33,135 bases of DNA from Phycicoccus flavus (GTDB lineage Bacteria > Actinomycetota > Actinomycetes > Actinomycetales > Dermatophilaceae), in contig NZ_SAYU02000029.1 in NCBI RefSeq assembly GCF_004025965.2, positions 12,934-46,068 on the forward strand. Reading direction: 5' to 3'. Both the position numbers and the translations under genes were made by a program. The notes under the pieces are model-generated. The model saw nothing but the letters and a program-made list of their open reading frames with translations, was not told where the DNA came from and ran no database searches. Shown here piece after piece: positions 1 through 33,135 of the stretch; the stretch's first letter is position 1; each line of letters begins with the position of its first letter.

Positions 1-30
1 CGGCCGTCGGCCCGTCCGGGGCGTGGGCCC

Positions 31-85
31 GGGTGGGCGGTGCGGCGGACCGGGGTCCTGGCCCCGCTCCGCCGCACCGCTGTCG
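31..85. repeat. 55-bp hairpin repeat, copy 1
   Basis: This copy matches positions 1091-1145 at 54 of 55 bases. Positions 37-80 form a near-perfect palindrome: 13-bp arms (37-49 with 68-80), a C·C mismatch, a 5-bp inner stem (51-55 with 62-66) and a 6-base loop. It directly abuts the stop codon of the AbiEi-like gene at 86, so it could act as that gene's terminator. It has no T-run. The second copy lies upstream of the same gene, so a terminator role alone does not explain the pair. Confidence 0.85.
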
Positions 86-1039
86 TCACACCGCCCGGAC
101 CAGCGCGTGGTGCAGCGGGCACCGGGGCCCGCATGCCCGGCCGAGCCCGCGCCACCCACGGCTGCGCAGGGTCTCGTGCACGTCGACGGCCAGCCGGCAC
201 GGCGCCCGGTCGACGTCCACCCACCCGGCCCGCAAGGTCAGCCGGCCCTCCCGCGCCGCGTCCCGGTCGCGGCGTCGGTCCACCGCGAGGTGTTCGCCCT
301 CGTGCCCGAGCCTGCCGTCGAGCTCGACGACGACCTTCCAGTCCTCGTACTCGGCGTCGCGGCGCAGCCGGGCCGCGGCGGGTCCGCCCGGCACCTGGAG
401 CCGGGCCGACGGCAGGCCGTGGCGTCGTTCGACGTCGCGGACGTACCCGACCTCGAGCAGGCTCTCGGCGCCGGCGTCGACGATCCCCAGGGCCAGCCGC
501 AGCGTCCGCCGGTGGGCGTGTCGGGGACGGGCGTCGAGGGCGCGGCCGAGCTCGGTCGCGGTGACCTTGCGCCGCTGGACCCACCGGGCGGCCGTCGCCA
601 CGGCCCCACGCCAGTCGGTCCCCGGGACGTCGGCGAGGTCCAGCGCCGTCCTCGCCGCGGAGGTGACCGGCAGACCCCGTCGCACGACGACCTCCACGTC
701 GCTGCGCTGCGCCACCCGCGAGCCCGGGAGCCGGGTCATCCGCCGGTCGCGGGGGACCCACAGGGTGATGACGGGCGGCGGGTCGGGCCGGACGCCGTGC
801 AGGTGCGCGGCGGAGTCCAGCGAGAGGGCGACGCCGGGGCCGCCCCGGAGCACGAGCGCGTGGGCCCGGCCGAGCCAGTCGAGCGGTCCCGTCTGCGCCA
901 CGTAGAGCTCGCGACCGAGCCGCTGCCACCGGCCGGAGGCCACCTTCCAGCGCAGGGCCTCGACGCTCAGGCCGCCCACGAGCGCCTGCTGCGTCGTGCA
1001 GACGCCGTGCTGGGCACGGACGAGGCGGTCGAGGTCCAT
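86..1039 (-). CDS. AbiEi-type winged-helix protein with DUF559-like nuclease-fold C-terminus
   Basis: The protein is 317 aa. Residues ~1-55 (MDLDRLVRAQHGVCTTQQAL, then the GRWQRLGRELY stretch) resemble the N-terminal winged helix of type IV toxin-antitoxin AbiEi proteins. The last ~120 residues resemble the DUF559/Vsr-like restriction-endonuclease fold: LLEVGYVRD, then VVVELDG, then a DRRRDRDAA helix, which gives an E...ExD set of acidic residues. This two-domain architecture is common in actinomycetes, usually without a partner toxin, and its function is unsettled. No toxin gene is adjacent here. The start at 1039 is chosen because the homologous sequence begins there; an upstream extension to 1552 would run antisense through the next gene. 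A CATGAT box sits 6 bases before the ATG. The gene is bracketed by two copies of a hairpin repeat, which is unusual. DNA binding or cleavage is inferred only. Confidence 0.8.
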   Translation of the reverse strand: MDLDRLVRAQHGVCTTQQALVGGLSVEALRWKVASGRWQRLGRELYVAQTGPLDWLGRAHALVLRGGPGVALSLDSAAHLHGVRPDPPPVITLWVPRDRRMTRLPGSRVAQRSDVEVVVRRGLPVTSAARTALDLADVPGTDWRGAVATAARWVQRRKVTATELGRALDARPRHAHRRTLRLALGIVDAGAESLLEVGYVRDVERRHGLPSARLQVPGGPAAARLRRDAEYEDWKVVVELDGRLGHEGEHLAVDRRRDRDAAREGRLTLRAGWVDVDRAPCRLAVDVHETLRSRGWRGLGRACGPRCPLHHALVRAV

Positions 1040-1090
1040 GGCCGGATCATGGCCGCGACGCTCGTCCGCGTGGCGCGGTTCTCCACAGGC

Positions 1091-1145
1091 GGGTCGGCGG
1101 TGCGGCGGACCGGGGTCCTGGCCCCGCTCCGCCGCACCGCTGTCG
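1091..1145. repeat. 55-bp hairpin repeat, copy 2
   Basis: This is the second copy of the 31-85 repeat in the same orientation, offset by exactly 1060 bases, with one difference (C1095 against G35). The palindrome spans 1097-1140. It lies between the divergent starts of the AbiEi-like gene (1039) and the YdeI-like gene (1170), so here it cannot be a terminator for either gene. Confidence 0.85.
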
Positions 1146-1169
1146 GTGTTGCGCGGCAGGATGGGGGGC

Positions 1170-1838
1170 ATGAGCGACTCGACGGGGACCCCGGGCGGGA
1201 CGAGCGAGCAGCCGGCGCGGTTCTTCGCCGACCCCGCCGAGCTCGGCCGGTGGTTCGCCGCCCACCACGACACCGCCGACGAGCTGTGGATGGGCCTGTA
1301 CCGCAAGGACTCCGGGCGGGGCGGGATCACCTGGGCCCAGGCCGTCCGCGAGGCCCTGTGCTGGGGGTGGATCGACTCGCGCGCCGAGCGCATCGACGAG
1401 GAGTCCCGTCGGCAGCGCTGGACGCCGCGCCGCAAGGGCAGTACCTGGAGCGCCGTCAACGTCCGGGCCGTCGAGGAGCTCACCGCCGAGGGCCGGATGC
1501 AGCCGAGCGGCCTGGCCGCCTTCGCCGAGCGGCGCGAGGACCGCACGGGCATCTACTCCTTCGAGCAGGGCGAGGCCGCCCTGACCGCCGACCAGGAGGC
1601 CGTGCTGCGCGGCGACCCCGCGGCCGCCGCCTTCTGGGACGCGGCGACCCCCGGCTACCGCAAGATCGTCGCGCACTGGGTCCAGGGCGCCAAGCAGGAG
1701 ACCACCCGCGTCCGGAGGCTCGCGACCCTCGTCGAGGACTGCGCCGCCGGCCGGCTCGTGAAGTTCCAGCGCTACGGCGACCCGCCGTCCTGGCTCACCC
1801 GCGCCGCCGCCGCCGCGGAGGCAGCGCGGGACCACTGA
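1170..1838 (+). CDS. YdeI/OmpD-associated family protein
   Basis: The protein is 222 aa. The N-terminal half has the YdeI-family pattern: ELWMGLYRKDSG, an ALCWGWIDSR block, and W-rich TPRRKGSTWSAVN. The C-terminal tail contains the bacteriocin-protection-like segment around FWDAATPGYRKIVAHWV and the family ending near YGDPPSW. Proteins of this family are small and cytosolic, with an unclear biochemical role; some have been linked to peptide or stress resistance. The start at 1170 is chosen over the in-frame ATG at 1161 because AGGA (1158-1161) is 8 bases upstream of it. Alternatively, CAGGAT at 1157-1162 is a -10-like box exactly 7 bases from the ATG, which would make the mRNA leaderless. The gene is divergent from the AbiEi-like gene, with a hairpin repeat between them. 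Confidence 0.85.
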   Translation: MSDSTGTPGGTSEQPARFFADPAELGRWFAAHHDTADELWMGLYRKDSGRGGITWAQAVREALCWGWIDSRAERIDEESRRQRWTPRRKGSTWSAVNVRAVEELTAEGRMQPSGLAAFAERREDRTGIYSFEQGEAALTADQEAVLRGDPAAAAFWDAATPGYRKIVAHWVQGAKQETTRVRRLATLVEDCAAGRLVKFQRYGDPPSWLTRAAAAAEAARDH

Positions 1839-1875
1839 GCGGGCCGGGTCGCACGCGGCGACGACGGACCGGGGG

Positions 1876-2522
1876 TCAGGCGGAGGGGCGGGTGCCGATG
1901 ACGTGGGTGACGCCGGAGTCGCCGGCCACCATCCGGACGTCCAGGCGCTCCTCCAGCCCCTCGAGCCCGTCCCAGAGCCGTTCGCCGCGGCCGAGCACGA
2001 CCGGCACGACGACGACGTGGAGGTGGTCGACGAGGTCGGCATCGAGGAAGGTCCGCAGGGTGCGGACCCCGCCGCCCAGGCGGACGTCGAGGTCGCCGGC
2101 GAGCCGCCGGGCCTCGGCCAGCGCCTCGGCGGGGTCGGCGTCGCGGAAGTGGAAGGTCGTCCCGCCCTCCATCGCCAGGTCCTCCCGCGGGTGGCGGGTG
2201 AGGACGACGACGGGGGTGTGGAACGGCGGGTTCGGGCCCCAGTAGCCCTCCCAGTCCGGCGGGATCGGGCCGCTCGCGGTGTGGAACTTGCCCCGGCCCA
2301 TGATCTCGCAGCCGATGCCCTCCCAGCTCTCCTCGGCGAGGTCGTTGTCGACCCCGGTGCTGCCGCCCTCGCGGCCGAACATCCGGTGCCCCATGGCGGT
2401 GTCGAACATCCACTCGTGCAGCCGCGTGCCCGCGTGGCCGAACGGCTGCTCGACGCTCATCCCCCGCCCGCGCCGTACCCGTCCAGCGACACCGAGAAGC
2501 TGTGCACCCGTACCCGTGACAT
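1876..2522 (-). pseudogene. Dihydrofolate reductase family (RibD C-terminal fold) protein, frameshifted near the N-terminus
   Basis: The expected protein starts at 2522 with MSRVRVHSFSVSLDGYGAG, preceded by a strong GGGAGGGAG ribosome site. That frame reaches a TGA at 2457-2459 after 21 codons. The rest of the family fold continues in another frame from ATG 2460 (194 aa: HEWMFDTAMG, CEIMGRGKF, VVLTRHP, RLGGGVRTLRTFL, VVVVPVVLGRGERLW). The two frames meet at a run of five G (plus-strand C2461-2465). One more G would restore a single ORF of about 216 aa. Stop and restart overlap as ATGA, so reinitiation at 2460 is possible, but that product would lack the first beta strand of the fold. Substrate is unknown; the family includes NADPH-dependent reductases related to riboflavin RibD. 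The shift may be a real mutation or a homopolymer error. Confidence 0.75.
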
Positions 2523-2608
2523 GTCGCTCCCTCCCGTTCCGGTCGATCCGGATCCGTCGGCGCCGACCCTAGCGGCGGGCGAGGACGGCCGCCCCGGACA
2601 CCGGCCCG

Positions 2609-2622
2609 TAGGCTCGCCCGGG
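2609..2622 (+). promoter_or_regulatory. Probable leaderless promoter of dgt (-10 TAGGCT)
   Basis: TAGGCT at 2609-2614 lies 7 bases before the GTG start at 2622, and there is no Shine-Dalgarno. This spacing puts the transcription start at or next to the start codon. The same arrangement recurs at several other genes in this window. Confidence 0.5.
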
Positions 2623-3878
2623 TGACGTACGAGGCCCGCGACCGGGAGCGGTGGGTCGCCGAGGACCCCGCCCAGAAGCGGTCCGACCGCGACGACTTCG
2701 CCCGCGACCGCGCGCGCCTGCTCCACTCCGCCGCGCTGCGCCGGCTGTCCGCGAAGACCCAGGTCGTCGCCCCCGGCAGCGACGACTTCGTCCGCACCCG
2801 GCTCACCCACTCCCTCGAGGTCGCCCAGATCGGCCGCGAGCTCGGCGGCGCGCTCGGCTGCAGCGCCGACGTCGTCGACACCGCCTGCCTGGCCCACGAC
2901 CTCGGCCACCCGCCGTTCGGGCACAACGGCGAGTCCGCGCTGGACGCCGTCGCCGCCGCGGCGGGCGGCTTCGAGGGCAACGCCCAGACGCTGCGCATCC
3001 TCACCCGGCTTGAGGCCAAGCGCACCCACGCCGACGGCCGTCCCGCGGGGCTCAACCTCACCCGCGCCAGCCTCGACGCCGCGACGAAGTACCCCTGGCG
3101 GCGCGGCCACGGACCGACGCCGACGACGAAGTTCGGCGTCTACGACGCCGACCTCGACGTCTTCTCCTGGATCCGCGACGGTGCCCCCGAGGGCCGCCGC
3201 GCCTTCGAGGCCGAGGTCATGGACTGGGCCGACGACGTCGCCTACTCCGTCCACGACGTCGAGGACGCGGTCGCGTCCGGCTGGCTGGACCCCCGCAGCC
3301 TGCGCGACCCCGCCGACGTCGACGCCGTCCTCGCCGTCGCCACCCGCCTCTACGCCCCGGACCCCGGGGTCGACGGACTCCGGCCGGACGACCTGGGGGC
3401 GGCCCTGGAGCGCGTCCTCGCCTCGGGCGCCGTCCCGACCGCGCACGACGGCAGCCGGCGGGCCCTGGCCGCGCTCAAGGACATGACCTCGCGCCTCATC
3501 GGCCGGCTCGCCGTCGCCGTCGAGACGGCCACCCGCGCCGCCAATGGTCCCGGCCCGCTGGTCCGGCACGAGGCGTCGCTCGTCGTCCCGGCGCAGGCGC
3601 GGGCCGAGACCGTCGTCCTCAAGGGCGTCGCCGCGCACTTCGTCATGCACGCCGCCGAGCGGGTCGCCCTCTACGAGACCCAGCGCGAGGTCGTCGCCGA
3701 GCTCGTCGACGCCTACCTCCGGGACCCGGCACGCCTGGACCCGGACCTGCGGGCCGACCACGACGGGGCGGGCGACGACGCCGAGGCGCTGCGGGTCGTC
3801 GTCGACCAGGTCGCCTCGCTCACCGACGTCCGTGCCCTCGAGCTGCACCGCCGCTGGACCCGGCCGCCGACACGCTGA
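2622..3878 (+). CDS. dgt: Deoxyguanosinetriphosphate triphosphohydrolase (HD domain)
   Basis: The protein is 418 aa and cytosolic. It hydrolyses dGTP (and, in many relatives, other dNTPs) to the nucleoside and triphosphate, trimming dNTP pools. The metal-binding HD signature is complete: RLTHSLEVAQ with H63, CLAHDLGHPPFGHNGE with H92-D93, and a downstream Asp in MDWADDVAYSVHD (~residue 204). RRLSAKTQV near residues 40-48 is typical of the family N-terminus. The length is normal for the short actinobacterial type. The GTG start at 2622 fits the homologous N-terminus (TYEARDRERWV) and a leaderless promoter. In many actinomycetes dgt lies directly upstream of dnaG; here two genes for exported proteins lie between them. 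Confidence 0.95.
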   Translation: MTYEARDRERWVAEDPAQKRSDRDDFARDRARLLHSAALRRLSAKTQVVAPGSDDFVRTRLTHSLEVAQIGRELGGALGCSADVVDTACLAHDLGHPPFGHNGESALDAVAAAAGGFEGNAQTLRILTRLEAKRTHADGRPAGLNLTRASLDAATKYPWRRGHGPTPTTKFGVYDADLDVFSWIRDGAPEGRRAFEAEVMDWADDVAYSVHDVEDAVASGWLDPRSLRDPADVDAVLAVATRLYAPDPGVDGLRPDDLGAALERVLASGAVPTAHDGSRRALAALKDMTSRLIGRLAVAVETATRAANGPGPLVRHEASLVVPAQARAETVVLKGVAAHFVMHAAERVALYETQREVVAELVDAYLRDPARLDPDLRADHDGAGDDAEALRVVVDQVASLTDVRALELHRRWTRPPTR

Positions 3879-3984
3879 GGAACCCGTCGGCCCGGGGGTA
3901 GTGACAACGGGTCGCCGTTCTGCCATCTTGTCCCTCGTCGGTCCACGTCGGAGTGGATCTGCACGGGGATGGGGGTGGGTGGGG

Positions 3985-5349
3985 ATGTCGACGGACCCCG
4001 CACGGATTATGCAGGTCTCCCGCCGGACGGTGCTGTCCGGCGGCCTCGCCGCGGGGGCCGCGCTCGCGGCACCGGCGGCCTACGGCGCGGGCGGCGACCC
4101 GCACGCGGCGCTGCCGCCGTCGGCGTTCTCCAGCGCCCTGGCGCAGGAGTGGGTGCAGGCCCTCTACGACCTCACCTGGCACGACGACGTCGCCACCCCG
4201 CTCGGGATGACCCCGCCGAACGCCGCCCGCTGCTACGCCTACGTCGTCCTCGGCATGTACGAGGCCGTCGTCGCCGGCGAGCCGGGGCTGCGCAGCACCG
4301 GCGGCCAGCTCGACGGCGTCGGCGCTTTCCCGGTCCCGCGCGGCCGCGTCGACTGGCCGATGGCCATGGCCCAGAGCGCGCACGACGTCATCCGGCACGT
4401 GCACCGTGGGATGTCCCCGGCGCGGCTCGACGAGATCACGGCCCGGCGTGACCGCACCGTCGCCGACCGGCGTGCCGCCGGCGTGCCCGACCCCGTTCTC
4501 CGCCGCTCCCTCGCGCACGGCAGCGCGGTCGCCGCGGTCGTGGCCCGGCGGGCCGACGCCGACGGCTTCGACGGCATCGTCGGCCTGCCCTACACCCCTC
4601 CGGTCGGCCCCGGCCTCTGGGAGTCCACGCCCCCCAACTACCGCCCGGCCATCGAGCCCTACTGGGCCCGGGTCCGGCCCCTCGCGATGCTCGCCGCCGA
4701 CGAGGTCTCGCCCGTCCCGCACGTGCCGTTCTCGGACGACCTCGGCTCCGCCTTCGCCGCCCAGGCCCTCGCCACGTACCGCCAGAGCGCGGCCAACGGC
4801 GACGAGGAGCGGGCCATCGCCCGGTTCTGGACCGACAACCCGCTGCTGTCGGGGCTGCCCTCGGGGCACTGGCTGCTGCTCGTGGGCCAGGCCGCCGCGC
4901 AGCACGGCCTCGACCTCGCCCGGACCCTCGAGGCGCTGGCCCGCACCGGGGTCGCCCTCCACGACGCGTTCCTCTCCTGCTGGGCGCACAAGTACACGGT
5001 CAACCTCGTCCGGCCGATCAGCTACGTGCGCCGGTACGTGGACCCGACCTGGACCACCTTCGTCAACACCCCGCAGTTCCCGGAGTACCCCTCGGGCCAC
5101 TCCGTGTCGTCGATGGCGGCGGCCACGGTCCTCACCGACCTGCTCGGGCCGCTACCGGTGCGCGATGACAGCCACCGGGACCGCGGGCTGCCCGCCCGGT
5201 CCTTCGCGTCGTTCGACGACGCCGCCGCCGAGGCCGCGCAGTCGCGCATCTACGGGGGCATCCACTACCCGATGGGCGTCGAGGGCGGGCTCGCCCACGG
5301 AACCGCCGTCGGGCGTCTCGTCGTCGGACGACTGCGCACCCGGCGCTGA
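3985..5349 (+). CDS. Tat-exported vanadium-dependent haloperoxidase / PAP2-superfamily protein
   Basis: The protein is 454 aa. A Tat signal begins SRRTVLSGGLAAGAALAAP and probably ends near AYGAG, so the enzyme acts outside the membrane. The vanadate/phosphate-binding signature of the vanadium haloperoxidase–PAP2 phosphatase superfamily is complete in its key residues: K336-x6-R343-P, PSGH with H372, and SRIYGGIH with R421 and H427. The Asp often seen four residues after the last His is replaced by Gly (HYPMG). The chemistry could be halide oxidation with peroxide or phosphoester hydrolysis; sequence does not decide between them. Start 3985 gives a compact signal peptide; ATG 4009 (MQVSRR) is also possible. 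The ribosome site is weak. The gene lies between dgt and dnaG, apparently as a separate unit. Confidence 0.85.
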   Translation: MSTDPARIMQVSRRTVLSGGLAAGAALAAPAAYGAGGDPHAALPPSAFSSALAQEWVQALYDLTWHDDVATPLGMTPPNAARCYAYVVLGMYEAVVAGEPGLRSTGGQLDGVGAFPVPRGRVDWPMAMAQSAHDVIRHVHRGMSPARLDEITARRDRTVADRRAAGVPDPVLRRSLAHGSAVAAVVARRADADGFDGIVGLPYTPPVGPGLWESTPPNYRPAIEPYWARVRPLAMLAADEVSPVPHVPFSDDLGSAFAAQALATYRQSAANGDEERAIARFWTDNPLLSGLPSGHWLLLVGQAAAQHGLDLARTLEALARTGVALHDAFLSCWAHKYTVNLVRPISYVRRYVDPTWTTFVNTPQFPEYPSGHSVSSMAAATVLTDLLGPLPVRDDSHRDRGLPARSFASFDDAAAEAAQSRIYGGIHYPMGVEGGLAHGTAVGRLVVGRLRTRR

Positions 5350-5365
5350 CCGGGTCACCACATCT

Positions 5366-5386
5366 CCGCGCGGGTCGGCCGCGCGG
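5366..5386 (+). terminator. GC-rich hairpin after the haloperoxidase-like gene
   Basis: CCGCGCG (5366-5372) pairs with CGCGCGG (5380-5386) across a 7-base loop. It sits 17 bases past the stop codon, with a short T/G stretch after it. It is probably a terminator. Confidence 0.55.
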
Positions 5387-5432
5387 CTGGTTGGCCTCGG
5401 GTCTCCCGGGCCGAGCACACGGAGGGCCTCTC

Positions 5433-6092
5433 ATGTCACTCATCACCCGCCTCGCGGCCTGCGCCGCGGCCGTCCCCCTTCTCGTCGCGACCGCGGGGAC
5501 CGCCACCGCCGGGACGTCGTGGACGTACAAGAGCAGCGGCGTCACCGCCTCGACCTCGTGGCTGGAGGTCGGCCCGATCCCCGGCGTCGCGGGGAACGCC
5601 CACGTGGGCTACCTCAGCGCCCAGGGGGACCGGGTCGTCGACGTCTTCGGCGAGGTCTACGACTGGACCTGCCCCGACGGCGTGCTGCCCCCCGACGGCG
5701 GCGGCCACGGCGAGGAGCCCGAGACCGAGTGCGCCCTGGAGAACGTCCGCTTCGTCTACGCCCAGCCGGGCGCGGTCACCCTGACGGTCGACAAGAAGCT
5801 GGCCAAGGCGCGGCTCACCGGGGTGCTGGACGTCTCCGACCACGACGGCGGCAGCGCCGGACGTCCGCCGGTGGACATCACGTGGACCGGCATCGGCTCG
5901 AGCTCGACCGAGCGGTCCTACTCGACCTTCACCGAGAACGGCACGCGCTACCGCAGCCGGTACACGGCGACGACCCGCGAGGGCGACGTCGAGGGCCGCA
6001 TCGGGGCGATGGTCTTCGACGACGAGGCCGGCGAGACCTCGTACGGCGCCTTCGGGACCTACCGCACCGACGAGCGGGCGATGACCCGCTGA
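5433..6092 (+). CDS. Secreted protein of unknown function
   Basis: The protein is 219 aa. It starts with a Sec signal peptide (MSLITRLAACAAAVPLLVAT, cleavage probably after TATA at about residue 26). The mature part is rich in Thr/Ser/Gly and probably beta-stranded. Two cysteines (in WTCPDG and ETECALEN) flank an acidic, Gly-rich loop and may form a disulfide. I do not recognise a family. The start is supported by GGAGGG (5421-5426) about 6 bases before the ATG. It lies between hairpins at 5366-5386 and 6099-6130, so it is probably its own transcription unit. No catalytic motif is visible, and a binding or structural role outside the cell is only a guess. Confidence 0.8.
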   Translation: MSLITRLAACAAAVPLLVATAGTATAGTSWTYKSSGVTASTSWLEVGPIPGVAGNAHVGYLSAQGDRVVDVFGEVYDWTCPDGVLPPDGGGHGEEPETECALENVRFVYAQPGAVTLTVDKKLAKARLTGVLDVSDHDGGSAGRPPVDITWTGIGSSSTERSYSTFTENGTRYRSRYTATTREGDVEGRIGAMVFDDEAGETSYGAFGTYRTDERAMTR

Positions 6093-6098
6093 CCCCCG

Positions 6099-6130
6099 CC
6101 CGGTGGGGTCGGCCGGCCGGCCCCACCGGG
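6099..6130 (+). terminator. Strong hairpin between the secreted-protein gene and dnaG
   Basis: CCCGGTGGGG (6099-6108) pairs perfectly with CCCCACCGGG (6121-6130), and GCCGGC lies in the loop. It starts six bases past the stop codon at 6092. A second small inverted repeat, CCCGTGGCCACGGG, follows at about 6135-6148. Confidence 0.7.
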
Positions 6131-6164
6131 ACCGCCCGTGGCCACGGGCGTCGGCGCGACGACC

Positions 6165-6170
6165 TAGACT
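6165..6170 (+). promoter_or_regulatory. Probable -10 box (TAGACT) of dnaG
   Basis: TAGACT lies 25 bases before the GTG start of dnaG. This leaves a short leader that carries the GGGAGG ribosome site. No clear -35 is seen. Confidence 0.45.
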
Positions 6171-6195
6171 CACGCCGACAGGAGAGGGAGGTCGC

Positions 6196-8139
6196 GTGCC
6201 GGGTCGGATCAGGGCCGAGGACGTCCAGACGGTCAAGGAGCGCTCGTCCATCGAGGACGTCGTCCGTGACCACGTGACGCTCCGCCCGGCCGGGGTCGGC
6301 TCGCTCAAGGGCCTCTGTCCCTTCCACGACGAGAAGACCCCGAGCTTCACCGTCCGCCCCGCCGTCGGCAGCTACCACTGCTTCGGCTGCGGCGAGGGCG
6401 GCGACGTCCTGGACTTCGTGCAGAAGGTCGAGCACCTCTCCTTCACCGAGTCCGTCGAGCGGCTCGCCGCCAAGGTCGGCATGGAGCTGCGCTACGACGA
6501 GGGTGGGGGCCCGCGCTCCGGTGGGGTGTCGCTCGGCAAGCGCAGCCGCCTCGTCGAGGCGCACCGGGTCGCCGAGGAGTTCTACACGGCGGCGCTGCTC
6601 GACCGCGCTCGCGGCGACGCCCGCGTCGGCCGGGACTTCCTGCGCGAGCGCGGGTTCGACTCCGCGGCGGTCGAGGTCTTCGGGGTCGGCTACGCGCCCG
6701 CGGACGGCGACGCGCTCACCCGTCACCTGCTCGAGCGCGGCTTCACCGAGGACGAGATGACCACCGGCGGGCTCACCGGCCGCGGCAGCCGCGGTCTGTA
6801 CGACCGCTTCCGCGGGCGTCTGGTCTGGCCGATCCGCGACACCACCGGCGACACCGTCGGCTTCGGCGCCCGGCGCCTGTTCGACGCGGACCGGATCGCG
6901 GCGAAGTACCTCAACACATCCGAGACGCCGATCTACAAGAAGGCGCAGGTCCTCTACGGCCTCGACCTCGCGAAGAAGGCCATCGCCGGCGACCGGCGGG
7001 CGGTGGTCGTCGAGGGGTACACCGACGTCATGGCCGCGCACCTGGCCGGGGTCGAGGGGGCCGTCGCCACGTGCGGCACGGCCTTCGGCGTCGACCACAT
7101 CAAGATCCTCCGGCGCATCATGCGCGACGAGGCCGACCACGCGCCCGCCCGGGTCGTCTTCACCTTCGACGGGGACGCCGCCGGCCAGAAGGCCGCCATG
7201 AAGGCGTTCGGCGAGGACCAGCGCTGGGCCGCGCAGTCCTTCGTCGCCGTCGCCCCCGACGGCATGGACCCCTGCGAGCTGCGGCTGGCCAGGGGCGACG
7301 CCGCCGTCAAGGCGCTCGTCGACGACGCCGCCCCGATGTTCGAGTTCGCGGTCCGCACGACGATCCGCCGCTTCGACCTCGACACCGCCGAGGGCCGGGT
7401 GCAGGCGATGAAGGCGGTGGCCCCGATCATAGGCTCCATCCGCGACACGAGCCTGCGTCCCGAGTACACCCGCACCGTCGCGGGGTGGCTCGGCATGGAG
7501 GTCGAGCAGGTCGCCGAGGCCGTCCGCCGGGCGGGCCGGCTGCCGACGCCGGAGGAGGTCGACGCCCGCCGCGCACCGGCCGGGACCGACGAGGTCCCCG
7601 AACCGGGACCGGGGGAGGGCGGCCCCGCCCTGCCCCCGCCCGACCTTCGCGACCCCGTCGTCGCCGTCGAGCGGCAGCTGCTGCAGGCACTGGTCCAGCT
7701 GCCCGGGCAGTTCCCCGACTCCACCATCGAGTCCCTCGAGCCCGAGGCCCTCACCGCGCCGGCGCACCGGGCCGTGCTCGACGGCATCCGGATCGCCGCG
7801 GCGAACGGCCACCGCAGCAGGTCGACGGCGGCCTGGGTGGCGGCGGTCGGCGAGGCCGCGCCGGCGCCGGCCCGCCCGCTCGTCGCCGAGCTGTCCGTCC
7901 AGGACCTGCCGGTGCGCTTCGACGCCGCGACGGGGCTGCCGCCGCGCCGCTACCTCGACAGCCTCGTCGTCGGCGTCCGCGACGCGCTGCTCGGCCGGCG
8001 CATCGCCGACGCCATGGCCTCGCTGCGCCGGGTCGAGAACGACCCGGTCTCGGACCGCGACTCGGTGCACGAGCACCGGACGACGCTCCAGGCCCTCGAG
8101 CTGGAACGGGTGCGGCTGCGGGCGGGGACGGGCTCGTGA
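6196..8139 (+). CDS. dnaG: DNA primase
   Basis: The protein is 647 aa, normal for actinobacterial DnaG. It makes RNA primers for lagging-strand synthesis at the replication fork and is recruited by the DnaB helicase. The N-terminal CHC2 zinc-binding domain has C41, H44, C62 and C65 (CPFH ... CFGC). The RNA polymerase core has FGARRL and the Toprim residues in VVVEGYTDVMAAH (~residues 270-280) and the acidic FTFDGDAAG (~320-330). The C-terminal region (~480-647) corresponds to the helicase-interacting domain after a Pro/Gly-rich linker. The GTG start at 6196 is set by the GGGAGG ribosome site just upstream and by the conserved N-terminus GRIRAEDVQTVKERSSIEDVV. The stop overlaps the next start by 4 bases. 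Confidence 0.97.
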   Translation: MPGRIRAEDVQTVKERSSIEDVVRDHVTLRPAGVGSLKGLCPFHDEKTPSFTVRPAVGSYHCFGCGEGGDVLDFVQKVEHLSFTESVERLAAKVGMELRYDEGGGPRSGGVSLGKRSRLVEAHRVAEEFYTAALLDRARGDARVGRDFLRERGFDSAAVEVFGVGYAPADGDALTRHLLERGFTEDEMTTGGLTGRGSRGLYDRFRGRLVWPIRDTTGDTVGFGARRLFDADRIAAKYLNTSETPIYKKAQVLYGLDLAKKAIAGDRRAVVVEGYTDVMAAHLAGVEGAVATCGTAFGVDHIKILRRIMRDEADHAPARVVFTFDGDAAGQKAAMKAFGEDQRWAAQSFVAVAPDGMDPCELRLARGDAAVKALVDDAAPMFEFAVRTTIRRFDLDTAEGRVQAMKAVAPIIGSIRDTSLRPEYTRTVAGWLGMEVEQVAEAVRRAGRLPTPEEVDARRAPAGTDEVPEPGPGEGGPALPPPDLRDPVVAVERQLLQALVQLPGQFPDSTIESLEPEALTAPAHRAVLDGIRIAAANGHRSRSTAAWVAAVGEAAPAPARPLVAELSVQDLPVRFDAATGLPPRRYLDSLVVGVRDALLGRRIADAMASLRRVENDPVSDRDSVHEHRTTLQALELERVRLRAGTGS

Positions 8140-8666
8140 GGCTCCGCTGGACCGGGATGCGCCGCCCGCCGGTGCCCGCCGACGTCGTCGCCGCCATCGC
8201 GCCCACCGAGGGTGACCGGCTGCTCGCCTGGGCGGCGAACGACCGCGGCACGACCGTCGTCGCCGGCCGGCACCACGTCCACGTCGTCGCCCCCGGGAGC
8301 GACGCGGCCCTCCAGGTGCGGCTGTCCCGGCCGTGGCACCTCGTCGACGCCGGCACCTGGAGCGCCGAGGGCCGGCTCACCGTCACCTGGGTCGACGGGC
8401 ACCCGCCGCTGCGGGTCGACCTCGCCGAGCCGGGCATGCTCCCGGAGACCGTCCGCGAGCGGGTGCAGGCCTCGGTCGTGCTGGCCGAGACCGTCGACCT
8501 CGGCCCTCGCCGCACCGCCAAGGTCGTCGTCCGCCGCGACCTCGCCACCGGCGCGCTGCTGTCCCAGGCGGTGCTCGGGGCGGGCGTGCGCTCCTCCGAT
8601 CCGGGGGTCGCCGAGCAGGTCCGCGCAGGCCTGGCGCGGGTCCGCGAACAGGTCGGCCTGGACTGA
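8136..8666 (+). CDS. Conserved hypothetical protein translationally coupled to dnaG
   Basis: The protein is 176 aa. The GTG start overlaps the dnaG stop (GTGA, 8136-8139), so the two are almost certainly co-translated. The sequence looks soluble, with no signal peptide or membrane segment. It has a repeating beta pattern (TTVVAGRHHVHVVAPG, VRLSRPWHLVDAGTWSAEGRLTVTW) and a helical C-terminus. Short proteins of this kind are common just after dnaG in actinomycetes but have no assigned function that I know of. A link to replication is inferred from position only. Confidence 0.8.
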   Translation: MRLRWTGMRRPPVPADVVAAIAPTEGDRLLAWAANDRGTTVVAGRHHVHVVAPGSDAALQVRLSRPWHLVDAGTWSAEGRLTVTWVDGHPPLRVDLAEPGMLPETVRERVQASVVLAETVDLGPRRTAKVVVRRDLATGALLSQAVLGAGVRSSDPGVAEQVRAGLARVREQVGLD

Positions 8667-8753
8667 GCGGATCGGGCCGCACCCGATTTCACCCCACCCC
8701 GCCGGGGTTGCTATCGTTTCTTCTCGCTGCCGCGGCGATCCCGTGGTGGCCCT

Positions 8754-8826
8754 TCCCCTGTAGCTCAACTGGCAGAGCATTCGGCTGTTAACCGGAGGGT
8801 TGTTGGTTCGAGTCCAACCGGGGGAG
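8754..8826 (+). tRNA. trnN: tRNA-Asn (GTT)
   Basis: All arms pair. The acceptor TCCCCTG (8754-8760) pairs with CGGGGGA (8819-8825). The D-arm is GCTC/GAGC. The anticodon stem TTCGG/CCGGA encloses loop CTGTTAA with anticodon GTT. The T-arm GTTGG (8802-8806) pairs with CCAAC (8814-8818) around TTCGAGT. G8826 is the discriminator base and is followed by CA, so a full CCA is not encoded. A terminator hairpin follows at once. Confidence 0.97.
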
Positions 8827-8835
8827 CACTTCGAA

Positions 8836-8871
8836 AGGCCCCTGACCTGCGGAAACGCGAGTCGGGGGCCT
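8836..8871 (+). terminator. Terminator of tRNA-Asn
   Basis: AGGCCCCTGAC (8836-8846) pairs with GTCGGGGGCCT (8861-8871), with one G·T pair and a 14-base loop. It lies ten bases past the tRNA and is followed by a short pyrimidine stretch. Confidence 0.75.
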
Positions 8872-9181
8872 CTCACTTCGGGACTTGCATCGCCGATGCG
8901 TCGTTCGCGCACCGTCAGCGTGGCTGGATCAACGTCTGGTCCGGCGCGGTCCTGGCGCTCGTCACCGCTGGCTCGACACGGTCCGCATGAGCCCGAGCCT
9001 GCTCTCGCGTCAACGTCGCGACGTGGCACGACCCGTTCATCGAGCGTTCACGGCTCGGGGCGTGAACAGGTCCACTCCACGCGAGTTCAATGACGGAGGT
9101 GTCGCTCCCGGGTCATGGGGGCCGCCGCTGCGTGACGCGCCGGGCGCCGCAGCCTCCGAACGACCGGACCGAGGAGGTCCC
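8872..9181. other. Non-coding interval between tRNA-Asn and the PHP gene
   Basis: About 310 bases. ORFs here have no family resemblance and poor codon structure. The right end carries AGGAGGT (about 9172-9178), the ribosome site of the following gene. No other clear element is seen. Confidence 0.5.
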
Positions 9182-10942
9182 GTGTCCCACGGCCACTCCC
9201 ACCCCCACTCGCACGGCGACGCGCGCCCACACGCGCACGGCGAGCACGACCACGAGCACGCCCCGGCCGAGCCGCTGAGCGACGAGCAGCGCGCCGTCCT
9301 CGACCTCGGGGTCGCCGACTCCGACCTGCCGCCCGCCGGCCTGGCCCGCCGCAACATCCTGCGGACCGCCGGGATCCTCGGCGCGAGCGCGGCTGGTGCC
9401 TCCGTCTTCGGGGTCGGCCAGGCGGCGGCCGCGGACGGCGCCGAACGCTCCCGGCGGGCCCCGCGGAACGGCTACCTCTGGCTGGCCGGTGACCACCACA
9501 TCCACACCCAGTACAGCTCCGACGCGATGTACCGCGTCGTCGACCAGGTGCAGCACGCGCACGCCTACGGCCTGGACTGGATGGTCATCACCGACCACGG
9601 CAGCGTCGCGCACGCCAAGCTCGGCGTCGAGAAGGTCAACCCGGACATCCGCGCCGCCCGCGAGGCGTTCGACAACGAGATGCTCGTGTTCCAGGGGCTG
9701 GAGTGGAACATCCCGGCCGCGGAGCACGGCACCGTGTTCGTCCACCCCGGGGCCAACGAGGTCGCGGTGCTCAGGGAGTTCGAGAACTCCTTCGACGGGT
9801 CGGTGAACGGCACGGGGTCGTCGTCGCCCGCCAACGAGCAGCAGGCCCTGCTCGGCCTGGACTTCCTCGCGACGAGCATCACGTCCGGCCGCATCGCGGA
9901 CGCCGCCTTCTTCGCGAACCACCCCGCCCGCAAGGGCATCGACAGCCCGCACGAGATCCGGGGCTGGCGCGACCGGCAGCCGCGGATCGCGCTCGGCATG
10001 GAGGGCGCGCCCGGCCACCAGGCCGCGGGCATCCCGAAGCCGTACGGCCCGGGCTCGGGGCGCGGCTACTACGACAACTCCCCGTCCGCGGCGTCGTTCC
10101 CGGGCTATCCGCTGGCCAGCTACATCACCTACGGCGGGTTCGACTGGATGACCTCGACCGTCGGTGGCCTGTGGGACAGCCTGCTGTCCGAGGGCAAGAC
10201 CTGGTGGATCACCGCCAACTCCGACTCCCACACGATCTACCTCGACGACGCCGTCCGACCCCCGGGCGCCGACACCTCGGCCTACTTCGCCGAGAACGGC
10301 CGGTACGGGGACCCGGTGCACGGGTCGGCGGGCGGGAACGTGAACAACGGCGACTTCTGGCCGGGCTTCTACAGCCGCACGCACGTCGGCGCCCGGAAAG
10401 CGACCTACGCCGCGGTGCTGGAGGGTCTGCGCGCAGGACGGATGTGGGTGGACCACGGGCGGCTGCTCGCCGGCCTCGAGGTCCGGGTCCGCGAGCGGGG
10501 GACGCGCGACCCCGGGCACCCGCTGGGGTCGGTGGTTCCCGTGGGCAAGGGCAAACGCCTCGAGCTCGTCGTCGCCATCACCAAGCAGACGCTGCCGAAC
10601 TGGGCGCAGGTCGTGCCGCACCTGGCGAAGGTCGATGTCATCCGGGGAGCCGTCACCGGTCCGGCGTCGGACCGCGACACCTTCAGCGCACCGGGCACGC
10701 GGGTGGTCAAGTCCTGGGACGTCTCGTCCTCGCCGACCGCGGTGACGCTCACCCATGACCTGGGCGCGGTCGACGACGGCTTCTACGTCCGGCTGCGCGG
10801 CAGCGACGGCCGGCGGCTCGCCCCGGGTCTGGGCGGCGCGTCCGTCGACCCCGCCGGACCCGCAGCCGACGTCATCGGCGACGCCGACCCGTGGAACGAC
10901 CTGTGGTTCTACACCAACCCGATCTGGGTGCTGCCAAGGTGA
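9182..10942 (+). CDS. Tat-exported PHP-family metallohydrolase with His-rich leader
   Basis: The protein is 586 aa. Residues 1-26 hold ten histidines in HGHSHPHSHG- and EHDHEH-type runs, before a Tat-like signal with R56-R57 (LARRNILRTAGILGASAAG). The mature enzyme is a PHP (polymerase and histidinol phosphatase) fold: D104-H-H-I-H108, VITDHGS with D138-H139, GLEWN with E174, and NSDSH with D348/H350. All of these are typical ligands of a di- or trinuclear metal site for phosphoester hydrolysis. A long insert and a C-terminal beta-rich domain (~430-586) follow. The substrate is unknown. The GTG start at 9182 is set by AGGAGGT just upstream and keeps the His tail; a later start would lose it. 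A hypothetical gene follows after 7 bases. Confidence 0.87.
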   Translation: MSHGHSHPHSHGDARPHAHGEHDHEHAPAEPLSDEQRAVLDLGVADSDLPPAGLARRNILRTAGILGASAAGASVFGVGQAAAADGAERSRRAPRNGYLWLAGDHHIHTQYSSDAMYRVVDQVQHAHAYGLDWMVITDHGSVAHAKLGVEKVNPDIRAAREAFDNEMLVFQGLEWNIPAAEHGTVFVHPGANEVAVLREFENSFDGSVNGTGSSSPANEQQALLGLDFLATSITSGRIADAAFFANHPARKGIDSPHEIRGWRDRQPRIALGMEGAPGHQAAGIPKPYGPGSGRGYYDNSPSAASFPGYPLASYITYGGFDWMTSTVGGLWDSLLSEGKTWWITANSDSHTIYLDDAVRPPGADTSAYFAENGRYGDPVHGSAGGNVNNGDFWPGFYSRTHVGARKATYAAVLEGLRAGRMWVDHGRLLAGLEVRVRERGTRDPGHPLGSVVPVGKGKRLELVVAITKQTLPNWAQVVPHLAKVDVIRGAVTGPASDRDTFSAPGTRVVKSWDVSSSPTAVTLTHDLGAVDDGFYVRLRGSDGRRLAPGLGGASVDPAGPAADVIGDADPWNDLWFYTNPIWVLPR

Positions 10943-10949
10943 CTCGCGG

Positions 10950-11423
10950 GTGAGGACGACAACGCTGCGCGGCGGCTGGGCCGACACCCGGGCGGCCGAA
11001 CACGCCCTGGCCCGGTCCGAGGCCGGACACGACGACGGGGTCTCACTGCTGGGGGACCCCGCCGTCGGGGCGTACACCGTCTTCGTCCCTGGTGACGACG
11101 ACTCCCCGCCGCAGGTCGCCGTCGTCGTGGCGGCCTCGCCCAAGGACGCTCCCGCCGGCGCCCGGGCCTTCCGGTTCCCCGGTCACGAGACTCTGGTCGG
11201 CGCGATGACCGTCGGCGAGCTCCTCGAGCGCAGCAGTATCGGTCGCGTCCTCGACCTCACCGGTGCTCCGGTCGACCCCCGGACGTCCGTCGACACCCAG
11301 GACTTCGTCCGCCCGACCGTTCAGGACGGCGTCCTCACCCTCGTGGTCCGCCCCGGTGTGCACGGAGTCCTCCCGTTCGAGCAACCTCACCCGACTCCGT
11401 GTTGCGCTGACCACGACGGCTGA
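10950..11423 (+). CDS. Hypothetical protein downstream of the PHP-family gene
   Basis: The protein is 157 aa. The GTG start at 10950 lies 7 bases past the PHP stop, with AAGGTGA (10936-10942) spanning that stop as a ribosome site, so the pair is probably an operon. There is no signal peptide or membrane segment. The core TVFVPGDDDSPPQVAVVVAAS and TLVGAMTVGELLERSSIGRVLDLTG suggest an alpha/beta or beta-rich fold. I do not recognise a family. The end is Cys/His-bearing (TPCCADHDG), which might bind a metal, but this is speculative. Confidence 0.6.
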   Translation: MRTTTLRGGWADTRAAEHALARSEAGHDDGVSLLGDPAVGAYTVFVPGDDDSPPQVAVVVAASPKDAPAGARAFRFPGHETLVGAMTVGELLERSSIGRVLDLTGAPVDPRTSVDTQDFVRPTVQDGVLTLVVRPGVHGVLPFEQPHPTPCCADHDG

Positions 11424-11506
11424 CACGCCACCGGGACAGGCTGACGGGCACGAGAGACGCCGTGGACGGTTGCACGCCGTGTCCGGCCCCCCGGCGGGCG
11501 TCAGGG

Positions 11507-11734
11507 TCAGGCGCCGGGCCGGACCTCGGTCGGGGTGGGCCTGTCGGCGAAGGAGAGCCGGTCTCGAGCCGCGAGTTCGACGGTACGAGCCGAGACCGCA
11601 CGGTTCGAGGTGGTGTACGTGCGGACGGCGAGCCGCACCGCTGCCTCGACGACGGCCGGGTCGAGGTCGGGGAAGCGACGCTCCAGGCGCTGACGGACGA
11701 CATCGATCGTGCCCGGGTGGAAGGCGTCGGTCAT
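11507..11734 (-). CDS. Small three-helix-bundle protein
   Basis: The protein is 75 aa from ATG 11734; an upstream GTG at 11782 would add 16 residues. The core FHPGTIDVVRQRLERRFPDL and VVEAAVRLAVRTY ... VSARTVELAARDRL matches the small actinobacterial proteins described as three-helix-bundle dimerisation domains (helix, PDLDPAVVEAAV helix, ERAAR-type helix). These are cytosolic and of unknown role. CATTCT lies 6 bases before the chosen start. The gene is isolated and antisense to weakly coding plus-strand sequence. Confidence 0.65.
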   Translation of the reverse strand: MTDAFHPGTIDVVRQRLERRFPDLDPAVVEAAVRLAVRTYTTSNRAVSARTVELAARDRLSFADRPTPTEVRPGA

Positions 11735-12090
11735 CCCATGAGAATGACGCCGACCGATGCTCGTCGGCAACTCGGGGTCCACCTCTCGTTCGTCGAACGG
11801 GCGCCCGACAGACCCCTGGCAACTCGTTCTCGCCTCGTCGAGCGTGTCTCCCGAGAACGTCTTGCGGTGTCGAGGGCCATGCTCGGCCGACGGGGCTTAC
11901 CGGACGGTGACAGAAGCAGCCGCCCCGTGTAAGGCGTACCTGGTGTCGTCCCAGGACGCTGCCGGTGTCATCTCGACCGACGCCGCGACCAACGGTTTCG
12001 GCGCGCTGCCGCTGAATCGCGCCTACGAGGAGTTCACCTGCAGAGGGCACCGGTTCGCCCGCTGACCTCCCGTTCACGCATCGCAGGACG
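11735..12090. other. Mostly non-coding stretch with a possible coding remnant
   Basis: No full gene is recognised. On the plus strand, 11931-12065 reads with strong G/C third positions (CKAYLVSSQDAAGVI ... LNRAYEEFTCRGHRFAR) up to a stop at 12063-12065. Upstream of 11930 the codon pattern fades. It may be the 3' end of a decayed gene; I could not place it in a family. Confidence 0.3.
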
Positions 12091-12127
12091 CCGGCCCCGC
12101 CATCACGGCCACCGTCCTCGGGGCCGG
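12091..12127 (-). terminator. Hairpin downstream of the tandem sensor-domain gene
   Basis: CCGGCCCCG (12091-12099) pairs with CGGGGCCGG (12119-12127) around a 19-base loop. It lies 15 bases past the stop of the minus-strand gene ending at 12142. Confidence 0.55.
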
Positions 12128-12141
12128 TACCGCGCGGAGTG

Positions 12142-13560
12142 TCAGGCGCCGTCCTGCGCCACCCGGATCTCGGCCACGAGCGGGGCGACGGCCTCGCGGG
12201 ACTCGACGACGGTCGCGGAGTCGGCCGAGATCGCCCCTCCCCAGGCCTCACCCGCCGCGGAGTCGACGAGCAGGGCGTTACCGACGAGGACGAGCCGGTG
12301 GATGTCGCTGGCCATGATGGTGTCCCCGGGACCGTAGCTCTGCGCCCAGACGAAGGTGTCCTCGCCTTCGGTGTCCCCGAACACCTCGAGGCGGCTCCCG
12401 TCCGCGGAGTCGGCGCAGCGCCGGACGGTCCGGGCGGTCCAGTCGAGCGCGGCGCGAGCCTCGGTGGTGGTCGCGAACACGGCGAGGGTGCGGTTGCGCA
12501 TGTCCTCGGGGTTGGCCGCCGTGGCGTGGGCAACACGCGCGGCGAGCGAGCCCGTGAGGATCGGACGGCCGCAGACGTCGACCGCGGGACCCGGCCCGGC
12601 CTCCACCCGCACCTCGTCGCCGGCCTCGTCCCGATCGGGGTAGCCGCGGGTCAGCGCGATCCCCGTGGGGTCGAGCAGCGTCGTCGGCCCCGGGGTCGAC
12701 GACGGCCGCGAGGTCGGCGTCGGCGTCCCGGTGCCGGACGGGGACCGGGTGCTCGTCGGTCCGGGGTCGGCGGGCGGATCCACTGCCGGGATCCCGAGCG
12801 CCTCGCGGACGGCGTCCAGGACCGGCCGGACCTGCTCGCGCGACGGACCGAGGTCGCCGTCGTCCACCCAGCCGCCGACCAGCTCGCCGGCCGTCGAGTC
12901 GACGAGCAGGGTCTCGCCGAGCCGGACCACCCGGTGGTTGCTGCCGGACATCACCCGGAAGTCCGCACCCTCGCCGATGCCGTAGTTCACCGACCACAGG
13001 ACGGTGTCCTCGCCCTCGGCGGCCCCGAGCGCGACAAAACGGCCCGGGCCGTCGTGCACGCGGGCGCACCGCTGCACCGCCCCGACCGTCCAGGTCAGGG
13101 CCCGCGCGGCCTCCTCTCCGGTGTCGAAGACCATGAGGGTGCGGCCGCGCTGGTCCTCCGGGTTCGCCGACTCCACGTGGGCGACCCGGGACGCGAGGGA
13201 GCCGGTGAGGACGTCCTCGCCGCACAGGTCGACCGCCGGGCCCGGGCCCGCCGAGACCCGGACCGGGTCGCCGGCCTCGTCGACGTCCGGGTAGCCGTGC
13301 TCGAGCGGGATGAGCGTGGGATCGAGCAGGGGCGAGCTCGGCGAGCCGGACGTCCTGCCGACGGCGGCGTCGGCCGCGGAGGCCCCGCTGCCGATGGGCG
13401 AGCCGCCGAGGACGAGCCCGACGCCGACCGCCGCGACGACGCCGGCCGTGGCGAACCCGGCGCCGAGGGCTCGCGACCCCGGGCGGCTCCGGGATCCGCC
13501 GGACGGGTGGGGGCCGTGCGGGTCGTGGTCGGTCCATGGCTGGTCGTGGTCGTGCGACAT
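12142..13560 (-). CDS. Membrane-anchored protein with two tandem sensor-like domains
   Basis: The protein is 472 aa. A His/Asp-rich cytosolic tail (MSHDHDQPWTDHDPHGPHP) and a basic stretch precede one membrane helix (~31-52). Two copies of a ~175-residue domain follow outside the cell (~78-250 and ~288-470), joined by a Thr/Pro/Ser linker. Each copy has GYPDxDEAGD, AVD(L/V)CG, LTGSLA(S/A)RVAH, ANPED and a second Cys near RRCA/QRCA, probably forming a disulfide. The pattern is reminiscent of PknH-type extracellular sensor domains, but that assignment is tentative. The second copy is very close to the single domain in the neighbouring 310-aa protein (both contain GPGDTIMASDIHR). A GGGAGGA ribosome site lies 7 bases before the ATG. 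An ECF-type promoter at 13598-13623 matches the one in front of the sigma gene, so this is a likely regulon member. Confidence 0.8.
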   Translation of the reverse strand: MSHDHDQPWTDHDPHGPHPSGGSRSRPGSRALGAGFATAGVVAAVGVGLVLGGSPIGSGASAADAAVGRTSGSPSSPLLDPTLIPLEHGYPDVDEAGDPVRVSAGPGPAVDLCGEDVLTGSLASRVAHVESANPEDQRGRTLMVFDTGEEAARALTWTVGAVQRCARVHDGPGRFVALGAAEGEDTVLWSVNYGIGEGADFRVMSGSNHRVVRLGETLLVDSTAGELVGGWVDDGDLGPSREQVRPVLDAVREALGIPAVDPPADPGPTSTRSPSGTGTPTPTSRPSSTPGPTTLLDPTGIALTRGYPDRDEAGDEVRVEAGPGPAVDVCGRPILTGSLAARVAHATAANPEDMRNRTLAVFATTTEARAALDWTARTVRRCADSADGSRLEVFGDTEGEDTFVWAQSYGPGDTIMASDIHRLVLVGNALLVDSAAGEAWGGAISADSATVVESREAVAPLVAEIRVAQDGA

Positions 13561-13597
13561 GACGGGTCCTCCCGGTCCGAGGTGCTCTCACCTCGGG

Positions 13598-13623
13598 TAC
13601 GCCTGGGCATCGGCCCCGGTTGC
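13598..13623 (-). promoter_or_regulatory. ECF-type promoter of the tandem sensor-domain gene
   Basis: Read on the minus strand: ATGCAACC (core GCAACC, 13618-13623), a 16-base spacer, then CGTA (13598-13601). It is the same -35, spacer length and -10 as in front of the sigma gene at 15086-15111. The ATG is 37 bases downstream of the -10. Confidence 0.7.
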
Positions 13624-13633
13624 ATCCGATCGC

Positions 13634-14566
13634 TCAGCCGCCGGCCAGGGCCTGCCGGATCGCCGCCACGACCGGGGCCACCGCCTCGCGGGACTGCACC
13701 ACGTTACCGGCGTCAGCGGAGTCCGCGCCGCCCCAGGCCTCCCCCCCGACCGAGTCCACGAGCAGGGTGTTTCCGCTGAGGACCACGCGGTGGATGTCGC
13801 TGGCCATGATCGTGTCTCCCGGGCCGAAGTTCTGCGCCCAGACCAGGGTCCCGGCGCCTTCGGCGTCGCCGAAGGACTCGAGGCGGGACCCGGCCGGGCT
13901 CGCCGCACAGGCGTCGACCTGGCCGGCCGTCCACTCCAGGGCGGCGCGCGCCTCGTCAGCGGTGCGGAAGACCATGAGCGTCCGGAAGCGGAGGTCCTCC
14001 GGGTTCGCCGAGGTCGCGTGGGCGACCCGGGCGGCCAGCGACCCGGTGAGCACCGGGCTGCCGCAGAGGTCCACCGCGCGCCCGGGGCCGGACTCCACGA
14101 CGACGGGGTCACCCGCCTCGTCCCGGTCCGGGTACCCGGCCGTGAGCGGAATGGCGGCCGGGTCGATGAGGCGCACCTCGTCCGGACCGGACGACGTGGT
14201 CCCGGTCGGCGTCGCCGCGGCCGACGGCGTGCCGCTGGGGTCCGGGGTGGCAGTGGCCGACTCCGTCGGGGTCGGCGTCGGGGTGGGCGTCGGGGTCGGC
14301 GTCGGGCTGTCGGTCCGGGTCGGCCCGGCGGGCAGGGGTCTCGGCGCCGGGTCCTGCCCGAGTCCTCCTGAGACGAGGAGCCCCCCGACCACGACGACGG
14401 CCGCGGTCGTCCCCGCGGCGGCCCCGAACAGCGCGTTCCGTCGCCGCCGACGACGGTCACCGAGACCGCGGACCTCGGCTGGGTCGAGGACCGGGTGGCG
14501 GGCGTCCGCCGTGTCACGCATCGACGCGAAGGCGTTCTCCAGCGGGTCGCCGGGGTGCTCAGGCAT
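13634..14566 (-). CDS. Single-pass membrane protein with one sensor-like domain; candidate anti-sigma partner
   Basis: The protein is 310 aa. The cytosolic N-terminus (~1-43) is short, ends in an Arg run (GLGDRRRRRRN) and resembles the proteins that commonly follow SigE-family sigma genes. A membrane helix (~44-66) leads to a Pro/Thr linker with seven consecutive PT pairs and then a sensor domain (~133-308) with GYPDRDEAGD, AVDLCG, GSLAARVAHAT, a second Cys in VDACA, and GPGDTIMASDIHR. The ATG at 14566 overlaps the sigma-factor stop by 8 bases, so the two are translationally coupled. Position, topology and coupling suggest it senses an extracellular signal and controls the sigma factor. There is no zinc-type anti-sigma HxxxCxxC motif, so the mode of inhibition, if any, is unknown. 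Confidence 0.8.
   Translation of the reverse strand: MPEHPGDPLENAFASMRDTADARHPVLDPAEVRGLGDRRRRRRNALFGAAAGTTAAVVVVGGLLVSGGLGQDPAPRPLPAGPTRTDSPTPTPTPTPTPTPTESATATPDPSGTPSAAATPTGTTSSGPDEVRLIDPAAIPLTAGYPDRDEAGDPVVVESGPGRAVDLCGSPVLTGSLAARVAHATSANPEDLRFRTLMVFRTADEARAALEWTAGQVDACAASPAGSRLESFGDAEGAGTLVWAQNFGPGDTIMASDIHRVVLSGNTLLVDSVGGEAWGGADSADAGNVVQSREAVAPVVAAIRQALAGG
14262..14311. repeat. GTCGGGGTCGGC-type simple repeat encoding a Pro-Thr linker
   Basis: Six-base units of GTCGGN recur across this stretch, with 12-base higher-order copies, and encode the PT repeats between the membrane helix and sensor domain of the 310-aa protein. The unit is a multiple of three, so gain or loss changes linker length without breaking the frame. 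Confidence 0.7.
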
Positions 14567-15047
14567 GGGTGGCTCCTTCGTCGAGCAGCGCGGCCAGGGC
14601 GGCGCGGCCTCGCGAGAGGCGGGCCTTCACCGTGCCGACCGGGGCGCGGGTCTCCGCGGCCACCTCGTCGACCGACAGGTCCGCGATGTGATGCAGGACG
14701 ATGGCCCGCCGCTGCGCCTCCGGGATCCGGCGGAGGGCCTCGACGAGCGCCGTGCGCTTCTCGTCCGGGCCGTCCGTGGTCACGGGGAGCCCGACAGCGC
14801 GGTCGCCGGCGCGGGAGTCCATCCGGTGGCGCCGCCACCGCGAGACGGCCAGCCGGTGGGCCGTCGTCCGGACCCAGGCGTCCCGCCCGCGGGCGTCGTC
14901 GAGCCTCCGTCGGCGGGCCCAGGCCCGGATGAACGCCTCCTGGACGCAGTCGCGGGCCTCCTCCTCGTTCCCCGTCATCGCGTGCACCTGGCGCACGATC
15001 CGGGGGAAGGCAGCCTCGTACCAGGCGTCGAACTCGTCGGCGTCCAT
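14559..15047 (-). CDS. SigE-family ECF RNA polymerase sigma factor
   Basis: The protein is 162 aa, typical for the short SigE family, with only regions sigma2 and sigma4. Sigma2 runs ~5-72 (FDAWYEAAFPRIVRQVHAMT, then CVQEAFIRAWARRRRL, and a WVRTTAHRLAVSRWRR end). Sigma4 runs ~100-158 (ALRRIPEAQRRAIVLHHIADL, then SVDEVAAETRAPVGTVKARL as the helix-turn-helix). It directs RNA polymerase to alternative promoters. ATG 15047 is set by the family start and a GGGAGG site about 10 bases upstream. The promoter at 15086-15111 has the same GCAACC-N16-CGTA elements as the one in front of the tandem sensor gene, which suggests autoregulation. Confidence 0.93.
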   Translation of the reverse strand: MDADEFDAWYEAAFPRIVRQVHAMTGNEEEARDCVQEAFIRAWARRRRLDDARGRDAWVRTTAHRLAVSRWRRHRMDSRAGDRAVGLPVTTDGPDEKRTALVEALRRIPEAQRRAIVLHHIADLSVDEVAAETRAPVGTVKARLSRGRAALAALLDEGATHA

Positions 15048-15085
15048 CCGGCGCTGCCTCCCTCTCCGGCCTCGTCCCACCCCTC

Positions 15086-15111
15086 TACGCACGGGACGGC
15101 CCCACGGTTGC
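15086..15111 (-). promoter_or_regulatory. ECF-type promoter of the sigma-factor gene
   Basis: Read on the minus strand: ATGCAACC (core GCAACC, 15106-15111), a 16-base spacer (15090-15105), then CGTA (15086-15089). GCAACC/CGTA resembles the GGAAC–CGT class of ECF promoters. The second copy is at 13598-13623. Confidence 0.7.
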
Positions 15112-15277
15112 ATCAGGACACAGGACGGTCCGGGACGCCGGTCCGCGTGCCGCTCGTCGCGATGGTGACGCGGATGATGGTCGGTGTGGATGGCGGACCG
15201 GCCCGGCGTCGACGTCGAAGACCTGCCACTCATGCGGGCCAGGACGGTGCGCGGCCGGGTCCGAGCGACTGTCGGGC

Positions 15278-15949
15278 TCAGCGGTCGACGAGGCCGTGCT
15301 CGTGGGCGAAGACGACGACCTGGACGCGGTCACGGAGGCCGAGCTTGCGCAGCAAGGCCCCGACGTGGGTCTTGACCGTCGACTCAGAAGCGAACACGTC
15401 CGCCGCGATCTCGGCGTTGGAGCGTCCCCGCGCCACCCCCGCGAAGACCTCGAGCTCGCGGTCGGTGAGGGTCGTGAACGCCGGTGGCACGGGGCGATCG
15501 GGGACGACGAGACCGGCCATGAGGACGGCCAGGTCCGTGGGGGCGAGGACCCCGTTGCCGGCGTGGACGGTGCGGATCGCCTCGTGCAGTCGCTGCGGGG
15601 ACACGTCCTTGAGGAGGAACCCGCTGGCACCGTGCTGGATCGCGGTCGCGGCCCGGTCGTCGAGGTCGAAGGTCGTGAGGACAACGACGCGCACCGGCAC
15701 CGTCCGACGCTCCACCCGTTCGGGCAGGAGGATCTGGCGGGTCGCCTCGACCCCGTCCATCTCCGGCATCCTCATGTCCATCAGGACGACGTCGGGCTCC
15801 AGCCGGTCGACCGCCTCCAGCGCCTCGAGCCCGTCGGCGGCCTGCCCGACGACCTCGAGGTCCGGAGCGCCGCCGACGATGACCGCGATCCCGGCCCTGA
15901 AGAGCTCCTGGTCGTCGACGAGGAGGACGCGGATCGGCCGGTCGCTCAT
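15278..15949 (-). CDS. NarL/FixJ-family response regulator
   Basis: The protein is 223 aa. The receiver domain (~5-120) has the acidic pocket D12-D13, phosphoacceptor D58 in VVLMDMRMPEMDG, the Thr of VVVLTTFD and the Lys of GFLLKDVSP. A LuxR-type helix-turn-helix (~155-215) follows: LTDRELEVFAGVARGRSNAEIA, then STVKTHVGALLRKLGLRDR. It binds DNA when phosphorylated, presumably by the kinase encoded just upstream. The ATG overlaps the kinase stop by 4 bases (15946-15949). Targets are not visible here, but the operon also encodes a cell-wall carboxypeptidase. Confidence 0.95.
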   Translation of the reverse strand: MSDRPIRVLLVDDQELFRAGIAVIVGGAPDLEVVGQAADGLEALEAVDRLEPDVVLMDMRMPEMDGVEATRQILLPERVERRTVPVRVVVLTTFDLDDRAATAIQHGASGFLLKDVSPQRLHEAIRTVHAGNGVLAPTDLAVLMAGLVVPDRPVPPAFTTLTDRELEVFAGVARGRSNAEIAADVFASESTVKTHVGALLRKLGLRDRVQVVVFAHEHGLVDR

Positions 15950-17229
15950 GAGCTCCCCACCGGGATCCACGCCGTGGCCGCGAAGCAGGGAACACCGTCC
16001 TGGACCACGCGGTCGACGCTCAAGGCCCCGCCGGCCGCGTGGAGTCGGTCGCTCATGCCGGGGATCCCGGTCCGAGCCGTGCTGGTTCCGTCGATCACCT
16101 CTGCCACGTCGGTCACGTCGTCGTCGACCGTGTTGGTCACCCGAAGGACGACGTGGCGTGGGGCGGACGGTGTCGGCCACCATCTCTCCACTCGGACGGG
16201 TCCGCGGTCGTCGCCGTGCCGGACGGCGTTCGTCAGCATCTCTTGCAGCACCCTCGAGGAGACGACAGCCTGGTCGGGTGGCAGCGGCCGCGGTGGGCCG
16301 TGGTCGCTCACCTCCACGACGTGCCCGGCGCTGCGGACCCCGGCGACGAGCTCGCCGAGCCGGTCGCTGTCACGCGGGGTGCCGTCGGCCGACGCGCCGA
16401 GCACCTGCTTGACCTCGACCAGGGAGGATCGAGCGGCGCCGGCGATCGTCGTCAGCACCTGCTGGACCTGCTCGGGGTCGTCGCGCAGGTAGCGACCCGA
16501 CTCGGCCTGCGCGAGGATGACGGTGAGGGAGTGGCCGACGACGTCGTGCACGTCCCGGGCGAGACGCGCCCGGCCTTCTTGCAGAGTCGCCATCTCGGCG
16601 GCCCGTCGCCGCTCCTCGGCCGCCTCCTCGGCGGCTACCTGCGCCTCGCGCGCCGCCGCCTCGGAGCGTCGGGCCCGGGTGAGGGACCTGACGACCAGCC
16701 CGGCTAGCCAGAACGAGCTGAGCGCGAGCAGGCCGACCACTCCCGCGGACACCCGGAGGCTGAGGCCGCCGGTCGTGACGTCGGACAGGAGCGACAGCAG
16801 GAGGTCCTGGGCCAGGGCGCCGCCGAGGTCGTCGCGGGACACGAGCCTGAGGACGACCAGGGCGAGGAGCGGGATCGAGAGTCCCGCAGCCGCGACGGCG
16901 AGTGGGCGGCCCCAGCGGGCCGCGCCGTAGAGGACGAGGACGACGGCGACCTGGACCGCGAGAAACGGACCGCCCGCGGCGACCTGGCCGGCGAGGCACG
17001 ACCACGAGATGGTCAGTGCGACGACCGGGTGGCGGCCCATGAGCGCGACGGCCGCCACGACGGCGAGGATCACGACGACCTCGGCCACAGTCGTGGGCCC
17101 CACGGTCACTCCGACAAGAGCGACGTCGAAGACACCGACGACGGAGACGATGACGGCCAGCGTCACGCCCGGCCACCACGGTGCCCGCGCAGCCTCGTGC
17201 ACCTCCGCGGCGTGGGGGTCGACGCTCAC
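15946..17229 (-). CDS. Sensor histidine kinase, HisKA_3 (NarX/DesK-like) type
   Basis: The protein is 427 aa. The N-terminal half is a membrane sensor of about five to six hydrophobic helices (~20-185) with little outside the membrane, followed by a coiled-coil linker (ARRSEAAAREAQVAAEEAAEE). The dimerisation helix carries the phosphorylated H228 in LARDVHDVVGHSLT. The ATPase domain has an N-box (QEMLTNAVRHG) and a G-box (TGIPGMSDRLHAAGG). The short loops suggest a signal sensed in or at the membrane. The GTG start (17227-17229) directly abuts the TAG stop of the carboxypeptidase gene, and the stop overlaps the regulator start, so all three are one operon. Confidence 0.92.
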   Translation of the reverse strand: MSVDPHAAEVHEAARAPWWPGVTLAVIVSVVGVFDVALVGVTVGPTTVAEVVVILAVVAAVALMGRHPVVALTISWSCLAGQVAAGGPFLAVQVAVVLVLYGAARWGRPLAVAAAGLSIPLLALVVLRLVSRDDLGGALAQDLLLSLLSDVTTGGLSLRVSAGVVGLLALSSFWLAGLVVRSLTRARRSEAAAREAQVAAEEAAEERRRAAEMATLQEGRARLARDVHDVVGHSLTVILAQAESGRYLRDDPEQVQQVLTTIAGAARSSLVEVKQVLGASADGTPRDSDRLGELVAGVRSAGHVVEVSDHGPPRPLPPDQAVVSSRVLQEMLTNAVRHGDDRGPVRVERWWPTPSAPRHVVLRVTNTVDDDVTDVAEVIDGTSTARTGIPGMSDRLHAAGGALSVDRVVQDGVPCFAATAWIPVGSS

Positions 17230-17871
17230 CTACGCATTGTCCCGCATGGGTGGGCAGGTACCGCCGTCCTCGGGGGCGAGCCGCTCGAAGTGCCACGGTT
17301 CGTTGCGGTAGACCCGGCACAGTCCCCACCGCGCGCCGTGCGCCTCGAGCCAGTCGCGGGCTGCCTGCGGGCCGACGTCGACCGCGCGGCCCGTGACGTG
17401 TTCGGACTCGTCGGGAGGCAGGACCCACTTGTGCGCCTCCTCGACGCTGCCGTAGCGCACCACCGCCTCGTCGAAGAGCTGCTGCTGGTGCGCGGCGCTC
17501 CGCCACCCGGACGTCACGACGATCTCGATCCCCTCCGCGGCCGCGGCGGCCCGGGCGTGGTCGAGCGCGTGCTCGAGGGCGGGATCCAGACCCCCCTCGT
17601 CCGAGTCGTCGTACGTGACTCCGGCCTCGCGGGCGGCCCTCGCCGTCTCGGGCGCGGTCGCCTGCCGCGCGTCCACGGCGTCCTCGATCGCCGGGACGAG
17701 CCGTCCGCCGACCGCGAGGACCGGCACGGCGACGAGTGCCACGGCGAGGACGACGACGGCCCGTGCGGCGATGCGGTAGGGACCGACGCTCCGGCGGCTC
17801 CGTGGATCGTCGTGGGCCGACGGTCGACGGAGGGCGGAGGTGTCACGAGGCGGGTAGACGGTGCGGTTCAT
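17230..17871 (-). CDS. M15-family D-alanyl-D-alanine carboxypeptidase (VanY-like)
   Basis: The protein is 213 aa. A basic cytosolic tail and one membrane helix (~34-55) anchor it with the catalytic domain outside. The zinc-peptidase signature is complete: SGWRSAAHQQQLFDEA, SEHVTGRAVD with H158 and D165, and EPWHFE with E191 and H194. The family removes the terminal D-Ala from peptidoglycan stem peptides; VanY lowers glycopeptide binding this way. It is first in an operon with a kinase and a regulator, which suggests wall-stress control. The regulator is NarL-type, unlike VanR. The start at 17871 is supported by TAGCGT 7 bases upstream (leaderless). A resistance role is an inference; ordinary wall remodelling is as likely. 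Confidence 0.88.
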   Translation of the reverse strand: MNRTVYPPRDTSALRRPSAHDDPRSRRSVGPYRIAARAVVVLAVALVAVPVLAVGGRLVPAIEDAVDARQATAPETARAAREAGVTYDDSDEGGLDPALEHALDHARAAAAAEGIEIVVTSGWRSAAHQQQLFDEAVVRYGSVEEAHKWVLPPDESEHVTGRAVDVGPQAARDWLEAHGARWGLCRVYRNEPWHFERLAPEDGGTCPPMRDNA

Positions 17872-17884
17872 GGCGACGACGCTA
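17872..17884 (-). promoter_or_regulatory. Probable leaderless promoter of the vanY-like operon
   Basis: On the minus strand TAGCGT (17879-17884) lies exactly 7 bases before ATG 17871, and there is no Shine-Dalgarno between them. Confidence 0.5.
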
Positions 17885-18237
17885 GGGAGCGCGAGACCAC
17901 GGATCCTCCACCTCGGGTGCCGACTGGATGGCCGCTGGTACCGATCAGCCAGTTCCGAGGACGTGGATTCCGGGGAGTGTGCCGAGGTGGCCGAGGACGA
18001 CCCGTCCGTCCCGGACGTGTCGGCGCCGGTCGGAGCGCACGATGTCGAGCAGTCACCGATCGTGCGCCACGTGGGCGGCGGCTCACGCCCTGCGGTCTCC
18101 GCGCGCAGGCGTCGCTCCCGCAGCGGCACCGAAGTGGTCGGACCGAGATGTCCTACGGCTACCCCGGCCGCGACCGGCAGCCCGGTCATAGGGCATCCGT
18201 GGCCTCGTCCGTCCACGGAGGTCCCATCGGACGGACC
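17885..18237. other. Non-coding stretch upstream of the tRNA fragment
   Basis: About 350 bases with no recognisable gene. Minus-strand ORFs that run through it are extensions or shadows. It contains small inverted repeats (CCGTGG/CCACGG near 18198-18219; GGTCC/GGACC near 18220-18237) but no tRNA 5' half, although a tRNA 3' end follows. Confidence 0.45.
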
Positions 18238-18265
18238 GTCGGTTCGAGTCCGACCGGGGGAGCAC
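18238..18265 (+). pseudogene. tRNA-Asn 3' fragment (T-arm plus acceptor end)
   Basis: The 28 bases match positions 8802-8829 of and just past the intact tRNA-Asn, except for two changes. Those two bases (C18240 and G18252) pair with each other in the T-stem, where the intact gene has T and A. The T-stem GTCGG/CCGAC, loop TTCGAGT, acceptor strand CGGGGGA and the following GCAC are all present. No D-arm, anticodon arm or 5' acceptor is found upstream. A strong terminator follows, as after a real tRNA. It is a truncated second tRNA-Asn or an integration-site relic. Confidence 0.75.
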
Positions 18266-18266
18266 G

Positions 18267-18308
18267 ACGACGAGGGCCCGCATCGGGATCGGTGCGGGCC
18301 CTCGTCGT
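18267..18308. terminator. Strong bidirectional terminator
   Basis: A 16-bp perfect stem (18267-18282 with 18293-18308) has a 10-base loop. It lies between the tRNA fragment on the plus strand and the 3' end of the minus-strand transporter operon (stop at 18320), so it probably serves both. Confidence 0.8.
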
Positions 18309-18319
18309 GGCGGGAACGC

Positions 18320-19276
18320 TCAGCCCAGCTGGCCGCCGCCGGCGCCGGCGGGATCGAGGTTCTGGACGTTCTTCCCGCCGATGCCGGAGCTCGGCATCGC
18401 GCCGGTGCCGCCCGGGGCGCCGGGCATGGCGTTGGTCGTGCTGCTCCCGCCGCGCCGACGACGCTTCATCCAGGTCTCGACGAACCCGGCGACCTTGGTC
18501 AGCGAGTAGTTGATGACGATGAAGATCAGGGCGACGACGATGTACGCGGGGATGACGTTGGCGTAGGCCGAGCCCAGCGTGCGTCCGCCCTGGGTGAGCA
18601 GCTCGGGGTAGAGGACGATCGTGCCGAGCGCGGTGTCCTTGAGGACGACGACGAGCTGGCCGATGAGGGCCGGGAGCATCGCCCGCAGCGCCTGCGGCAG
18701 CTGGATCGAGCGCAGGGTCTGCGAGGGGGTGAGGCCCACCGACAGCCCGGCCTCGGACTGCCCCTTGGGCAGCGAGTGCACCCCGGAGCGGACGAGCTCG
18801 GCGATGACCGAGCCGTTGTACAGGGTGAGCCCGAGGACGACGGCGGCCAGCGGCGCGAGGTCGCTCGGTAGCCACGTCGAGCGGGCGAAGAAGCCGAAGA
18901 AGAAGAAGACCATCATGAGCAGCACGGGGACCGAGCGGAAGAACTCGACGACGACGCTGCACACCCAGCGCACCGGCCTGCTCTCCGACAGGCGGCCCAT
19001 GCCGAACGCGATCCCGAAGACGCCGGCGAGGACCATCGAGATGGCGGCCGCCTTGAGGGTGGCCCACAGCCCCGGGAGGATGTAGGACGTCCACACCGCG
19101 GGGTCGGTGAAGTACGGGGTCCACAGGTAGCTCTCGAGCTGCCCGGTCTCGGACATCTTCCCGTAGACGAGCCAGGCGATGACGAGGACGAGGACGACGC
19201 CCACCCCGGTGAGGACGTTGTGCCGCAGCCGGGCCTTCGGGCCCGGCGCGTCGAACAGGACGCTCTCGGCGCTCAT
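18320..19276 (-). CDS. gluD: Glutamate-type amino-acid ABC transporter permease
   Basis: The protein is 318 aa. It is an inner-membrane permease of the His/Glu/Gln family with five or more helices and the EAA loop that docks the ATPase (SEAGLSVGLTPSQTLRSIQLPQAL). The N-terminal ~35 residues and first helix (VLTGVGVVLVLVIAWLVYG) are a normal extension for GluD. The C-terminus is a long Gly/Pro/Ser tail after MKRRRRGGSS, cytosolic and probably disordered. It works with the other permease (GluC), the ATPase and the lipoprotein. The ATG overlaps the gluC stop by 4 bases (19273-19276). It is the last gene of the operon and ends at a strong hairpin. Confidence 0.88.
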   Translation of the reverse strand: MSAESVLFDAPGPKARLRHNVLTGVGVVLVLVIAWLVYGKMSETGQLESYLWTPYFTDPAVWTSYILPGLWATLKAAAISMVLAGVFGIAFGMGRLSESRPVRWVCSVVVEFFRSVPVLLMMVFFFFGFFARSTWLPSDLAPLAAVVLGLTLYNGSVIAELVRSGVHSLPKGQSEAGLSVGLTPSQTLRSIQLPQALRAMLPALIGQLVVVLKDTALGTIVLYPELLTQGGRTLGSAYANVIPAYIVVALIFIVINYSLTKVAGFVETWMKRRRRGGSSTTNAMPGAPGGTGAMPSSGIGGKNVQNLDPAGAGGGQLG

Positions 19277-19938
19277 CGCTTCACCGCCAGCCGCCGCGAG
19301 AGGTTGGTCGTCGCGATCCCCAGCGGCAGGGTGAGGATGACGAAGCCGAGAGCGAAGATGAAGAAGGTCCCGAGGCTCGCGCCCTCGTTCTCGGTGATCT
19401 GCGCCAGGAGGCCGGCGGACTCGGCGGTGCCGAGGATGACCGCCGCCACCGTCGTGTTCTTGATGAGGGCGATGAGGGTGGAGCCGAGCGGGGCGATGGC
19501 GCCGCGGAATGCCTGGGGCAGCAGCACCTCCCGCATCGACTGGCCGAAGGTCAGCCCGATGGACCGGGCCGCCTCGGCCTGGCCGGCGGGGATGGTGTTG
19601 ACGCCGCTGCGCAGGGCCTCGCAGACGAAGGCCGCGTGGTAGACGGCGAGCATGATGACCGCCCACCAGTAGGCGTTGCGCGTGGCCTGGTCCGAGATGG
19701 ACAGCCCGAGGACGAAGCTGAGGCCGAGGATGCTCGAGGCCATGAGCAGCGTGAGCGGGGTGTTGCGGATGAGGTTGACGTACAGCGACCCGATGACGCG
19801 CAGCACGCCGACGGGGGAGACCCGGAACACCGCGACGACGGTGCCGATGACCAGCGCCCCGACCGCGGACAGGACGGACAGCTGGATCGTCACCCAGAAG
19901 GCGCCGAGGATGTCGTAGTTGCGCAGGATGTCGACCAT
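19273..19938 (-). CDS. gluC: Glutamate-type amino-acid ABC transporter permease
   Basis: The protein is 221 aa. It is a polar amino-acid permease with about five membrane helices, NTPLTLLM near residue 70 and the EAA motif (AEAARSIGLTFGQSMREVLLPQAF). Length and motif order fit GluC. The start at 19938 is set by AAAGGTGA just upstream; an in-frame extension to 19986 lacks support and would enter the hairpin region. It forms a heterodimeric channel with GluD. The stem-loop between it and the binding-protein gene may lower its expression. Confidence 0.9.
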   Translation of the reverse strand: MVDILRNYDILGAFWVTIQLSVLSAVGALVIGTVVAVFRVSPVGVLRVIGSLYVNLIRNTPLTLLMASSILGLSFVLGLSISDQATRNAYWWAVIMLAVYHAAFVCEALRSGVNTIPAGQAEAARSIGLTFGQSMREVLLPQAFRGAIAPLGSTLIALIKNTTVAAVILGTAESAGLLAQITENEGASLGTFFIFALGFVILTLPLGIATTNLSRRLAVKR

Positions 19939-19984
19939 CGCGTCACCTTTCGGCCGGGGGCAGGTGCGGGGCCCGAGCCCCGGC

Positions 19985-20015
19985 ACCGCCCGCGCCGATC
20001 GTCGGCGTGGGCGGT
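19985..20015 (-). other. Intercistronic stem-loop between gluB and gluC
   Basis: A 14-bp stem (19985-19998 with 20002-20015, one G·T) has a 3-base loop. A second inverted repeat, GGTGC-GGGGC against GCCCC-G-GCACC, lies beside it at about 19961-19985. Such structures after binding-protein genes often protect that mRNA segment or partly terminate transcription, giving more binding protein than permease. Confidence 0.65.
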
Positions 20016-20037
20016 ACTCGGGTCGTGGGCGGGTGGG

Positions 20038-20889
20038 TCAGGAGCAGGCGTCCGGGGTGGGCGGGTTGCCCGCCGGCGGCTTGTAGCCGGCCGCGCCGAG
20101 GTTGTCGTCGACCGCGGTCTGCCAGTCGCCGTCGTTGATCATCTTCTTGATGGCGTCGGTGACCTTGGTGCACATCTCGGTGTCGCCCTTCTTGAGGCCG
20201 ATGCCGTAGCGCTCCTCGGAGAACGGCGCCCCGACGACCTTGAGCTTGCCCTTGTACTGGTCCTGGCTGGCGTAGCCGGCGAGGATCGTGTCGTCGGTGG
20301 TCAGCGCGTCGACCGCGCCGGAGACGAGACCGGCGACGCACTCGGAGTACGTCGCGAACTCCTGGAGGTTGACGCCGGGCACCTTGTCCTTGACCTTCTG
20401 GGCCGAGGTGGACCCCGTGACCGAGCACAGCTTCTTGCCGTCGAGGGTGTCCGGGCCGGTGATCGAGGAGTCGTCGGAGCGGACGAGCAGGTCCTGGCCG
20501 GCGATGAAGTACGGGCCGGCGAACGAGACCTTCTGCTTGCGCTCGTCGGTGATGGAGTACGTGGCGACGACCATGTCGACCTGACCGGTGGAGATCAGCG
20601 TCTCGCGCTGGGCGCTCGGCGCCTGGACCCACTCGATCTTGTCGGCGTCGTAGCCGAGCTGCTGCGCGACGTACGTGGCGACGTCGACGTCCATGCCGGT
20701 GTACTCGTTGCCCTTCTTCAGGCCGAGACCGGGCTGGTCGAACTTGATGCCGATCTTGATGCCGTCGCCGCCGCCGCTGTCGCCCGAGCCGCCGCTGCCG
20801 CCGGAGCCGCCGTCGTCGGATCCGCAGGCACTCGCGGTGAGCGCGAGGACCGCCGCCGCGGCGACGAGTCCGAACCGGGTGCTCTTCAT
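20038..20889 (-). CDS. gluB: Glutamate-binding lipoprotein of the ABC transporter
   Basis: The protein is 283 aa. A lipoprotein signal (MKSTRFGLVAAAAVLALTASAC, lipobox LTASAC, Cys22) anchors it to the outer face of the membrane, followed by a Gly/Ser/Asp-rich tether. The body is a type-3 solute-binding fold: IKIGIKFDQPGLGLKKGNEY, DVDVATYVAQQLGY, then VDMVVATYSITDERK and the ligand-binding FAGPYFIAGQDLLV. It captures acidic amino acids, most likely glutamate by synteny with gluABCD. The ribosome site AGGAGG is strong. It sits between the ATPase and permease genes, with stem-loops downstream. Confidence 0.9.
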   Translation of the reverse strand: MKSTRFGLVAAAAVLALTASACGSDDGGSGGSGGSGDSGGGDGIKIGIKFDQPGLGLKKGNEYTGMDVDVATYVAQQLGYDADKIEWVQAPSAQRETLISTGQVDMVVATYSITDERKQKVSFAGPYFIAGQDLLVRSDDSSITGPDTLDGKKLCSVTGSTSAQKVKDKVPGVNLQEFATYSECVAGLVSGAVDALTTDDTILAGYASQDQYKGKLKVVGAPFSEERYGIGLKKGDTEMCTKVTDAIKKMINDGDWQTAVDDNLGAAGYKPPAGNPPTPDACS

Positions 20890-20952
20890 CGGTGTTGTCC
20901 TCCTGGTTGGGTGTGACTCGTGGTCGTCGGTGGCCCCTGTCGGCCGCCGAGG

Positions 20953-21693
20953 TCAGTGGGTGAGGATCTTCCCGAGGAAGTCCTTGGCACGGTCGCTCGT
21001 GGGGTTGGTGAAGAACTCCTCCGGCGTCGCCTGCTCGACGATCTGACCGTCGGAGAGGAACACGACCCGGTTCGCCGCCTTGCGGGCGAACCCCATCTCG
21101 TGGGTGACGACGATCATCGTCATGCCCGACTTCGCGAGCTCGACCATGACGTCGAGGACCTCGTTGATCATCTCGGGGTCCAGCGCGGAGGTCGGCTCGT
21201 CGAAGAGCATGACCTTGGGGTCCATCGCGAGCGAGCGGGCGATGGCGACGCGCTGCTGCTGTCCGCCCGAGAGCTGCGCCGGGTACTTCTCGGCCTGGTG
21301 GCCGATCCCGACCCGGTCGAGCAGCTCGCGGGCACGCTTCTCGGCGTCGGCCTTCTTCGTGCCCCGCACCTTGATCGGCCCGAGGGTGACGTTCTCGAGG
21401 ATCGTCTTGTGCGCGAAGAGGTTGAAGGACTGGAAGACCATGCCGACGTCGGCGCGCAGCGCGGCGAGCTCCTTGCCCTCCTCGGGCAGCTCCTTGCCGT
21501 CGATGCTGATCGAGCCGGACTCGAAGGTCTCCAGCCGGTTGATGGTCCGGCACAGCGTGGACTTCCCGGAGCCCGACGGGCCGATGAGGATGACGACCTC
21601 GCCCTTGTCGACCTCGAGGTTGATGTCCTGGAGCACGTGGAGGTCACCGAAATGCTTGTTGACGTCGCGCATCACGACGAGAGGCTCGCTCAT
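20953..21693 (-). CDS. gluA: Glutamate-type amino-acid ABC transporter ATP-binding protein
   Basis: The protein is 246 aa and complete. It has Walker [10 protein letters not shown], a Q-loop at VFQSFNLF, the signature LSGGQQQR, Walker [13 protein letters not shown] and the switch His in VVTHEMGF. It powers uptake by the GluC–GluD channel. It is the first gene of the gluABCD operon. ATG 21693 has no Shine-Dalgarno, but TAGGTT lies 8 bases upstream, so the message is probably leaderless. Confidence 0.93.
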
Positions 21694-21707
21694 GCGAATG
21701 CAACCTA
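21694..21707 (-). promoter_or_regulatory. Probable leaderless promoter of gluABCD
   Basis: On the minus strand TAGGTT (21702-21707) is followed by 8 bases and the gluA ATG. The divergent FAD-oxidoreductase gene starts about 100 bases away. Confidence 0.45.
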
Positions 21708-21810
21708 GCCACGACGTCCGCTGTGAGGGAATCAGAGACGCGGGATTGCCGGGGAACGTGACCGATCCGAGACCTCGGCGCCGCGCGGCCGCTGCGGCAT
21801 GATGACGGCC

Positions 21811-23229
21811 ATGTCCGCCGCGCCCCGCGTCGCCCCGGCCGCCGAGCGGGCCGCCCTCGCCGACGCCGTGCCCGACGTCTTCTGGACCGACCGGCCCGCG
21901 TTGCGGCCGACCCCGCGGCCGGCGCTCACCGGCTCCGGGCACCGCGCCGACCTCGTCGTCGTCGGGGGCGGGTTCACCGGCCTGTGGGCGGCCGTCCAGG
22001 CCAAGGAGGAGGACCCCGGCCGCGACGTCGTCGTGCTCGAGCGCGGCCGGCTCGGGGTCGCGGCGTCGGGGCGCAACGGCGGGTTCGTCTCGCCGTCGCT
22101 CACCCACGGCCTGGCCCAGGGCGTCGCCTGCTGGCCGGACGAGGTGGCGACCCTGGAGCGGCTCGGCGCCGAGAACATGGCCGGGCTCACCGCCGACGTC
22201 GAGCGGTACGGCATCGACTGCGACCTGCACGTGCCGGGGGAGCTGACGCTCGCCCTGGACCGCCACCAGGTCGGCGCGGTGCGCGAGGCCGTCGACCTGC
22301 ACCGGCGGCACGGGGCGCCGGCCTCGCTGCTCACGGCCGAGGAGGCCCGGGCCCGGGTCGACTCGCCGCGCTACCTCGGCGGGATGTTCGACCCCACGGT
22401 GGGGCTCGTCGACCCGGCGCGGCTGCTCTGGGGGCTCGCCGACGCCGCCGAGCGGCTCGGGGTGCGGGTGCACGAGGACACGGCCGTCACGGGCCTGGAC
22501 GCCGAGACCACCCGGGTCCACGTCCGGACCGAGTGGGGCGGGGTGCGGGCGCGGCGCGTCGTCGTCGGCACCGGGGCGTTCCGCGGCGTGCTGCGACGGC
22601 TCTCCTGGTACACCCTGCCGGTCTACGACCACGTCCTCATGACCGAGCCGCTCGGTGCCGCACAGCTCGCCGCCGTCGGGTGGCAGGGGCGCGAGGGCCT
22701 CACCGACGCCGGCAACCGGTTCCACTACTACCGGCGGACCCTCGATGACCGGGTGCTCTTCGGCGGCTACGACGCGAACTACCACTTCCCGGGGCGGATC
22801 GACCCGCGGCTGGAGCAGTCGGGGTCGCACGACCTCCTGGCCCGGCACTTCCTGCGGATCTTTCCGCAGCTCGAGGGCATCCGGTTCACCCACCGGTGGG
22901 CCGGCGTCATCGACACCACCTCCCGCTTCACGCCGGTGTTCGGGACGGCCCTCGGCGGACGGGTCGCCTACGCCGTCGGGTACACCGGGCTGGGGGTCGC
23001 CTCGACCCGCTTCGGTGCGCTTGTCGCCCTCGACCTCGCCGACGGCCGCGACACCGAGCGGACCCGTCTCGGCATGGTCCGCCGCAAGCCGCTGCCGTTC
23101 CCGCCCGAGCCGCTCCGGGGGCTCGGGGTGGCGCTGACCCGCGCGGGTCTCGCCGCCGAGGACCGCACCGGCCGGCGCGGACCCTGGTTGCGCGCGATGG
23201 ACGCCGTGGGCATCGGCTTCGACAGCTGA
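21811..23229 (+). CDS. FAD-dependent amine/amino-acid oxidoreductase (DAO family)
   Basis: The protein is 472 aa. The N-terminal Rossmann motif ([16 protein letters not shown] ... VVVLERG, ending at ~85 with [10 protein letters not shown]) binds FAD. The RNGGFVSP block is typical of the PuuB/DadA-like DAO family. The middle holds the substrate domain, and the C-terminus has the second FAD contact ([27 protein letters not shown]). It probably oxidises an amine or amino acid, with the substrate unknown. Start ATG 21811 is chosen because CATGAT at 21798-21803 is a -10-like box 7 bases upstream; in-frame ATGs at 21799 and 21802 are alternatives, and none has a good ribosome site. It is divergent from gluABCD. 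Confidence 0.85.
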
Positions 23230-23480
23230 CGGGGGCCGCCGCCCGCGTCGCCCGCGGCGTGACGTAGCATCGTCGCGCGCAGAATTGTTCGGTGTGAACG
23301 GCGTGGCGAGTGGTTCGTGCTCTATCTTGTGGTACGCGAGTGACGACGTAGGAGCATCGCGCGGCACTCGCACGCCCGTCCCTCCGACCGAACCGTCCGG
23401 CCGTGCGCATCCCTGCGTGCGCGGTCACCGCCCTGCCAGACCCCTGCCGCGGACAGCGGCTCGAGCCGAAGGTCTCCTCC

Positions 23481-23885
23481 ATGCCCCGAAACATCTCCCG
23501 CCGCAGCGTCGCCACCGGTGCCGCCTGGGCGGTGCCCGTCGTCGCCGTCGGCGCCGCCGCCCCGGCCCTGGCCGCGAGTGGCTGCACCGCGGTCACCTCG
23601 CTCAGCGGCACGCACACCAACGGCAGCCGGACCGTGTCCATCACCGCCGTCGTCGCCGGCGGGGGTGCCCAGGTGTGCATCACGAGCCTCAACGCCATCG
23701 GCGGCGGGAACGGCGGCGTCACCCTGAGCTACGGCGGGACGGCCTGCACGACGACCTCGAGCGTGACGTTCTCGGCGACCACCTCCGACAACGGCAACAA
23801 CAACAAGGGCACGTTCCGCGGCACCATCACCTACCTCGTCGGGGGCACCTCGTGCTCCCAGCAGGTGACCTTCACCGTCCGCTGA
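23481..23885 (+). CDS. Small Tat-secreted protein with four cysteines
   Basis: The protein is 134 aa. The twin-Arg signal (NISRRSVATGAAWAVPVVAVG, then PALAAS) fits the actinobacterial surface proteins that begin SRRSV-x-TGxAWxVP. The mature ~100 residues are beta-rich, Thr/Gly/Asn-rich, and have four cysteines (SGCTAV, VCITS, TACTT, SCSQQ), probably two disulfides in an Ig-like fold. Its function is unknown. ATG 23481 is chosen because it gives a standard Tat leader; the upstream in-frame extension to 23403 is unlikely. The 3' end overlaps the convergent potassium-channel gene by 14 bases. Confidence 0.8.
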   Translation: MPRNISRRSVATGAAWAVPVVAVGAAAPALAASGCTAVTSLSGTHTNGSRTVSITAVVAGGGAQVCITSLNAIGGGNGGVTLSYGGTACTTTSSVTFSATTSDNGNNNKGTFRGTITYLVGGTSCSQQVTFTVR

Positions 23886-24627
23886 CGTCGCCCGCGTCCG
23901 CGATCCGCTCGACGGCCGCGCGCAGCTCGGCGATCTCCGCGCGCAGCCCGTCGACGTCGGCCTCGGTCGCGGTCCGCGAGGTGTCCTCGATCTCGCGGAC
24001 CTGGTCCACGAGCCAGCTCGCGAGGGTCGCGGTGACGACACCGATGAGCGCGATGCCCGCGAGCATGAGGCCGGCGGCGACGAAGCGGCCCTGCGTCGTC
24101 ACGGGGTAGGTGTCGCCGTACCCGACCGTCGTCACGGTCGTCGCCGCCCACCACAGGGCGTCGCCGAACGACGTGATGTTCGCGCCCTCCGCACCGCGCT
24201 CGGCGTCGAGGACGGCGAGGCTGGCGACGAACATGACGGCCAGCGCCGACCCGGCGACGTAGACCGACACCCGGCCGCGCAGCGACCCGCCCGCCCGGCG
24301 GTTGAGCACCCCGAGCAGGGTGATGAGCCGCAGCAGGCGCAGGGGCCGCAGGAGCGGCAGCAGCACGACGGCGAGGTCGAGGACGTTGCGGCGGACGAAG
24401 CGCGCCCGGTGCGTCGACAGGAGCAGCCGGACGAGGTAGTCGACCGCGAACATCGCCCACGCCACCCAGGAGAGGACGTCGGTCACGGTGACCCAGGTCC
24501 TCGCCAGCCCGGGGTCGAGGATGGGCCAGGAGTAGGCGAGGAGGAACACGAGCGCCGCGACGGTGAGCGGCCACTCGCCGGCCCGCTCCCACCGCTCGCG
24601 GCGGGCGTCGTCCCTCATGACGGTCAT
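23872..24627 (-). CDS. Voltage-gated-like potassium channel
   Basis: The protein is 251 aa. It has six membrane helices, with an Arg-spaced S4-like helix (RPLRLLRLITLLGVLNRR at ~93-112) and the pore loop with the K+ selectivity filter TVGYGD (~166-171). The last ~45 residues form an acidic/Arg coiled-coil-like helix (VREIEDTSRTATEADVDGL, then REIAEL-type heptads), probably for tetramer assembly. Length and layout fit the bacterial ion_trans_2 channels. Starts at 24627 (MTVM) or 24618 (MRDD) are both possible. The gene stands alone, convergent with the small Tat-secreted protein. Confidence 0.93.
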   Translation of the reverse strand: MTVMRDDARRERWERAGEWPLTVAALVFLLAYSWPILDPGLARTWVTVTDVLSWVAWAMFAVDYLVRLLLSTHRARFVRRNVLDLAVVLLPLLRPLRLLRLITLLGVLNRRAGGSLRGRVSVYVAGSALAVMFVASLAVLDAERGAEGANITSFGDALWWAATTVTTVGYGDTYPVTTQGRFVAAGLMLAGIALIGVVTATLASWLVDQVREIEDTSRTATEADVDGLRAEIAELRAAVERIADAGDVSGR

Positions 24628-24643
24628 GCTGTCACCCGCGGCG

Positions 24644-26464
24644 TCAGGCGAGGTCTCCGGTGCGGGCCCACTCGATGGCCTCGCGCAGGATGGTGATGGA
24701 GTTGCTCGTCAGCACCGACTCCACGTGGAACTGGAAGCTCGTGAACCGCGGCCCGCGCAGGGCGGCCACGAGCCGTCCGTCGTCCATGAGGGCGGGGCGC
24801 ACGTCCGGCGGCAGCGGGTCGTCGCCGATCGCCGGGCAGAAGGTGTTGTAGAAGCCGACGGCCTCCTGCCGGCCGAAGAGGTCGACCGTCTCCTGGACGC
24901 CCTGGGTCGGTGGGTCGAGCGCGACGATCGGCAGGCCGAGCCGGTGCGAGAGCGCCTGGTGGGCCAGGCAGACGGCGACGAAGGGCGTCGTCCCGGCCAG
25001 CAGCCGCTCGACGAACGCGTGCAGGCTCGCCATCTTCGGGTCCTCGACCTCGAGCGGGTCGCCCGGGCCGGGCCCGAGGAGGACGAGGTCCCAGTCCTCG
25101 GGGGAGAGCCCGTCCTCGGACCACCGGTGCCACTCCGGCTCGTGGCCCATGCTGCGCAGGGCGTGGACGAGCATGAACGTGAACTGGTCCTCGTGGTCGA
25201 CGACGAGGACGCGCAGCGGGGTCGCGGCGGGCGTGGCCGGCGCGTCGTGGTGCTGCTCGCGGGTCCAGAAGCGCGACAGGTAGCGGTTGCGCAGCTCGAG
25301 GATGTCGACGACCTGGCGGTCCAGGAAGCCCTCGAGCACCGGGGGAGCGGCCGCCACCCCGCGCAGCGCGTTGAGCGGCCCCTGCATCTTGCTGACGACC
25401 TCGGCGACCTCCTTGGCGGGGTCGGAGTCGCGCACGATCGTCCCGCCGCTCTGCAGGAGGATCTCCCCGTCGGGGGCGATCTCGACGGTGCGGATGAGGA
25501 TGGCCGAGTCGAGGTCCTCGCCACCGTCGGGCCGCTGCTCGCGCAGGACGACGGCGCCGGTGTAGTAGCGGCGCGAGCCCGGCTCGTACTCGTGGATGAC
25601 CCGCGCCGCGTTCTCCAGCGGGCTGCCGATCATCGTTGCGGCGAACATCGAGTCCCGGAAGACGTCCATCGGCGCCATCGTGCTGTGGCCCGTGAGGTCG
25701 TAGGCGGTGTGGACGACGGACGCCATCTCCTGCAGGTAGGGGCCGACGATGGTGCCGCCCGAGCTGCAGATGCGCGACATCATCTTCAGCTCCTCGTCAA
25801 CCACCTGGAAGAGCTCGTTGATCTCCTTGGGGTCGGTGATGAACTCGATGAGGTCGGCGCGCCGGGTGAGTGCGGCCTTCGGCAGCGTCCCGCAGATGGG
25901 GCTCATCGTCACCTCCCCGCCGGCCACGGTGATGTGCCGCTCGGGGGAGGCGCCGACGATCCAGCGGTCCCCGGCGAAGAAGCAGAACGTCATGTACGCG
26001 TTCGGCTCGGCGGCGACGAGGCGGGCGAACAGGTCGCGCACCGCGGCGTCGTCGAGGTGGTCGGCGTGGACGCGGCCGCGGCGGGAGATGAGGAAGTTCG
26101 CGCCCTCACCGCGGCAAATCTCGTCGCGGACGACGGCCTCGACGGTCGCGGCGTACTCGTCGTCGCTCATCGTCAGCTCGAGGTCCCCGACCTGCAGGGG
26201 CGGGGTGCCGTCCGGCAGGCGCAGGTCGTCGGGGTCGACGTCGGTGACGGTGTCCGGGACGAGGGTGAGGATCTCCTCGCCGTCGTCGTGCACCGGGTAG
26301 CCGCGCTCGCGGATCTGCGCGTACGGGACCATGCTCACCACGGGGTGCGTACCGGGTCCGGGGACCTGCGCGAGCTCGCGGGTGCGGTGCAGGGTGCCGG
26401 TGGCCAGCCAGGTACGTCCCCGACGGTGCATCAGGACGTACGGGGCCGGGGCCGGCTCGCTCAT
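24644..26464 (-). CDS. Fused chorismate-amidating synthase, PhzE-like (anthranilate/ADIC synthase family)
   Basis: The protein is 606 aa in two parts. Residues ~100-390 are the chorismate-binding domain (GANFLISRR, WIVGASPERHI, MSPICGTLPKA, IGSPLENAARVIHEYEPGSRRYYTG). Residues ~415-605 are a class-I glutamine amidotransferase (GPGPGDP, nucleophile C499 in VAVCLAHQAL, FQFHVESVLTSNSI). Anthranilate synthase TrpE/G makes anthranilate. PhzE of the phenazine pathway makes 2-amino-2-deoxyisochorismate. The ESVLTSNS ending, the fusion order and GTLP instead of TrpE's GTRPRG favour the PhzE side. No phzD, phzF or trp genes are nearby, so the product is open. GAGGAG lies ~10 bases before the ATG. Confidence 0.88.
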   Translation of the reverse strand: MSEPAPAPYVLMHRRGRTWLATGTLHRTRELAQVPGPGTHPVVSMVPYAQIRERGYPVHDDGEEILTLVPDTVTDVDPDDLRLPDGTPPLQVGDLELTMSDDEYAATVEAVVRDEICRGEGANFLISRRGRVHADHLDDAAVRDLFARLVAAEPNAYMTFCFFAGDRWIVGASPERHITVAGGEVTMSPICGTLPKAALTRRADLIEFITDPKEINELFQVVDEELKMMSRICSSGGTIVGPYLQEMASVVHTAYDLTGHSTMAPMDVFRDSMFAATMIGSPLENAARVIHEYEPGSRRYYTGAVVLREQRPDGGEDLDSAILIRTVEIAPDGEILLQSGGTIVRDSDPAKEVAEVVSKMQGPLNALRGVAAAPPVLEGFLDRQVVDILELRNRYLSRFWTREQHHDAPATPAATPLRVLVVDHEDQFTFMLVHALRSMGHEPEWHRWSEDGLSPEDWDLVLLGPGPGDPLEVEDPKMASLHAFVERLLAGTTPFVAVCLAHQALSHRLGLPIVALDPPTQGVQETVDLFGRQEAVGFYNTFCPAIGDDPLPPDVRPALMDDGRLVAALRGPRFTSFQFHVESVLTSNSITILREAIEWARTGDLA

Positions 26465-26503
26465 GGTGTCGGTGCTCCTCGGGTGGGGCGTGGCGGGGCG
26501 ACC

Positions 26504-26509
26504 ACGCTA
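26504..26509 (-). promoter_or_regulatory. Probable -10 box (TAGCGT) of the PhzE-like gene
   Basis: TAGCGT on the minus strand is about 40 bases upstream of ATG 26464. The leader between them carries the GAGGAG ribosome site. Confidence 0.4.
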
Positions 26510-26556
26510 GCCGGTCGCCGTCCCGATGGTGTCGCGCGGGGACGGCGCGCGACAGC

Positions 26557-26577
26557 GGGTCCCGCTGGGTGGGACCC
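26557..26577 (-). terminator. Hairpin downstream of the 76-aa membrane protein gene
   Basis: GGGTCCC (26557-26563) pairs perfectly with GGGACCC (26571-26577) around a 7-base loop. It lies between that gene's stop (26610) and the next promoter. Confidence 0.5.
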
Positions 26578-26609
26578 GGCTCCGGGCGGGCTCGTCGGCG
26601 GCGCCTCGC

Positions 26610-26840
26610 TCAGGCCGTGAGGGCCTGGAGCACGATGACGACGCTCCAGACGAGCATGGCCACGACGAGGGTCGCCGCGACCGCCGCGGTCACCGCCCGC
26701 CCCCCACCCTCGGAGCGGCGCGACACCATCGCCACCCCGGCGGCGAGGGCGAGCAGCACGGCGAGGACCAGCACGAGCACGGGGGAGGACCTCCGGGGTC
26801 GGGGGACGTCGAGCGGGGGTGTGCGCCGCACCGGGGTCAC
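26610..26840 (-). CDS. Small two-helix membrane protein
   Basis: The protein is 76 aa from GTG 26840. After a Pro/Arg-rich start there are two hydrophobic helices (SSPVLVLVLAVLLALAAGVA and VTAAVAATLVVAMLVWSVVI) joined by an Arg/Gly loop. No family is recognised. It is divergent from another small membrane protein, and a terminator-like hairpin follows. There is no clear ribosome site; TAGGCT (26869-26874, minus strand) may be the -10. Confidence 0.55.
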   Translation of the reverse strand: MTPVRRTPPLDVPRPRRSSPVLVLVLAVLLALAAGVAMVSRRSEGGGRAVTAAVAATLVVAMLVWSVVIVLQALTA

Positions 26841-26875
26841 GGGTCGGGGCGGCCGGGTCTGGGGCCCAGCCTAGA

Positions 26876-26888
26876 TAGGGTCCCGGGG
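26876..26888 (+). promoter_or_regulatory. Leaderless promoter of the 96-aa membrane protein gene
   Basis: TAGGGT (26876-26881) lies exactly 7 bases before ATG 26889. It overlaps an opposing TAGGCT for the minus-strand gene within CTAGATAGGG, making a compact divergent promoter. Confidence 0.55.
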
Positions 26889-27179
26889 ATGGGGACGACG
26901 AGGCCGCGGGAACCGACGCCGACGCAGCGGTGGATGCTGCGTCACCGCCGCGGGGTCGTCGTCTTCGCGGTCGTCATGCTCGTGCTCAACGTCGTGCTGT
27001 CCGTCGCGCGGCTGCGCGAGGACCCGACGTCCGTCGCGTACTGGTTCCTCGCCGTGAGCCAGGTCGCCCTCTGGGTCTTCCTCCCCTGGTCGTTCCTGCG
27101 GAGCGCCGAGAGGACGGTACGCGCCTGGGAGGAGCACGACCGGCGGAGGTCGGACCTCCCCGCCCGCGACGAGAGCTGA
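26889..27179 (+). CDS. Small two-helix membrane protein
   Basis: The protein is 96 aa. A basic N-terminus (RWMLRHRRG) precedes a helix (VVVFAVVMLVLNVVLSVARL) and a second helix (YWFLAVSQVALWVFLPWSFL). The C-terminus is a charged, probably cytosolic tail (ERTVRAWEEHDRRRSDL). No family is recognised. Start 26889 is supported by a TAGGGT box 7 bases upstream. Confidence 0.65.
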   Translation: MGTTRPREPTPTQRWMLRHRRGVVVFAVVMLVLNVVLSVARLREDPTSVAYWFLAVSQVALWVFLPWSFLRSAERTVRAWEEHDRRRSDLPARDES

Positions 27180-27231
27180 GCCCGGCCCGGCGGCGGTCAA
27201 CGGGCGTGTGAGGTCGCGGTTGTCGGCGAGC

Positions 27232-27251
27232 GTCGCGGTTGTATCCGCGAC
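27232..27251. other. Perfect 7-bp inverted repeat with TTGTAT loop
   Basis: GTCGCGG (27232-27238), TTGTAT, then CCGCGAC (27245-27251). A half copy, GTCGCGGTTGT, also lies at about 27213-27223. It could be an operator or a weak terminator after the gene ending at 27179; the sequence does not decide. Confidence 0.35.
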
Positions 27252-27373
27252 ATGGGCAACCCCCTCCCCTACCTCGGTGGCGAGTGCAGTTCGCGCACGC
27301 CGTCGCCGCGTGGGTCACCCGGCGGGGCGTCTGCGTGGCCCGATGCCCGGAGTCGGCTGCTGGTGTCAGCGCG

Positions 27374-27796
27374 CTAGGCCGGAGGCATCGTCCACACGGG
27401 TCTCGCAGGGGGGAGCCTCCGGTCCGCATCGGGCGAGGCGTCCAGGACGGCCTGGCGCCACATCGTGAGGAGCTCGACGAACGCCTCGACGGGCACACGG
27501 TCCACCGAGGCGCTGTCCTCCGGGTCGATGTCGTAACGGGCCTCGACGTGCCCGCCACGGAGTTGGAGGTACGTGACGTTCCCCGACGCGAAGGGCTGCA
27601 GCTCCTTGTCGTCCATGCGGGCCTGGAGCCGACGCAGCGCGTCGTCGAGCCAGTACGTGGAGGGACCGTCCTGAGGAGCACCCCTCGGCGGTCGACTTCC
27701 GAGGCTGTCCTCGAGGGCATACCGCATCAGGGGGAGATCGTCCACCAGGACGACGTTCACGAGCCCGTCCTCTGTACCTGTGAACTCGTATCGCAA
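27374..27796 (-). CDS. Unrecognised cytosolic protein, second gene of a two-gene cassette
   Basis: The protein is 140 aa. A TTG start at 27796 (RYEFTGTEDGLVNVVLVDDLP) is chosen because AGGAGG lies 6 bases upstream; ATG 27826 would add ten residues with no ribosome site. The sequence is soluble and alternates strands and helices (TYWLDDALRRLQARM, then NVTYLQLRGGHVEARYDIDP, then VEAFVELLTMWRQAV). I do not recognise the family. Size, charge and the DUF2750-like partner are reminiscent of immunity-type proteins, but no toxin is nearby. It is probably co-transcribed with the upstream gene, 61 bases away. Confidence 0.65.
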   Translation of the reverse strand: MRYEFTGTEDGLVNVVLVDDLPLMRYALEDSLGSRPPRGAPQDGPSTYWLDDALRRLQARMDDKELQPFASGNVTYLQLRGGHVEARYDIDPEDSASVDRVPVEAFVELLTMWRQAVLDASPDADRRLPPARPVWTMPPA

Positions 27797-27857
27797 CGTC
27801 TGCCTCCTCGGTACTGCTGCCAGCATTCCACGACGGTGCAGGTGCCCGCCGCCGGCG

Positions 27858-28274
27858 TCAGGAGCCCCACTCGGCCTTCCGACGCTTCTCCCGCTCCGGC
27901 GCGTCGAGCTCCCACTGCCGTTGCCGGATGCCTCGGACCACCGCGTACGTCATGACCCGGGCCCCTTGGGCTCTCGGCCCCGACCAGTTCAGGCCCACGG
28001 TGGTCGACGTCTGGTCCAGCTCCGGGATCCAGCGGTCGAGGAAGTCGGCGAGCTCGACCCGCTCGGCTCGGTACTTCGCGTACGCGGGGACCGTCGACGC
28101 GATCTTCGCCGCGCGGCGCTCGGTGGACCAGACGCCCAGGGCGACCTCCCCGGAGGCGGTCCCGGCTCGGGCGTAGCCGGGGCCACGGTCGTCGTCCGTC
28201 CGCAGCAGCCACACGGCACCGCGGTCGACGGCCTCCTCGAAGAAGGCCTTCGCATGGAGGTCCGCGGCTGACAC
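27858..28274 (-). CDS. DUF2750-like protein
   Basis: The protein is 138 aa from GTG 28274. The pattern AKAFFEEAVDRGAVWLLRTDD ... EVALGVWSTERRAAKIA ... VELADFLDRWIPELDQTSTTVGLNW follows DUF2750 (short proteins with an FF-x-E helix, VW-L, PVW/GVWS and a WLP/WIP-L box). These are cytosolic and uncharacterised. The tail is basic (REKRRKAEWGS). It is the first gene of a likely two-gene unit. Confidence 0.75.
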   Translation of the reverse strand: MSAADLHAKAFFEEAVDRGAVWLLRTDDDRGPGYARAGTASGEVALGVWSTERRAAKIASTVPAYAKYRAERVELADFLDRWIPELDQTSTTVGLNWSGPRAQGARVMTYAVVRGIRQRQWELDAPEREKRRKAEWGS

Positions 28275-28364
28275 GCACCCAGTGTGGCCTTGGACGGCGC
28301 GGCCCGGACCGACTCCCGACCACGCGAGGTGACGAAGCCGTTCGTCGTCCCCGAGACTCTTCCC

Positions 28365-28427
28365 ATGACACCCGCCTTCCGCACCGCGCTCCTGACCACG
28401 CCCCTCGTCGTCGACGGGATCCGCTGA
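28365..28427 (+). CDS. 20-residue upstream ORF (possible leader peptide)
   Basis: The predicted peptide is MTPAFRTALLTTPLVVDGIR. Its TGA (28425-28427) overlaps the ATG of the next gene as TGATG. All sense codons after ATG and ACA end in G or C, like real genes here. GAGACT lies 6 bases before the ATG, so it may be a leaderless first cistron that feeds ribosomes to the next gene, which has no ribosome site of its own. It was too short to be scored as a gene by ordinary criteria. Confidence 0.45.
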   Translation: MTPAFRTALLTTPLVVDGIR

Positions 28428-29053
28428 TGGCGCTGCTCGACGAGGGGTCGGGGCTGCTGTTCACGGCTGCGCCGGGCACGGCCAGTACGGCGCTGCAAGC
28501 GGCCCTGCTCGAGCGTGGCGGTGTCGTGCAGGTCCCCGCCACCGACGCCGCGCGGATCGACGGGATCGACGTCAAGCACGCGACCGCTGCTCAGCTGGTC
28601 GGCGGCGGCTTCCTGGCGCCGGACCACGGGCTGCGGGTGGTGACCACGACCCGCAACCCCTTCGACTTCTACGTCGCGGAGTACGAACGGAGCCGTCGTC
28701 GCTGGGTGCACGAGCTGCGACAGCCGGACTCCTGGGTGTACGCCACCCCCGGCGCGGTCGGGCGCATCGTGGACGCCGTGACACTCGACTTCACCGACTG
28801 GCTGGCGCTGGCCGTCGACGGCCCCGGCGAGCGTCGCGTCAACCGCGGCCATGTCGACGAGGCCGACGTCGTGCTGCGCATGGAGCACCTCGAGCACGAC
28901 ATCCGCACTCTCCTCGACATCGACCTCACCGTCGCGCCCGTCAACGTCACCGACCGCGAGCGTGCCTACTGGCGCTCGTACGACGCCGCCGGCCGCGCCC
29001 TCGTCGAGACCGCCCACGCGGCCGACCTCGAGCGGTTCTCCTACGCGTTCTGA
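28427..29053 (+). CDS. Sulfotransferase-like protein
   Basis: The protein is 208 aa. The layout resembles small sulfotransferases. An N-terminal strand and loop GLLFTAAPGTASTALQAALL corresponds to the 5'-phosphosulfate loop (usually PKTGSTSL-like). TTRNPFDFYVAEYERSRRRW corresponds to the 3'-phosphate Arg/Ser region. The C-terminal LERFSYAF matches the usual YxF end. The 5' loop lacks the Lys and has Ala in place of Gly, so PAPS binding is not assured. A sulfate donor–glycan role would fit the convergent glycosyltransferase operon. The start overlaps the stop of a 20-codon ORF, and no ribosome site is seen. Confidence 0.7.
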   Translation: MALLDEGSGLLFTAAPGTASTALQAALLERGGVVQVPATDAARIDGIDVKHATAAQLVGGGFLAPDHGLRVVTTTRNPFDFYVAEYERSRRRWVHELRQPDSWVYATPGAVGRIVDAVTLDFTDWLALAVDGPGERRVNRGHVDEADVVLRMEHLEHDIRTLLDIDLTVAPVNVTDRERAYWRSYDAAGRALVETAHAADLERFSYAF

Positions 29054-29083
29054 CCGCGCACCCGCCCCGGCTCCACGGTCGGC

Positions 29084-30457
29084 TCAGGGAGCTGTTCCCT
29101 GGGGTCCCGGGTGCCCGGTCCTGAAGAGACGGGCCACGCCGGAACCGGTCGGCGTGACGTCCGTCGCTGCGGCGGACAGGGTGTGTGGGGCAGCGAGGTC
29201 CGGCTTTTCCCACAGCGAGGCCCGGCGCATGGCGCGCAGTGACCGGACCTCCACCAGCGGCCGGCCGAGGTGCTCGACGGTGGTCCGTGCGGGGGCGTCG
29301 GCCCGGTCCACGTCGGAGAGCAGTCGCTGCCAGGTCGCGGGTGCGGCGTGGGCGGGCGCATGGAGGTGGACATGGCGCCGGTAACGCCCGGCCGTGTCCA
29401 ACAGCGCCACGTCGGGGACGTCGTCCACGTCACCGTCGGGGCGAGGACGCACCCGGTGCTCGTGGGGCAGCTGCGCGGCGTGGCGGTCGCCCAGGAGCAG
29501 TCGCGCGGTCGGAGCGGCCTGCAGGAGAGGGTCGAGCGTGACGACGAGGGCGGCGAGGTCGAACCGGGGTGACACCGTCACCACCACGTCGTCCGCGCCT
29601 AGGTCGAGAGCCCGCGTGGTGACCCCGGGAACGCCGACGCGGGCGGCGACGGCCAGCGACTCCAGGTCCTTCGCGTGGGCGGCGCCCTCGGATCCCCAGG
29701 TCCGCGGCTCCGCGCCCGCGTCCGGGCCGTCGTGCCAGACCGTCGCGTCGGCGGCGTGGGCCAGCAGGCCACCGGCGTCCCACGCGCGCGCGGCCCACTC
29801 CCAGTCCTCACCGCCGTAGGTGGTGAACCCCTCGTCGAAGCCGCCGACGTGGTCGAACCACCAGCGGCTGCAGGCCAGCGCCGCGGAGATCACGTGGCGG
29901 AAGGAGAGCGCGTCGGCGTGGAGCAGGTCGGCCGAGCCGGCGTACGCCTCCCGCAGCCAGGTGGGCTCGGTCAGCTCGTGCTCGGGTCCGCCGGTCTCGA
30001 TGGGCCGGTCCACCGGGACGGTCGCGAGGTCGGCGTGCCGTCGCCGACCGACGACGACGGCCTCCGGCAGCAGCCGCGGGAGGCGCGTGACGGCACGGAG
30101 GAACGACGGCTCGGGCGCACAGTCGGCGTCGAGGAAGACGAGCACCTCGCCCCGGGTGCGCCGGGCGCCGGCGTTGCGCGCGGCGGCAGCCCGGAAGCCG
30201 AGGTCCTCCTGGGTCACCAGGCCCACGCCGTCGGGGACGCTCGGGGGCGGGTCGGTGCCGTCGTCGGTGACGACCACGTCGACGGAGTCCGAGGGGTAGT
30301 CCTGGCGGGCGAGTGCGTTGAGGGTGCGCTCGAGCTGACGCTGCTGGCGGTAGTGCAGGACCACGACACCGACGGTGCGGACCGGCGCGTCCTGGCCCTC
30401 GACCAGGTCCCACCGGTTGGCCGGCACGGGGGTGCCCCACGGGGGCCGCGGGCTCAC
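29084..30457 (-). CDS. Family 2 glycosyltransferase
   Basis: The protein is 457 aa. The GT-A catalytic domain (~20-250) has VGVVVLHYRQQRQLERTLNA, a DDG, and LDADCAP as the DxD metal/nucleotide-sugar site. It ends with the acceptor-side motif GGFDEGFTTYGGEDWEWAAR, where ED is the likely catalytic base region. The C-terminal ~200 residues are less conserved. It transfers a sugar, donor unknown, probably to a surface glycan or glycolipid at the inner face of the membrane. The GTG at 30457 overlaps the upstream stop by 4 bases. It is the third gene of the glycosyltransferase operon. Confidence 0.88.
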   Translation of the reverse strand: MSPRPPWGTPVPANRWDLVEGQDAPVRTVGVVVLHYRQQRQLERTLNALARQDYPSDSVDVVVTDDGTDPPPSVPDGVGLVTQEDLGFRAAAARNAGARRTRGEVLVFLDADCAPEPSFLRAVTRLPRLLPEAVVVGRRRHADLATVPVDRPIETGGPEHELTEPTWLREAYAGSADLLHADALSFRHVISAALACSRWWFDHVGGFDEGFTTYGGEDWEWAARAWDAGGLLAHAADATVWHDGPDAGAEPRTWGSEGAAHAKDLESLAVAARVGVPGVTTRALDLGADDVVVTVSPRFDLAALVVTLDPLLQAAPTARLLLGDRHAAQLPHEHRVRPRPDGDVDDVPDVALLDTAGRYRRHVHLHAPAHAAPATWQRLLSDVDRADAPARTTVEHLGRPLVEVRSLRAMRRASLWEKPDLAAPHTLSAAATDVTPTGSGVARLFRTGHPGPQGTAP

Positions 30458-31497
30458 CGCGCCCACCACGACCGGTAGGCGCGGACCACGTCGTCGAGCG
30501 TGTGGGGCGGTCGGTAGCCGGGGGGCAGCCAGGTCCGTGCGGGGTCGTCCAGGGCCAGGGCGACCTCGGCGGGCCAGTCGTCCAGACCACGGACGAGGTA
30601 GGCGCCCGGGCGGAGGTCGTCGAGCTCGATCGTCGACGGGTGATGTCGCAGGAGAGGTCGCCGGCCCGCGGCGAGCCAGCTGTTGACCGACCCCGACGCC
30701 GAGGGGTGGCGGTGCGCGGCCACCGGGACCGTGATCTCGCGCATCGCCCGGACCAGGGCGTCGTCGTCGAGGTAGCCGGTGACGTGCCACGCCACCCCCT
30801 GGCCGTCGGCCAGTCGCCCCAGGTCGTCCGCGAGCTCGCCGTGGCCGGCGGCCACCCCCCCGAGGGCGGCGACGCCGAGGACGCGTCCTCGGGAGCGCAT
30901 GGCCACCGCCAGCTCGAGGGCCTCCGCGTGTCCCTTGTCGGGGTAGACCCAGCCGACGACCCCGATCCACCCGTCCTCGGGACGGCTCCGTGCGTCCGTC
31001 GGCAGGACGGCCGGCTGGCCGCCCGCGACCGGCGTCGGACCGGTGGACCGGGGCTCGAGCACGACGGGGAGCGGGATGACCTCCGGGTCGCGGGGCGCCC
31101 GGGGCACGGCCGCCGCGGCCAGGGTCGCCTCCCAGCGGCTGTTGACCGCCCACGCGGACGACCGCGCCACCACCTCGGAGTAGACCGCCGCCCGCCGACC
31201 CCACCGCGGCCCCTCGGCCGGTTGCGGGACGTCGTGCAGGGTGAGACTCAGGCGGGTCCGGGCCGCCCACGCGCCGACCACGTCCAGGGCTGCCTCCGGG
31301 GAGTCGAAGAGGCCGGTGGTGAAGTGCAGGTGGACCGAGCGGCCGTGGAGCCGCGCGGGCACCTCGTGGCCCCGGACGACGGGGGCGCCCGCCGCGACGG
31401 CCACCTGCCGGCCCAGCAGGGTGACCCCGTGCCGGTCCGGGCCGGGGAGCCAGTGCACCGGCAGGTCGTCGACCTGCGGGTCGACCGCCTCGCTCAT
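30454..31497 (-). CDS. GT-B glycosyltransferase (GT4-like)
   Basis: The protein is 347 aa. The C-terminal donor half has WIGVVGWVYPDKGHAEALELA (GT4-type 'G-x-x-x-x-KG' segment), WHVTGYLDDDALVRAM and a VPVAAHRHPSASGSVNSWLAAG stretch in place of the usual EPFG acidic motif; no clear E-x7-E is present. The N-terminal half binds the acceptor (LHFTTGLFDSPEA, LTLHDVPQPAEG). The variant active site makes the donor uncertain. Start ATG 31497 overlaps the upstream stop by 4 bases. It is the second gene of the operon. Confidence 0.8.
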   Translation of the reverse strand: MSEAVDPQVDDLPVHWLPGPDRHGVTLLGRQVAVAAGAPVVRGHEVPARLHGRSVHLHFTTGLFDSPEAALDVVGAWAARTRLSLTLHDVPQPAEGPRWGRRAAVYSEVVARSSAWAVNSRWEATLAAAAVPRAPRDPEVIPLPVVLEPRSTGPTPVAGGQPAVLPTDARSRPEDGWIGVVGWVYPDKGHAEALELAVAMRSRGRVLGVAALGGVAAGHGELADDLGRLADGQGVAWHVTGYLDDDALVRAMREITVPVAAHRHPSASGSVNSWLAAGRRPLLRHHPSTIELDDLRPGAYLVRGLDDWPAEVALALDDPARTWLPPGYRPPHTLDDVVRAYRSWWAR

Positions 31498-32726
31498 CCC
31501 GCGGCCTCCTCGCGGCGCCTGCCAGTCGACCCGGCCGGGTGCGCGGCCGCAACCCGGCCGAGGTCTCCGTCCCCCTGCCCCGGCCTGCCCCCGGCGAGGA
31601 GCTCGGTGTACACCTGCGCGTGCACGGCGCGCACCTCGGTGACCTGTCGCGCGCGAGCGTCGGCGTCGGCGCCCGGAAGGCCCTCGTCGCGCAGCCCGAG
31701 CGCACCCTCGACCGCGGCGAGCACCGACGACTCGTCGGCACCGTCCGGGCGCCACCGGTACACCCCCTCCGGTCCTTGGTCGACGAGGTGCCCGACGTCC
31801 GGCGCGACCACGCTCGTGCCGAGGTCGTGGCACGCCTCCAGCCAGCCGGAGTGCGTCCCGTGCCGGTAGGGCAGGACGGCCACGTCGAGCGAGGCCAGGT
31901 GCGACCACAGGGCGTCGTCGTCCATGGGCGGGTGGACGACGAGCCGGACGCCGTCGGCCGCGGCCTCGGCCAGGGCGCGGCACGTCCGACGGGCCCGGTC
32001 GTCCGCAGGTTCTCGCCAGGTCCGCTCGTGCAGCCACACACAGACGTCGGCGTCGGGCATCGCCCGGGCCAGGTGACGAAGCGCGGGCAACAGGCCGGCC
32101 GCGTCGGTGCCGGCGCGCAGGTCCTTCAGCGTCGTCCCGATGACCGGGCGCCCCACGGGTCCTGCGGCCGTCCGCGCGTCACGTGCCGCCTGCATCCTCG
32201 GCAGCGGGACGAGGTGCGGGTGCGGCACGACGACGGCCGGTCGGTGCCAGCGCCGCTCGATCTCGGCCGCGGCCCCGGGGGTGAGGGTCAGCACCGCGTC
32301 GGCGGCCGCGACGAGGACGGCGAGCCGGCCCTCGTGGCCGGCCTGGTCGTGCAGGTGGGGGTTCTCGAGGTCGTGGATGGTCTGCACGAGCGGTCGCCCC
32401 GTCTCGCGCAGGGCGCGGACCGTCTCCTCGAGGGTGGACACCGGCACCTGCTCCACCCCGAAGTGGACGTGCATGAGGTCGAAGGCGGACCGCGTGACCC
32501 AGCCGGGGGTGAGCATCCGCGGCGGCCACCAGCGTTCTCCAGCCAGGCAGTCGTCCCGGTCGGGGTGAGGGTCCGGCAACGCGGCGAACCCGGCCTCGAC
32601 GGGCATGACCGTCCGGGTGTACGCATGCCCACCGGGCACCGCAGCCACCGTGCGCACCCGTTCCGGCCGCCCGACGGGCGAGCGGGACCCGGCACCAGGC
32701 CGGACAGCAGGGGGCACGGACGTCAC
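31494..32726 (-). CDS. GT-B glycosyltransferase (GT4-like), first gene of operon
   Basis: The protein is 410 aa from GTG 32726. The N-terminal domain has the acceptor-side FDLMHVHFGVEQVPVSTL and LVQTIHDLENPHLHD. The C-terminal domain has VIGTTLKDLRAGTDAAGLLPAL, VVHPPMDDDALWSHLASLDVAVLPYRHGTHSGWLEACHDLG (normal Y-x-H/E-x-x-S-G-W-L-E-A layout) and a VVAPDVGHLVDQG end. It probably adds a sugar from a nucleotide donor to a surface glycan. A TACCAT box 7 bases upstream of the GTG suggests a leaderless mRNA. The stop overlaps the next gene's start by 4 bases. Confidence 0.85.
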   Translation of the reverse strand: MTSVPPAVRPGAGSRSPVGRPERVRTVAAVPGGHAYTRTVMPVEAGFAALPDPHPDRDDCLAGERWWPPRMLTPGWVTRSAFDLMHVHFGVEQVPVSTLEETVRALRETGRPLVQTIHDLENPHLHDQAGHEGRLAVLVAAADAVLTLTPGAAAEIERRWHRPAVVVPHPHLVPLPRMQAARDARTAAGPVGRPVIGTTLKDLRAGTDAAGLLPALRHLARAMPDADVCVWLHERTWREPADDRARRTCRALAEAAADGVRLVVHPPMDDDALWSHLASLDVAVLPYRHGTHSGWLEACHDLGTSVVAPDVGHLVDQGPEGVYRWRPDGADESSVLAAVEGALGLRDEGLPGADADARARQVTEVRAVHAQVYTELLAGGRPGQGDGDLGRVAAAHPAGSTGRRREEAAG

Positions 32727-32739
32727 GCCCGGAATGGTA
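32727..32739 (-). promoter_or_regulatory. Leaderless promoter of the glycosyltransferase operon
   Basis: On the minus strand TACCAT (32734-32739), then 7 bases, then GTG 32726. No Shine-Dalgarno is present. Confidence 0.5.
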
Positions 32740-33135
32740 CGAGAGGCCGCGGGACCCCTGGCGCCTCACAGGGCGGCATCTCGCCGCTCCCGCACACCGG
32801 CAGCCCGGGCCAGGCACTCTGTGGTGCCAGGCGACCGAGCGCTGCACGTGATCTTTCCCCGTGACGCGGAGGGTGCGCGCGGGGCGCGATGCACGCGGAT
32901 GGCGGGGTCACCGTCGCGGGGCCTCGCGCCTGCGCGCCGGAGGGGTCCTCAGTCAGTGCAGAGCTCGCGCGCGGTGGGCCGTGCGATCGCAACGCCCACC
33001 CTTGGACGGCGCCGACGGAGCACAGCGCCGATGTGTGTCTTTTCGGCACCCTTCTGTTGTCAACCGGTCGCTTCGAGGTGGGTCTTCCGTGCCGCTGCGG
33101 TCGGGCGTAGCGTCGTCGGCGCGGGTCCGGGAAGT
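32740..33135. other. Non-coding right end of the window
   Basis: About 400 bases with no convincing gene. The stretch 33027-33066 is lower in GC than its surroundings. TAGCGT at 33109-33114 on the plus strand may be the -10 of a gene starting beyond the window. Confidence 0.4.

Follow-up and report, generated by a model that had tools for sequence, protein, structure and literature searches.

How is a small ECF sigma locus of Phycicoccus flavus switched on and off, and what is contributed by a second protein that carries its sensor domain twice? The question arises from a window of 33,135 nucleotides (the whole stretch of DNA analysed here, within a 4.26-Mb genome), in which a SigE-family sigma gene overlaps the gene of a single-sensor protein (P0002), the gene of a tandem-sensor protein (P0003) lies nearby, and one promoter motif stands before both the sigma and the tandem genes. 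The features are listed here by position.

15086..15111, minus strand: predicted ECF promoter (GCAACC-N16-CGTA) for the operon of sigma factor and receptor, 38 nt upstream of the ATG
14559..15047, minus strand: ECF sigma factor gene, SigE family, 162 aa (TIGR02983, Pfam Sigma70_r2 and r4_2, orthologues)
14559..14566, minus strand: 8-base overlap of the sigma and receptor genes, presumably coupling their translation
13634..14566, minus strand: single-sensor membrane protein P0002, 310 aa, predicted anti-sigma factor and receptor (hydropathy, tail profile)
14435..14566, minus strand: cytosolic tail of P0002, about 44 aa, including six consecutive Arg; predicted to bind the sigma factor
13637..14170, minus strand: single-copy sensor domain of P0002, predicted PknH-like fold (AlphaFold, Foldseek)
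13598..13623, minus strand: predicted ECF promoter of the tandem gene, GCAACC-N16-CGTA, 37 nt upstream of its ATG
13577..13596, minus strand: inverted repeat CCGAGGT-GAGAGC-ACCTCGG, directly beyond the promoter of the tandem gene; it may terminate the first operon or serve as an operator
12142..13560, minus strand: tandem-sensor protein P0003, 472 aa, one N-terminal hydrophobic segment, tail absent (PF14032, tail profiles, hydropathy)
12796..13329, minus strand: first sensor domain of P0003, more diverged (58% identity to the single copy)
12145..12678, minus strand: second sensor domain of P0003 (72% identity to the single copy)

The sigma gene and its promoter motif

The sigma factor scores 144.5 bits against TIGR02983 (cut-off 141.55), which bears out its earlier assignment to the SigE family; Pfam recognizes both sigma regions 2 and 4 (Sigma70_r2 and r4_2), and its orthologues are 80%, 68% and 61% identical to it. 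The GCAACC-N16-CGTA motif occurs exactly twice in the window, at the two sites and with the identical 16-base spacer that a preliminary description had reported, both on the minus strand, where 0.03 matches were expected and where at least two were reached in none of 100 shuffles. The genome-wide search which that description had proposed returned six sites as compared to one for the reversed pattern, five of the six with a start codon 29-46 nt downstream. When spacers of either 16 or 17 bases are counted, the genome has eight CGTA sites, including an N17 site on contig C77 that lies 91 nt upstream of a start and another N17 site (C85:19605) with no start of a long frame nearby. Relaxation of the pattern to GCAACC-N16/17-CGT[AC] gives 60 matches versus 8 reversed controls; its 52 CGTC sites, unsorted between genic and intergenic positions, were excluded from the evidence except for two at sigma genes on contig C79. 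In six other genomes the bare core (N16 or N17) barely outnumbers its reversed control (14 versus 12), and the weight of the motif is therefore placed on position and conservation rather than on counts.

The sigma-gene promoter is kept in two relatives within Phycicoccus (spacers N17 and N16) and, in another family, in genome G192 (N16), and it stands upstream of the sigma gene in 4/4 members of the clade to which the window's sigma factor belongs (the focal clade). In a broader sample of related sigma genes (35 of the 41 places found, some of them near-copies of each other), GCAACC-N16/17-CGT precedes 28 of 35, as compared to 4 of 1324 background windows and none of 35 reversed controls. Because the promoter so consistently precedes the sigma gene, in the focal clade and beyond it, the sigma factor likely activates its own promoter, as had been proposed.

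The predicted receptor and the copies of its sensor domain

The 8-base overlap between the sigma gene and the gene of P0002, confirmed at 14559-14566, is also present, when the first start encountered is used, in 21 of the 33 related sigma loci for which a partner is listed, and it recurs in two other Phycicoccus and in one genome of another family. P0002 has one hydrophobic stretch, at residues 45-70, and fits a group of short-tailed partners of SigE-family sigma factors in which a common cytosolic tail precedes one membrane segment; these partners are presumably anti-sigma factors. Within the tail, VRGLGDRRRRRR is invariant across three Phycicoccus. Against a profile built from 29 non-focal partners the P0002 tail scores 39.4 bits, with a maximum of 27.4 among 200 shuffled tails, and against a shorter profile 23.9 bits (shuffled maximum 6.1); the tail of the CSK15P-2 orthologue reaches only 7.8 bits with the stricter profile. 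A low-confidence model of the tail (pLDDT under 50) places helices at residues 8-21 and 29-47. The HxxxCxxC motif of class I zinc anti-sigma factors is absent from both P0002 and P0003, in agreement with the earlier reading, and the tail is consistent with the role of signal transducer first suggested for P0002.

Comparison of the sensor domains, each cut at 178 codons, upholds the original count of one in P0002 and two in P0003, and all three have a Cys pair 52 residues apart (168/220 in the single copy, 113/165 in the first tandem copy and 330/382 in the second). The AlphaFold model of the single domain (pLDDT 80.3, pTM 0.82) was matched by Foldseek to 7cu9 (E 3e-5) and to PknH (4esq; probability 0.99, TMq 0.53, E 0.011), and its predicted fold is PknH-like. 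At the sequence level, P0003 matches the PknH_C family (PF14032) in two stretches with an E of 7e-6 at 26.5 bits, under the 27-bit cut-off; a Pfam search with P0002 gave no match to this family, and a genome-level PF14032 search found nothing in the source genome. When P0002 alone was used to scan genome contigs, 428 stretches matched, and no relative was among them. Two weak order-level matches of the domain search (L010 and L011) were rejected when their open frames were judged by eye to be other proteins, which we take to be glycoside hydrolase-like and NAD-synthetase-like, and the domain alignment, run as a profile against the Protein Data Bank, returned mainly WD-40 repeat proteins, taken as spurious.

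The tandem gene occurs in only one of the three Phycicoccus genomes with the sensor domain, that of the source; since two relatives do without it, it is, on this comparison of genomes, not essential to the sigma switch. An unrooted tree sets the domain copies of the two relatives apart, with 100% support, from the three copies in the window, and the tandem copies are most simply regarded as a duplication in this lineage. Estimates of dN/dS between the window copies and those of the relatives are high (0.56-1.38). P0003 scores -2.0 and -15.4 bits against the two tail profiles and thus lacks a tail of the P0002 type. Without such a tail it might act as a decoy that damps the response, or it might aid the response, presenting, transporting or neutralizing the ligand as an effector or accessory co-receptor, a role to which we give serious weight while holding it somewhat short of probable. 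The dN/dS of about 0.27 between the single and second tandem copies is compatible with a retained function of this kind, and a cluster elsewhere (G384) mixes tailless with tailed proteins next to two SigE-family-like sigma genes. However, only one of six G384 proteins matches PF14032 below 0.001, and the cluster was set aside as an independent parallel and kept only as a lead, because comparison of its profile with that of the window domain gave no significant match; no sequence feature tells an effector from a sink.

Sigma factors and predicted targets in the wider genome

The tandem promoter has a T before and a G after the -35 block and a G before CGTA, matching the focal sigma promoters and consistent with the proposed co-induction of the tandem gene with the sigma factor. 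This focal-type extension, as read off four sigma orthologues, fits three of the eight CGTA sites of the genome, those of the sigma gene, the tandem gene and an acyltransferase-3/GDSL-like gene on contig C137. That envelope acyltransferase is a predicted further target, although in the two relatives no acyltransferase gene was seen downstream of any of the nine exact promoter matches. A second SigE-family sigma gene in the same genome, on contig C108, carries GCAACC-N16-CGTA 32 nt upstream of its start, and the core promoter also precedes comparable sigma genes in four further genomes from this genus; near versions ending in CGTC are found at two sigma paralogues on C79 and one on C115, and no version at the paralogue on C107. 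The C108-type sigma factor, alone or together with its focal counterpart, might then read the twin promoters, leaving the tandem gene with no specific tie to the adjacent sigma factor. We consider this unlikely: all five C108-type promoters examined have a G before and a C or T after the -35 block, in contrast to the T and G of the tandem promoter, and the last -10 base tracks the sigma tree with 5 changes as compared to a shuffled mean of 13.7. It seems improbable that transcription of the tandem gene is chiefly run-through out of the sigma operon, its own motif being chance or a relic; the single-sensor and tandem genes lie 73 bases apart on the same strand, no terminator-like site with a T run was found between them, and the bare core barely exceeds its reversed control in the six other genomes, but the second motif has exact spacing, the focal-type extension and 37 nt to the start, and the intervening inverted repeat (a 31-nt fold of -15 kcal/mol, z -2.46) could block run-through.

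The proposed circuit and its relation to known systems

We think it probable, if well short of certain, that the locus encodes an autoregulated ECF sigma factor, a short-tailed non-zinc anti-sigma receptor and a co-induced tailless tandem receptor that serves as a ligand sink or ligand-handling effector. The sigma factor would be made together with the overlapping single-pass P0002, whose short cytosolic tail would hold it, while the PknH-like outer domain would sense an extracellular or envelope signal. Upon this signal the tail would free the sigma factor, through a shape change or proteolysis, and the freed sigma factor would transcribe its own operon and the tandem gene from the same extended promoter type. 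P0003, with two sensor domains and no sigma-binding tail, most likely shares the ligand of P0002 but sends no signal, and may serve as a sink, sharpening or terminating the response, or as a ligand-handling output; we infer its function as sink or effector. The base of this model is read from the sequence: promoter conservation, gene overlap, tail, domain copies, predicted fold and the absence of the tandem gene in two relatives. Of the earlier interpretation, self-activation, transduction by P0002 and tandem co-induction are retained, and the term "self-contained" is abandoned in view of the C108 sigma factor with its same core promoter and the focal-type promoter before the C137 acyltransferase gene. 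More tentatively, the locus could be a decoy-receptor circuit, in which the sigma factor, acting at a promoter like its own, induces a two-headed, tailless copy of its anti-sigma receptor; this copy would buffer the ligand and adjust the threshold, or the duration, of a response that modifies the envelope and includes the acyltransferase-3/GDSL enzyme.

The locus resembles other SigE-family loci (TIGR02983) with adjoining short-tailed partners in its family cut-off, its promoter and its 8-base overlap, and is unlike them in that the outer domain of the partner is PknH-like, here and in close relatives, and in that a second, tailless tandem copy is present. The predicted sensor fold is similar to the extracellular domain of PknH (PF14032; 4esq) and the soluble domain of TiME (7cu8, 7cu9), with Foldseek TMq values of 0.47-0.56, and in each case the domain is an outer one tethered by a linker; unlike that of PknH, it is joined to a predicted anti-sigma tail rather than to a Ser/Thr kinase and falls under the Pfam cut-off. 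In the available part of a report on Bacillus subtilis (PMC4183432), RsiV is described as a membrane anti-sigma factor whose outer domain is the lysozyme receptor, and SigV as transcribing oatA, which encodes an O-acetyl transferase. The likeness, a receptor outer domain on a (here predicted) membrane anti-sigma factor and a predicted acyltransferase-3/GDSL-like target set beside oatA, is one of architecture and implies no sequence relation; the ligand of RsiV is lysozyme, and a tandem receptor copy is not described in that part of the report. Class II anti-sigma factors of the CnrY type are summarized in an excerpt of PMC7406223 as having an anti-sigma part under 50 aa, with two short helices that wrap the sigma factor, and the P0002 tail, also under 50 aa and with two helices predicted at low confidence, may resemble them in architecture.

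No ECF anti-sigma factor with a PknH-like domain appeared in the titles and abstract beginnings among the matches listed from the open-access literature. These findings suggest that the sensor fold of a mycobacterial kinase, PknH, has apparently become linked to signalling proteins of another class, the ECF anti-sigma factors, and they offer a compact, testable example of a receptor whose output may include additional receptor that does not signal. More broadly, a common tail with exchangeable outer domains could help to predict partners and targets for many actinobacterial sigma factors that have yet to be studied, and the last -10 base of the promoter, which follows sigma clade, may likewise be an aid to such prediction.

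Sigma factor, promoter and probable autoregulation

The features discussed here are:

12142-13560, minus strand: tandem-sensor gene (protein P0003, two sensor-domain copies)
13598-13623, minus strand: GCAACC-N16-CGTA before the tandem gene
13634-14566, minus strand: single-sensor gene, predicted receptor (P0002)
14559-15047, minus strand: SigE-family ECF sigma gene (P0001)
15086-15111, minus strand: GCAACC-N16-CGTA before the sigma gene

The twin promoter motifs and the three copies of one sensor domain reported in the preliminary description are real, with both motif positions exact, and the window's two motif matches compare with 0.03 expected from shuffles. The sigma factor (162 aa) has sigma regions 2 and 4 and scores 144.5 bits on TIGR02983, above the cut-off of 141.55. 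A search of the genus gave matches at E 1e-25 or better in 5 of 12 genomes, three of which, the own genome counted, encode a close orthologue. Orthologues in two other Phycicoccus, P. avicenniae BSK3Z-2 and Phycicoccus sp. CSK15P-2, show 80% and 68% identity, and one in a genome of another family (G192) shows 61%. In all three, GCAACC-N16 or N17-CGTA lies upstream of the sigma gene, which overlaps a receptor-like gene by 8 bases as in the window; in G192 this promoter is the sole exact motif match genome-wide. Just upstream of the sigma gene in the window (15278-17229) are genes for a LuxR-type response regulator and a HisKA_3 histidine kinase; the P. avicenniae and CSK15P-2 loci are flanked by other genes.

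The own genome (4.26 Mb, 153 contigs) contains six exact N16 matches, as compared to one for the reversed pattern.

Exact N16 sites in the own genome
Focal sigma gene: 38 nt before start
Tandem gene: 37 nt before start
Contig C108, second SigE-family sigma gene: 32 nt before start
Contig C92, gene presumably resembling class II aldolase (by eye): 29 nt before start
Contig C137, acyltransferase gene: 46 nt before start
Contig C85: within an open frame

Five of the six thus have a start codon 29-46 nt downstream, and the equal frequency inside genes that would have told against the promoter reading is not seen in this genome. The description of the regulon as "self-contained" is not supported, as the C108 sigma gene has the core promoter and the C137 gene a promoter of the focal type.

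In six further genomes the core without extension (N16 or N17) gave 14 matches versus 12 for reversed controls, so that motif counts alone weigh little; seven of the 14 directly precede a SigE-family-like sigma gene. Searches of the order and genus gave 41 places with related sigma genes, 35 of which were fetched and examined. At 28 of these 35 loci, which include near-copies and are not 35 independent cases, GCAACC-N16/17-CGT(A/C/G) lies upstream of the sigma match at a distance of no more than 170 bp; at seven it is absent. By comparison, the background rate was 4 in 1324 windows, and none of 35 reversed controls matched. The final -10 base tracks the sigma tree (5 changes versus a shuffled mean of 13.7, 33 labelled rows), a clustering that relatedness alone also produces. 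Autoregulation has been described for most ECF sigma factors, with specificity set by both promoter boxes combined (PMC3817407), and has been predicted at about 55% (PMC8103513).

Two further SigE-family-like sigma/partner pairs lie in succession on another contig of the own genome (C79:29046-31078; L022, L023) with GCAACC-N16/17-CGTC promoters; neither partner matched PknH_C. In P. avicenniae, a GCAACC-N16-CGTA site very like the focal sigma promoter (G001:C22:180874-180899, L124) lies 124 nt upstream of a lipoprotein-like gene (211 aa) that has no Pfam match.

A predicted short-tailed receptor with a PknH-like outer domain

P0002 begins with a tail of ~44 residues with a six-Arg run, followed by a single hydrophobic stretch (residues 45-70), from which a linker rich in Pro and Thr leads to the sensor domain. 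Against a profile built from 29 non-focal partner proteins (first 75 residues of each) its tail scored 39.4 bits, with 200 shuffled versions averaging 6.9 and reaching 27.4 at most; against a stricter profile (21 proteins, 60 residues, eight divergent-tailed partners removed by eye) it scored 23.9 bits (shuffled maximum 6.1). P0003 scored -2.0 and -15.4 bits, which assigns the sigma-family tail to the single-domain protein and not to the tandem one. The receptor tails of P. avicenniae (31.0 and 23.6 bits), CSK15P-2 (27.6 and a weak 7.8) and G192 (28.5 and 30.8) were scored likewise. As noted earlier, the zinc-type motif HxxxCxxC is absent from the P0002 tail; in this, and in being shorter than 50 aa, the tail differs from the zinc-dependent class I domains that PMC7406223 describes for anti-sigma factors. 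AlphaFold modeling of whole P0002 places helices at 8-21 and 29-47 with pLDDT under 50. We infer that the sigma factor would be bound by this tail.

The Pfam PknH-like extracellular domain, PF14032, matched P0003 at E 7e-6 (26.5 bits, below the cut-off of 27) and did not match P0002; a genome-level search at E 0.001 found nothing in the own genome; 35 of the order's 396 genomes had matches, 12 of which exceeded the cut-off. The domain was modeled with AlphaFold from three rows (pLDDT 80.3, pTM 0.82), and the top Foldseek matches of the model were soluble domains of TiME, 7cu9 (E 3e-5, TMq 0.56) and 7cu8, with PknH itself (4esq) at rank 8 (probability 0.99, TMq 0.53, E 0.011). We read the domain as a predicted PknH-like fold that falls short of formal PF14032 membership. 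A Cys pair is invariant across five related copies. The close form is rare: among the matches listed it occurs in 3 of the order's 396 genomes, own included (eight candidates scored per genome), and a search of genome contigs found two loci, both in Phycicoccus. The G192 sigma partner has a diverged copy, and the sigma partner in G085 (L104) matches PF14032 weakly (E 0.001).

Elsewhere, 30 of 39 PF14032 matches were fetched, and a related sigma gene lay within the stretch at four: L134 (G134), L139 (G042), L145 (G384) and L154 (G085). At L134 and L139 the PF14032 match is, from positions alone, apparently upstream of the sigma gene. At locus L155 (G384, reverse strand, 7859-14214) two sigma genes resemble the SigE family without reaching the TIGR02983 cut-off, each overlapping a gene for a tailed membrane protein, with more tailed and tailless similar proteins interleaved; of six L155 proteins, one matched PF14032 with an E-value of 1.4e-4 and another with 0.06, and four had no match.

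The tandem gene and a predicted distant target

P. avicenniae and CSK15P-2 encode the single-domain receptor only, and another gene comes after it. An unrooted tree places the relatives' two copies on one side and the window's three on the other, at 100% support, of which the simplest reading, and not the only one, is that the tandem copies would stem from duplication in this lineage. The first domain of P0003 is the more diverged. Nei-Gojobori dN/dS, rough given the GC bias, is 0.27 between the single and second tandem copies, 0.46 between the single and first, and 0.56 to 1.38 between window copies and relatives. In its flanking bases the tandem promoter agrees with the four sigma promoters of the focal clade: in all of them T precedes the -35 block, G follows it, and another G stands directly ahead of CGTA. 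C108-type sigma promoters (5/5) have G before the block and C or T after. Because these diagnostic bases were picked once the sigma promoters had been seen, the likeness is support and not proof. Just past the tandem promoter, at 13577-13596, an inverted repeat with perfectly matching 7-bp arms around a 6-base loop overlaps the expected transcription start.

These extended, focal-type bases fit three of the eight own-genome CGTA sites considered (N16 or N17): those of the sigma gene, the tandem gene and C137. In the 697-aa C137 protein an acyltransferase-3 domain (PF01757, E 2.8e-27) is accompanied by a C-terminal GDSL-like match (PF13472, E 3.2e-5, 24.9 bits) that does not reach the cut-off of 32.9; the protein's likeness to the acetyltransferase SucT model is partial (118.6 bits, far below cut-off). 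The arrangement may be like that of OatA-type envelope O-acetyltransferases. In B. subtilis, oatA is transcribed by SigV, which is held by the lysozyme receptor RsiV (PMC4183432), a parallel to the focal pair and its predicted target in logic only. Of the exact motif matches in P. avicenniae and CSK15P-2, none was seen to precede an acyltransferase gene.

An autoregulated sigma factor with a short-tailed receptor, a known kind of system, is thus well supported as a prediction from sequence comparison. What seems new here is the combination of a PknH-like outer domain with an apparently co-regulated, tailless tandem copy, and this tailless protein may plausibly act as a decoy.
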